From: Sodalis endosymbiont of Henestaris halophilus
GTDB taxonomy: Bacteria; Pseudomonadota; Gammaproteobacteria; Enterobacterales; Enterobacteriaceae
DNA: 64,000 nt
Direction: 5' to 3'
Assembly (NCBI RefSeq): GCF_900161835.1
Contig: NZ_LT897836.1
Coordinates: forward strand, 1,488,001 to 1,552,000
In this document: positions 1 through 64,000 of the stretch, in pieces
Numbering within the stretch: position 1 is the first letter of the stretch
How the letters are laid out: the number at the start of each line of letters is the position of its first letter
Made by a program: the position numbers and the translations under genes
The notes under the pieces: generated by a model
Database searches by the model: none
Told to the model about the DNA's origin: nothing
The model's input: only the letters and a program-made list of their open reading frames with translations

Positions 1-1577
1 ACAAAAACACACATTAGCCATTCCAACACTAAGCCGTAAACTTGCTATTACTCTATTAAAATAATAGTCAGCACTTACAACAATAATTGAATTACTCAGT
101 CGCAGGTTAAAACATGCGATTAACAATATCCTGTTTAGACTTTAGGAGAAGAAATCATATTCCTGCTCCTAGCACAACTGAGCTAACCCTCTTGGGTCAG
201 CAAACCTACACGTATAATGCAAAAGATACTCACTAATATTTTAACATGAGCTTCTTATACCGCAAAATGCAGCAACAACGTGCAGTTGAGAATATCGCCA
301 ATAGAAAAAACTCGAGTAGGAAAGTAAAGCGCATTACATGCCGCAAAATATCAAGATGATAGCAAAATGGAAAAGAATATGTGTAAAAAAAAGCACATGA
401 CTTCCACAAAGAATTTGCAAGCCTCATGGGCTAAATTATGTAACAATTCCTCTTGATGCCACCAGCTGTGCTGTTTGGCCATAACCAATTTTAAAAGCAG
501 GCTCGCAGATTTCCATCATTAATAGTAAGAATAAAGATGGTAAGAGATAACAATCAAGATTCGCGGCAATGGTATTTTTAAACAAGATAGCTGCGGGAGT
601 ATTCAGCATCGTTATACATATAATCAGCAGTGAAAATAAACTGCGTAAATATCGGCGTGAAGTTTAATTGCATAAACATAAAGTTAATATATGAGTGCCG
701 GCGACTTGCTGGCTGCAAGTCTCTTAATCAATTTTATCTATCGGTAGTAGCATTCTCTGAAGAGAGGTACTGAAACGTACTGAATTTGTCTCTCTTTTAG
801 AACATGAGATACTATGCGCCTAATAAAGTTAAGTACTATATCTGCTTGCGATTGCAATAATAAATCATAAGCTTTTCTCTAGCATTTAAGAGAAAGAATA
901 GTTTCACATATAATTTAACCCACAAATTAACGAAGCGTCATCAGATAAGTTTTTATAATTACAAATACTCATACGCATATATTCTTAAAATAATTAATAA
1001 TGCAGGAGCACCCACTAATTTATGTAAATTATAGGTGAAGTTTTCAGTTTTTGTCTAGTCATAGATAAACGCAATATAACCATAGTCATAAGATGAAAAC
1101 TGCATCATACCAGTTGCCGTATAACATAAACTATTTAGCATTTACCCTCATACCAGAGACATATAAGTAGGTATCGGCAATCATCTACAATAGGTTGTTG
1201 TTAAAATTAAACACAATGTTTGCTTAGTTATTTTATCGTTAAAATATAAACGGTGTAATCGAGTCACTTTTCCTTCCAGCGCAACAAAATTTATTTCGCA
1301 ACCGCATTCTATTGTAAAATCTTTTATAGATTATCCTAGGTTTAATTCAAAATAAGACGAATTATAGCTGTGCCCTTTTTAGGATGATTTTTGCTAACAT
1401 CAGCAATTAATCAAAAAAAATAGAAAGATTCTTCTTGAAGAAACTTCTATTTTAATAGAGTTGAGAAAATATTCGATGAAATTAACCGAATTTTTTTCAG
1501 TTAAAAAAGAAATTGACTGGTATCTAAAGTAGATACTTTATTAAAAGTAATTTTATATGTCATAATGTGTGGTGAAC

Positions 1578-1603
1578 AAAAAATCCCTTTACCGCAAAGG
1601 GAT
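1578..1603 (-). terminator. Orphan rho-independent terminator (minus strand)
   Basis: An 8-bp perfect stem (ATCCCTTT / AAAGGGAT) with a 5-base loop is followed on the minus strand by six T residues. That is a textbook intrinsic terminator, but no gene remains upstream of it. It would have ended a minus-strand operon; in E. coli order this is roughly where the moa operon would end. The link to moa is inference from position only. Confidence 0.5.
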
Positions 1604-2318
1604 ACTAAAATAGTACCCAGGTTGATATTCATCAAGGAATATTCAGGATCTAAATAGCACAAATCAAAACAATTTCAAATACAAACTACTTAAGGGCGTT
1701 GATATGTATCCTGCGCATGCTGTCAATAAACTAAAGATTAATTTCATTGTGTATAATTAATACAATACATGCTTATTCAGCATAACAACATCACTGTTCC
1801 TCTATCAGTTATATTGCAGCTGGCATTAGCGCTTGGTAGAGCCTTAAATCGCCGATGCAGCAACAAAATGCTTATTACATAAGCAAATATCCTCATGGTT
1901 ATTGCCAAGGTACCATTATTTCACCATGTTTATACCTTACTTAATTAATTACATAATTAATATGTTAATCAGAGTAGAAAAGCAAAGTCGTATCCGGAAA
2001 TTATTGCAATACAAGGTTGTAAAACATACGAGTCAGCTCTAGCTACTTAGTCGCCAAAAAGTGCATGAAAATAATAGTGCCAACTTGGCAAAATCCATAA
2101 TCTGACAATCAGAAACTTTGGCTTAGTGCGAGGCCATATGGGCAACATCAGCGGCATCTGGTTTATATAGTGGCCGAACGGTGATGTATCTCTATAAAGT
2201 AGTTACATAATCTATGTAAATAACGATTAAAAAATAGTAACATTTTGCTAACTGACATATTTCCGCAGCGACGATGCCTGCTCTCCTCTAACTTTGGCAA
2301 GACATCAGTATCTTTTAA

Positions 2319-2357
2319 AGAGCTCTGCACGACAATGTAATGGGCGTGCAGAGCTCT
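2319..2357. repeat. Perfect 13-bp inverted repeat
   Basis: AGAGCTCTGCACG is repeated in inverted orientation after a 13-base loop, giving a GC-rich hairpin in otherwise AT-rich sequence. The T-run beside it on the minus strand is only three bases, so terminator function is doubtful. It may be a relic terminator or an operator; no neighbouring gene survives to decide. Confidence 0.5.
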
Positions 2358-5021
2358 AAATGAAACCTAAATATTAATTTTATAAATCCATACCCGATAG
2401 TAGCGCAATAATCGTCGAAAAAGCTGATGTTAAGCTAGATCAGGTAGTTAATAAATTCACCTTATAAGTATAAGAGACCAGAAAATAACAGATCGATGCT
2501 CATAATCTCACTAAATTGTACAATGCGATGGAAAATACATTGACGGCACGATTAGACAAAATTGAGGAAAACTGATCATTGCATCCGGCAAGCAAAATAT
2601 TTAAAGTATGAGGCTGGTGAACGCAAATAAAGAATTATCGATTATACATAACAGGGACTAGCCGACATCGTAAATGATAATTTCTTAATCATAGTAGAAA
2701 CTAAACTACTAAACAAAAATATAAACACAATAAATGATCGGTCATTAACGCTTGATAGTAGTTGAGCAAATGCACCTCCAATTTTTCATTGGTTCTCATT
2801 TATGCTCATTAAAGAACCGAAGATCTACCGAAAAGATATGGTTTTCTGAGAATGGCAGTATAGTACTCGGTAAATAGTATTGATTAGTTGTCAGTAATAT
2901 CATTGTGTTCATCAGGGATAACAGCTCTCCTGATAAACACTGCAAACTAAGATGGGAAAGCAATATGCTTCTCTAACTCTCACTATTTTTAACTAACTGC
3001 TAAGTTGATTAATACGATCCTGTTTGAATAGTTCGCTAGCGCTATGCTGTTTCAAACCCGAATTGATATAATCGAAGTTTAGCTAAAAGTATTTACTACA
3101 ACCCGGCTTTTAGTTTTACTTACTTAGCCTATTTATTATCTTTGATGTATATACTATATATATCATTATATATAGCATGGTGTAACATGTTTGCATATCT
3201 TTCATAATTTTTAGCAAGATAGCCGACCAGAAAATATACAGCACAAACGATACAAATCGATAAACTCCTAAACAATATAAATTTTAATATCGTTGAAGAT
3301 TATTTTCTGGGAAGTAATCATTAAAGATATTTTTGCATACAGAGATCTCGCGGCTTGCGTTAGCTCGCTCTATTATCAATGAGTAGTGAGTAAATAAAAT
3401 GATAATGCAAGAGGTTTATGGCAAAAAATAGATCTTATGAACCAGAAAAATCTGCCCTCTTTCAAAAATAGTCGATAAAGTGCATTTATTCTGCTATGCC
3501 GCCATATACACCTAATCTTCACAAGCACAATCAGCAACAGCTGATTGTTAAAATTATTAACGCAAAATTTTTGGCAAAGATGAATGGTCTATAATTTATG
3601 GACGTCATTTTTAATAAACAATTATAGAATAACATTCTCACCCAAAATTTACTTAACGACTAAATTTCTTACGCTTAAAAATGTTAGCTGCACGGTTAAA
3701 TTAATAGATTTTTAAAAATACGAAAGAGCTGTTGCTCTGCAACCTTCCACTCCCAAAGCTAGTTGTTAAATAAATGCTAACCGAAAGGTGGTACCGCTTA
3801 CTTAATGAAGAAACTACTTGAACATAATCGCGCGTCAGTATTAACATGTACGGTATCAAGAATCATTCTTATTGCAAGAATATTGCGTAATATTTAGCAA
3901 TAACTCTTAATTTAATTTAGGGATTGAGTGTAAATAGCAGCCTACCGACGATATCACAGGACTGATCCAGATGGGTACATATGCGCGGTCCAGCCCCAGT
4001 TTGTAAAGTTACGGAACTGGTCGAATAACTGCGTTTACTATGAGTTAGACGACATTTATTTGTTACCAGACAGATATACACAGTAGCTAGAATCAGCATT
4101 ATTCAAAACTGACATCGAAGAGGTTTATGTCTAGCTCCTTTTAGTTTTAACCTGCTTTTTGAGCTTCAAGTTTAGTTTTGACTAGAGCTTATTCATAGAA
4201 CCACGATCACTTGCGTACCAGTGCAGAAGAGCGGAGGTAAAGCAACAGTTCTTTAAAGCAAAGTATTAGCACAAAAAATGAAAATCTTGTAAATTATTAC
4301 TTCACTAAAACATATTGCAAACCTAAATTTATTTAGGCCAATGAGTTGGTGGCGAAGTTTAGCTCGACTAAATAGCTAAACAATTAGGGCGCTGCTATAA
4401 GATCATTCATGATTATAACTTATTAGGAGCTAGTGTGCTCTAAATAATCTACAGTCTAATATATTTCACCTTCAGTGGAATCACTGTTTAGAAATAGACA
4501 TTTTCGTTAGATTTTTAGGATACCTAAATACATGACCTCTTAGTATTAGTTTATTACTATTAAACGCGTTCTGTTAATTCTGCAAAATAAGAGAATGTTG
4601 TATTATTTAGCATTATTAGGCAAGTTTGATATCTATTTTGATAACCATGTTAAAATAATCTTATGTGACTTTTTTATGATAAGTACATAGATGCAAGTGT
4701 TGATGTATGCGACTACATAGCTAGTTCTGCGATCAAATCTTATTTGATTGATTATCCTAGTATTATAATTCTTGGTAGTAATGTCCGGCAAAGTATGTGC
4801 TTTCATGGTTTTCATTTGGGGCTGTTTTAACGGCATTGGCGCGCTAACAGATGTCCGACTTAATAGACTGAACATGCCGAACGTTAACGCGCTGTGGTGG
4901 GAATATAGAAATCATACTTTAACTAAAGTAGTCATATGATCACAGTTAGGCATCTCCTATTTGAGATAAATAACATGCATCACTATTACTGCCTGGTAGG
5001 CTTTGATAGTTTAGGTAAAAT

Positions 5022-5053
5022 AAAACTGCTCGATGAGTCTAGCGAGCAGTTTT
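5022..5053 (-). terminator. Terminator-like hairpin downstream of uvrB remnant
   Basis: An 11-bp perfect stem (AAAACTGCTCG / CGAGCAGTTTT) with a 10-base loop. On the minus strand it is followed by TTTTATTTT, and on the plus strand it ends in TTTT, so it could act in both directions. It lies about 100 bases past the last recognisable uvrB codon, although roughly 290 C-terminal uvrB codons are missing. It may therefore be the old uvrB terminator brought close by an internal deletion (inference). Confidence 0.5.
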
Positions 5054-5144
5054 ACCATGTAACTAATAAATTCATCATGATTACCCTGCTCAATTATTTA
5101 TTGCGCAACTGCTTTTATTTAGCTGCATAAATTCTATTATATGA

Positions 5145-6122
5145 GCGGATTTCAGAAAGAGTCGGCGGCGTCTCGTCCGGCCTACGGACTGACAGGTAAC
5201 TAGAATAGTTTTCGATAACCGACAATATCCTAGCTTGTTTATCATTTCTAGATCAAAGGCTGTACGTTGATATAGTCGTTCTCTAGAAGCTTGCCATTGG
5301 CTAGCAACATCTAGCGTCTTTCAGATAGCTTGCTTTTAATTTCTTCCATTGCTTGCAACAAACTCGCCCATGAAACTAAATAATGTATTTTCGGGTAGAT
5401 AGTATAATTAAATGTTGTCTGAACAATCCATCCTGTTAGTAAATCGAACAACAATAGATGCTCTAATTCATCGTTAAGCAGTTCAATACGCAACGCAATT
5501 CCGTCGGTCTCAGCAGAGAAAATATTGATGACTTCACCTCGTACCAGGAAACGACCGCGCTGACAAACTTGATCGTTGCGGGTATAATGCAGTTTCAAGA
5601 GCTGATTCATTATACTACTATGAGGGATTATTATACCGCGCATTAGATGAAGAATGGTTTTCAAACAATTACTTGGAACTTATAAGCCACAAATATAGAA
5701 AACTAACGCTACTACGATGACATCACGCCTCCCTAGCAGACTTTCGTAGCGGATAATCTCATTTGCTCAATATACTCTCGTTAACTAACACGTTTTTCTC
5801 GATAAAAGTATCAGAGTTAGGCAAATAAGCTTCCAGATGATAATAGCTGTAATAGGAAACGAAATATTCTACCGCTTTTTCGGGGGCAAAGCATTTATTT
5901 TGTTATACAACTGTGCCGCCAGCGTTTTATTTGGTGCCAATACAATGGTAGCCGATTGATAATCAGCTATAACTTTTGCTATGGCAAAAGTTATAGCTGA
6001 GTCGGTCACGCCTAATGGGCGCTGACGAGCTAAATTATTTTTAACTATTTTCTAAACGACGAATAGCATTCGATTGATCTTCGGACGGTTTAAACAATGA
6101 AACCAGTTTAAATTTTACTCGT
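5145..6122 (-). pseudogene. uvrB pseudogene (excinuclease ABC subunit B)
   Basis: UvrB is the DNA-loading helicase-like subunit of nucleotide excision repair. Minus-strand translation in three frames gives clear UvrB segments in order: the N-terminus ending FKPSEDQSNAIRRLE, the block [24 protein letters not shown], a 117-codon open stretch (5311-5664) containing YTRNDQ, RGEVINIF and AMEEIK, then QRTAFDLEMINKLGYC. The start codon has become ACG (6122-6120), stops and frameshifts separate the blocks, and the Walker A motif GVTGSGKT reads GVTDSAIT. The C-terminal helicase half is absent. Position and orientation match uvrB in E. coli relative to pgl. The gene is certainly dead, so nucleotide excision repair is lost unless another copy exists. 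Confidence 0.93.
5963..6000. repeat. 17-bp perfect inverted repeat over uvrB Walker A
   Basis: TCAGCTATAACTTTTGC and its exact reverse complement are separated by TATG. The element lies exactly over the codons for the UvrB Walker A region; the right arm still reads as the conserved AKVIAD codons, and the left arm encodes the altered SAITFA. This looks like one arm rewritten to match the other (quasipalindrome correction); see findings. Confidence 0.85.
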
Positions 6123-9100
6123 TAGTTACGATTACCACTGTTAGGAACAGTGGGCATAGAATAATCTATGAGCATAAAATAAAATATTATTTTTTAATGA
6201 ATAACACCTAGATACAACACCAGTAATTATCTACAATCTATATTGTATATTTTATTTTCAATAAAGGGAAAGTATTAACTTTCCGAGTAAATGCTTAAAC
6301 AAAATTATAAATACATCCCTTAGAGAGAAGTGCAACTACTGTTCATCATGCTGCACTTGTTATAAATACATAAACAAAAAAAGCAAAAAAAAGTAACGCA
6401 TAACTAGCTATCGCATCTACACGTTTTCCTAAAATTAATTAATTTAAAGGTTATCGATGGGAATAACAAATAACGTGTACTATTTAAATTATATCTTTTA
6501 TATAAAACGACATAACTTAAAAAATGAACGAGGTTAACTATTATCAGTTTTGATATAATCAAATATTATATTGACAAAGTCAATATAAGTGGCAAAATGT
6601 CTCCGCTATAGTTAAGTAAACAACGCTGGCGCACATTACAAATACTTTAAAGCACATTTAAATCACAAAATATGCGCTCAAAAAAGACAAAACAAATTAC
6701 TTTTCTATATTAGAAAAACCGTTCTTATAAAGAATTTATATGTTTTAGACGTCCTATAACCTATTCGGCACAACTATCAATCACGCTAGCGGTTGGATCT
6801 GATTGCTTAATAGTTGCTAAAACCTATAGTCGGCATAACCGCGAAGTTGCTTGCAGCGATATACAGATATCTTAAGATGGCTTTTTACAAAGTAAGTTAT
6901 CCATTATAACATGATACCACTACCATGAACACGGTAAATTAACTCCACAGCCGATCAAGAAAATTCTATGTAATAGATTCATTTAAAGTTGTCGTACGGT
7001 AAATATAGTTAACTTTTAAGGCGACACGGAATTATCACAATTACCTTAATCAATTGCCTACCAGGACGTATGTGGGTAGACAACGTCATTTGGCAACCAG
7101 AATAGGGGACAAAACTTGTTTATGTATCACGCCGCAATGCGTGCATTGCTCAGCATCGGTTATGTTACAATCTCAATGGTGACACATTGTCCTTAATTAA
7201 GTATAAAATAATAATATATAAGGCGTCATTGCTAGACGGCTATAATGAATCTACCAAGAATAAATTGTAAGAAATGATCTGAACGCTATGTTCACTACAT
7301 TACATTGCTACATAATAGCACCCATGATGAAAATTAAAGCTGTTAATTCTCGACTATAACAATAGCGACTTATTATTGATAATATATCAAGAACTATACT
7401 ATATTCTTTGAATCATGCAGCACGAAATTTAGTTTTGATTTTATCATTGCTTTGTCTGATTTATGGCGAACGCAATATAAACCCATGGCGGCTCACTGGA
7501 CAAAAAGGATAGAACGTTGTTTTAACACTCTATCTAGAATTTTTGACCTTAATACACAATTAGATCCTTATCTGATGTTGAATCTATCTACTGTAACAAA
7601 ATGTCTTATTAGAGATAACATGCTGATGACAAAGACATAAATGGCATCGCCATACTTTTGCGTCAGAAAATCTAGTTTAAACAGTAAGGAGACAAAACCA
7701 GACTAAAATACTCTGTCGACAACACATGTTCTACGGTGTTAAATCCAATAATTTAATTTATTATTTCTCACAAAAGTAAGTCGACAGCCTTTTTGCAGCA
7801 TCATGAAAAGGGATTAGGTTTATGTTCTTCATACTAAGCCCCGCATGAGGCATTACAAGCGCTATGAGAAATGAATGATTAAGATAAATTCACATGCATA
7901 ATACTCAGTATCAGAATTGCCGATATTCCATTGGATACAAACAACAGGCATTAACTAGCATTGTTTTTCCCTAGAGGAAAAACCAGCTTTAGTTTGTTCT
8001 TATATTACTAGTTAATCTACGGCGATTTACCATGCTGATGCGTGTAACTAGTCACATGATCGTTAAACATAAATTCAAGGAACCAGTAATTCGCGTAATT
8101 CATTAAACGTCATTATTTCTCTCGTCTTAATCGAGAGATAAAAAATTGCTATGATCTTGAGAATTAATAATTTTGGGGAATATTATTAGCTATATAGCTA
8201 ACAACTACTAGTCTAAAGGAGTGAAAGCTGGACGCGCAGATAACCTGGCACAAAACTTTTACTCACCTAATGCTCCTAGTAATAGGGGCGTTAGCAGACC
8301 CATCAAGATAAATACGCGGCGGGTAAAAAGTTTTAATGCGTTATTTTATTCTCTCGTGGCCATTGCTACTGGCGGTACGTAGCGAATAAATCCCATCATT
8401 TTATTACGTTTACTATAAGCAAACGTTAGATGATGTCAAACCGATTGTAACCGTCTGCTATATGCATAGCATGCATATTGGAGCCATGAAAAAACTAACG
8501 TGGCACACTGCTAGCAGCCAAAGTAAGCGTGTAAACAGTTTTACCAATAACGAATAACAAGGGGTTGAATTGACCAAGATAATGTCGTTTTTAAGTATAT
8601 AATAAATTCTACTGCAAAAGGGAGGATAACCTGAACATACCAAAAGTTGGTAGCCATACTAAGCTATAAATAGTAATATAAATTCACTAGTAAAAACTTC
8701 ACATTAACGATAATATCACACATAATTTATTAAAAATTTAATCAATAAGATCTAATGAGTAAGTAATCAAATACTTACCTTATATGAGTAAAGTAAACTG
8801 CATTCTAAACCGACGTTACCAACGTATCACATCTTTAATGATATAAAATAAGTATCATAATCATATATATTATATACAGAAGTAATAATATTTTTAAGCA
8901 TCTAGCTTGAGATAATATATTTATGAGTATCGTAAAAGTTTTACGAAGACCACTTTTGATTATGGTACATGGCATGGCCAGCTCTAACGGCTAATCAATA
9001 TTCTAGCGGTATACACACGGCATGCTACTCCCAAGATGCGGGCTTCAATTAGAGGCCATTGGCTAATAAATACAGGTCAGGCTAAAAATATCATGAATAT

Positions 9101-9384
9101 GTCAGCAGCACTGACTATGACAAAGCCATCAACTCAAGAACAGCTCATCGCTATCATTTTACAGGACATATGCTAACTAAGTTAGTTATCTAAAAATATT
9201 AATGAAACACCAGCAGGGCAATGATTGACTGTAACATGTATTTTCACCTGATGTATAACACAGGTTGTTTTCAATAAACTACCGTACACCGATGACTAGG
9301 AGCGTTGCTAACACGGAGACTTATTTTACGCATACGAGTGAAAAAAATAAAAACTGAGAGATCACTATAGATGTACGTGGAGAC
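6123..9384. other. Gene-free stretch where the bio operon should be
   Basis: E. coli has bioDCFBA between uvrB and pgl. No intact frame is present. A weak bioF-like trace is listed separately at 7030-7175. Hairpins without T-runs occur at 7963-7983 (8-bp stem) and 8118-8138 (7-bp stem). The 62-codon plus-strand frame at 7452-7640 matches nothing I recognise and is probably chance. Confidence 0.55.
7030..7175 (-). pseudogene. Possible bioF remnant (8-amino-7-oxononanoate synthase)
   Basis: Minus-strand translation gives GCQMTLSTHIRP followed by GRQLIKVIVI, which resembles the BioF C-terminal GCWVTAIRP...GTARLRLTLT with a short deletion. It sits where bioF is expected between uvrB and pgl, on the expected strand. 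The similarity is short and could be chance. If real, biotin synthesis from this operon is gone. Confidence 0.35.
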
Positions 9385-10380
9385 TTACATCACCAAGATA
9401 GACACCCACATTGGTCCTCGCCCCACCGCATAACGTTCTATTAATGATAGAACGCCCGATTGCGCATCGATGGCGTATACAGCAATATGATCTGATTTCT
9501 GCCCCGCCGCTACCAAGAACCGTCCCTGAGGATCGATATTAAAACCACGAATCTGGGTTTCTGTTGCCTGATAACCCAACAAACTCAATACAGAGCCATC
9601 TTCCGACACCGAAAACCGACTAATGATACTGGCTTTACGATCACAGCAGTAAAGCCAGCGGTCATCGATGGTAATGTGAATATCCGCCGCCCAGCGAATA
9701 TTGCTGAAAGTAGCTGGCATGATGTCTAATGTTTGTATAATACGCGGACCAAAACCCGCAGAGTGAATATCAATTACATCGACTGTACCGCTAAGTTCAT
9801 TAATAACATAAGCATAATTTCCACCGTGATGGAAAGCCATATGGCGAGGCCCTGAGCCTGCCACACATTCTAGTGCCGCGGGACTGAAGGGCATTAAACA
9901 TCCGGATTGGCCAATCTTATAAAGTCGAATGCGATCTTCTTGCAAGCAAGGCACCCAAAGCACCTGATTAGTCGTATCGACGTTAGCAGAATGGCAATTG
10001 GTCAAACCTTTAAGGGTTTGCTGCGGTGCTCCGACAACACCTCGCTCATCTATGGGGCTAACGCTCAGGTAGCTGCTACTATAAGAAACACTGTATAGGG
10101 TTGTACCCTGCAAATCGGTGGTAATTTGAGTCGGACTACCCAACAACGGAGCTATGCTGTCTTCCGTCAGCAACCCTTCTTCATCAATGCAGTAACTAAT
10201 CACGCTAAAAACCGGTCGGATACCGATATAAAGGTGTGTTTTCTTTGGATGGATTGCCATCGGTTGCCCTTTCCCTAACGTATTGACTACTTGCAATAAT
10301 GTTAGCATTCCCTGACCATCCATTTGCCAAACGTGTATTTGCTGACTGTCCGGACTGGCTACGTAGACAATTTGTTTCAC
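9385..10380 (-). CDS. pgl: 6-phosphogluconolactonase
   Basis: Hydrolyses 6-phosphogluconolactone to 6-phosphogluconate in the oxidative pentose phosphate pathway, in the cytosol. The protein is 331 aa, the same length as E. coli Pgl (YbhE type), a seven-bladed beta-propeller. Alignment with E. coli is ungapped over most of its length, with conserved blocks GPRHMAFH, WAADIHIT, SVSEDGSVLS and the C-terminal VGRGPMWV. Translation starts at GTG, preceded by AGGA six bases upstream. It stands alone, about 3 kb from any recognised neighbour on the left and 6 kb from the next intact gene on the right, and must have its own promoter, which I could not locate with confidence. Intact and certainly under selection, since everything around it has decayed. 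Confidence 0.97.
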   Translation of the reverse strand: MKQIVYVASPDSQQIHVWQMDGQGMLTLLQVVNTLGKGQPMAIHPKKTHLYIGIRPVFSVISYCIDEEGLLTEDSIAPLLGSPTQITTDLQGTTLYSVSYSSSYLSVSPIDERGVVGAPQQTLKGLTNCHSANVDTTNQVLWVPCLQEDRIRLYKIGQSGCLMPFSPAALECVAGSGPRHMAFHHGGNYAYVINELSGTVDVIDIHSAGFGPRIIQTLDIMPATFSNIRWAADIHITIDDRWLYCCDRKASIISRFSVSEDGSVLSLLGYQATETQIRGFNIDPQGRFLVAAGQKSDHIAVYAIDAQSGVLSLIERYAVGRGPMWVSILVM

Positions 10381-12034
10381 TTATTATCCTTATTGTGCAT
10401 CTGTGATATATAGCCTTTATTACATTAATCATCTTGACTGTATCCATTTGATTAATGTCACCGTTATTACAAATTGGCAGCCGTAATCACCCCGGTTTTC
10501 ACTACTGTACCAGGGTACAATATCACAATATGATTAAAATACTTACCTGATAAAAATTTTATTAATTATCGACTGTATTGCGCCTGATCGGAGCAACAAT
10601 ACGTTACTTTCCACTAAAACAATACTAACATTGTTTCTTTTCGCACTTACGGAAGGCACTAAACTATAGAACGCTACTATAAAACGCTTAGGATTTAAAC
10701 CATGAAAGGTTAGCAAAGGTTTATCCACATAATATTCCATCCTCATAAGAAAACAGCTGTACTACGATGCTATGCGTCCGGTAATCTATAATTTGAAGTT
10801 ATCGTTAACTCAACCTACCACAATACATTTTATGTAACAAAGTAATCCGTACCATGCTTTGCTAAAAACTTATTGATATAATCTACATCCTCGCAACAAT
10901 TTTTTAAGATCTACCATAATAATTGTGTTTAAAGACACGATTAATATCGTGAGTTGAAAATTTTGTATTTTGCTTTAAAATATTTACTTATTGTCCTTTG
11001 GGGAAATATGTATTTATACCGGTTAAAAGGGGCTGTCTCTGCAGTCAACGATAGCGAAAAAAATACGCTAAATCTAGCAAAAAAATGCAATAATTATGAG
11101 GAGAATTGATGCCTTATCTTTAAGATAAGGCTAGCGGCTGGGGGCAAAGTAGCAGCAGATTAATACATACCTGATGATTCTCGGTTAAGATAATACCAGC
11201 AGTAATGAGATAAAATTGTTTAATAACATATTAATAAATAATATAAGTTAACAACTCTTATTATATTAATTAATAATTCATTATTTACTAATGCGGTTAT
11301 TCAAATATTTTATACCGACTAATCTTATATAAACTATGGCTGTACAAGTAGCTGTTTATGGCACATCACCGGATTTATTGATGCGATATGAGCCGCTCTA
11401 TGGCCTGTATGTTTCTTCACAAGAAGTAGTAAAGCGAACGGGTAAGCTAGTCTTTGTTGATAGCATATGTAAACTAGTATTAATCTTTAAAAATTAAATG
11501 ATATTATGGACTATATCGATTATTTAGGGTAGTGGTAAATTTTACGCTTAATTTTGCACTAATTCTTGTTAAATATTGCAAAGGAAAAATGTTGTAGCGG
11601 TTAAATCATCTGGCATGCTTGCAAAATCTAATAGCTCTCCTTGACAGTTAAACTTGTGCAGCAACAGAACAATATCTTGACAAGTAAACTACTAATTTCC
11701 TTGCATGATGGTATAATTTTGCCAGAATAGATTGATTTGACTTTATGTAAACTGATATTATGTGACATTGTTTGATAAGCACTATTAGACCATCGGCTAA
11801 AATAACCAATGGTAAGTCCATAATTATTAATATAATCACTAGAACCATAAACAATATTATAGTAGTTATACTCTACTAATTGTAGCTAGTAACATGGCTT
11901 TAGCAAAATAATTAATATACTAAACTTTGATATTGTTTATATCAATATTAGTCTGCATTTACACTATTAATTATCGCTTCAGCGATAATTCGTACAGCAT
12001 CATATTATCTTATCCCACTTTGTGATTCTATCCA

Positions 12035-12260
12035 CGTTTATAAAGCCCCATCGTGGCTGTAACAGTTAAAGAGGCAGTGGATGTGATTTAACTATAGCTG
12101 CAAATTCAAGCTACCGCAGAATGACATAATCTTTTGAAAGTCAGCCGCATCTAAACCTTAATTGTGCGAACTGATTAAAATCCAGTACAGCTCATGCTCG
12201 ACAAAGACGCTGCAAAGATTTCAACTAACTTAATAGTCAGATTGTGCACTTCTGGGTTAA
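12035..12260 (-). pseudogene. Possible modA remnant (molybdate-binding protein)
   Basis: Minus-strand translation gives IFAASLSSMSCTGFNQFAQ, resembling the N-terminal VFAAASLTNAMQDIATQF of ModA, and later TASLTVTATMGLYKR, resembling SLLNGGRLAV...GIYAK. Frames shift between the two. Position and strand agree with E. coli order (pgl - modC - modB - modA). Both matches are short, so this is only a suggestion. Confidence 0.35.
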
Positions 12261-15200
12261 CTTTGTTGATTCACAAGGATATCATGTACTAATTCTTAGT
12301 ATTATTTCACGCTAAGGATACGTTAGAATGTATTATCTATTAATCATCTTGTGTTACTAACTTATAATTATATTAGTATTAAATAAATAAACTCACACCC
12401 TAACATGTTCTGGGTGCAAATACAGCAGAGGGAAAATAGTTATATCTACCAAGGAAAATTTTTAAATATTACTCTTGACCTATTACCCCTCTTAATCGAC
12501 AAAAGGAACGGCCATACTTAGCTATTAATGCAGTCTTTTATTAAAATTTTAGCTATATTTATAGCTAGTTACTTTTCCTAGACTACAAATAAGGTTAACA
12601 TCCTTTATTCATGCATAGTTAAAGTAAGTAGTTAAATAATATGTAATATCTATTACAATTTGTATTCTTACATCTCAGGCAATATATTAGCCTCATGTAC
12701 CACCAATATTTTGCAATATAAACTATACTTCTGCCCGGCAAAATATCATCCCAGCAATGTGACTTGCACTGGACGCCTTACCGTTTCTAAGCAGCTTGCT
12801 CCTAGTGTGTAAATCTTACTGAATTTTAGTAATTAAGCATAACTACACTTAACACTACCAAAACAGCTTTTGCCGATTACTCAGCACAAGAAAACATAAA
12901 GATACTTATGTGAACGGTCCTCTTTGCGCTAGTGTAAATATATTTATGTAATAAATTACAGCATAGTTATATTTTAAGGTAGAAGGGGTGTGCTAATACA
13001 TAAAAGTGTCGGTATACCGTATTAACACAAACAAAGGGAAATAAACTATGTGAGTTCTATTTAAAGACTGAAGTAGTTACATCAGTAATTATACTTATTC
13101 GCATTACCATTTATAACTGACAGCATGTCGTTCATGACGATAAATAACGTCTGTAAGAAAAAATTCTTCTTAATAACTGAGCAGTCATTTCTTAGCCTTG
13201 TGTTAAGAACATATACCTCAAGCAATATACGAGGATAATAGCTTTTAACGAAAATTTTCTCCGATCAAGATACTGATGACTACAGATCAACTGCGCCGAT
13301 CTGCAGTTAATAAAAAATCGATCAATAAATCTATTAATTTTTATGACAATAAAATCTATAATACCTGTACCTTCTGGTACAGAACTATACGAGAAGTTGG
13401 CGTCATGAAATTAATATTTAAATCTTTGACCAACGTTTCCGGCGATCAACTCAATATAACTTTATAACAAAATTTTATCCATATAATATACTTTCAATTC
13501 GTTACTAGCGTAGCATATTGCTAGTCACAAAGAATTTTTTGGACCTATAAATTCCTTACCCTGCGTTGGAAAGAAATTTTCTGCATTATTTTAATCTGTT
13601 CTACCGCTAATTCTTGTATTGCTCAAGTTGTTGCCTAGAATTACGGTGTAAAATTGTCTCCCTCCAGCTATCCTCTATAATGATTTTCGATGCCAAAAAC
13701 AACCTGGTTTTATGACTATGTTTATTTTGTATATTTAGCCGACAGCCACCTTGTGGTGCTAACTTCATTTCGAGTACGAGATAAAGTCTCTATTTTCGAA
13801 TGATAACCTGCGATCAGGTACAGGAGACATATCTTGCTAAATATAATAAAAATTTCAGTCAAACTTTAGGCAAGCAAATACCATAACATTTAGCTCCCCT
13901 CCTCCTTTAATCTCCCGGGATATTATGGCGATCTGACCTCTTACTCAATGTTAATTTAATAAGACACGTGTGAATTGAACTAGTAGTAAGTCGTCACCTG
14001 TACACCTCGAAGATATTATGGTCTGCGAACACCTGGCGTTGGCAAAACTCTCTACACGAATTGCACCCTCCCAACTAAGGAGGCCTTATGAAAAGTTTTT
14101 TCCCATCGATCATCGTTATATGCGTTACAATCACTTGACCAAAGAATGAATTCTGGTTTTACCGCTTATTGCACAGTGCTTCTGGCAGGGAATATAGGAC
14201 ATACCATCTCCGAAAACTCTACTAGAGTAGATCAAAATCCGGACTACTATATTTTAAGGACAATCTACGTATTACAAAATATGTAAATCTTAGTTGCCTT
14301 ATTATTCCAATTCTTATTAATAATTTTCCCGCGTTTATGCTAAATATATACCTGATGCATTAACTAGCTATGATAGCACTTGATACCAATGATAGAGACC
14401 TAATACAAATAAGACGCGGAACTAAACAATAGAAAATCACGCACTAATACCAAGCTAACTTTTATTACCTACGAATGAAAGAAAAGCTAAAAAAGTATTT
14501 CTGAATATAAGTTGTTATAAACCACAAAGAGGTAGACATGGGGTATTTTAATCCATATCTACACGACACCAGCAAATATTGGCTAACAGTTTACTTGACT
14601 AAACAAGTCAAACGTTAAAATATTTACAACTTAAGTATAAACTACAGAAGTATGAATTTATGTTTTTAAACTAGGATGAGACTACGAGTGATATTACGAG
14701 CACGTACATTCCTCGTCTGTAATATGTTATAAAAGCGATAGTGGAGTTACTGTGGCACGATAAGGCGATTTAAAGCGCTCTGTTGTTATTCCCAAACGTT
14801 TATGCTTATTAGGTCCTCTGCCCGATTTAGCTGGTAAATTTAAGCACCGTCGCGTACTACAAAAGCTTAACATCTTGCTACAGTAACTTAGAAAATGTTA
14901 TTTCTATTTACTTTATGACGTCAACCTAGCTCGATGTGACCTTTACTTTATAGCGACTACACAGATTAACAATCACATGCACATTTTATATACCACTTAT
15001 AAGCTACGAAACAGTGTGTAAGTTTACTGTGGCATAAAATGCCTCCAGCAATCTCCCAGGCGCAATCTGATCGGGAAAAACTACTACAAGCCTTTTCAGG
15101 GGCAATGAGAATTAATTTTAGCAATGTATGTATTTAGCAGGGCGATTTGTAAAGCATGCCTAAATGTTTATCTATACTCCATGAGTTATAAATACCATTT

Positions 15201-15262
15201 TAATGGTAAAAGCGTTAGTGCACATATCCCGAGAAGAGTATAAGAATGACTTCTTGCTCTTC

Positions 15263-15293
15263 AGAGCAAGAGCAAGAGCAAGAGCAAGAGCAA
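15263..15293. repeat. (AGAGCA)5 hexanucleotide tandem repeat
   Basis: Five perfect copies of AGAGCA plus one base. It falls in a chance open frame where it would encode alternating Arg-Ala. Tandem hexamers of this purity are typical of replication slippage in non-coding sequence. No function can be inferred. Confidence 0.9.
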
Positions 15294-16658
15294 TAAATTA
15301 TACAACAATGATATGGGATGCCTGCCGTAACAATTGCACAATCAGGTTATTGCTGTTAGACTATCATTGCAAAACAATGTTTTTCTGTATGAATGATTTT
15401 GTACCATGCTAATTAGCAATTTTCTGCTTTTATGTTTACTAGATAATAAACTTTTCACAATAGTAAGAAGCGAGTTATAGCGGTTACTACTTGATTATTA
15501 GTGAAAAAGATTCCCCATAAGACAGACTAACCAGATTATATCATCATTATGGAAGTTAGAGGTATCTGTAGAAAAATTTGCGATAACTTTATTACTCTGG
15601 TGATAAGCAATGTGCCGATGAAATTCAACGCTTAATAAGCAAAAAGTAATGTATCATTTGTAATATATAACATTATATATCAGTTAATTTCAGTATAAAG
15701 CAACAAAATAATGCTTTCTTGATTGCTAAGATCAAGACACCGGTGTGTTGACGATATCGGTCAATAGCCTATAACTATTTGCCATAGTATAAGATTAAAC
15801 TAGGCTTAACAACAAATAGCAAATGATAATAAATAAAATAAAAATCTATGCATGCAATGTAAAATTAAAGAATTATTCTTTTATAATGAAAATTTGTGCA
15901 AATTGGCGCTGAAATAATTTAAGGCAACGTGCTATGAGCTGAATTAAATTAGTATATAAACAAGATGCGCTACGTGTTTAAAGGAAACGCGTACTAGTCA
16001 CGGCTGATGCGCTTAACTCGGGGAAGGAGGGTCGGGGATTATTTTATGCTGATGAACCAGCTTAATGACAAAATGATACACCGAGATGACCATCTATTTT
16101 AAATAACCGTGATGTTTACATTACATCATAATTCTTAAAAGGAAAGTATGCAAACAAGTGAAAGGATTATGAGCAATCTGTGAAAAATATCAGCTACAAA
16201 AAATTTGTAAGTAGCATTTTATGCTTGTCACGTAATTGACAAATTAGGGGTATGCTAAAAAAATCAAATAAAACTGCACGGCTGACAATAAGCCATTTTG
16301 GTTAGCTAACCTAAGAAAAATTACCAGAGATTTACTGTCATTCTGATAAACTAGAGCGAGATATAATCATCTCGTTAAGTTTTATTAAATTAGCAGTCTA
16401 GTACACTTGACGTTAGGCAGGTTTATATATTATTACTTCGAAGTATTTATTTACGGTAAGATACCTACCAAGAAGCGCTCCATCGGTTCTTATGCGAACT
16501 GCACATTTCATCTTACTTTCCGCACTATTTAAAATAGCCACGGCCTGCATACTAACTTACCAATACGGAAGTCTGTAATTCGTAATAATTTATTCTTTGT
16601 TTCTAGCTTTATAAATTAGTTTACGTAAGAAATTTATTCATATTGTCATCCTTTAGGG

Positions 16659-16688
16659 TTGCCGCCTTATATAAGCGAGACATATAAT
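16659..16688 (+). promoter_or_regulatory. Probable sigma-70 promoter of gpmA
   Basis: A -35 box TTGCCG at 16659-16664 and a perfect -10 box TATAAT at 16683-16688 are separated by 18 bases. Transcription would start near 16695, leaving a leader of about 40 bases before the gpmA ATG, with GAGGA as the ribosome-binding site. Confidence 0.55.
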
Positions 16689-16733
16689 GCATTAAGTTAT
16701 TACAAAGAGTTTACAACTTTGAGGAATATATTC

Positions 16734-17486
16734 ATGGATGTAACTAAACTAGTCTTAATACGTCATGGCGAAAGTCAATGGAACAAAGAAAACCGTTTTA
16801 CTGGTTGGACCGATATTGACTTGTCTGACAAAGGCCATACCGAAGCCAAACAAGCAGGACAAGTACTAAAAACAGAAGGATATATATTTGATTTTGCTTA
16901 CACTTCTGTACTAAAACGCGCAATTCATACCCTATGGAATATTCTCGATGAACTAGATCAGGCATGGCTTCCGGTAGAAAAATCCTGGCATCTGAACGAG
17001 CGTCATTACGGCGCGCTACAGGGATTCAATAAAGACGAAACCGCAGAAAAATATGGTGATAAACAGGTAAAACAGTGGCGGCGCAGTTTTGCAATCACCC
17101 CACCGGCATTAACTCGCGATGACAAACGTTTTCCAGGACATGATATGCGCTATGCTCACTTAACTGCTGAAGAATTGCCAACCACTGAAAGCCTGGCGTC
17201 AACAATAGATCGAATCTTTCCTTTCTGGAAAGAAAAAATTCTTCCTAGAATGAAAAGTAGTCAAAGGATCATTATCGCTGCTCATGGTAACTCCATTCGC
17301 GCTATGAGAAAATTTCTGGATAATCTGAGTGAGGAAGAAATTTTGGAATTAAATATTCCAACTGGCATACCGTTGGTGTACGAATTCGACGGCAATATGA
17401 AACCAATTACGAACTACTACCTTGATAAGGTTGACAAGATCACTACTAAATTCAACATCATTACCAATGAAGACAGCGCGAAATAA
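16734..17486 (+). CDS. gpmA: 2,3-bisphosphoglycerate-dependent phosphoglycerate mutase
   Basis: Interconverts 3- and 2-phosphoglycerate in glycolysis and gluconeogenesis, in the cytosol. From the ATG at 16734 the protein is 250 aa, identical in length to E. coli GpmA. The phospho-acceptor His11 lies in [10 protein letters not shown]; the second catalytic histidine is in AAHGNS near residue 184; VLKRAIHT and [11 protein letters not shown] carry substrate-binding residues. The frame is open upstream to a TTG at 16659, but GAGGA seven to eight bases before 16734 and the family length fix the start. It is followed by a terminator-like hairpin and faces the aroG remnant convergently, as in E. coli. 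All key residues are present. Confidence 0.97.
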
Positions 17487-17493
17487 CTCTGCC

Positions 17494-17535
17494 GCGCTGG
17501 AATTACTCTTGATAAAGATATCCGGCGCATTTTTA
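17494..17535 (+). terminator. Probable gpmA terminator
   Basis: GCGCTGGA at 17494-17501 pairs with TCCGGCGC at 17521-17528 (one G-U pair), with an inner TCTT/AAGA stem in the loop, followed by ATTTTTAT. It starts eight bases after the gpmA stop. Its T-run overlaps the fossil stop codon of the convergent aroG remnant, so it may once have served both genes. Confidence 0.6.
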
Positions 17536-17760
17536 TACTGCTAACACTTGCACGGCTTACGCAAACTCAGCTAAATAGCTTTGGATATCTTTCTAACCGA
17601 AATAGAAGTATATAACGCTAACACCATAAAAACTATACTAGATGCCATATTACTTTTTATAAAATGATTTCATATCATCACCCTGATGATATATATTTTA
17701 CTCACTGCCAACTGATGGAAGACAAGAAAACTTTTATTGTCATCATTGACTTTTAAGCGA
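17533..17760 (-). pseudogene. aroG pseudogene, C-terminal part (DAHP synthase)
   Basis: AroG makes 3-deoxy-D-arabino-heptulosonate 7-phosphate, the first step of aromatic amino acid synthesis. Minus-strand translation gives, in order with frame changes, VMI*NHFIKSNM (E. coli VMVESHLVEGNQ), FYGVSVI (AYGKSITD), then G*KDIQSYLAEFA*AVQ (GWEDTDALLRQLANAVK) and a stop near the family end. Trp has become TAG and Glu has become TGA. E. coli has aroG convergent with gpmA at this place, on this strand. The N-terminal part probably extends to about 18.6 kb, but I could not align it. Other DAHP synthases could exist elsewhere. Confidence 0.8.
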
Positions 17761-17770
17761 TTACTGCTAT

Positions 17771-20549
17771 TAATGTAACTACAACCCTCATTACTAGAAT
17801 CAATATCACTAATGTTGTGTACTTAAATTCAGTAGTATTGAATCTAATGAGGCCGTAGTAACTCAAATTTGTTAGATATTCTAAAGTGATTATATCAAGG
17901 CACTATCTCACCAAACACAGACCTCTGTAATTTATCTACATAAATAAACAACACGCTATAATTAGACAATAATTAGTCTATCATTAACTTGAAAACTGCT
18001 GCCCATGTGGAAATCTTTTATAAGTTAATTCAAACTATAATGGGGTGCTTAGTTTCTCAAAACATAACTCCATCAATAAACAACTAGCGCAAAACTTAGT
18101 TGATAATTAAATTTAGCATGAACCCTGCATATTATAATATATGCCACAAGATCATAAATCTAACAGATATCAATCATTACAACCAAACGATTATCATTAT
18201 TTATTAGGATATTGTAAATATCTAAACATTTGGTATAAGTACAACAAATAGTTAATCTTGATAATGGATTAATCATAAGTTTAGTAAAACTATATTAAAT
18301 ATATTTAACCCCAAGCTAATAACAACATTCAAAATGCTTAATTAATTTAATTCTTAAAATACAACCGGTAAATTCACAAGATGTTATCTTGAAATGATAA
18401 ATATTATTATCTAGTCAAAGTTAATTTTTATTTTTTCGCAACCTAATGTTCTGCGTCTCGACATCCGCTCTCTAGAAAGAGTTTTCCTACTGAGTCTTAC
18501 CAGTACGAGCGAAGAAGAACACTACTACTAACATTACACGGAGAGGTAGTGCATTTTTACTATGAAAATGAGGTTAAGCAATAGTACGCGTAATAAAAAG
18601 TTTACCCTAGGAGAAGGTTATAATACTGAAGATAGAGATGACTGCTGCATACCTCTATTACAAAATAAATCATCAAATAGTATTTATAATTAAAAATATT
18701 AATAATATTAATCACATCAATGTAACCAATACAATAACTAATATAATAACCCCTGCTTCAGATCTAAATCAAACTAAGCCAACATAAAACACCATATGTG
18801 AAAAGACGACTATTGCTCAAACATCAAAATTCAAATGCCAAAATTATCTGCCTTAGATTGTCCAGGAGCACAAAACCAGTGTCACGATGTAGTCAACTAC
18901 GACAAGACTTGTAATATATATAACTAATCTTTATAATGTTAGTCAAGGACTCCATAGCACTATCTTACAGAAACGCAGCTCTCGCGCGCATCATCAGGTT
19001 AACAAAAATTTTAGAGACATAACTTACATCTCTAAACTAGCATTAAATAGGTACATGCTCACTAGTACGGGATAATCGCGCAGAAAGAGTTTTCCATGAA
19101 AACGAAAATATCTAGAGATTATTCACAAGCTAAAACACGTTGACTGCACATACACTGATATAGAAATTTAAAACTATATACTCTACTAATTAAGCTAAAA
19201 TCGATACATAAGAATAGCCAGCAGCCGTTTCTATATAAAATAAACAAATTCATATTGATAAAGCATATGTATTACACCATACTTGTAACCATACACGCAG
19301 ACACATCATGTCAGCAGCCGCCCCACTAAACACGGGCGATATGTTTTTTTTTGATCACCCTCATAGCTTGACTTTTATGTCAGCGCGCATAAATGTCTGC
19401 TAACGTCTTTTACCCGCATCTCACACTCAGTCTAAACTTATCTCAAAGAAGTGAGCTAAGACTAGCTATTAATAAGCTAGCTTGCATTAATAGGTAATGT
19501 TCGGTATATGCTGACAGATGCAACAGAATTACAGCTGATGTAATCAGCATGTGTACTATTACTGACTCTCCGCCTAATAGTCGATACAGATTTTATTTTC
19601 TGTCATTTATTACTCTGTCAGTCTATTTTCATACTTTAACGATGTTATTGATAAAGATCATGATCGTCTAGGGACGTTGAGTGTCGCTTTGAAAATCACA
19701 TTACTACCTCACAGTTAAACCGTGATATTTGTTACTTGCACTCCATCCCCCAATTAATAATGAATATTTTATTTGTTTAGACTACAGAAAGGTGTAGGTA
19801 GCAAAATATATAATCTATAAGCGACGACGGTCTGCCTGTTTTTAGGAACTTTTAAGAATTAATAGACGTTATCATCGATGATGTAAGCGATACTAGATAC
19901 ATGTGCTAATTTTCTATTCAAATGCTTCTGTTAATTTTGGTTTCTTATCTAGCGCTCTATGCGACTCCTTAGCCGAAAACTAATGTGTGAAAACCTGCAC
20001 GGAGTTGCTAGATGGTACCCCTAAGAAATTTTTGCTATTGAGAAACTTAAGCGAGCATCACACTCAATATTCCCAAAATACGCAATATTCATGTTGATCC
20101 GCTCGCAAGTCAACGAGCGGTCATTATTAATGACGATACATAGATAAATGATCATGTCGCACAAACTATAACTAGTATCGTCACTGTATCTCATTACGAA
20201 TTATATGTTCAAAACGTTTAATAACCTGACAAGCTACGATCCAAATGGATTTCTTCTATGTAAAGAAAAGTTAATTGCGTCATTCTCAAAGCTGAAGTAT
20301 AATTGAATTTTTATTTATCATATTAACGTTGCTAAATCATAAGCCGTAACTTAGTTTGATGCGTTACTTTTATCATGCCATTACCTATATTTAGAAAATA
20401 ACTGCTAGTTAGCAGACTTAGGATTAATCTTTTTAGAGCTATTAAAAATGGACAACATTCCACAACTATATTAGCTAGTAATATAGTTATTTTTCAAATG
20501 ATAGATCATACGTGCAGTTAGTTAGACAAATTAATTTGCGAGAGAAAGG
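17771..20549. other. Gene-free stretch between aroG and pnuC remnants
   Basis: Most likely the rest of aroG plus vanished ybgS/zitB, but I could not align any frame to them. A 7-bp GC-rich hairpin (CCGCTCG / CGAGCGG, 8-base loop) lies at 20099-20120 with no T-run. A GC-richer patch at 19.3-19.6 kb shows no recognisable protein. Nothing else is visible. Confidence 0.5.
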
Positions 20550-20640
20550 TGGTGGCTCGATATACCAGCCAAAAATGTTTGCTGCGGGACAATGTGCATA
20601 ACCACGCTAGCGCTAGCAAAAATTGGCTAGCGGACAAGTC
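20550..20640 (-). pseudogene. pnuC remnant (nicotinamide riboside transporter)
   Basis: PnuC imports nicotinamide riboside. Minus-strand translation gives AANIFGWY, nearly identical to AANIYGWY of E. coli PnuC. It is preceded in another frame by FASASVVMHIVP, which parallels YASLLLQVFFF. PnuC lies directly downstream of nadA on the same strand in E. coli, as here. Only this core is recognisable; frameshifts and stops surround it. The match is short but falls exactly where expected. Confidence 0.6.
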
Positions 20641-21266
20641 CGCTCAGCTATCGCTCATGCTGCCGCTGATTTAGCTCATATATGCGAACTATGGGCGCAT
20701 AGATTGCGCTTATAATACGCGTGTTAATGACAGTAAATATTTAATTAGACGACCCACAGGGGTGTCTATAAGCGTATTCTGCAGCCAAGACAGGTAATTT
20801 ATATTCACCTGAATAAGATAGGTGAACTCTACCGGAAGAATCAAGATAGATAAAACCTAATTTATTAAATTACAATAAAAATACACAACCCTTAAAATTA
20901 CATAACTTTTACTTACAGCAGATTTACTAATGCACGTTTAACTAAGTGAGTATCACCGCTCAGTTATTGATTTTATCTAGGGATAAAATAAAAGTAGAAT
21001 TATTAAAGATTGATAGTCGAGTGGTTATTGATCCCAATAACTCTCGATATCAACTATGACCTATCAGTTCATCGGATGATATCTAGCATGAATAGATTAT
21101 CGTTATAGGCTACACCTCAATTTCTGAGATTTAAGCGATAACCAACGCTTGGCGCTTATAATCGCAGAAGGAGCAAAGTTTTTTACGTTAGTTTGCAACC
21201 TTTTAGTAAAACGACTTATGTCACTAAACACTACAGCTTAAATATCCAAAACTCACTCAGACTCTC
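20641..21266. other. Gene-free stretch downstream of nadA
   Basis: Should contain the N-terminal part of pnuC, but no alignment is visible. A small hairpin (TTCACCT / AGGTGAA with a 9-base loop) lies near 20.8 kb. No T-run follows it, and no nadA terminator could be identified. Confidence 0.5.
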
Positions 21267-22313
21267 TTAGCGGCGCTTAAGATTGGCTGCGAAAGCCAAC
21301 ATACGATTCAGCGGCAATAGCGCTTGTTGACGCACTGATTCCTCAACCTGTATTTCATGTTCTACTCCGCCTCGCTCAAGGCCTGCTGCTATAGCCTTGA
21401 GCCCATTCATAGCCATCCATGGGCAATGTGCGCAGCTACGACAGGTTGCACCATCCCCGGCTGTCGGTGCGTTCAACAAAGTCTTTTCCGGGCATACCTG
21501 CTGCATTTTAAAGAAAATACCGCGATCAGTGGCTACAATCATCTGCTGATGCGGTAATGTTTTAGCTGCCTGAATCAGTTGGCTCGTAGAGCCAACGACA
21601 TCGGCCAAAGCGACTACTGCCTGCGGTGATTCAGGGTGCACCAACACAGCTGCGTCTGGATAGAGCAATTTCATTCGCCGCAGTGCCTGGGTCTTAAATT
21701 CATCATGAACAACACAAACGCCTTGCCAACATAGCATATCCGCATCGGTTTTTTTTTGTAGATAACGGCCAAGATGACGATCTGGGGCCCAGATAATTTT
21801 CTCGCCTTGACTATCAAGATGCTCTATAAGAGCAACAGCTATGCTTGAAGTCACTACCCAGTCGGCACGCGCTTTGACCGCGGCAGATGTATTAGCGTAA
21901 ACAACAACAGTTCGCTCGGGATGAGCATCGCAAAACGCGCTAAACTCTGCTTCAGGACAGCCTAAATCGAGAGAACACTCCGCGTATAATGTCGGCATAA
22001 GCACTGTTTTATCCGAGCTTAAAATTTTGGCGGTTTCGCCCATAAAACGCACACCGGCTATAAGCAACGTAGTAGCTGGATGGTTACTGCCAAAATGCGC
22101 CATTTCTAAAGAATCCGCCACACAGCCGCCAGTTTCTTCTGCCAACGATTGGATCTCCGGATCAGTATAATAATGAGCTACAATAACCGCATTACGCGCC
22201 TTCAATAGGCGTGCAATCTTGTTTCGTAAACTAGTTTTCTCCTCTTCTTGCAAAACTACTGGTTTGAGCGGAAAAGGATAAGTGGTAGCAAAATTATCGA
22301 TTAATTCACGCAT
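21267..22313 (-). CDS. nadA: Quinolinate synthase A
   Basis: Condenses iminoaspartate with dihydroxyacetone phosphate to quinolinate, the second step of de novo NAD synthesis; a cytosolic [4Fe-4S] enzyme. The protein is 348 aa against 347 in E. coli. The three cluster cysteines are present at 113 (YAECSLD), 200 (WQGVC) and 297 (CAHCPWM). [11 protein letters not shown] and [16 protein letters not shown] are conserved. The ATG at 22313 aligns with the family start; the ribosome-binding site is weak. The leader holds a small stem (CACCGG / CCGGTG, 22343-22376) with an inner AGCT/AGCT; no NadR box was recognised. Its partner nadB is not in the window. Retention beside the dead pnuC suggests dependence on de novo synthesis. 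Confidence 0.97.
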
Positions 22314-22596
22314 TACTGTTCTCTGACACTATGCTACCTCAACACCGGGGAAATGTCAGCTCAACAGCTACCGGTGAGCAAAAGTCTGAATTTTTATTAT
22401 CAATTTTTAAAAAGATGACCATAATATAACGCACGAAATTTATAGCACTTTGTCGCGCCTAATTTGTGTGTTTTTCCTAAAACATTAAATAAGTAATATA
22501 GGATAGTATTTATATAGTTCGTCGTTTGACGTTCTGAGAGCAAGACTGTGACTAACTCACAGATATTACCAGATAAGTTAGCTAAACAAAGTTTGA

Positions 22597-22669
22597 TGGG
22601 TCGTGCAGGATTCGAACCTACGACCAATTGATTAAAAGTCAACTGCTCTACCAACTGAGCTAACGACCC
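22597..22669 (-). tRNA. lysT: tRNA-Lys (UUU)
   Basis: The 73-base sequence from GGGTCGTTAGCTCAG to the discriminator A folds into a full cloverleaf and differs from E. coli lysine tRNA by one T-stem base. The anticodon is TTT within GACTTTTAATC. The CCA end is not encoded: the gene is followed by TCA, unlike E. coli. E. coli has seven lysine/valine tRNA genes here; only this one is recognisable. It lies between cpoB and nadA, as in E. coli. Confidence 0.97.
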
Positions 22670-22852
22670 AAATTCCTCCGTTTACATTTATTAACAGATC
22701 AAACAATTTTTGTCTTAGTAAAAAGACAACATTTTACTGATTAAAAATTTTTAATGCAACTGTTAATTAGTTAAAACATCTCTAGCTTCATCTACTTCAA
22801 TTAATCTGATCAGTTTTATGCTATACTAACTACTATTAACACTTATAATGAC

Positions 22853-23626
22853 TTACAGTCCCGTGAGCCGTTTCTGAGCCTGCTTAGCCGCCTCAGCACT
22901 GGGATATAATTTCCCAACCTGCTGATAAACTGCTCGGGCTTTATCGTTCTGACCTTTTACTTGCATGATCATTCCCACTTTCAACAATGCGTCGGGGGCT
23001 TTAGAGGATTTGGGGTATGTTTTTGCTACAAGGGCGAAGTAATAAAGCGCATCGTCTTTTTTACCTTGATTATAATTTAGCTGTCCTAACCAGTAATTGG
23101 CATTGGGTTGATAGATAGAATCAGGGTAATTCTTAATAAATTTTTTAAATGCTCTAATAGCCTGGCCGTACCTTTTTTTCTCTAGTACTAACGCTACAGC
23201 CTCATTATAATCGGTGCTGGCGGCATGGGCAGCCAACTCAGCGCTTTTTACGACGACCGTAGAAGAAGACATAGACGCCTGAAGTTTACTGTCTTTAGGA
23301 ACAGTCAGTGCATGGCTTGAGAGACTTTTCATCTGTTGGTAAACCTGGTTTTGTCGTTCGATGACCTGTGACAACTTATATTGGTTTTCTTGAATCTCAC
23401 CGCGCAACGAGTCAACATCACGATAATTATCAGCAAGTTGTTGCTGAAGTGTGATTAGTAATTTACTATGCGCACTCGTAATACGCTCAAGTTGAGTAAC
23501 TCGGCTTTCTACTAAGCCAGAGCCTATATGACTAATTGGCGCTTGGTCAGCAGTAACCCAAGATGGCACTGTGCCTACCAATAACGACAGACTTATTAAT
23601 ATATAAGGTCTGAAGTTATTGCTCAT
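22853..23626 (-). CDS. cpoB: Cell division coordinator CpoB (periplasmic, TPR)
   Basis: CpoB (YbgF) links the Tol-Pal complex to PBP1B and LpoB, so that peptidoglycan synthesis and outer-membrane constriction proceed together at the septum. The protein is 257 aa (263 in E. coli). Residues 1-26 form a signal peptide ending VTA before DQAP. Residues about 35-95 are a coiled-coil trimerisation region rich in Gln and Leu, and about 135-257 form tetratricopeptide repeats (NYPDSIYQPNANYWLGQL and related). It is the last gene of the tol-pal cluster, 15 bases after pal. The ribosome-binding site is weak. No essential segment is missing. Confidence 0.94.
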   Translation of the reverse strand: MSNNFRPYILISLSLLVGTVPSWVTADQAPISHIGSGLVESRVTQLERITSAHSKLLITLQQQLADNYRDVDSLRGEIQENQYKLSQVIERQNQVYQQMKSLSSHALTVPKDSKLQASMSSSTVVVKSAELAAHAASTDYNEAVALVLEKKRYGQAIRAFKKFIKNYPDSIYQPNANYWLGQLNYNQGKKDDALYYFALVAKTYPKSSKAPDALLKVGMIMQVKGQNDKARAVYQQVGKLYPSAEAAKQAQKRLTGL

Positions 23627-23641
23627 AAAAAAACCATTATC

Positions 23642-24160
23642 TTAGTAGACAAGTACGGCACGACGATTTTTTGCGTAAGCTGTTTCGTCGTGACCTAGTA
23701 CAGCAGGTTTTTCTTTACCATAAGATACCATATCGTGCTGATCAGCAGAAACACCTTTACTTTGCAAATACATCATCACGGCTTTAGCGCGGCGCTCACC
23801 TAAAGCTATATTGTATTCTGGCGTACCGCGTTCGTCCGCGTGGCCTTCAACGATAACTTTATAAGATGGGTTGCTGCGCAAAAAATTGGCGTGAGCATCA
23901 ATCATTGGAGCAAATTCAGAGCGGATATCGTACTTGTCTAAATCAAAGTAAATGGTATTGTTCCGTTGAAGTTCCTGCATTTGCAGGCTAGTACGCTCTA
24001 CATACGATGAGTTATTGCCGTTCATGTCTATGCGAGTGCCTTCACCGGCACTCGTGGAAGAATCGTCGCCATTACTAGTGCTTTTGTGAGAACTACATGC
24101 ACCAATCACCATAACGAAAACTGCTAAGAACGATCTTTTCAGCACCTTATTTAATTGCAT
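23642..24160 (-). CDS. pal: Peptidoglycan-associated lipoprotein Pal
   Basis: An outer-membrane lipoprotein that binds meso-DAP peptidoglycan and TolB, tethering the outer membrane to the cell wall. The protein is 172 aa (173 in E. coli). The signal peptide ends in the lipobox VIGAC, so Cys22 would be lipidated. The OmpA-like domain covers about 65-172, with [22 protein letters not shown] and the C-terminal NRRAVLVY intact. AAGGA ten bases before the ATG is a good ribosome-binding site. It lies 39 bases after tolB and 15 before cpoB, consistent with one transcript. Confidence 0.97.
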
Positions 24161-24199
24161 TTTATATTATTCCTTATTGTAGTTTGCTATACACACGCA

Positions 24200-25492
24200 T
24201 CATAGATACGGCGACCAAGCAGGAAATTTCACCTGCCCATTGATTGTCGGAAGATGCGCTTTGAAACGCCCATCAATTGAGACCAGACGCAAAACAGAAT
24301 TCATACCTTGCAAAGAACTATAAATCACCATGGTCCCATTGGGGGCGATGCTAGGCGTATTATCTAAGAACGTGTCCGTCAATACTTGTACGGCTCCAGT
24401 TGCCAGATCGAGTTTAGCTATATGCTGCATGTTATTATTACTGCTTACCATAACCAAAAACTTACCGTCCGAGCTAACGTTCGCATCCTGATTTTGGAAA
24501 CCTGCCCAGGACAGACGCTTAGGTGTACCCCCATTTATATTAATTTTATAAACCTGCGGACGGCCACTCTGATCTGAGGTATACGCCAAAGTCTGGTTAT
24601 CCAGAAACCAAGTCGGCTCTGTATTATTGCTGCGACCATTGGTTATCTGACGAATATGACCTGATCCTAAATCCATTACATACAAATGCAAGCTACCAGT
24701 TTTAGACAATGCAAAAGCTAACTTACTACCATCAGGAGAGAAAGAAGGAGCACCATTGTGTTGTGGGAAACTCGCAACTTGCTGTATAGCGCCGTTATAT
24801 AATATTTGGATCACTAACGCCGAACGACCGCTTTCAAAAGTGACATAGGCAATACTGGTACCGTCAGGAGACCAAGCTGGAGACATTAGTGGCTGCATCG
24901 AACGGTGCACCGATATATTGTTATAACCATCATAATCTGATATTTGCAATTCGTATGGAAACTGAACACCATTAATCTGTACAACGTAAGCAATGCGCGT
25001 GCGAAACACGCCTTTAATACCCGTTAACTTTTCAAAACTTTCATCGCTAACAGAATGCGCTGCCCAACGCAGCCATTTACGAGGCGCTTTGAATTGGTTT
25101 TGTGCTAAAATCGCTCCTGGATTACCCGAGGTATCTACTAATTGATAATAAACCATGTAGTTGTCGCCTGCACTAGGTTGCACCTCTCCTACCACTACAG
25201 CATCAATACCTAATTTTGCCCATACAGCCGAAATAACTTGCGAGGCAGTGACCGGCATCTGTGGCAGTAGGGATATATCTAGCGGATTAAATTTACCGCT
25301 ATTGCGCAAATCGGCAGCAACAATACCGCCGATATCTTCGGGCATCATACCAGATCCAGCCCATTTAAACGGCACCACCCCAATGGGGCGGGCAGAATCT
25401 ACACCTTGGGTGATTTCTATACGTACTTCGGCATGCAACACGGAAGACCATAAGATTAATAAAACTAACGCTACTAGAAATGCTTTTTTCAT
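24200..25492 (-). CDS. tolB: Tol-Pal system periplasmic protein TolB
   Basis: A periplasmic partner of Pal and TolA in outer-membrane constriction. The protein is 430 aa, exactly the E. coli length. Residues 1-21 are a signal peptide (ending SSVLHA before EVRIEI). An N-terminal domain is followed by a six-bladed beta-propeller with repeated SPDG-type motifs ([29 protein letters not shown]). The C-terminus [11 protein letters not shown] is conserved. It lies 112 bases after tolA, within the tol-pal order tolQ-tolR-tolA-tolB-pal-cpoB. Confidence 0.97.
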
Positions 25493-25604
25493 TTCATTCC
25501 CTAAATTGATGTTAACACCAAGGGTATGTGGTAATTGTTACGTTATAAACTCATTAAACTTTATCAAAACTATTTTAATAAAAATAGTATTTTGCCATAT
25601 GGAT

Positions 25605-26399
25605 TTACTGAGGAGAAAATCTGAGCGTTACATTTTTAAAAGTCTCGTAAACCTGGGGAGTAGGCGGTCGGGGTATAGTCGCTAGCTTAGCTGCAGATGT
25701 AGCTGCTTTACACAGTGACAGATCACCGCCTACAGCAGTTACCGAAAGCAGCAATCCGTCAGGCGCCAATTTGATATATAAATCGCATGTCTTTCCTATA
25801 TAACTAGAAGCATCATAGAATTTATTGCTTATAGCTCTATTGATTTCTGCCTTATAGGCATCAATTTCTGACCCACTAACCCCACTTTGTTTAGCTTTAC
25901 TGTCCCCTGACAGTAAAAATCCAGTTTTGGGCACAGGTTTAGAATCAGTTAAGTCACCCAGCAAAGCATCTACATCACTGAAATGTTTAACGGTAGTTTT
26001 CTTCGCGGTGACGACTTTATCTTTCGACGCCTGATAAGCTTTAGCGGCAGTTTTTTTCTGAGCAGCAGAATATTGACGCTGTTTTGCGTTAGCCGCTTCC
26101 TGAACAGCTAAACGCTGTTTTTCCAATTTTTTTAAATGCTGCAGCTTCGACGCTACCTGATGCTGGGCTTGCTGCTCATCTATTTCGATTTGCTGTGGCT
26201 GCCGAAGGTTATATTTCTGCGTTATGGAGCGTGGATCGACCATTACGGCATGAATGGGCGACTTGACACCATTAAGGTTAGTCTCTTGCGACTGATGTAT
26301 AGAATTCCAAATAAATACAGCAAGCAAGATACAATGCATCGTAATCGATAGAATAATAGCACGTTTAAGTATGCCGTTATGTTTGGTATCCTTCAACAC
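25605..26399 (-). CDS. tolA: Envelope-spanning protein TolA (shortened)
   Basis: TolA couples the TolQR proton motor in the inner membrane to TolB-Pal. The protein is 264 aa against 421 in E. coli. The transmembrane segment (about 12-34) keeps Ser18 and His22, the residues that contact TolQ. The C-terminal domain (about 165-264) is complete, with KFYDASSYIGKTCDLYIKLAPDG and the second cysteine of the disulfide. The loss is in the Lys/Ala-rich helical domain II, here only about 100 residues. Start is GTG, as in E. coli, preceded by GAGGG. It lies 49 bases after tolR. The frame is open and the ends conserved, so it is probably functional. Confidence 0.95.
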   Translation of the reverse strand: MLKDTKHNGILKRAIILSITMHCILLAVFIWNSIHQSQETNLNGVKSPIHAVMVDPRSITQKYNLRQPQQIEIDEQQAQHQVASKLQHLKKLEKQRLAVQEAANAKQRQYSAAQKKTAAKAYQASKDKVVTAKKTTVKHFSDVDALLGDLTDSKPVPKTGFLLSGDSKAKQSGVSGSEIDAYKAEINRAISNKFYDASSYIGKTCDLYIKLAPDGLLLSVTAVGGDLSLCKAATSAAKLATIPRPPTPQVYETFKNVTLRFSPQ

Positions 26400-26448
26400 A
26401 ATCTATTCCCCCTCAAGGGGTTGTCAGGAAATCACGTGCTTTCATCAT

Positions 26449-26895
26449 CTAACTGTTAATGGGCCGGGTCATCAGACTAACCGACTTCACGCCAGCCCGA
26501 TGCAGTAAATTTAGCACTTTGATGATCTCATCATAAGGCACGTTTTTTGTGCCGCCTATCAAAAATACCGTCTTAGGATTAACTGTAATACAGGCATTTG
26601 CTTCTGAAACAACCCGTTCTGGTGGCAACTGCTCTTGACGCAAATGATCAATCATCATACTATATTGGCCAATTCCTGACACTTCTACGATAACAAGAGA
26701 ATTACTATTGTTGCCAACGATTTTGAAGTCGATCGAATCAGGTAAATCTACCTCCACACTTTGAGTAACCATCGGCGCAGTAGCTATCAAGATTAAAACC
26801 AGTACCAGCAATACATCGAGAAAGGGAATAATATTAATTTCAGACTTAATTTCTCTGCGCATGCTGTTTCTAAACATAATTTTACTCTCACTCAT
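26449..26895 (-). CDS. tolR: Tol-Pal motor protein TolR
   Basis: An inner-membrane component of the TolQR proton channel (ExbD family). The protein is 148 aa (142 in E. coli). One transmembrane segment lies at about 22-43 and contains Asp27 in PFLDVLLVL, the protonatable residue essential for the motor. The periplasmic domain keeps [20 protein letters not shown] and [14 protein letters not shown]. Its ATG overlaps the tolQ stop by four bases (ATGA at 26895-26892), implying translational coupling. An alternative start is Met7; the overlapped ATG is preferred because of the coupling. Confidence 0.96.
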
Positions 26896-27578
26896 TTAAG
26901 AGTACTATTGGCGAAAGCCTCACGGTGCAAAATAGCGATAAACTCTTCAGTAAAATTACCATAATTCTGTTCAAGCTTGTTGACATGCAGGGTTAACCAG
27001 TTAAACGCCATTACCGCAGGAATAGCAGCAAATAGACCCATGGAAGTAGCGATCAGTGCTTCAGCTATCCCCGGTGCGACCATCTGGAGAGTCGCTTGTT
27101 GTACCGCTCCCAACCCTATAAAAGCATGCATAATACCCCATACAGTGCCGAACAAACCTACATATGGACTAATAGAACCGATAGTGCAAAGAAACGAGAT
27201 ATAAGTTTCCAAATTTTCTAACTCGCGATTCATCGCAATACGCATAGCACGTGAGACACCATCCACCACCGCATCAGGAGCGTAGCTATTGACACGATGC
27301 AAGCGTGTAAACTCTTTAAAGCCAGCGTAGAAAATCTGCTCGGGACCGCTTAGACTGTCGCGTCGCGACGTGCTTTCCTGATATATTCTAGATAATTCGA
27401 TACCAGACCAAAATTTATCCTCAAAAGCCTCCGCTGCGCGCGCAGCGGAGGCTAAAATACGGGATCGTTGAATTATGATTGCCCAGGAGGCAATAGAAAA
27501 ACATATCAAAATTAACATGATCATTTTTATCATAAAGCCTGCTTTCAGGAATAAATCACAGATGTTCATGTTAGTCAC
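26892..27578 (-). CDS. tolQ: Tol-Pal motor protein TolQ
   Basis: An inner-membrane subunit (ExbB/MotA family) that forms the proton channel with TolR and energises TolA. From the GTG at 27578 the protein is 228 aa (230 in E. coli) and begins [11 protein letters not shown], aligning with MTDMNILDLFL. GGAG lies eight bases upstream of the GTG. The frame runs on to an ATG at 27656, but those extra codons overlap the ybgC remnant. Three transmembrane segments are expected, at about 15-37, 135-160 and 170-195, with [21 protein letters not shown] and the [11 protein letters not shown] helix conserved. The codons for AARAAEA contain a 28-bp perfect palindrome. Confidence 0.96.
27426..27453. repeat. 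28-bp perfect palindrome inside tolQ
   Basis: Fourteen bases (AGCCTCCGCTGCGC) are followed directly by their exact reverse complement, within the tolQ codons for an Ala-rich segment aligned with AAREAEAFED of E. coli. It is strikingly GC-rich for this sequence. It would form a strong hairpin in tolQ mRNA or cruciform DNA. Confidence 0.95.
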
Positions 27579-27715
27579 TGCTTTAACTCCACGAAAAACG
27601 TAGGAAGCACAATCAGCTTCAATTGCATGTAGATTAAATACATGCGATAAATGCATCTGACCTAGCTGATTAAATTCTGAATTAGCATTCAGAATGCGTT
27701 AAAAATAGTCAGAAA
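27575..27715 (-). pseudogene. ybgC remnant (acyl-CoA thioesterase), 3' end
   Basis: YbgC is a thioesterase encoded directly upstream of tolQ in E. coli, its TGA stop overlapping the tolQ GTG. Here the same overlap survives: the minus strand reads [10 protein letters not shown] then TGA (E. coli LPKSIVAEFKQ), with GTGA shared with tolQ. Further upstream, in another frame, [11 protein letters not shown] matches QRIVNAENTLLN, the Gln codon having become TAA. Beyond about 27715 nothing is recognisable. The surviving tail supplies the GGAG ribosome-binding site of tolQ, which probably explains its preservation. Confidence 0.8.
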
Positions 27716-28172
27716 AGTTCTACTTAGGTAACACGATGTTATTTTATAATTAAAATTGTCTAATCGCACAATAGATAAATGCTCTACCGCTATACGCTAC
27801 ACAATGAACTAGAAATACACGTGCATGAGCACATAATTAATGATTATAAAATCATACTCACATGCCATAATTATACTGCAGAGATAGCACCTTGGTGTAC
27901 GCATGTTACACAGTAGTCGATGTAACGACTATAACAACCTGCGTAATCGCGTTGGTCTTCTCGTAATAGAGAACCAGATAATTTAAAAATAAAACAATTA
28001 CTCAACACTAAAATAACATATAAATTTATTGACAAAATTTATAACTAGAGATTCTAGTCATTACCACTGTAGTAGCAGAAGTACCAAATATCAGAAAAGT
28101 TAACGTTATAGAAATACCGCAAATGACATTTAATTTATTAGGACATATATCCTCTGCAATAATTTATAATGA
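27716..28172. other. Gene-free stretch where ybgE and most of ybgC should be
   Basis: E. coli has ybgE and ybgC between cydX and tolQ. On the minus strand a good ribosome-binding site (AGAGGA) precedes ATG TCC TAA at 28146-28138, just after cydX. That is where ybgE would start (Met-Ser in E. coli), so the ybgE start site may survive with an immediate stop. No further similarity is visible. A tolQ promoter probably lies here, but I cannot place it. Confidence 0.4.
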
Positions 28173-28286
28173 TCATTTCAAAACATCCTCACAGCGGATA
28201 TTTTCCAGATGCTCAAACGCTAACGCGGTTATTATGCTGACAGCACATGTCAACAAAGTTCCTAAAATCCAGAAGAAATACCACAT
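28173..28286 (-). CDS. cydX: Cytochrome bd-I oxidase small subunit CydX
   Basis: A 37-residue single-pass membrane protein that stabilises the haems of cytochrome bd-I. The sequence begins MWYFFWILGTLL and ends with a polar tail; one transmembrane helix spans about 3-24, and the invariant Glu25 region (ALAFEHLE) is present. The ATG at 28286 has AGGAG eight to nine bases upstream. It lies 16 bases after cydB, as in E. coli, in the same operon. It is easily missed because the frame is open upstream through the end of cydB. Confidence 0.95.
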   Translation of the reverse strand: MWYFFWILGTLLTCAVSIITALAFEHLENIRCEDVLK

Positions 28287-28302
28287 TGTTATGCTCCTTA
28301 AC

Positions 28303-29442
28303 TCAATACAAAGAATGTATGTTTTGCTCAACATATTCTTTAGTAATCTTACCAAACATTTTATAATAACACCAAATCGTGTAGAGTAAAACGAGCGGCA
28401 CAAAAATAATGGCAACTACCGTCATGACTTTCAATGTCCCAAAACTAGAAGTAGCATCCCATAAAGTTAAACTGGCATTGGGCATCGTGCTTGATGGCAT
28501 GATAAACGGAAAAAGCGTGATCCCCACAGTCAAGATTATGCAAACTACGGTTAATGAAGAGAAAATAAAAGCACAGGCGCTGCGACCTACGCGGCTAAAT
28601 ACTATAGTCAGTAGCGGAAATAGCATACTAAGCACTGGAGCTATCCATAATCCCGGATAGACGTGGTAATTGACCATCCACGCGCCTGCCTGATGCACTA
28701 CTTTTTTATGCAGCGGGTTAGACTGCGCAGCTCGATCGATCACTGACGTTACTATAAAACCATCGATGCTGTTAACGATCCAAATCCCGGCCAGCAGAAA
28801 GGCCAGTAAAGTAATAAGTGCGGCAAACTGTGTTATGCCACGCATCCTGATCTGCAAATCAGCAGCGGTACGCATTTGCAGATAGGTTCCACCTTGAGTC
28901 AAAAACATCGCCAGGCTCAGAATACCCGCTAACAAGCCGAACGGATTAAGTAACTGAAAAAAAGTGCCCGTGTAATACACGCGCAGATAATCGTCTAAGT
29001 AAAACGGTACACCTTGCAGCAAGTTGCCGAATGTTACTCCTATCACGAACGGTGTAATAACGCTACCTACGAAAATTCCCCAATCCCACAAATTTCGCCA
29101 ACTTGCGTCATCGATTTTTGATCGGTAATCAAAACCTACAGGGCGGAAGAGTAGCGAAGCTAGCACTAAAATTATAGCGATATAAAAACCGGAAAACGCA
29201 GCAGCATACACAATTGGCCAGGCGGCGAACAGGGCGCCACCAGCGGTGATGAGCCATACCTGGTTACCATCCCAGTGTGGCGCAATAGTATTAATCATAA
29301 CCCGACGCTCAATGTCGTTTCGACCAAACAAGCGCATTAAAATACCGACGCCCATATCAAACCCATTAGTGACAGCAAAACCGATGAACAATACACCAAT
29401 CAGCACCCACCAAATAATACGCAATACTTCATAATCAAACAT
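28303..29442 (-). CDS. cydB: Cytochrome bd-I ubiquinol oxidase subunit II
   Basis: The second large subunit of the high-affinity quinol oxidase in the inner membrane. From the ATG at 29442 the protein is 379 aa, identical in length to E. coli CydB, and begins MFDYEVLRIIWW (E. coli MIDYEVLRFIWW). A GGAG sits nine bases upstream. The nearby in-frame ATG at 29448 is only three bases from that GGAG, and the farther ATG at 29481 would add 13 residues unlike the family. About eight to nine transmembrane helices; HWDGNQVWLITAGGALFAAWP, RPVGFDYRSK and MPSSTMPNASLTLWDATSS are conserved. It lies 47 bases after cydA. Confidence 0.97.
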   Translation of the reverse strand: MFDYEVLRIIWWVLIGVLFIGFAVTNGFDMGVGILMRLFGRNDIERRVMINTIAPHWDGNQVWLITAGGALFAAWPIVYAAAFSGFYIAIILVLASLLFRPVGFDYRSKIDDASWRNLWDWGIFVGSVITPFVIGVTFGNLLQGVPFYLDDYLRVYYTGTFFQLLNPFGLLAGILSLAMFLTQGGTYLQMRTAADLQIRMRGITQFAALITLLAFLLAGIWIVNSIDGFIVTSVIDRAAQSNPLHKKVVHQAGAWMVNYHVYPGLWIAPVLSMLFPLLTIVFSRVGRSACAFIFSSLTVVCIILTVGITLFPFIMPSSTMPNASLTLWDATSSFGTLKVMTVVAIIFVPLVLLYTIWCYYKMFGKITKEYVEQNIHSLY

Positions 29443-29489
29443 AGTCATTTTCTCCGGTCCTATTTTGCATTTACCGACCAAACAAATGA

Positions 29490-31028
29490 TTATTCAAAGT
29501 GGTAGTTTCCAGTTTTCAAACTGCTCGGCCCCAAACGTGCGAATTTGAATATCAAATACATTCCAGCTACGAAAAATAACGTGTATAACCCGCAAATTAG
29601 CCCCATAGAAAATAGTATGTCACCTACGGCAAGAGTTGAATTAGCGACAGCGGTCGGTAGAATTTCTCCGATAGCCCAGGGTTGTCGTCCATACTCAGCA
29701 ACAAACCAGCCGGATTCTATAGCAATCCACGGTAAAGGTATCCCATAAAGCATGGCGCGGTGCAACCATCGGTGATTACCAATCTGGTTACGTAGCACGG
29801 TCGAGAAACAAATAGCGATCAGCAATAGCATCAGCAAACCACAGCCTACCATGATTCGGAAAGAAAAATATAGCGGTGCTACACGAGGAATAGAATCATT
29901 TGTAGCCTGGTGAATATGCTGCTCACTAGCCTGTGTGATATCATCGGTGTAGCGTTTAAGCAATAGCCCGTAACCTAGATCTTGTTTAGTGCTATTAAAA
30001 GCTTCACGCACTGAGGGATCCATGTTACCTTCGCGTAGCTGCTGCAACAGGCTGTAGGCCTTAATACCATTACGAATACGTAATTCATGATACATCATCA
30101 AATCTTTTAAACCAGTAACCTGACGGTCTGTAGACCGTGTAGCGATAATGCCTAAAACGTAAGGAATACGCACCGAGAAATAATTAGTTTGGTCTTCCTG
30201 GTTAGGCAAGCCGAACAGTGTCAAAGAGGCGGGTGCCGATTCGGTATTCCATTCAGCCTCGATAGCCGCTAACTTAGTTTTTTGCACGTCGCCCATTATA
30301 TAGCCAGATTCATCACCAAGCACAATGACTGACAGCACAGCAGCCATGCCAAAAGAAGAGGCAATAGCGAAAGAGCGTTTTGCGAATGCAATATCTCGTT
30401 CTTTCAACAAAAAGTAAGAACTGATACCGAGGATAAACATCGCGCCGGTACAGTAACCTGCAGCTACGGTATGAACGAATTTAACCTGCGCCACTGGATT
30501 TAGTACTAGGTCGGCAAAGCTAGCCATTTCCATACGCATAGTTTCGTAATTAAAATCCGACGCGATAGGATTTTGCATCCAGCCGTTGGCTACCAAAATC
30601 CATAGTGCAGACAAATTGGATCCAATGGCCACTATCCAAGTTACGGCCATGTGTTGCACCTTACTGAGGCGATCCCAACCGAAAAAGAACAAACCGACGA
30701 AGGTAGATTCCAGAAAAAAGGCCATCAACCCTTCAATCGCTAGTGGTGCACCGAAGATGTCTCCAACATAGTGAGAGAAGTATGACCAGTTAGTACCAAA
30801 CTGGAACTCCATGGTGAGACCAGTGGCAACACCAAGAGCAAAGTTGATAGCAAACAACTTGCCCCAAAACTTGGTCATATCTTTATATATCTGTTTGCCG
30901 GATAGTACATACACTGTTTCCATTATGGCCAGCAAAAATGTCATACCTAGTGTTAGAGGCACAAATAGAAAATGGTACATGGCTGTTAAAGCAAACTGTA
31001 ATCGCGATAGTTCAACAACATCAAACAT
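29490..31028 (-). CDS. cydA: Cytochrome bd-I ubiquinol oxidase subunit I
   Basis: Carries haems b558, b595 and d and oxidises ubiquinol, reducing oxygen to water at low oxygen tension. The protein is 512 aa; E. coli CydA is 522, and the difference is a missing C-terminal tail after [10 protein letters not shown]. His19 ([10 protein letters not shown]), the second axial His in [11 protein letters not shown] and the Met in FRIMVGCG, all haem ligands, are present. Also present are the [10 protein letters not shown] glutamates and [12 protein letters not shown]. The Q-loop is intact. The ribosome-binding site AAGGAG is strong. First gene of cydABX. With succinate dehydrogenase decayed nearby, electrons must reach quinone by another route. 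Confidence 0.97.
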
Positions 31029-31797
31029 GATGACTCCTTACTCCTCGCATGAAAAATCCTAAATATGTCGTTCTGACCATATCTTCTAGCAGAAGATTAG
31101 AAAAGGCGTAGTTTAAATAAAATCTTTATAGATATGATTAATTACATGCTGCTGCTTAGCACCTTCTCCCCCCCTACCTCAGAAGGTCCTAGGCAGGATA
31201 AATGGATAAAAAATCCTAATATACTCCAACCGAAATAACTACTCACGTACATGAATAGTACCCTTAACTTTTCTTTGCATAAACATATTTTTAGTAACAA
31301 AGATATAAAATCACATAGCGATAAAATCGCTACTGCTCAGCAGTTTAATTAAAATTGTGTTAGAGCAAAAATGTTACCATTGAAGTATATGGCGAGCATG
31401 ACATATGCATTTCATGCACAAGTTTATTTTTTGTTAAAATTGATGATAAAACAATCATTTTTAAAATAAAATAAATTATATAAACGTTATTAACCCGTAA
31501 TTAATTGCTAAAATCCAATTAATAAAATAAGACATTTAAACAAAATAGAAGTAATAATAAGTTTCATTCAAACTGAATGACAGATATTTTAATAAAAAAA
31601 CTCACTTATAAAATAGCGATACATCTATAATTATGCCGATCAACAAGATAGGCATTTAGCCATGGTAAGAACAAAGTCTGTAGATATGCATCTAAGGTTA
31701 AAAAAATACTAACGTGGCAATTCTTGACACATTCTTATATCCGACTGATTGACAACGTGCATCATTTGTTTATTTGCTGACTGCCAGAAGTTCCGTA
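31029..31797. other. Gene-free stretch between cydA and sucD
   Basis: Holds the upstream control region of cydABX and the downstream region of sucD. I could not identify a confident promoter or ArcA/FNR site for cydA, or a terminator for sucD. The 250 bases near 31.45-31.6 kb are very AT-rich. No pseudogene is recognisable; E. coli carries the variable mng genes here. Confidence 0.5.
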
Positions 31798-32670
31798 TCA
31801 GCTCGGTAAAATGCGTCTTAATGTTTCACCGATATCGACTAAGCTGCGCACGATTTTAACGCCTGCTGCTGCTAGTGCGACAAATTTCTCATCCGCTGTA
31901 CCTTTACCGCCGGCGATAATCGCGCCAGCATGGCCCATACGCTTCCCTTGAGGCGCCGTCACGCCAGCGATATAGCCAACTACAGGTTTAGTGATATGAT
32001 CTTTGACATAAGCCGCGGCCTCTTCTTCAGCGCTGCCACCGATCTCCCCTATTATCACGATAGCTTCCGTCTGCGGATCCTTTTCAAATAGCATCAAAAT
32101 ATCAATAAAGCTCGAGCCGGGAATAGGGTCGCCACCAATGCTCACGCAGCTAGACTGCCCAAGGCCAATATCAGTGGTTTGTTTTACTGCTTCATAAGTC
32201 AAGGTACCCGAACGGGAAACTATACCAACCCGGCCAAGTTGATGAATATGACCTGGCATAATGCCAATTTTACATTCCCCTGGAGTAATTATACCCGGGC
32301 AGTTTGGCCCAATCATGCGTGTTTTGCTTTGATCTAGCTTGGCTTTTACCATCAACATATCCAAAGTTGGGATACCTTCCGTAATGCATATAATTAACTC
32401 TATACCGGCATCTACCGACTCCAGTATAGAGTCTTTGCTGAACGGCGCAGGAACGTAGATCACCGATACCGTGGCGCCGGTTTTATCAACTGCTTCACGG
32501 ACGGTATTAAATACCGGCAAACCAAGATGCTCAGTGCCACCTTTTCCAGGCGTAACGCCACTGACTATTTTCGTACCATAGGCCAACGCCTGCTCAGAGT
32601 GAAAGGTACCCTGGGTGCCGGTAAAGCCCTGACAAATAACTTTAGTTTCTTTATTAATTAAAATAGACAT
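31798..32670 (-). CDS. sucD: Succinyl-CoA synthetase alpha subunit
   Basis: With SucC, interconverts succinyl-CoA and succinate with substrate-level phosphorylation. The protein is 290 aa (289 in E. coli). An N-terminal CoA-binding Rossmann domain ([18 protein letters not shown]) is followed by the ligase domain, with the phosphorylated histidine in [14 protein letters not shown] near residue 247. [21 protein letters not shown] is conserved. Its ATG shares one base with the sucC stop (TAATG at 32672-32668), so translation is coupled. Last gene of sucABCD; complete. Confidence 0.97.
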
Positions 32671-33836
32671 TACGTATCCGCAACCACGTCGATAACCTTT
32701 TTTACTGCGTTGATCAGACTTGTAGTGGATATAATATTCAGCCAGCTATCTGCCAATTTATTGGCGCCTAGTTCGGCATTATTTCCTTCCAAACGAACCA
32801 CTACTGGAACACTGACGCCGACTTCAGATACTGCATCGATGATGCCGTCGGCAATTAAATCGCAGCGGACGATTCCACCAAAAATATTAACCAATATAGC
32901 TTTCACCTTTTTATCCGATAAAATTATTTTAAATGCTTGAGTCACGCGCTCCTTGGTAGCACTTCCACCAACATCAAGAAAGTTGGCCGGTTCACCACCG
33001 TGCAGTTTAACTATATCCATCGTCCCCATAGCCAGTCCAGCCCCATTAACCATACAGCCAATATTGCCGTCTAAAGCAACATAGTTCAAACCCAACTGAG
33101 TGGCGTATGCTTCACGTTCATCTTCCTGTCTGCGATCCCACATTTCACGCAGCTCCGGTTGACGGAATAGTGCATTGCCGTCGACGGTAAGTTTACCGTC
33201 AAGGCATAGCAAATCGCCTGAACTGGTAATCACAAGTGGGTTAATCTCTACAAGTGCCAGATCGTACTTTAAAAACAGCGTCGCCAACCTCATAAATATT
33301 TCACTGAACTGGATAACCTGCTTGCCGATAAGACTGAGATTAAAAGCAAGCTCTCGTCCCTGATAAGGCTGCGGACCAATTAACGGATCTAAGATAACTT
33401 TATGAATTAGATGCGGCGTTACTTCTACTATCTTTTCAATGTCTACCCCCCCTTCAGCAGATGCCATAAATACCACACGGCGCATGCAACGGTCGACGAC
33501 AGCACCCAGATATAGCTCTTTAAAAATATCAGTAGTCGCTTCTACTAGAATTTGATTAACTGGCTTACCCAATGCATCCGTTTGATAGGTCACAAGACGA
33601 TTACCAAGCCACTGTGCCGCAAAAACGCTGACCTCTTTTTTCGATTTTACTACTTTGACACCACCAACTTTACCACGGCCGCCTGCATGTACTTGGCATT
33701 TTACTACCCAAGGACCATCGCCAATTTTTGAAGCAGACTCTTCCGCTTCGCGCGGGGTATTGCAAACATACCCCGTAGGAACAGGAAGACCATATCGCGC
33801 GAAGAGCTGTTTTGCCTGATATTCATGTAAATTCAT
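32670..33836 (-). CDS. sucC: Succinyl-CoA synthetase beta subunit
   Basis: The nucleotide-binding subunit of succinyl-CoA synthetase. The protein is 388 aa, as in E. coli. The N-terminal ATP-grasp domain begins [16 protein letters not shown] with [25 protein letters not shown] and the C-terminal [16 protein letters not shown] loop are intact. There is no Shine-Dalgarno-like sequence in the 20 bases before the ATG, which are almost pure A/T; in E. coli this gene has a good site. It starts 110 bases after sucB. The frame is intact. Confidence 0.97.
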
Positions 33837-33946
33837 TTTTATATTTTTATGAAAAGTGTAAATAACATTGAAGCGCAGCTACGTAATTTGTACTAAAATT
33901 CTATGAATCTCAAACAGCAACTTTGGACAGCCACACTCGTTATGCG

Positions 33947-35131
33947 CTAAACGTCCAATAAAAAGCGATTAGGTTCTTCCAGCATTTCTTTTACCGTGAT
34001 CAGGAAACTTACGGATTCTTTCCCGTCGATAAGTCTATGGTCATAAGAAAGAGCCAGATACACCATCGGCAGAATAACTACTTGACCATGTACCGCCATC
34101 GGCCGATACTTGATGGCATGAATACCCAAGATCGCGCTTTGCGGCGGGTTAATAATAGGCGTCGACATAAGCGACCCGAACACACCGCCGTTGGTAACAG
34201 TAAAGTTACCGCCAGTCAATTCCTCGACTTTTAGTTTACCATCGTTGCCCTTGATAGATAATTCTTTTATTTTATTCTCTATATCCGCCATACTGAGTCC
34301 GTCGATATCCTTTAATACAGGCGTCACTAAACCGCGAGCGGTAGACACCGCGATGCTGACGTCAAAATAGTTGTAGTAAACCACGTCGTCACCGTCAAGA
34401 GAGGCATTGACTTCAGGAAAGCGTTTTAATGCCATTAATACCGCGTTAATATAAAAAGACATGAATCCTAAACGGATACCGTGGCGTTTTTCAAACGCTT
34501 TGCCGTACTGTTTACGCAGATCTATAATCGCTTGCATGTTCACCTCATTAAAAGTGGTCAACATAGCAATATTATTTTTTGCTTCTAGCAAACGTTCGGC
34601 CATACGCTTACGCAAACGGGTCATCGGTACGCGTTTTTCACTGCGGTGTCTAAATGACGATGTTGCGCTTTGGCTCCTGGCGATATATGATTCGACATCT
34701 TCACGGGTCATACGACCGCTTACTCCGCTGCCTATAATATCCTTCGGATTGAGATCGTGCTCAGATATGAGTCGACGCATGGCCGGACTAAGCTCGGCGT
34801 TGCTCTTATCTTTCAAATCTACTGTAGAATTATAGAGTGGCATAGCTTCCTGGACTTGCGATGTGTTAGCCTGAGCCAGGCCAGTTTTTTTGCATAACCG
34901 CAGACGACCTAACACTTGACAGGCGGTAACCGTAGCGCCTTCGTCTTCCAACAATGCTTCCAACAAACCTTCTTCTGGAGCTAGTACTTCCAGTACTACT
35001 TTGTCAGTTTCAATCTCGACCAGCACTTCATCACGCTTAACTATGTCACCAGGCCTTTTACGCCATGTAGTAACGGTGGCATCTGCAACCGATTCAGGCA
35101 GGTGAGGTACCAGAATATCTACACTACTCAT
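33947..35131 (-). CDS. sucB: 2-oxoglutarate dehydrogenase E2 (dihydrolipoyl succinyltransferase)
   Basis: The core of the 2-oxoglutarate dehydrogenase complex; it transfers the succinyl group from lipoate to CoA. The protein is 394 aa (405 in E. coli). Lipoyl domain 1-80 with Lys44 in [12 protein letters not shown]1/E3-binding domain about 112-150; catalytic domain about 165-394, ending with the active-site [11 protein letters not shown]. The interdomain linkers are shorter and less Ala/Pro-rich than in E. coli, accounting for the length. Good ribosome-binding site (AAAGGA). Starts 16 bases after sucA. E3 (lpd) must be encoded elsewhere. Confidence 0.97.
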
Positions 35132-35147
35132 TATTTATCCTTTATTG

Positions 35148-37955
35148 TTAATAAAAGCTCAACGCATCGTTAACCAGAGTTTTTTGCTGGGTCTGGTGCA
35201 CAGACAAACACCCCACTGCTGGTGAGGCAGAAGAAGGACGACCGACATAATTCAATACAGCCCCTTTGAATATTATTTCGCTGAAGCAATATTGCTGGTA
35301 ATACCAGGAGCCCTGATTTTGCGGCTCTTCCTGGCACCAAACTAAATCCCGAACGTGCGCATAAGGAGACAATACCTCCCGAACAGCATGTATCGGAAAC
35401 GGATAAAGCTGTTCAATGCGAATGATGGCCACGTCTTGCTGCCCATTATTGCGCCGTTGATCTAATAAATCATAATAGACTTTGCCGGAACACATCACGA
35501 CACGTTTTATGCCCTGCGGGTTAAGAGCATCAACTTCACTAATAACAGGTTTAAATGTACCATTGGCCAGTTCATGTAGGGAAGAGATTGCCAAAGGATG
35601 TCGCAGCAAGGACTTGGGAGACATAACAATAAGTGGGCGACGCATATTACGTAGAGCCTGACGCCGCAATACATGATAAATCTGTGCTGGCGTCGACGGA
35701 ACGCATACCTGTATATTTTGTTCCGCACAAAGTTGTAGATAGCGTTCCAAGCGGGCGGAAGAATGCTCTGGCCCCTGACCTTCATAACCGTGGGGCAGCA
35801 ACATCACCAAACCACACATCCGTCCCCACTTCTGTTCACCAGAACTTATAAATTGATCGATAACTACTTGTGCGCCGTTGGCAAAATCTCCGAATTGCGC
35901 TTCCCAAATCACCAAAGTGCGCGGTTCGGCGGTGGCATAACCATATTCAAATGCCAGAACTGCCTCCTCCGAAAGCACAGAGTCCAAAACGTAGAAGCTG
36001 CCTTGAGCATTATGGATATGAGACAACGGAGTATAACTTAAGCCAGTTTTTTGGTTATATACTACTGCATGGCGATGAAAAAACGTACCACGTGCAGTAT
36101 CCTCCCCCGATAAACGAATGGAGATCCCCTTATCTATTAAAGTAGCATAGGCCAGAGTTTCGGCGCCACCCCAATCGAAAGGCTTTTCACCGCAGGCCAT
36201 AGCAGCGCGAGCATTATAAATCTTGGCAACCTGCGCCTGCATTAAGACATCAGATGGTACCTTGCTAATACGATAGGCTAATGCCTGTAAATGTTTAATC
36301 TCTAACTGGCTCGGATAATCTTCATCCCAATAATGATTAAGATAACCCTGATAGGCGAAAGAATTCATACGCCTTCGGCGCCACTCTTTCACCACACACT
36401 CGCCTTTATCCAACGCGGCGCGGAACATATTTACCATTTCGGTGGAGTCGGCAGGGGTAATAATTCCGGTGTTTTCCAGATAGTCGGCGTAGATTTTACG
36501 CAACGTGGGGTGTTTCTTAATTTTCTGGTACATCAATGGCTGAGTAGCACTCGGTTCATCTACCTCGTTATGACCGTGTCGTCGATAACACACTAAATCG
36601 ATTATGATGTCTCGCTTGAAAGTATTGCGGAAACTTAACGCCAAACGAGTAACGAAAACTACTGCCTCAAGGTCATCGGCGTTAACATGTAAAATTGGCG
36701 CCTGCACCATTTTAGCTACATCAGTGCAATATTTAGTGGAACGGGCATCGTGGGGGTTAGAAGTAGTGAAACCGATCTGATTATTAATAACAACACGAAC
36801 CGTCCCACCCACGTCGTATCCGCGAACCTTAGACATATTTAGGGTTTCTTGCACCACACCCTGACCGCTGATAGCAGCATCACCGTGCAGCGTAATCGGC
36901 AAAACCAAATTGCTATTTTTTTCAGTAAGTCTATCGATACGTGCCCGTACTGATCCCATTACTACCGGGCTGACGATTTCCAAATGCGAGGGGTTGAACT
37001 CCAGTACAAGATGTACGAGACCACCCTCGATTTCAACATCAGAGGAAAAGCCTTGGTGGTACTTTACATCGCCAGTTCCGAAATGATCTTTATGCTTTCC
37101 AGTGAACTCATCAAACAAATCCTGTGGCTTTTTGCCCAATACATTAACCAATACGTTCAAGCGGCCGCGATGTGCCATACCCAATACTACTTCCCGAATA
37201 CCGTTGCTGCCGGCGTAGCGTATCATTTCTTTCAACATGGGAATTAGCACGTCACCGCCTTCTAGCGAAAAACGCTTGGTGCCAGGGAACTTTGCCCCCA
37301 AATAATATTCAAGTCCTTCCGAAGCAGTTAGCTCTGCAAGAAAATTCTTTTTCTCTTCACAGCTGAATTTTGGCTGTCCCATCACTGATTCAATCTGCTG
37401 CTGAATCCAGCGTTTTTCTTCAATGTTAGTAAGGTGCATATATTCAGCTCCTATGGTACCGCAATAAGTCTTTTTTAACGCCTCATACAAATCTGCAAGT
37501 TTCATAGTCTCGTGGCCGACGGAGAAAGAACCCACGTTAAACATTTTCTGAAAATCAGCCTCGGTGAGGTTATAAAAAGCAAGATTCAAATCAAAAACTG
37601 TTTTTTGTTTCAATAATTTTAAAGGATCTAGATTGGCGTAATGATGCCCGTAGAAGCGAAAAGCGTTTATAAGCTGTAGAATTTGTACCTGCTTCGAATC
37701 TATATAAAGGTCGTTGACCGAGGCGGTACAGCCTATTTCCTCCTTGAATAAAAAGTGGAGTTTTTCCCACATGTTATAATAGAGTGAATTGGGATTAATA
37801 TTCACGGGCGGTAGCTGCTTAAAAATTGCACGCCAACTTGCATCTACAGAGTTAGGATCCGTTAAAAAATCTTTATAAAGCTGCTCTATGTAAGACTGAT
37901 TTGCAACCGCTAGATAAGATGAATCTAACCAGGACTTTATTGCACTATTCTGCAT
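35148..37955 (-). CDS. sucA: 2-oxoglutarate dehydrogenase E1
   Basis: A thiamine-diphosphate enzyme that decarboxylates 2-oxoglutarate and passes the succinyl group to SucB. The protein is 935 aa (933 in E. coli). The N-terminal segment for E2 binding is present (SWLDSSYLAVANQSYIEQLY). VVLGMAHRGRLNVLVNVLGK, HGDAAISGQGVVQETLNMS and VYRRHGHNEVDEPS-like YRRHGHNEVDEPSATQP belong to the cofactor site; GHNE, FEYGYATAEP and LPHGYEGQGPEHSSARLERYLQL are conserved. The ribosome-binding site is weak. In E. coli it is read mainly from the sdh promoter; here the sdh genes upstream are ruined, so a new or secondary promoter must drive it. Confidence 0.97.
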   Translation of the reverse strand: MQNSAIKSWLDSSYLAVANQSYIEQLYKDFLTDPNSVDASWRAIFKQLPPVNINPNSLYYNMWEKLHFLFKEEIGCTASVNDLYIDSKQVQILQLINAFRFYGHHYANLDPLKLLKQKTVFDLNLAFYNLTEADFQKMFNVGSFSVGHETMKLADLYEALKKTYCGTIGAEYMHLTNIEEKRWIQQQIESVMGQPKFSCEEKKNFLAELTASEGLEYYLGAKFPGTKRFSLEGGDVLIPMLKEMIRYAGSNGIREVVLGMAHRGRLNVLVNVLGKKPQDLFDEFTGKHKDHFGTGDVKYHQGFSSDVEIEGGLVHLVLEFNPSHLEIVSPVVMGSVRARIDRLTEKNSNLVLPITLHGDAAISGQGVVQETLNMSKVRGYDVGGTVRVVINNQIGFTTSNPHDARSTKYCTDVAKMVQAPILHVNADDLEAVVFVTRLALSFRNTFKRDIIIDLVCYRRHGHNEVDEPSATQPLMYQKIKKHPTLRKIYADYLENTGIITPADSTEMVNMFRAALDKGECVVKEWRRRRMNSFAYQGYLNHYWDEDYPSQLEIKHLQALAYRISKVPSDVLMQAQVAKIYNARAAMACGEKPFDWGGAETLAYATLIDKGISIRLSGEDTARGTFFHRHAVVYNQKTGLSYTPLSHIHNAQGSFYVLDSVLSEEAVLAFEYGYATAEPRTLVIWEAQFGDFANGAQVVIDQFISSGEQKWGRMCGLVMLLPHGYEGQGPEHSSARLERYLQLCAEQNIQVCVPSTPAQIYHVLRRQALRNMRRPLIVMSPKSLLRHPLAISSLHELANGTFKPVISEVDALNPQGIKRVVMCSGKVYYDLLDQRRNNGQQDVAIIRIEQLYPFPIHAVREVLSPYAHVRDLVWCQEEPQNQGSWYYQQYCFSEIIFKGAVLNYVGRPSSASPAVGCLSVHQTQQKTLVNDALSFY

Positions 37956-38152
37956 TATGATCTCTTAGTTTTGTTAAATGTTATTTTGCTATTGTTGAAT
38001 CTTAATTAGATTACATATAGGCTGGTTAACTAACACCCCACTCTTGCTAGGTCTACTTATTACGAAATAGCTTTTAAAAGCTGCTAACAGCAGGCCCTAA
38101 AAAACAGATTTCAAAGACTTTCTGTTGTGACCTGACTTAGCAATGCAAAATA

Positions 38153-38340
38153 TCAAGACAGACGCTCTAGAAGCCAATTAGCCTTAAGTAAGGTATTAGT
38201 TCCTTCAGGCATATACTTAAAGAATGAATGCTGTAATAAAACAAGCTGAAATTGTCATTCAGATCAACTACCATAACAAATGATGGGTGTAACCCTTATG
38301 GGGTAGGAAACTAAAAAAGTATAAGCTTTCCTAATTTAAT
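38153..38340 (-). pseudogene. sdhB pseudogene, C-terminal part (succinate dehydrogenase Fe-S subunit)
   Basis: SdhB carries the three iron-sulfur clusters of succinate dehydrogenase. Minus-strand translation gives LNDNFSLFYYSIHSLSIC (E. coli LSDAFSVFRCHSIMNCVSVC), then in another frame MPEGTN (CPKGLN) and a final LLERLS with a TGA where E. coli has LLQRNA and stop. Cluster cysteines are mutated. E. coli has sdhB directly upstream of sucA on this strand. The remaining sdhCDA genes and gltA are not visible in the 2.3 kb left, which is too short to hold them, so deletions have occurred. Confidence 0.82.
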
Positions 38341-40265
38341 AAATTATGGTCAAATCCTCACCATAAGGATAAGCACAGTACGTTAAACCTTAAGTAGTAT
38401 CGCAGAAAATGCGCTCATACAAGTGCATCTAGCTTGGCACTCTGTTCCGGCAATTGAAGTGGTTCTAGCACCAATCAACTTTGGACATAGTTAAGCAAAA
38501 GTGAATAGATTATGCTCATGCAGCGCATAAAAACATGTCACACGAAATAGAGAATTACACAGACTAGATCGCCAACGTATGACGATTTTATCGTCACACT
38601 AAAAGCTGTGATAGATGCGTCACACATACCAGAACGATTTTATTGTTTATATGTATGCTGTTGGAAACACACAATTCTTACACGACAGAAGAAGTGTAAC
38701 AAGCACACAACATCCTGTTTTCTTGTTAGATTAAAGCATCCAACAAGATTATATCACGCTACACGGCTCTGTGATTTATAGAGCCGTAGATATCAAAGTT
38801 AATTTTTCTCCAGCATTATTTTGAATGCTATGTAGGTAACACTAACTATCATCATAATTCTCGCGAGAACGCATATCATCTGTTAAATAACCCACTGGCA
38901 ATAAATGCAAGATTATAGTTTAAAGACCGCCCAACTAGAGCTAATCTTAGACCATCTGCGCTACGCGAGATTCCCTAAATAAAAAACCAATGAACCCCAT
39001 CGTGGGTTTCCTTCCCCCACGCATCACCTAATTTTTATTTAACTTACACAATTGTACACACAGTCGCCAAATCAATTTGCTTCAGCTTTATAGCTAGCCT
39101 GTAACGACTATACATATTGACAGGCTAAATCTGCTTCATTTAGCTAATATTAAACAAGTATAAATCAAAATGTAGATCACTTCTCCTAAGTGATTGTAGT
39201 TAAGTCATAAAGTCAATTTAGATATCATATGCACACGTTAGTTAATTATGTGCTTTAACCATAAGAATTATGGGTTATCAACCGTAAGCATCTGCTCTAT
39301 GCAGAACAAGAAGCAGTACAAAAAATAGCCCCTTCTCTCGATAAAGAGAAATCGCACTAGAATATGGTAGCACATACAGTTATTTTAAGACCTTTACCGC
39401 CAAACATCAGTGCTAGAAAAAGTTTTGCTAACTTTTTGGCACTAAAATTCTGGTACTCCGGCCTCGCTAAAGCATTAGATTTCAGAAAATAATTAATTCC
39501 TATGCATTGCATTAGCATCTAATCCATGGAGGTTTATTATTCAACCTGACGTTATAATGGTCGCTGAACAGCGACAACTAATCCTAGAGTGATTTAGTGT
39601 AAAATTACTCTAGCATCCATTAACAACACTATCGAATTCAGCGCATTTCCGATCAGTATATTAGCCATCATCGTATTCAGCACACAAATCCTAGCTAACA
39701 ACCAAAGCTGAACCAGCTGTTGCAGCCGTTTATGCCGAAAGATCCAGCAAAGTCCGGTAAACGCCGAATAAAATAAACAACATAGTTCACGTCAGCTTGA
39801 TATTCAACTACCTAGCGCGATGTCATTCCGGTATGTTACTCCATCGACGCCGAGTTATGAGCTAACATAAAAGATAATCAGGAAATATATTTGTGGCGAT
39901 ACGAGCAACACTAATTATCTTTTTTTAACAAATTGCTGCCACAAGGAAACTATATCGTATTCATTGTTATGGGTACAGATTCAGTTAGCACAACCGTCAA
40001 ATTTTTCATACCTATAATGACGTTGCAGACATGCTAGTACGTATGCGATGTGCCGCATTAATCGCGCTAGAGATGCAAAGCTGACGTGTCAGATTAATGA
40101 GAGCTCTAGCTACAAGTACTAACTTGACCGTCATCCCTAAAATAATATCGCACTTACTGTATCTACCTACCCGCATTTCTTGAAACCACTCTGATGGTGC
40201 CAGATTTATAATCACATTCATTAACATTTCCGAAGAATGTCATATAAAAGAAAGCTAAAAGGAGC
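38341..40265. other. Gene-free stretch where sdhCDA and gltA should be
   Basis: No frame aligns with succinate dehydrogenase subunits A, C, D or citrate synthase. Hairpins are frequent: 38763-38787 (8-bp, ACGGCTCT / AGAGCCGT), about 39015-39042 (CGTGGG / CCCACG), 39560-39575 (GTCGCT / AGCGAC) and 39584-39613 (12-bp with one G-U). They may be old terminators or intergenic repeats. The 71-codon minus frame at 40012-40227 resembles nothing known to me. Confidence 0.5.
39560..39613. repeat. Two adjacent hairpins
   Basis: GTCGCTG-AA-CAGCGAC at 39560-39575 is followed eight bases later by a 12-bp stem (CTAGAGTGATTT / AAATTACTCTAG, one G-U pair) at 39584-39613. Neither has a T-run. They resemble a degraded intergenic repeat or a double terminator of a lost gene. 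Confidence 0.5.
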
Positions 40266-41009
40266 TTACGCAGGATTGGGTATATCGATAAAAGTAACAG
40301 AAAAACCATATTGTTGAACAAGCCATTCTCCAAGCGCGCGGATCCCGCCACGTTCAGTGGCGTGATGGCCTGCTGCATAAAAATGCAGCCCCTGCTCACG
40401 AGCAATATGAATAGTTTGCTCAGATACTTCACCAGTAATAAACGCGTCCACATCTGCACGCGCCGCTAGCTCGATAAAATCCTGGCCGCCGCCGCTACAC
40501 CAGGCTAACCTCTTAATCTGTGCCGGACCGCTTTCGCCAAAGTGAAATACGCTACGTCCTAGGATCTGTTTGAGGCGCTTACGCAACCCCTCACTGCTCA
40601 GGGGGGCCGCTAACTCTCCCTGTAACACCATAGGATCCAAACTACCGGTCACCCTAATGTCTAGCGCAACCGCAAGCTGCGCGTTATTACCCAATTCAGG
40701 GTGAACGTCTAGCGGAAAATGCCAAGAGTATAAATTAATATCGTTAGCTAAAAGTGTCTTTAGCCGCCGACGCTTCATACCGATAATAACCGGCGCCTCA
40801 TTTTTCCAGAAATAACCATGGTGTACTATGACCGCGTCGACGTCATGAGTCAAGGCGATATCCAAAAGTGCCTGACAGGCAGTGACTCCAGTAACAATAC
40901 GTTTCACGTCCTTACGACCTTCTACTTGTAGACCGTTAGGTGCATAATCCTGCAATTCACTACTGTTAAGCTTATGATTAATTAAATTTTCTAACTCGAT
41001 ATTTAGCAT
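40266..41009 (-). CDS. ybgI: NIF3-family metal-binding hydrolase YbgI
   Basis: A hexameric, di-metal NIF3/DUF34 protein; annotated in E. coli as a radiation-resistance protein or GTP cyclohydrolase 1 type 2 homologue, true substrate uncertain. The ATG at 41009 (AGGA seven bases upstream) gives 247 aa, the E. coli length; the TTG just before it is less likely. Metal-ligand motifs AVIVHHGYFW near residue 60-68 and AGHHATERGG near 212-221 are intact, with GNNAQLA and the C-terminal VTFIDIPNPA. It follows phrB by 22 bases and is probably cotranscribed. Retained in many reduced endosymbiont genomes, to my knowledge. Confidence 0.95.
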   Translation of the reverse strand: MLNIELENLINHKLNSSELQDYAPNGLQVEGRKDVKRIVTGVTACQALLDIALTHDVDAVIVHHGYFWKNEAPVIIGMKRRRLKTLLANDINLYSWHFPLDVHPELGNNAQLAVALDIRVTGSLDPMVLQGELAAPLSSEGLRKRLKQILGRSVFHFGESGPAQIKRLAWCSGGGQDFIELAARADVDAFITGEVSEQTIHIAREQGLHFYAAGHHATERGGIRALGEWLVQQYGFSVTFIDIPNPA

Positions 41010-41031
41010 CAATTATTCCTATAATCATATT

Positions 41032-42474
41032 TTATCTCGATGCCATGCATCGAGCTTTAGCTGCTGCATAAACATCCAGTACGCGTGCACGTGCTTTATT
41101 ATGATCGACGATCGGCTGTGGATAATCAAGTCCGGTATGTTGGGCACCAGGCCATAGATTTGGCTGATGCAGATAAATATCAGGCACCCGCCTGAGCTCT
41201 GGCAGCCAGCGACGAATAAAAGCGCCGCCGGGGTCGAAACGCTTTCCCTGCGTGGTAGGATTGAAAACACGAAAATAAGGAGCGGCATCGGTGCCAGTGG
41301 AAGCTACCCACTGCCAGCCGCCATTATTGGCAGCCAAATCGCTATCGATAAGTTGCAACATAAAATAGCGCTCACCTCGACGCCAGTCGATAAGCAGATC
41401 TTTGACCAAAAAACTAGCGCTGATCATTCGCAGCCGATTATGAATCCAGCCGGTATTCACCAGTTGCCGCATTGCAGCATCGACAATAGGATAGCCGGTG
41501 AGACCCGAACACCAGGCGTCAAATAAATTATCATTTTGCTGCCAATCAACATAGCGAGCCCAGGAAAGAAACGGCTGATTACGGCAAAGTGCTGGCCAAG
41601 CCGCCATTATATGGCGGTAAAAATCACGCCATATTAATTTATTAAACCAGGTGAAAACAAAGCTTTGCCTAAACGTGAGCACGTGGAGGAACTGCTGATA
41701 CAACTGCTGATAACACTGGCGTGGCGAAAGAACACCGATCGCTAGCCAGGCGGAAAGTCTGCTAGTAACTTCTAAAGCTGGAATATCACAGCCATAATGA
41801 TAATTTAGCAAATGTTGTTCATGACAAAAAGTGCGCAAACGGGAGAGTGCCGCCTCTTCACCAACAGGGTAATCTTGTCCAGGAACAATCGTGGGATAAT
41901 CAAACGGCGTAATTGTACATATCTTATCGACGGCTGCCCTAGCTCGAGGCGCCGGAGGAGGTAGGCAAGCTAGATCCTGCTCTTCTAGCCGACGCAAAAA
42001 GGCGTTACGAAACGGCGTATAAACCTTGTACATTTGTTGATTGCTATTGTTGATACTGTACAGCGGCATCAGCACGCCATCATCAAATCCCTGACATAGT
42101 GTTTTATTACCCAGACGTCGCGCTAGTTGCCGGTCACGTTCCCGTTCGTTAAATTCATATTGATAATTATAAAATATATGATCTACCTGTTCGAACTGAC
42201 AAAATGCAGCTAGCCAGTCCAGCTGGTCGGTAAAATCTTCGCATTGGTGGTAATGCATTGTAATGCCTAGCTTAGCAAATTCGGCGGCCAGATAGCACAG
42301 ATGTTGACGAATAAATTCTGCCTGACGCGGGCTCATGTCGTGCTTCTGCCACTGCTGTGGTGTAGCGATAAACACCACTAGCACCTGAGCGTAAGGATCC
42401 TTACAGGCGAAGTGTAAAGCGGCATTATCGCGTAAACGCAAGTCGTTGCGCAGCCAAACTAGATTAGTTTTCAT
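41032..42474 (-). CDS. phrB: Deoxyribodipyrimidine photolyase
   Basis: Repairs cyclobutane pyrimidine dimers using blue light, with FAD and a methenyltetrahydrofolate antenna. The protein is 480 aa (472 in E. coli). N-terminal photolyase domain begins LVWLRNDLRLRDNAAL; the C-terminal FAD domain has ETSRLS-like EVTSRLSAWLAIGVLSPRQ, WRDFYRHIM, GYPIVDAAMRQL, GWIHNRLRMISASFLVKDLLIDW and LAANNGGWQWVASTGTDAAPY, including the electron-transfer tryptophans. The ribosome-binding site is weak. It survives while uvrB is dead, so direct reversal of UV damage may be the remaining route for dimers. The last 8 residues differ from E. coli. Confidence 0.96.
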   Translation of the reverse strand: MKTNLVWLRNDLRLRDNAALHFACKDPYAQVLVVFIATPQQWQKHDMSPRQAEFIRQHLCYLAAEFAKLGITMHYHQCEDFTDQLDWLAAFCQFEQVDHIFYNYQYEFNERERDRQLARRLGNKTLCQGFDDGVLMPLYSINNSNQQMYKVYTPFRNAFLRRLEEQDLACLPPPAPRARAAVDKICTITPFDYPTIVPGQDYPVGEEAALSRLRTFCHEQHLLNYHYGCDIPALEVTSRLSAWLAIGVLSPRQCYQQLYQQFLHVLTFRQSFVFTWFNKLIWRDFYRHIMAAWPALCRNQPFLSWARYVDWQQNDNLFDAWCSGLTGYPIVDAAMRQLVNTGWIHNRLRMISASFLVKDLLIDWRRGERYFMLQLIDSDLAANNGGWQWVASTGTDAAPYFRVFNPTTQGKRFDPGGAFIRRWLPELRRVPDIYLHQPNLWPGAQHTGLDYPQPIVDHNKARARVLDVYAAAKARCMASR

Positions 42475-43625
42475 AAAAAATCCGTAGGGTAATTTTTTGT
42501 AACAAGACTACATCGCTTCGGAACAAGCTTTAAAATTGCACTACCGCACAAAAAGCTAGACATGACGTATTCGTCCTACTAATGTTTCAAAGTAGTATAA
42601 ATGAGCGGAATGCTAGAGGATGAATTCTTTGGTAATCACCATTAATCAAGCAAGTGAGTTTGTTGTACTGAGAAACGAGTGAGGTATCCGTCGAAATATT
42701 CCTTAGTATGCATTACAGCACACTAAATATGATCGCAATAGGTTAACTACTGACGCCGCTGCTAGCTTAATTATCCAAAAGATAAATATTAGTGTTGAAA
42801 ACTTTCTCTCGAAGTTATATTATTTACTAATTAACTATTCTACTTGATATACAAGAAGATAACAAGCAAACAAGACTCCCTTAATAGTAAAATACGGGTC
42901 AACATACCCGGACTATTTTTATAACGTCTTATTAATTTATGTATAAACCAAAGTCATACTAACACTTGGATATTTAGTGAAGATAAAAAATATCTCTGCA
43001 AAGCGCGACTAGTTAATGCACCAGATAGTGCACGAATACTGCTATGTTAATAGTTTCATCAAACTAATCGTTTTGTGTTAGCTAACAACAGTATGTAATA
43101 GTTGCTATTTTATTACTCTAAACACTATACGTGACGACGTCTTCAGTTTGATAAATTATCTAGGGAAATTGTGGTTAAAGACAATAAACAGCACCAGGAC
43201 GTACATTGCAAATACAAGCTGTTTATGTCTACATTTAAATAGATCCATTTCTTAATGATTAGAAATAATTAGGAAATGTTACTAATGCTAACCGCAATAC
43301 AATTAGTTGCGCATTTTGCATTCTACTCCCGGCATTGCAAATAGGCAATGCGTATTAAGAGAATTATGCTGTTTGTAAAATTGCTAAATAAAATATTACA
43401 GTTCCCCTACTGAGAACGAAGTTTACGGCAAACAAAACCAACCAGCCGGAGCCTGATAGCCGAATAGCTCGCACCACACATGCCATTTTGATGGCAACAA
43501 TTGCTTGGTAGTCACCTTACGACCATATATGATCTGGTCACTAAAGAATAGTGCTTGATTTGCTATACATTGCATCAGCACAGGATAGTGTCATTCTACA
43601 AAAGTGCTGCTTATTTTGCCATCTG
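42475..43625. other. Gene-free stretch between phrB and pgm
   Basis: E. coli carries kdp, speF/potE and other variable genes here. No remnant was recognisable. The phrB promoter should lie near its left edge, but no convincing boxes were found. No strong hairpin is visible. Confidence 0.5.
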
Positions 43626-45257
43626 CTATAGTACATCACTTACGATATCTAACGCCTCTTTCTCGAGCTGCTGACGATGCTCTGCACCAAGAAAGCTTTC
43701 ACAGTAGATCTTGTAGGCTTCTTCCGTTCCTGAAGGCCTAGCCGCGAACCAGCCATTTTTTGTCATCATCTTGAATCCACCAATAGACACATCATTGCTT
43801 GGCGCTGCCGTCAATCGAGTCGTAATTGTATCACCTGCTAGTGTGTTTGCGCTGACTTGCTCCGGGGATAGTTTGGCTAAACTAGCTTGCTGTGCTTGGG
43901 TAGCTGGCACTTGAATTCGATTGTAGCTTGGAGCGCCAAAACGCTGCGCGAGTTCATCATAATGATACTGGGGATTTTTGCCAGTAACAGCTGTAATTTC
44001 CGCCGCCAGTAAACACATGATAATCCCATCTTTGTCGGTAGACCAGGGTGTCCTGTCAAAACATAGAAAAGACGCTCCGGCGCTCTCTTCGCCGACAAAA
44101 CCTAAACTACCATTAAACAAGCCATCCACAAACCACTTGAAACCTACTGGCATTTCTATTAGTCGCCGTCCGAGGCTATTAACGACTAGTTCAATCATGG
44201 CACTAGACACCATAGTCTTACCAACCCCTACATTATTTCCCCATTGGGAGCGGTGCTGAAACAAATAGTTAACCGCTGCCACTAAATAATGATTCGGATT
44301 CATTAAGCCCGCCGGTGTAACAATTCCGTGTCGATCATGATCCGGATCGTTAGCAAACGCTAAATCAAATTTATCACGTAAAGCCAATAGTCCAGCCATG
44401 GCCGATTCCGATGAACAGTCCATACGAATTATGCCGTCATGATCAAGATGCATAAAACGAAACGTCTGATCGACCTCTTCATTTACCAGCGTCAAATCTA
44501 GTTGGTAATACTCAGCAATGCGATGCCAAAAAACCATACCAGATCCGCCTAGCGGATCAACGCCCAATTTCAGCCCTGCGTGTTGAATAGCAGCCATATC
44601 CACCACGCTAGCCAATCCTTCAACATACGGTTGCACAAGATCCTTTGCATGAATATGAGCACTTTGCCGGGCTTTTTCAAGCGTCAGGCATTTGAGACCA
44701 CGCAAGTTATCTGCTAACAAAGCGTTAGCACGCTTTTCAATAACTCGAGTGATGTTAATGTCGGCCGGCCCGCCGTTGGGAAGATTATACTTAATACCAC
44801 CGTCCTCTGGAGGATTATGAGACGGCGTGATAATAATGCCGTCAGCCGACGCGCCGCCACCGCGATTGTAAGTCAATATGGCATTAGATATCGCTGGAGT
44901 AGGTGTATAACCATTATCAGATTGCACAATTACTTCCACGCCGTTGGCAGTCAGCACTCCCAGCACCGAAATAAACGCAGGCTCAGAGAGCGCATGAGTG
45001 TCTTTACCCAAATAGCAAGGCCCCTTGATACCCTGTTTCGTACGTTCATCTACGATAGCCTGACTGATAGCTAGAATTTGGGCTTCATTAAAGCTATAGC
45101 GTCCTGCGCTACCTCGATGCCCAGAGGTACCAAACTTTACTGCTTGGGCGATATTACCCGGCTCAGGTTGCAATACGTAATATTGTAATATTAATTGTGA
45201 CACATCAATTAAATCAATCTGGCAAGCAGGTTGCCCTGCTCTGGGATGATTAGCCAT
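43626..45257 (-). CDS. pgm: Phosphoglucomutase
   Basis: Interconverts glucose 1-phosphate and glucose 6-phosphate, feeding UDP-glucose and glycogen metabolism. The protein is 543 aa from the ATG at 45257 (E. coli 546; three C-terminal residues are missing). A TTG directly before the ATG is in frame; the ATG is chosen because [11 protein letters not shown] aligns with MAIHNRAGQPA. The catalytic serine is in [12 protein letters not shown] near residue 146; the metal loop [11 protein letters not shown] and the phosphate-binding [12 protein letters not shown] are intact. GGAG lies nine bases upstream. It stands directly after the seqA remnant, whose promoter it may share. Confidence 0.97.
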
Positions 45258-45282
45258 CAATACTTCTCCATTGCTAATCCAT

Positions 45283-45600
45283 TCAGTTTAAGTAAAATGA
45301 ACGATTATTCAGTTCCGTTAAAAACTACAGCTCTAATAAAATACATGCAGTCATGCTCCGTTTACGATCGCTATTAGTACCATAATTACAGGTAATAACC
45401 TAACAAGATGAACTAAGTATCTATTACTATTTAGGCTGGTAGCCATGTTTCAACAATATTATTGTCGGCAAATACGTGAAGGTGTAGCCATGTCATGTTT
45501 TGATAGATACGGTGAAAGCTTGCATCTCTACCCAAAATACCAAGCGACACCCCCACCAGTATTAAAGATGCACTAGCTGTAGCTAGGTTGCATAGCAACT
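45283..45600 (-). pseudogene. seqA pseudogene (replication sequestration protein)
   Basis: SeqA binds hemimethylated GATC sites and delays re-initiation at oriC. Upstream of pgm the minus strand gives HGYTFTYL (E. coli HGRTRVYF), ILLKHGYQPK (TLLKNGNQTKPK), VITCNYGTNSDRKRSM (VITNTNTGRKCSM), and then CILLEL*FLTELNNR followed by a stop exactly where SeqA ends (HIMQSMQFPAELIEK). A Gln codon has become TAG and frames change at least twice. E. coli has seqA immediately upstream of pgm on the same strand. Confidence is high because matches are collinear and the stop is preserved. Confidence 0.8.
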
Positions 45601-48230
45601 TATCTGAGAGCAAATAATTTATGCATTACGCGCACTTCTTTGGCAAAATACGACAAACAGCTTACAATTTTCTTAAAATTTAATCACGTATACTGGATAA
45701 ATGCCTCGTCAACAACAAGGATGATTTTGACATAACGACTTAAAATATAAGGGGATGTTTATATAAATGTTTTGAGTATAAACATGTTTATTTGTTTCAT
45801 GAGTTTAATTGTAAGTTATCAACTTCTAGATTAAGTTATCTCCATAATTATATAAGTTCATTTAGAATAAATGAATATAATCAATCATCGTTAAAAGTCG
45901 AAATCTACTTGGTAGATAAGTCAATTTAAGTATCTCAATGTTTCTTTAATGTTAAGTTTGCATCACTCAAATTAGGATAGATTGATATCTATATCCGCAG
46001 TAGAAAATCAATGCAATTAAACTATCAACGAAAAGTAACGCGTTCGCCAAAATAGAGCATTATTGATCATAATGATCTATAGTTTTTTGACAATCTGAAT
46101 CATTGGGATATATTAACCCGTGATCTGAGTAAAATTACCATGTGCTGTAAATTGATTTTCTAATTAAAACTGCTATCCTATGCAACGACCACCAGAGCTA
46201 TAAAGCAATGGCGCTGAATGTGTTATGTTTTGATAGACATGTTGCTTATTAAAATAAACGTTGTATCTCCATCAGTGGCAAATAGTAAGAATACTGTGCG
46301 CACTGATAACGTAACAAATGTCGCAACTAATAGTTGATTAATATATAGTAAGACACTACAACTTAATACCAAAAATGTGGTGTTACACTAACTTCGTATT
46401 ATATAGTAGATTACTATTAAATAATAGTTATTACTATTTAATATAGACTTGAAACAACCAAGTTGGTTTTCCATCAATATTACATTTATAAAAATGGCTA
46501 ACGAACCATTACAAGGTAACGGTTTGACAATAAGTAACTGGGTAAGAAACCTCTATTTCGAATAAAAGGAAAATATCGTACAATTTTCATTCATCCCTAA
46601 ACAGACTAAACCCATAGTCATGGAAGAAGATACAGATTCCTTTAAATAAAAAGTAAAATTCTAAAATTTTAACTCGTTATCAACGTTAAAGCCACAAAAC
46701 TGTTTTCAGTAATAGATAAATTAAGAAAAAATATCCAGTCGCACTAATGTTCAAGATTTTTGATATTTATCATGGTAATCATCACTTTTATGGGATTTCT
46801 GGTCGCTAACTTTTTGATACTTAACGCGCACTTGAAAATACGTTCTAGCAAGAAAAAAGTATAAAACGAAAGCGGCAACTTCTAACGGTGCCAGAAGCAT
46901 TTTTATATCTTCACACATGAATATGCGGTTAAAAATAAGATAGTTGCCGAACAATGGTTAAACAAACTAGCGATAGCTAATTTCTAGGTGTCGATTTACA
47001 CATACAACAAGAGGCACCAAACACAGTAAATACCGCATCTGTCTACTGGCAGTTTGTAGTGAAAAACCTCGCTAGGTCTAATGAAGCAACGTCACTGATA
47101 TCTAGATGGGAGGAAATACTTAACTTATTTAGCAGTAGTGCTGAATTTATGCTACTATCACTTCATAAGCTATTAATATTTACCTATTTGTCAAGAAAGG
47201 GTCTAATGCAACCTATTACAACGCTTGAGAGAACCCATGAAAGCGCGTGATAGAATTTACTGGTAACAAACCAAGAAACTAATCTATATACCCCGTAAAT
47301 ATCAGCAAACTTATTTGCCGCTATCAGATAACTAAAAGCCTAAGCCATTAGTATAGACTGCTGATAACATAACAAAACTCGAAGATGCAGTTATTTAGCA
47401 ATCGTCGTGACAAAATAAATACCAGGGACAATTTCAGATACCAAGGCGCCAATGTTTAAATATATAAAGAAATTAAAGTGGCTGCCCATAAATAGTTAGA
47501 TAAGGTTATCAACTTTAGTTAATAACCTAAATAATATAATCGTCATAACTGATAAAATCATAGTCATATAATTAATAGCACAATATATCAAATAACTCTA
47601 ATAAATCAAGTGCTTGCTGCAATTGTTTATTAGTAACAATAAATCTATACATTTAACAACATCAAAGGCAATTACGCTAATAATACTGGTATCGAAATTA
47701 ACACCTCAAGATAAGTTAATAATATTTATCCGCGTCGATAATATTTACCCTATCTGGATAACAGCTACAGTGTATTTGCTTGTCAACGATTTCTTCACTA
47801 ATACTCTTACGTATAGTCCTTTCTTGTTGACAAATTGCAAGGTTCATGTCAATAGTCAGAGACAGAGGTTGCGCGCCAACACATGTTTTATCTTAAGTAG
47901 TAGGCCATTACAGACTGCACTGGCAGTTAATAGCTGATCGTATCTAAATTAAATTATAAATAAACACCGATCTAAAATAGCTGAAAACTTGTTCCCTTTA
48001 TAGGAAAGCACAGCTCAAAATTCATACACGTAACCGGCCGATTGCGTAATAAAGTTCGTTAGTTAAAAGCCAGTATAATCGAATAGTAATTCATAAACAA
48101 ACATGCAACTCAATGAACTGATTAACAAAATATTACCCGTAGTGAGCTTACCGAAGCTTATTTCGCTGATAAATTTAACGTAAGCCCAACCACGGATAAA
48201 TAACGCTTAAAAAGAAAGTTTTTGCTATGA
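45601..48230. other. Gene-free stretch between seqA remnant and fldA
   Basis: E. coli has ybfF and ybfE here. No alignment was possible. A 90-codon plus-strand open frame (46981-47250) lacks a good start and resembles nothing I know; a weak likeness of one part to the YbfE C-terminus was not convincing. The 107-codon plus frame at 47614-47937 is also unrecognised. Otherwise nothing visible. Confidence 0.45.
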
Positions 48231-48258
48231 TTGATTTTATCAGCATGAAGTTTATGAT
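48231..48258 (+). promoter_or_regulatory. Possible sigma-70 promoter of fldA
   Basis: TTGATT at 48231-48236 and TATGAT at 48253-48258 are separated by 16 bases. The start would fall near 48265, leaving a leader of about 30 bases that contains GAGGT before the fldA ATG. No Fur-box was recognised. Confidence 0.45.
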
Positions 48259-48293
48259 GTTGCATATCTTTATATTTTGAGGTCTTAATATTC

Positions 48294-48809
48294 ATGGCAA
48301 ATATTGGCATTTTTTTTGGTAGTGATACTGGCAATACAGAAAATATTGCCAATATGCTACAAAAGCAACTGGGTACCAATGTTGCTGATGTTTTTGATAT
48401 CGCAAAAAGCAGCAAAGAAGATCTGAAACGTTACGACAGGCTTCTCCTAGGTATCCCGACCTGGTATTACGGCGAAGCGCAGTGCGACTGGGATGATTTT
48501 TTCCCCGTGTTAGTAGATATCAATTTCAACGGTAAAATCATTGCGCTATTTGGCTGCGGCGATCAGGAAGATTACGGGGAGTATTTCTGCGATGCAATGG
48601 GCACTCTTCGGGATATTATTCAACCTCTAGGGGCTACATTAGTTGGCCATTGGCCAACCACTAATTATTATTTCGAGACGTCTAAAGGATTAGCCAACAA
48701 CGATCACTTCATTGGTCTAGCCATTGATGAAGACCGGCAGCCCGAGTTTACCGCAGAACGTATCAACAGCTGGGTGAAACAAATTCGTACAGAGATGCAT
48801 TTAGATTAA
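48294..48809 (+). CDS. fldA: Flavodoxin 1
   Basis: A small FMN electron carrier that supplies electrons to IspG/IspH, biotin synthase, methionine synthase and others. The protein is 171 aa; E. coli FldA is 176, the difference being five missing C-terminal residues. The FMN phosphate loop GSDTGNTE lies at 9-16; the isoalloxazine-stacking Trp57 (PTWYYGEAQCDW) and Tyr94 (GDQEDYGEYF) are present. E. coli encodes fur just downstream on the same strand, as does this genome in fossil form. With Fur gone, iron control of flavodoxin must be absent or different. Retained probably for essential isoprenoid synthesis (inference). Confidence 0.97.
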   Translation: MANIGIFFGSDTGNTENIANMLQKQLGTNVADVFDIAKSSKEDLKRYDRLLLGIPTWYYGEAQCDWDDFFPVLVDINFNGKIIALFGCGDQEDYGEYFCDAMGTLRDIIQPLGATLVGHWPTTNYYFETSKGLANNDHFIGLAIDEDRQPEFTAERINSWVKQIRTEMHLD

Positions 48810-49068
48810 CAACTTACAACCGTCTGTTTTTACCAAACAGCAAGATACTATATTTTGTACGCTTGACAAATAATTTCTTACTATTATAACTTATAGACCT
48901 ATAAGCAGTACATGGATTTACTCACTGCGTGAGATTAATGACAAATGAATCTTTTTAATTACTGACTAAATATTTTATGTAAAGGAAATAATACATTGTG
49001 AGTTCAGCGATTATTAATGTGATATGTTAATTTATAACTTACTTATCAAACAATAGAAGAAAATTAGA

Positions 49069-49425
49069 ATAACCGAGAATAATATCGCTTTAAATAAAGC
49101 CGGAATAAAAATAACTTGCCCTAGGATTAAGATCCTAAAAGACTTCCAAAACCATAAATGTTTACAAGTCAGTACAAAAGATGTGTATAAGAAATTAATT
49201 AATATGAATAAGGAAATCAGACTAGCCAAATTTTACCACATACTCAATTAATTAGATAATACGGCACTGTAGCCTGACGCCACTTTTAAAAATAGCAAAT
49301 AAGTTTTAGAGTTAAATTATGACTAACTGATATTGCCTAGATTGCAATAAATGTCGTCGAATTTCGCAATGAGTATATCAAAATGCGAAAGCACAACATC
49401 ACTAACAAGCAAATATTAAACTAAT
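49069..49425 (+). pseudogene. fur pseudogene (ferric uptake regulator)
   Basis: Fur is the iron-responsive repressor. Plus-strand translation from 49069 gives TENNIALNKAGIKIT, CPRIKILKDFQNHK, STKDVYKKLINMNKEIRLA and FYHILN, matching E. coli TDNNTALKKAGLKVT, LPRLKILEVLQEPDNHH, SAEDLYKRLIDMGEEIGLA and VYRVLN. The start codon reads ATA instead of ATG, and the Gln after VLN has become TAA at 49249-49251. Beyond that, with further stops and shifts, YCLDCNK (ICLDCGK) and VVEF (VIEF) remain to about 49425. E. coli has fur just after fldA in the same direction. The first 60 codons are still open, so decay is recent. Confidence 0.9.
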
Positions 49426-51012
49426 TAACCACAATTTTATATCGTTATAACTATTTCACTGAAGGCAACTGCCGTGAAAATAAAACCTTGCATGATATAG
49501 ATCATTCACACATAGTAACATACTAACATCTAAGTTATCATCGGCAAACGAATACTGCAACATCTCTACAACACAAAGATAAACTATTATCAGTAGTTTT
49601 TTATTGTGCTTTAGCTATTGTAGCGAACAATACCCACCGACTCCGGAATATTATTTCACTATTTTAGTGTATTACTCTTCCACCGCTCCTCTTTGCTATC
49701 GATATATGCTTCGATCGTTTAGATATTGTGCTTTTTTACTATATTCACGATACCACCAATTGCATCACTTTATTCTACCATGTTATTAACTTTATTTTCG
49801 TTATCTTGCAATTTTAAAGCGTTACTATTTTATTGCTTTATTTTTTAAATTCACTTGTTTTTAACATTAGCGCTTCGCTATTACACTGTGCAGTTTTGAA
49901 TGCTGCATTAACTTTGCACACGCAGATAACCAGAATGTTCATCATTAGGAAAAAAGTAATTTGGTATTAGTCTTACATGCGACAAATTATTTATGCCGCT
50001 CACTCAAAATGTTGTGCCTACAAAACCAGATAAGAAAACCATGCGCAGCGATGACTGCGTAACAAAACCCTCTACCTGGTAGAGGCACTTTTATTTGCTA
50101 ACTTACTTAAATGTATACACAGGTAAACCTATAATTAAAATTATCTTATAAATCATGAAACAACTTTTCGATAAACTATGTCTTAAAATAACTAAACAAA
50201 CTTTTAGCTAAGAAAGAACTGCTTACATCTAAACTTGACGAAGCAAAATACAAAATAAATAGTTACCCCGCTACAAAACCGCATAAACTGCCGTTGCCTA
50301 GGAACGCTATAATGACGATATTTCTTTCAGTTACGCACAGAGATACATAATGCAGCCCTGATTATATTTAGAACAACTGGTATCATAACTCATTCCTTAC
50401 GATACAACCGTTTTATGCGGCTCTGCAAAACCCGACACCACAATTACTGATTACTACAAGAAACTAAAAGCAAGGGTACATTTTCGGATTAATTTCAATG
50501 TCTAAAAAGTATGAAACTTTATTAGGAATAAACAGCATAGTCAAACAACTGATGGCAGATAAATTTATTCCATATAAAACAATTTAACATGCTAATAAGT
50601 TAGATTAATATCACATCATCTACTGATGTGCCCGACAATGTTACGCTACGTCTCTGGAACAATGCACATACGATTAAATTAAATAATATCGAAAACTCAC
50701 CTGAGACATTAAAGATACGGCAAAAGACCAATATACTACTGAGTAACCCTAAGTTCATCACCTTATAAGCGAATACATAATCAAAACGTAGCAGATTATG
50801 AAAAATAACATACGCTTTTCCCAAACCATAGACAATGAATATAAAAACTCTATTTATACCTAATGGTAACTGTTCAGTAGAAAAAAAGGTAAACAACAGA
50901 TATTCGGCACGAAAGCTATTTACGGGTTGTGCAACCTAACCTAATTTCGCTAGAATAGAATTAAAATCATGAGATTAAAATCTCACTTTAGATTGGGGGG
51001 TAGGAAGGAAGA
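49426..51012. other. Gene-free stretch between fur remnant and glnS
   Basis: E. coli has chiP/chiQ here or nothing. No remnant recognised; the 98-codon minus frame at 50600-50896 resembles no known protein. An orphan plus-strand terminator-like hairpin lies at 50069-50093. Just downstream of glnS (50970-50990) the minus strand reads TGAGATTTTAATCTCA followed by a broken T-run, a weak candidate glnS terminator. Confidence 0.5.
50069..50093 (+). terminator. Orphan terminator-like hairpin
   Basis: CCTCTA and TAGAGG pair around a five-base loop (a further base pair is possible), followed by CACTTTTATTT on the plus strand. It lies about 640 bases past the fur remnant and has no intact gene before it. 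It may have ended the fur transcript or a lost neighbour. Confidence 0.4.
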
Positions 51013-52686
51013 TCACATTTCGGCTTTCACGGCACAGGTGCTGCGAAGTCCCACGATGCGGTTAAACACCGGATAGAACGTACTACAATAGCGGCGGCTA
51101 TCGACGCAAAAATAACCTTCGCGCTCAAACTGGAAGCGTTGACTTACATGGTTTGCTGGTATACCTGATTCTACAAAGCCTTGGCGGATGACTAACGAGT
51201 CTGGATTCAGTTTAGAAAGAAAATCTTTCTTGGAAGCCAGATTAGCTTCAAGAAATAAACGATCATACAGACGAAACTCTGCCGCAATACTGCGGGTGGC
51301 TGATACCCAATGAATCACTCCTTTCACCTTACGACCGTCTGCAGGATCTTTACTAAGAGTGTCGGGATCATGGCAGCAAAAGATCTTAATGATTTTCCCC
51401 TGGGCATCTTTTTCTACACGTTCAGCCTTAATTATATAAGCATTACGCAGGCGTACTTCTTTACCCAACACCAGACGTTTGTATTGCTTATTCGCTTTTT
51501 CACGAAAATCAGAACAATCAATAAAAATTTCTCGGCTAAATGCAACTTGACGGGTTCCCATCTCAGGCTTCTTGGGATGGTTTAGCATAACTAGATCTTG
51601 TTCATGCCCCAACGGTAGGCTTTCTATAACCACTAGCACAGGATTGATAACAGCCATGGCACGCGGTGCGTGCTCGTTCAGATCTTTGCGAATACAAGCT
51701 TCTAGGGAAGCTATATCTACATAATTTTCCTGTTTTGTCACGCCGATGCGGAGGCAGAATTCGCGAATCGATGCCGCGGTATAACCTCGGCGGCGCAAGC
51801 CGGAAATTGTCGGCATACGTGGGTCATCCCAACCTTCAACAATTTTTTCTGTCACCAACAGCTTTAATTTACGTTTTGACATGATAGCATATTTAAGATT
51901 TAATCGGGAAAACTCATACTGCTGGGGATGCACATTAATAGTGATATTATCTAGCACCCAATCATACAGCCGGCGATTATCCTGAAACTCTAAGGTACAT
52001 AACGAATGAGTAATGCCTTCTATTGCATCAGAAATACAATGGGTAAAATCATACATCGGATAAATGCACCATTTGTTGCCAGTCCGATGATGATGAACGA
52101 ATTTAATTCGGTACAATACCGGGTCACGCATCACCATAAATGGCGAGGCCATATCAGTTTTTGCCCGTAAACAGGCTTGGCCCTCGGCAAATTTACCGTT
52201 GCGCATTCTAGTAAATAACGCGCGGTTTTCTATCACGCTTCTATCACGATAGGGGCTGTTTTTACCAGGACACGTCAGCGTACCTCGATGTTCGCGGATT
52301 TCATCCGGCGACAGTTGGTCGACATAGGCCAAACCCTTGTCTATAAGCTCGAGAGCATAGTCATGCAGCTTATCGAAATAATCGGAGGAATAGTGAATGC
52401 TACCGCTCCAATTAAAACCCAACCATTGTACGTCGTGTTTTATGGAGTCTACATATTCCATATCCTCTTTAAGAGGATTAGTATCGTCGAAACGCAAATT
52501 GCACTTTCCCTGATAATCCTGAGCAATGCCAAAATTCAGACAAATAGATTTTGCATGGCCGATATGCAAATAGCCATTAGGCTCCGGAGAAAAACGAGTA
52601 TGCACTGATGTATGCTTACCTGAAGCTAGATCTTTATCAATAATTTGACGAATAAAATTAGTTGAGCAGGCTTTAGCTTCACTCAT
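51013..52686 (-). CDS. glnS: Glutaminyl-tRNA synthetase
   Basis: Class I synthetase that charges tRNA-Gln. The protein is 557 aa (554 in E. coli). The HIGH motif is HIGH at 41-44 ([11 protein letters not shown]), the second signature is MSKRK near residue 269, and [18 protein letters not shown]-like [37 protein letters not shown] and CTLEFQDNR are conserved. The beta-barrel anticodon-binding domain (about 340-557) is complete. AGAGGA precedes the ATG. Both isoacceptors of its substrate tRNA are encoded 6 kb away at 58.6-59.0 kb. Essential and intact. Confidence 0.97.
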
Positions 52687-52854
52687 ATTGATATTCCTCT
52701 ACAAAATAATACGACATTTATATTCTTTATATTCTAACCTACCATACCAGAACACTGTTTTTGTTAAAACAATGCTCTATTACCGAGCATTAAAAACAGA
52801 ACATTATCGCATTGAAAGAAACTAAAACGCTTATAATATTTTGCTATAAAAGAG

Positions 52855-52883
52855 ACATTAAAGACAATAAAAGTCTTTAATGT
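52855..52883. repeat. 11-bp perfect inverted repeat upstream of glnS
   Basis: ACATTAAAGAC and its exact reverse complement flank a seven-base A-rich loop, about 170 bases upstream of the glnS start and beside the 3' end of the nagE remnant. It is AT-rich and lacks a good T-run; it could be a relic nagE terminator. Confidence 0.45.
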
Positions 52884-52899
52884 TGTAAATTACACGCAA

Positions 52900-54723
52900 T
52901 CAATAATAGAACATATTTTTAGCGGTGAAGCGCAGGAAACATATAACTAAGTCTATCACCATCGACGAGCAGCACAAACATTTAAGCAGATAGTTGTCGA
53001 TAACGAAAAAAAAGAAACTGGCGTTAATCCTAGCGCACGAAGCTCGATTATGTACCGACAAAATCTTCAAGCCAGCTTTTATCTGCAGCCATAGTGGTAT
53101 GATCAATAGCAATAAGAGCGTCAAATGCAACTATGTTTCTAACAACTATAGGGGTTTAGCATTGAATACACGTTAACCTCCAAGTAAACTAAGCCTTGTA
53201 ATGAGAGACCTATCCCCCAGTTATCTTACAACCTTATTTACAAAGCAGGTACAATTCTATCTATTAACAGCCAAAGTATCGATACTACAACAATATGCAT
53301 CACATCTTCAGAGGAACTATTTTTTATAAGCAAAAATGTGTAAGTATTAAATACTTTACATGATATTCGACAATGATAGCACCAATTTATCAGGAGATAC
53401 GAAATACTCCGGCACGCACGAATAACGAACGCTTAATTCACCATTTATTATGGTAGGTATTATCTCACATTAATCGACCGGCCATCAGAGCAGTTATCGT
53501 TAATATCAGTGAAACTAAAACCACTATTAGCTTTAACGCGGTAGAAGCTAGTTTCAAACAGAAGCAAAAGCGAAACGAGTGACCAGGATGTTTACAAGAG
53601 CGGGATAAATCACAATAGAGATGATCTTCGTATTAATACCAAGTGCTAACAATTATTTTAGGCATTGCAATGCCATCAGATCACATCTTAGTATCAAAAA
53701 TTTTATTAACCAAGTTCATCTAACAATGAACTACTTTCACAATTAGACACAAATCAACTAATTTAAGCATGAACATCGGTAAAACTATTTGATCTATTAG
53801 CGTGTGCGTAACGTTACCTTAACTCTTAATTACATATCAATATTTACATAATAGCCATCAGAATTTACATGATAGCCATCAGAATTCTAGCAGTAACTAT
53901 TTTGCAATTTGCAAACTTGGTGTGATAAATTGAATTATTTAATACTAAAATAGTGCTAAATAACACAAAATGAAGTACATTAGCTGTTAAGCTATATAAC
54001 CTATATCACTTATTGCAATGCAAACGAGTTGCAGCTTCTAAAATTATATCTACAAAACCGTGATACCAAAGCCAAATATAAAAATATAATGCCATGCTAA
54101 CAACAATAAATATCGATAATACAATCATAAATATGTATTAAAACCACGGCATTAACGCAACCAATATAAAAAATTAACAGTTTAGTTATTTCAATAAAAA
54201 GTAGGTCAAAGAGAAAAAACTAGCAAAGCAGTGGCCAAGCATTATCTCCGCGACTTCATCGTAACTTTTACGCCGGTAGGATGCGGTAAATGGCCTTCTA
54301 CACATTAGGCAGGTCATCAAACATTACAACTAGGTAAAAGCTGCCTAAATAGGCAGCCGCTAAATGCCGATAATTATCGCACCAATTTCGATAACTTGCT
54401 AAGGCTAAGAAATTTAGAAATATCGTTAGAACTGGTAAATTTGAGTAAAATACGGGATTAAGATCATAATGCAAATCTCCCAAAAGCAGCAAGTAATCAA
54501 ATAAAGATAGGTATTTCTTCCTGCCTAGCTCACTAGTTGAATATGTGAGTCGAACACCATTAGCGCATTGCAAATTATCCGGCAAATACACATCAAGATA
54601 AATCTTGCAATAGTTACTAACTATACCTAAATAGGTAAAAGAAAACGGACATTGAAAACAACAATAATTTGGCAAACTTGACATAATTGAAGCTATTTTA
54701 AAATATGATGAAGAAAACCACAT
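52900..54723 (-). pseudogene. nagE pseudogene (N-acetylglucosamine PTS permease)
   Basis: NagE is the IICBA PTS transporter for N-acetylglucosamine. A 141-codon minus-strand frame at 54298-54723 follows the NagE N-terminus with the same spacing: DNL, GV, YSTSELG (WSKDSAG), LNP (INP) and ASYRNWCD (AAYNRWSD). Near the other end, IAIDHTTMAADKSWLEDFV matches the IIA segment MGIDTVALEGKGFKRLV, and SMVIDLVIC matches SMISPVVC. Intervening sequence is full of stops. Span and orientation fit full-length nagE directly upstream of glnS, as in E. coli. Any single match is weak; together they are convincing. The N-terminal frame is open but too diverged to be functional. Confidence 0.72.
53842..53883. repeat. 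21-bp tandem duplication
   Basis: Two adjacent 21-base copies (ATTTACATAATAGCCATCAGA and ATTTACATGATAGCCATCAGA) differ at one position. They lie inside the decayed middle of nagE. Such a duplication is typical of slippage after selection has stopped. Confidence 0.9.
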
Positions 54724-57642
54724 AAATTGATGTTAATCCGCTGTTTCTTAATTGTACTTAAAACTATAACAACTTGATCTAAGAGGATATTGCTCTTATA
54801 CTTATCAAGGACGGCATCCCCAGGATGGGGACTAATAATAAGTCAATAAAATAATCTCAATTGAGTAACCAAAGCGTTATCTTTATCTTCGATATGCCAT
54901 AGCCGCCTTCAATGGTTAAAATATTGACATACTTACAATCTAATCAAATATTAAATTGTTTTGATTATTTACTTGATACAGCAAATGCGTATTTTGCTTA
55001 AATAATTATTTGCGATACGATTAATTTTAATTAACGTTGATCTGGATTTAATAAAAGACCGCCAAAGCATTTATATGCTTAACTAATAAAATTAGTTAAG
55101 CATATTACTCCAATTAAAATAATAGATTGTGCAACTGCATCACTAGTAAAACAACTCAGTGACCACTGTGATTGACTACAAATAGCTCACACATACTAAA
55201 CCAGGATCATTGGGATAATAATTATTTTGAATATTAGCCAAACAAAAGCAGGGTAAGGGTTTTCTATTCGTAACATACTAATCTATTTATTGTATGACTT
55301 GCTTTACTACAAGCAAGTTATTTAACTACAAACAATAAAATTGTAGCTTTATAAGAATAAAGAAGCAATAGATTAAATTACTTAAAGCGGTAATCAGTAA
55401 TTATATTTCTATCTGGAAACATGGTATCAATATTTGACGAGGTTTAACATAAATTAAATTACCTTACAGACTGTCCCCAGAAGTATTAATTATTTACGCT
55501 TTATAGCGTATACCTTATCATCGATCTTAATCGCAGCGCATACTATTTTAGGCCTATTACCGCAAGTATACCTTTGGTGTTCTAATTAAGAATAATAGTA
55601 GAAATGCATAAAGTGAGCCGGTTTAGCTTCGAGTGTATCTGTATGTTTAACATGGACTAATATATAGATCTATCTGCCTAACATCTCACTAATTATATTT
55701 GCCCATGATTATACAGTAAGCATCAATATTATTTACAGTACAGTTAGCATATTGAAATCATAGATTACTATGAAGAAAATAAAATGTTATAAAATAAGAT
55801 ACTTATTAATAAGTATTAGTTATGATAGACTAATCAGTTATTACACACCTGATTCTTACTTCGCGGTTCACAACCAAATCACATTCATAACCCGGAAACA
55901 TCCCTGCCAATTTCGCTTATTTAACAAAAATAAAGCAATACCCCTAATTTTCTAACAGCGGGAATCAAGATGCTGTTGATCGCAGAAGAAAGTAATGATA
56001 GTAAATCCTATGCATAATAAAGCCTAAAATGCAGTAAGCAGAGGTAATGGGTAACCTCAATTATATTGAGAATAATAAATATATTTACAGTTTGTATGTA
56101 AATCTTGTGCAGTGCAATAAAACGTCTAAGTAAGACTTACAGGTAAAAAACAGTCAAATATTTCCCGATAATTGAAACAAAATAATCTGATCAACGTTGG
56201 TTTACCTACCTGGAAATTAATATGTATTTAAATTAATTGTAACGACTATCCTAGTAACAAAAAATCAAATAAACAAAGATTAGTAATCTAGGACAATATT
56301 ATCAAATACAATTTATGAAGATGTTACATCTGTAGACGTAACGATCTAACTGTATAAATTTATAAAATATAATTGTAATGCTTTTATCTAAAGAGTTATT
56401 GCCCAGATTGATTTTTTGGCGTCTATGCAGAGACGACGCAGTAATACTGCATATCTACCATGTACGAACATTTATCATTGTTAATACACGTCCATACTGC
56501 GCCTCCACTAAACAATTTATAACGCAACTCACGCACGCATGTAATAACAATAAATAGTAACATCTATAAACATCAGTTTTATCCGCAACTATTTGATAGA
56601 TCACTACTGTTTTAAACTAGTTTAGTTATGAGGTGATGCAGAATAATTTAAAAAATTACCAGTAATTTTTTAAATAAACCGCGCAATATATTTGATTTAT
56701 TTAATACAAAACCGAAAAAAGACCATTAAGTAATTATACGCTTACATGACAATATTTTGTATATTAAGTTATGACGAACATGATAAATTATAAGTTAAAT
56801 TAATAATAAATCGATGTTTTATATTTGTCGCGCGCTACAGATATTATTAACGGAAAAGTAAATATGAAAATAAAAACAAAGTGCAATAGTATTACTAATA
56901 CAATTAATTCCATTTAGATTAAGCAAAAATTACTTCATCTATAGAGTAGAGTTTATTAATCAGTAAAATTATTTGATGTCGATCGTGTCTTATGGTGTGC
57001 TTATATCAAACGAACTTAATTTTTTGTTTAATCACACCCCTGAAAAATACTCCACCAGTAGGTGCCAAAAACTAGGTGATAATTTAGCATGATAGCTGTG
57101 TAGTAACACTACCACATTTATTTTTGTGAGCATGAATAACTAATCTCATCTGAGCACACTACCAGTAAAGGGGCAAGCATTCAGCATAGTGCATCATAAA
57201 ATGCATTTTATGATGCAAGCAAAACTAGGCATAATTCGCGATATAATTTAAATTATATATAGTAATATTACAATTTATTGTAACTCAACAATAATGCGTT
57301 TAAAGTAAAATAAAATTAAAGCTACAGACATTCAAATAGTTACGTCTGGAGAAACGTCTAAAAATATTTATTTGCCTACCTCTATTTTGTTTTTATAAAG
57401 TATTTAAGATTAAAGAATCTTGTCCGGAGCTTATGCGTAATACACATATTCAATATGTATTAATTACATCCTGTACTAATAAAACTATATTCACCTGGCG
57501 TTGAGATACGCATTTTTAAATGCTATTAAGTAATTTGTAAGAATAAATATATGAATCAAATGAAGCGATAATATGTACCACAACAAAAATCTGACCACAC
57601 GCTTTGTGTCAAGTATCTTATAAATTACCAATGCAAGAGCGG
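54724..57642. other. Gene-free stretch where nagBACD and most of asnB should be
   Basis: No frame aligns with NagB, NagA, NagC or NagD. The N-terminal part of asnB should begin near 56.2 kb but is not recognisable. A 28-bp perfect palindrome lies at 57190-57217. The longest open frame (61 codons) is chance. GC content falls towards the right. Confidence 0.5.
57190..57217. repeat. 28-bp perfect palindrome
   Basis: TGCATCATAAAATG is followed without a spacer by its exact reverse complement. It lies within the region of the decayed asnB. It contains the palindrome ATGCAT at its centre. No known operator consensus was recognised. Confidence 0.9.
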
Positions 57643-57855
57643 CGCTTAAAGGGAAAAGAGCGATTCCTTAACAAAATATGCTATAAGTTTAATCAATAGA
57701 CTTAAGTCTATAAATACAAAGCAATCAGTGATCAATAACTAGTCAATGCACATTTTGTTCCCTGTACAAAAATTTATCCCCAAAAAGTTTTTTACCAAAA
57801 GATTTTTGAAGAATAATGATCTCTGTCAAAAGCTTTTATAGAATGTGTCTCAATT
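57643..57855 (+). pseudogene. asnB pseudogene, C-terminal part (asparagine synthetase B)
   Basis: AsnB makes asparagine from aspartate and glutamine. The plus strand reads RLKGKERFLNKICYKFNQ (E. coli WRQKEQFSDGVGYSWID), then SDQ*LVNAHF (SDQQLETARF) and YPQKVFYQKIFEE (TSKEAYLYREIFEE) followed by two stops and SLSKAFIECV (PLPSAAECV). Matches are collinear with correct spacing and sit where asnB ends in E. coli, upstream of the metT tRNA cluster on the same strand. One Gln codon has become TAA. The N-terminal two-thirds, upstream to about 56.2 kb, is not recognisable. Confidence 0.85.
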
Positions 57856-58065
57856 AGTACATTTATAGTCTAAATCTATCGCTATATTCATACCTTTGCG
57901 AGATTGACATACACATATCACAGCACATCCTATTAACAGGATCTAGTTATAACACCGCTCTGTCATTATCAGGTCATGATCGGCGGAAGCAGTACAGTAT
58001 CTCGGTTGGTAACGGAAATACAAAATCAGGTATTTATTCTCAAACGACAGAATAGTTTTTTTAAG

Positions 58066-58095
58066 TTGACATTTATATTAATGCAGTGCTAGATT
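58066..58095 (+). promoter_or_regulatory. Probable promoter of the tRNA cluster
   Basis: A perfect -35 TTGACA at 58066-58071 and TAGATT at 58090-58095 are separated by 18 bases, with a TG one base upstream of the -10 (extended -10). It reads towards the tRNA genes, with a leader of about 280 bases. It lies just past the dead asnB. Confidence 0.55.
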
Positions 58096-58320
58096 TTAGT
58101 TTGGTTTTCATGCTAAAAACGAAAGTTTTTATTCAAATATATAATCCTTACTACCCAATTAAAATTCTGTCTGTTTATGCATTTTCCGCCATGAAAGCGT
58201 GCAACTTATTGAGTCATCTTCTTGTATTTTAGATTATTCATGAGTTATACAAAAAGCGCGCGCAATAAATACTAGTAAGACGAAAAAGGAATTGACTGAA
58301 GTTCGTTAAATCCTCATAAT

Positions 58321-58368
58321 ACGGTAATGAAAACGGTAATGAAAACGGTAATGAAAACGGTAATGAAA
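58321..58368. repeat. Four perfect 12-bp tandem repeats upstream of tRNA-Met
   Basis: ACGGTAATGAAA is repeated four times without any mismatch, ending 13 bases before the first tRNA gene and inside its probable leader. Perfect identity implies recent expansion. Confidence 0.95.
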
Positions 58369-58381
58369 ATAGAATAAAATT

Positions 58382-58458
58382 GGCTACGTAGCTCAGTTGG
58401 TCAGAGCACAGCACTCATAATGCTGGAGTCACGGGTTCGAATCCCGTCGTAGCTACCA
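58382..58458 (+). tRNA. metT: tRNA-Met (CAU), elongator
   Basis: A 77-base cloverleaf from GGCTACGTAGCTCAG to an encoded CCA, closely matching E. coli elongator tRNA-Met (anticodon loop CTCATAA). The acceptor stem ends CGTAGCT, so position 1 G faces U72, a wobble pair instead of the usual G-C. The first gene of a cluster in E. coli order (metT leuW glnU glnW metU glnV glnX). Confidence 0.96.
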
Positions 58459-58464
58459 CAGTTT

Positions 58465-58546
58465 GCGGGAGTGGCGAAATTGGTAGACGCACCAGATTTA
58501 GGTTCTGGCACCTCGAGGTATGCGAGTTCAAGTCTCGCCTCCCGCA
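58465..58546 (+). tRNA. leuW: tRNA-Leu (UAG)
   Basis: An 82-base class II tRNA with a long variable arm, closely matching E. coli leuW; the anticodon is TAG in GATTTAGGTTC. The CCA end is not encoded: CAA follows the discriminator A, so CCA must be added enzymatically. It begins six bases after tRNA-Met. Confidence 0.97.
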
Positions 58547-58570
58547 CAATCTATTTCAGTCAGCAGCAAA

Positions 58571-58645
58571 TGGGGTATAGCCAAGTGGTAAGGCAGCGGG
58601 TTTTGATCCCGCCATGCCCAGGTTCGAATCCTGGTACCCCAGCCA
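58571..58645 (+). tRNA. glnU: tRNA-Gln (UUG)
   Basis: A 75-base cloverleaf beginning TGGGGTATAGCCAAG with an encoded CCA. The anticodon is TTG in GGTTTTGATC. It keeps the weak U1-A72 pair, an identity element for GlnS. It follows tRNA-Leu by 24 bases, as in the E. coli order. Confidence 0.97.
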
Positions 58646-58716
58646 AATCGCTTAAATTTTAAAGACAAACAGCCGTGCTACTACCACTTAAAGTACATCA
58701 TATTTTAAAAGCTAAG

Positions 58717-58741
58717 AGATGGGTAGGGTTAAAACCCATCT
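58717..58741. repeat. 8-bp hairpin between tRNA genes
   Basis: AGATGGGT and ACCCATCT pair around a nine-base loop. It lies where E. coli has glnW, but I cannot align it to a glutamine tRNA. It may be a processing structure or noise. Confidence 0.4.
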
Positions 58742-58796
58742 ACGCCTACTAGTTTAAAGCCCTGTAATTTACAGCTAGTAAGATTTACAAATTTCT

Positions 58797-58879
58797 GGGG
58801 TGACGCTTAGATTATTAACGCACACCTGCACATAATGTAATGCTAGAGTCACAGACACAACTCCCTTCGTAGACCTCCA
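58797..58879 (+). pseudogene. Decayed second tRNA-Met (metU remnant)
   Basis: The 3' half reads CATAATG...GCTAGAGTCAC...CTCCCTTCGTAGAC-CTCCA, which aligns with the anticodon arm, variable loop, T arm and acceptor end of the intact tRNA-Met at 58382 (CATAATGCTGGAGTCAC...CCCGTCGTAGCTACCA). The 5' half is only vaguely alignable. The T loop GGTTCGAAT is destroyed, so it cannot fold as a tRNA. It sits exactly where E. coli has metU, between the two types of glutamine tRNA. Confidence 0.8.
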
Positions 58880-58885
58880 AGGTAT

Positions 58886-58957
58886 TGGGGCATAGCCAAG
58901 CGGTTAAGGCACCGGATTCTGACTCCGGTATCCCAGGTTCGAATCCTGGTGCCCCAG
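58886..58957 (+). tRNA. glnV: tRNA-Gln (CUG)
   Basis: A 72-base cloverleaf beginning TGGGGCATAGCCAAG; the anticodon is CTG in GATTCTGACTC. Compared with E. coli glnV/glnX it has one extra D-loop base and one fewer in the variable region. The discriminator is G and the next bases are TCA, so CCA is not encoded. Last gene of the cluster; E. coli has two copies, here one. Confidence 0.96.
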
Positions 58958-61900
58958 TCATAGTTATAAAAGGGTTATATATGTATCTTATTGATATTCA
59001 AAATATTTATATATACGATTTGGCATAATCATTTAATAATTTCATGAATTTACAAGCTGTAATTATATTAATACTGCGCAAATTATGATAAACTTATTGT
59101 GTGCATGTCACAAATACCGTTAGCATTAATATTTAAACGCATATGCCCCTGCTTGCTAATTTTTATTTTTGCAATTACTTCTCTCTTGCTTTACTAAGAA
59201 AATTTATAATATATTATTATCTATATACACTAATATTAAAAGTAAGAATATTAAACACCCTTCACAACTTAATTAATATTTACTATATACAAAATAAATT
59301 AACTTACTATTAAACACACAATATATAGTAAATGCATGTTATTAACATACTAAAATTTTATGATACATTATTATATAGTAGTATTGTTATTGATAATAAT
59401 AGATTATATTTATAATAAAAGCCAGCTACTTCATTTAGATTTACTTGCGTGTATACTAACGCATTGTACGATATTACATGAGCAAGGCACAAAGCGATAC
59501 CACTATTTCTAATATATAATTGTGTATTATTATGATGAAGAACAGTTTTATCTGACATTAATAATAAACCATGCAAATAGTTTAAAACCAAAATTAATAT
59601 AGATTTTATCTATAGATAAAATAGTATCTATGTTAATTTAACAAATTTAAGCAGCCCTACATTAGGGGTAACTATCATGTTGCTAATTACGCAATAAACT
59701 ATTTAATATAAGAAAATACCTGAACCTGTAACAGACAGCAAGGCATTAACATGCCCGGTTAATTCCTTGCTTTTTATTCTCTCCAAAGCTAATAACGTGA
59801 ATCGTGATTGCACTTTAATTGTTATTAACAACATTATAATTTATTATATTATTTAATACAATCTACTTGTGCTTTATAAAATTGTTTAAAGATTCATTAG
59901 CGTTATTTAAAATAAAATAGTACTTTATTGCGATACTATCTATATGATATATTTGATCGCTTCATGTTATAAACAGATAATAGAACTATAGATAATATCT
60001 ATGGAATAAAATTATTTTCTAATTTATTATGTACTTGTTATTCATACTTACCACAAACAGACAAGATCTTTTAGCAGCTAAACTAAGACGGACTTAGACC
60101 CAACTAAAATAGATAGCACTAATAATTATTTAAGAAAACTATTTACTTAGAGTAAATCTCAAATAATTTATTATTGTTGCCATAAAAAATAAAAAAACAT
60201 AACGACACCCTTTGTCTTACGTACAAAGGATTTATAATTAACAATTAATTAAAATCTAACAATTGATACTGCTTTAATAAATATTTATAGTGGTGATTAG
60301 TATTCACTAAATTTAATTTAAATGTCTGCTTATATTTAAATTAATTTATATTATAAGATCCGTAAATTATTTAATTTATTAATATTATTATCATCATTTT
60401 GTATTTGTTTGTATCGTGCAAAAACTACAAACGTCTTGTAACTCCTGTTAAGGAGACTCATACTTTAGGTTTTATATCAACGATATTTATATGCCTTACA
60501 CTCCATACTAACACCGCTAGACATTATGAATACTTAAAACTCCATTAGGTAATTTTACCGTAGCATTTTTTGAGAGGAAGATTAAAAAAAACTTTAATAA
60601 ATCTAATATCTTTATTAAAGATGAAAACTACTGTATGTAAGATGACAAATTAATATAGCGTAATTACTTATTTGTAAGGGATACAACCTCAAAAAAAATC
60701 TGCGTTATAATAATTATCCTTAATACGCATCGCTATCATGCTTACAATTAAATTGTTTAAATATATTAATATTATGTATTATTTAATATCAACTATATCG
60801 TGGTGTAAAACTATTACAATCAGCAAAAGGTTATTATTACTTATTGATAAAATGATATTTATCTTGCATATAATTTACACTCTATTGATATTCTTGACTA
60901 ACAAAGAAGGCATTTGCTTTGTGGATGTTTATTTTAATTTTCAAAGAAAAGCAAAGAGCGCACGCATAAATACTCACCTTAATAAGGTGATATGTACATT
61001 ACTTTTATTAAGTTATATTACTCGTCTGAATACCCACATAAAACCTTATATGAATAAATATTTTATCAAGCACATTATATTTCATGAAGATAAAGTATCT
61101 GACTGCGAAAACACTAATTTTAGTAATGCACTTATAATTTAATAATTATTTTAATTTAAACTTTAAATAAATGATTTATATCAAAATATAATGTATTATA
61201 ATGCAAAATATTTATCGTTATAAAACTGAAATAACATTCAGTAATTAACTTTACTTTCTTAAATTATTCTTTTGTTTACAACAATGCCATATACTTATTT
61301 TAAGATTGATTAATATTTTCTTTAATAACAATTATTGTTAGATCTCAAGATAATTATCTTATGGTATAAGTGTTTGTAACAATATTATTATATAATATCA
61401 TATATTATATAATACCATATTAATAAACGTGGTTATCGAGTAACAAATAAATACATTATTTAATAAATTATTAAACATTGCAAATAAAAGTATAATGATT
61501 ACTTGACTATTTATTCGAGCAAGTAGAGTTAGTAGTCATGATTAAAACACCTGAATTTATTACATTACTCTTAATCTTAATACTAATATTAGTAAACATT
61601 AATAGTGTTTCACTGAGGATTATCATTAACTTTAGTTGTTAAACTACAATGCAGATCATGAGAAAATTTTTGCTATGACTAATATATTTACATACAATAT
61701 ACTCATAAAGTAATTTTATACTTTTTAAAACTGATGTTAAATTGCAAGAGCAACTATTTTATAAATACATATATTCATAAATTAATTGTTTATTATTATT
61801 TTTGTATTTTAATACCTTGTATTTATGGTTTAATTTTAAGTTAACTATAACTAAATAAATTTTATTAATACTTTACGATTAAATATAATAATATTATTAA

Positions 61901-64000
61901 GCATGTATACATACAATAAATATTACTTCTATGCTTTATTTAAAAGCTACTATTCTTAGTCGTTAATAAATAATTAACTGTACTTTATTTACCTGTAATT
62001 TATTACAACCAACTAACGATCAATATTATTGCTAAATATACGTATACAACAAAATTTAAGTGCTAAATCACATGTTTGAAGTGGTCTCTTCGAGCTCCAA
62101 TAACTGTATTTTACTCTAAACAAATATTGCAGACAATAGAGTGATTACGATACAATAAAACTCACATACACAATGCGTAAACAAATAATACCTTTCATTA
62201 TAATAGACTTCAGTGAGTTATGCTTAGTTAATTACTCTCTACCAGATAGTAATTATTTTAAATAACTATGAGCAATACTTGTTACGCTTATCAGCTAGAA
62301 GCTAATACCATGCTTAGTTACTAATAATATAGTGTCTTGCTCTTCTATTATTATAGAAATAATTTAGTTAATATTACCTACGGTTGATACTTTGATACGC
62401 AAACTAGCGTTATTATAAATAATTGATACTTCTACCTAGTGATTTCACTATTTCTAACTTTTAGAAAAACCTTAGTTTTTTAAACATAAATTAACTACAA
62501 AGTATTTCTTAATCTTTTATAAGTAAACTACCACAACACAGCGCTTAATATACAGAATGGAAAGCCATGTGGCCAAGGAAAAATTAAAGAAATCGACTAT
62601 AAATTTGATCACAAAATCAGTGATTAATGTAAATCATTACATTTTATATAATGTACAAATAAATTATTTTATTTCTCATTGTGACTAATCGATTATATTC
62701 TACCTAATCAAAGTGATACCTTCATTTATTTAACTCTAAAATCCATGCAAAGTTTATCGTAATCGTCATTAATACTATTGCTAAGTCTACATATACCGCT
62801 TTTGGTAATACGGAAATTCATTATGCCACCATACATATCCACGGCAAAACCGTAAAGTAGATTGTGGTGTTAAATTTAAGCTGCGAATATGATTGAGATT
62901 CCCAACGGCAACTCAGTACCAATTTAATTCATAGTAATTTACTATGCTTTAATGAAAGAATTTGCTAATAAGTCCCTTACAAGCGAAAGCAATAATAATA
63001 TTTATCTGCACCGCAGTATCTTACTGTTTTATCAGAAGTATCTAACAACTACTTAATGCGGGGAAAGGTATGAGTTTTAGATGTTACCGCATAGAAAATT
63101 ATCATAATGCTGACTAGCCTGAGAAAACGCATCAGGAATAAGACAAAGCGTTTCTAGGTTTGAAGAATAAAAGATGATAATGCAAAAGTCAAATTAGTTA
63201 ATACTCTGCTTTAAAATACAGAATTTTACTAAGACAAAGCTTAAACTGCGACATACTCATCTGCGAATCAACTCGCGTCTAGGTAAGCCCCTTGAGAATC
63301 GCAAAATATAACCTAGTTTCCGTGGCTGTGATACACAATTGGCAAATCTAATAAGAAACCCTCAACCCGAGTATGGCAATAGCAGTTAAGCATATCGATG
63401 CTGCACAGCAATTTTTAGAAACGATGACTAAATGCTGGTTCACGATCACCCTACAGGGGATACACACACGCATAAATGTCAGAACATGTGGCATCAACAT
63501 CTTTTACTAACATATTGGTTTTATTATTTAAATATATCCTTTCTTAACTAGCTAAAGTGACCAGTGATATTACGCTTTTAATACTAAATTACATGAAGTT
63601 GCTAGTTTATGAATTAATATTAAATACAGGAGGAGTTATAATTTCTCTTGCACATAAATGGATTATGCATAAGCTAACTCATATGAATATAGCACACTAT
63701 CACCTATCATAAAATTTTAAAGCTAGCATTAATAAATAAACGCATATACCAACTACAAGTAAGTAGTTGAATAACTAAACAGCTGCACTTTACTTTTTCT
63801 TAGTTATTTGGCTGAATATTTTCAGCTGAACCAAGAGCAGCGCACCTTATTTATACATCACCATAAGCCAAGTAAGCTGTTTGAATCCTTCAGCATACTG
63901 GTGAACAGTAGAACAAGCTGCTGTTTTTTGCTACACATATAGCAATCATTAACACTGCAAATACAGCTAGGACAATATTGATAATTAACTGCATAGCAGT
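58958..64000. other. Very AT-rich gene-free right end
   Basis: From the end of tRNA-Gln to about 62.5 kb the sequence is markedly more AT-rich than the gaps to the left; from there to 64.0 kb it resembles the other gaps. E. coli has ubiF, miaB, ybeZ, ybeY, corC and lnt here; I could align none of them. An 18-bp palindrome (TTTTATCTATAGATAAAA) lies at 59604-59621. One 134-codon frame is listed separately. Nothing else can be supported. Confidence 0.55.
60738..61142 (+). CDS. Hypothetical 134-codon open frame (doubtful)
   Basis: An ATG-started frame of 134 codons in very AT-rich surroundings, where stop codons should appear about every ten codons by chance. The product would be basic, with a hydrophobic stretch at about 37-54 (likely one membrane helix) and a polar C-terminal half. 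No ribosome-binding site precedes the ATG, codon choice is simply AT-rich, and I recognise no family. It did not align with MiaB, YbeZ, CorC or Lnt, the proteins expected here. It could be a chance frame, a remnant in frame, or a real unknown gene. Confidence 0.2.
   Translation: MLTIKLFKYINIMYYLISTISWCKTITISKRLLLLIDKMIFILHIIYTLLIFLTNKEGICFVDVYFNFQRKAKSARINTHLNKVICTLLLLSYITRLNTHIKPYMNKYFIKHIIFHEDKVSDCENTNFSNALII

Follow-up and report, generated by a model that had tools for sequence, protein, structure and literature searches.

The locus examined here raises the question of how a perfect hairpin came to lie across the Walker A codons of a decayed uvrB gene in the Sodalis endosymbiont of Henestaris halophilus. 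The window, which is the whole 64,000-nucleotide stretch of contig NZ_LT897836.1 that was analysed and whose numbering is used throughout, had been read from sequence alone as containing a perfect 17-bp inverted repeat at 5963-6000. This is confirmed: segments 5963-5979 and 5984-6000 are 100% complementary (17/17 pairs) with a spacer of 4 nt, and the 38-bp repeat, of 17+4+17 form, has a single location across the genome. The features are as follows, with the relative G004 serving as the reference for alignment.

5158..6227, minus strand: uvrB pseudogene remnant, as far as it aligns by blastn with the syntenic locus in the relative G004
5984..6000, minus strand: 5' arm in the sense of the gene, covering the Walker A codons, 17 nt, the putative copy
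5980..5983, no strand assigned: 4-nt loop between the 17-nt arms
5963..5979, minus strand: gene-sense 3' arm over AKVIAD, 17 nt, the putative template

The remnant comprises approximately the N-terminal half of the gene together with some upstream DNA, and is 69.6% identical to G004 uvrB over 1086 columns (blastn) in a collinear neighbourhood. The genome (1,622,395 bases, one contig) contains fragments only of the UvrB profile TIGR00631, reaching position 283 of 658, and no match over the cut-off; no match to the C-terminal half was found, either with the profile or by alignment to G004. Two new in-register stops are present, at 5680 and 5311, together with several frameshifting gaps of 1, 2 and 4 nt. 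A functional UvrB is full length and has the Walker A lysine, and this genome has no TIGR00631 match over cut-off and DSAIT in place of GSGKT. In general, the coding assignments of the sequence-only reading are correct: minus-strand translation across the repeat gives GVT-DSAITFA-IAKVIAD-YQ, with SAITFA in the Walker A arm and AKVIAD in the other, where 14 aligned relatives have G-S-G-K-T-F-T-(V/I)-A-N-V-I-(A/E)-(D/Q). The codon for the Walker A lysine now specifies isoleucine, as that reading had said of this essential residue, and GSGKT is present at 94 of 94 loci in relatives. The gene-sense arms are TCAGCTATAACTTTTGC (5') and GCAAAAGTTATAGCTGA (3') in the symbiont, and TCAGGGAAAACCTTTAC (5') and GCGAATGTGATAGCCGA (3') in G004.

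The 38 nt, treated as single-stranded DNA, have a folding energy of -17.5 kcal/mol (z = -10.4), and the homologous G004 site, represented by a 54-nt stretch that begins one base into the 5' arm, lacks the fold (-3.2 kcal/mol, z = +0.7). The stability of the fold is what might be expected of a selected hairpin acting as a terminator, an RNA structure or a binding site, but we consider this highly improbable, as there is no T run on either side (the low-coordinate flank has A at 4 of 8 positions, which read as T on the minus strand, and the threshold for a terminator-like repeat is 5 of 8), the hairpin sits within a decayed coding frame, it is missing from all 94 relatives' loci, and the class of repeats to which it belongs lies mostly outside ORFs. 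With 6 of 17 G+C in the arm and at most 4 of 8 T beside it, the repeat does not resemble an intrinsic terminator.

The ancestral sequence had been predicted to be an imperfect palindrome, and this is borne out in the relatives. The ancestor pairs at 9 of 17 positions, whether G004 or the majority of five relatives is taken to represent it, and the 94 loci, all of them readable through an anchor downstream of Walker A, pair at 6–12 of 17 (mean 9.3; about 4 expected by chance, by arithmetic). These loci were picked by similarity to intact UvrB and are mostly working genes. Because pairing is above chance throughout, the imperfect palindrome is built into uvrB coding at the Walker A site in relatives generally. 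An intact relative with the same palindrome would have spoken against the sequence-only reading, and the palindrome is perfect in none of the 94 loci, the best having 12 of 17 pairs. A genus search for closer relatives gave the symbiont's own genome alone, a scan of the genome contigs collection gave no match to the palindrome pattern, and there are no Sodalis titles among the at least 80 UvrB loci listed from that collection; a search of the plasmid collection gave 40 records at 60–80% identity, with no Sodalis records among the 20 of the 40 that were listed. The palindrome is thus known from one genome assembly, as a sequencing or assembly artefact would be, but this explanation is scarcely credible, since both arms differ from the ancestor, the flanks are gap-free in the MAFFT alignment (with one 1-nt flank gap in blastn), and other genomes contain comparable short-spacer repeats.

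Independent point mutations could in principle have completed the palindrome by accident, given that the ancestor was already paired at 9 of 17 positions and that neither arm, with 5 and 4 changes in 17 sites, exceeds the pseudogene's 30% background. A drift model with a substitution matrix taken from the pseudogene itself (888 sites, of which 29.7% differ) gives a probability of 1.7e-9 or 5.6e-10 for a perfect 17 at this site under independent drift. The number of 17-bp repeats with a loop of at most 20 nt expected under drift is 4.2e-6 in 937 bp with G004 as ancestor and 3.2e-6 in 936 bp with the majority of five. With the odds at the site at 1.7e-9, about 4e-6 such repeats expected in the gene segment, and the excess of repeats in the sampled genome restricted to short spacers, accidental completion is very unlikely. 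There is no surplus cluster of substitutions in the arms, because their numbers match the background, which counts against a templated event, and the changes are unusual in their mutual fit only, not in how many there are. The earlier proposal of a templated (quasipalindrome) mutation stands in so far as the ancestor was imperfect and drift is rejected; its simplest form sits less well with the ancestral mismatches, which were resolved both ways.

The sequence-only reading had expected that all mismatches would be corrected toward the AKVIAD arm, and taken literally this fails. By hand count, four of the eight ancestral mismatches have gone to the state of the 3' (AKVIAD) arm, three to that of the 5' (Walker A) arm, and one to neither. 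The 5' arm has five changes from the ancestor, including the G-to-A, K-to-I and T-to-A replacements, and three of the five substitutions are of types that are rare in the pseudogene (G-to-C, 1.4%; A-to-T, 3.4%; A-to-G, 7.5% per site). In the 3' arm there are four changes, all at third codon positions and three of them synonymous, with one pseudogene-rare substitution (T-to-A, 3.8% per site); such silent-type changes are the pattern expected of a working gene. Since its changes are all at third positions and the Walker A arm bears the K-to-I change, the AKVIAD arm is supported as the better template, as judged from the substitutions. A history in which the 3' arm drifted and was then copied onto the 5' arm is favoured over the reverse by a ln Bayes factor of +4.9 with G004 as ancestor and +3.55 with the majority of five. 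If this history is true, the site stood at 12 of 17 pairs just before the event. Prior drift of the AKVIAD arm at four sites would explain all five changes in the Walker A arm, and a reading with one event holds only with that prior drift; one event, or a few, would then have been enough to perfect the repeat.

The earlier suggestion that the palindrome may have been the inactivating event is mildly disfavoured. A K-to-I change in Walker A would abolish ATPase function. The remnant also has the two stops, the frameshifts and no C-terminal half match, and an inactivating role was set aside on these grounds as well as on the dating that follows. Differences between the remnant and G004 at codon positions 1, 2 and 3 are 22, 18 and 49%, and the means for nine intact genes in the window (leaving out a tenth gene, cydB) are about 11.5, 6.8 and 43%; positions 1 and 2 exceed these means by about 11%, which is our estimate of drift since uvrB inactivation. 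Were the event as old as the inactivation, the probability that all 34 arm sites would be unmarked is about 0.02 (0.89^34, by arithmetic). The lack of later marks on these sites mildly suggests that the palindrome arose after the gene was inactivated, an argument that continued correction of the arms would weaken.

Other repeats with an inferable ancestor provide a comparison. There are 38 repeats with arms of at least 10 nt in the window and three further stretches of the symbiont's own genome (L080 as a 6-kb slice only), and six of these, the uvrB repeat among them, lie within an alignment to a relative. Two are in ORFs of the window:

9629..9658, no strand assigned: 10+10+10 repeat within the intact ORF 9385-10380
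27426..27453, no strand assigned: 14+0+14 repeat inside ORF 26892-27656, which we take to be tolQ-like

In the first of these, two neighbouring G residues of one arm have been replaced by TT and now match the partner arm. That partner is the same as in G004, from which G119 departs at 2 of its 10 sites; the change replaces threonine with lysine, by manual reading, and the repeat bears the textbook footprint of quasipalindrome correction. In the second, the ancestor was paired at 10 of 14, with mismatches resolved in both directions and one compensatory change, and the repeat at L080:4884-4908 has an ancestor paired at 6 of 12 and a mixed resolution. The repeat at L084:17651-17685, inside ORFs, has gone from 11 of 14 pairs (in G070 and G119; G004 has a 3-nt gap at the site) to 14 of 14 with three compensatory pairs. 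We note that both its arms changed together at these pairs, as if evolving in concert. The repeat at 28850-28883 amounts to one C-to-T arm change, which is uninformative, and the alignment to relatives at 5021-5054 (39–40% identity) is too poor to use.

Resolution is thus mixed in three of the six comparable repeats (uvrB, 27426 and L080:4884). These mixed and compensatory changes fit the main rival explanation, repeated two-way correction, in which several events, partial copying in either direction, or mismatch repair in an extruded hairpin would make the perfect palindrome a maintained state rather than the product of a single event. The 4:3:1 resolution at uvrB, the mixed direction at two further repeats and the three compensatory pairs at L084:17651-17685 all speak for it, but third-position drift of the 3' arm followed by one copy needs fewer templated steps, and we regard two-way correction as a possible but less probable account of the uvrB repeat.

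The uvrB repeat is one of a class and not a singleton. A sample of 464 kb, made up of the window and 20 stretches of 20 kb spaced evenly (29% of the genome), contains 42 perfect repeats whose arms have at least 12 nt and whose loops have at most 20 nt, compared with 1.0 in Markov-3 simulation (6 replicates). After removal of five with simple-sequence arms, the remaining 37 at spacers of 0–20 nt compare with 70 at spacers of 121–1000 nt (1.67 per 21 nt), a 22-fold excess; with arms of at least 14 nt there are 17 at short spacers and 6 far apart. Of the 37 short-spacer repeats, 31 are not terminator-like. ORFs of at least 100 aa make up 36% of the sample, yet 3 of the 42 repeats fall in them by majority overlap and 4 by any overlap. 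Short direct repeats, too, are over-represented at short spacers, which is what ordinary slippage would produce. Six further perfect inverted repeats of the same class as that in uvrB are found in the window at 2319-2357, 5021-5054, 55073-55105, 56646-56675, 57190-57217 and 61386-61414, with arms of 12–15 nt and loops of 0–13 nt, all outside ORFs of at least 100 aa; that at 61386-61414 is nearly simple AT sequence. Elsewhere in the window, 58373-58962 contains internally repeated, highly conserved pieces with up to 93% identity to relatives, presumably a tRNA cluster.

Outside ORFs, non-terminator-like repeats number 9.4 per 100 kb in the symbiont (28 repeats), 8.4 in G119 (7), 7.2 in G008 (7) and 10.8 in G133 (10), and 4.5 in G004, 3.3 in G042 and 3.3 in G052, each of these last three from 2 repeats. 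A raised repeat rate in the symbiont was considered and not adopted, the values for G119 and G133 (8.4 and 10.8 against 9.4) giving no clear elevation. Much of the excess may reflect the amount of unselected sequence, although G052, where ORFs cover 49% and non-coding sequence is plentiful yet repeat density is low, fits this poorly. A 20-bp perfect inverted repeat with a 5-nt loop, at L122:16618-16662 in G119, another genome of the Sodalis clade, overlaps a 144-aa ORF. A scan of G042 against G004 (94–98% identical; 18 blocks totalling 59.7 kb once those that overlapped were dropped) for recent templated events gave none among 146 clusters of at least two substitutions under a strict test (exact match, 4-nt pads); the control also gave 0, and few events are to be expected in 59.7 kb.

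ExoVII suppresses quasipalindrome-type mutations in E. coli. No match to xseA, the gene for its large subunit (TIGR00237), was found in the symbiont genome, and xseA is matched in five of five Sodalis-clade relatives; sbcB (ExoI, PF08411) is present in the symbiont as a 478-aa open frame. ExoVII loss as the cause of a raised rate was nonetheless not adopted, as the xseA-bearing G119 has a density of 8.4 against 9.4. G052 also tells against a simple rule. We find unlikely the broader proposal that decaying symbiont genomes record template-switch mutation, with homogenised hairpins accumulating and persisting in unselected pseudogenes, arms evolving in concert through repeated copying in both directions, and a rate raised in this lineage by xseA loss.

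The process itself is already known, and the uvrB repeat is an unusually legible example of it. Quasipalindrome correction was reportedly treated by van Noort et al. in 2003, and small inverted repeats are said to be the subject of Ladoukakis and Eyre-Walker in 2008. In the portions of the published texts drawn on here, quasipalindrome mutation that perfects a repeat is established in E. coli, with lacZ QP reporters and the Ripley model (PMC6357072, PMC7202029), and these portions name ExoI, in a reference title, and RecBCD only. Homogenisation of inverted-repeat arms is described there as giving multinucleotide mutations in yeast genes (PMC8604942), repeat-perfecting mutation as occurring also in RNA-gene evolution (PMC8794818), and 28 endosymbionts as being among the 200 genomes of highest repeat frequency (PMC10434271). 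PMC6060812 describes an earlier report on small inverted repeats as confined to protein-coding regions, with counts in E. coli ORFs below those of randomised controls. Among the open-licence titles and abstract openings listed, no report was found that ties template switching to symbiont pseudogenes.

The uvrB case resembles E. coli quasipalindrome correction in the passage from an imperfect to a perfect repeat, the short spacer and the probable templating by the partner arm, but differs in being a pseudogene fossil with mixed mismatch resolution. It shares with the small inverted repeats of prokaryotes, the earlier work being judged here by title, an excess of short repeats, whereas the symbiont data include an internal spacer-distance control and the repeats lie mostly outside ORFs. 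As in yeast arm homogenisation, several amino acids of one gene are changed, but the yeast parents are reconstructed and the nearest relative of this uvrB is about 30% diverged.

Taken together, we regard the uvrB hairpin as probably the product of quasipalindrome correction, with a probability of roughly 0.7. The ancestral GSGKTFT...ANVIAD coding sequence was an imperfect palindrome whose ANVIAD side would have gained mostly silent changes at a time when the gene was still being translated. Later, the nascent strand, or a fold-back of one strand, may have used the ANVIAD side as template, rewriting the Walker A side at five bases, making the arms exact reverse complements and turning the lysine codon into one for isoleucine. 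The gene was presumably dead or dying at the time, and for that reason the change was not removed; the hairpin itself would be without function. From the pattern of substitutions we infer the direction of templating, the sufficiency of one event or a few, and a date after inactivation. The locus is a natural case where templated mutation could eliminate an essential catalytic residue while making a perfect hairpin, and with such repeats in excess outside ORFs, symbionts rich in pseudogenes would seem well suited to measuring template-switch mutation without selection.
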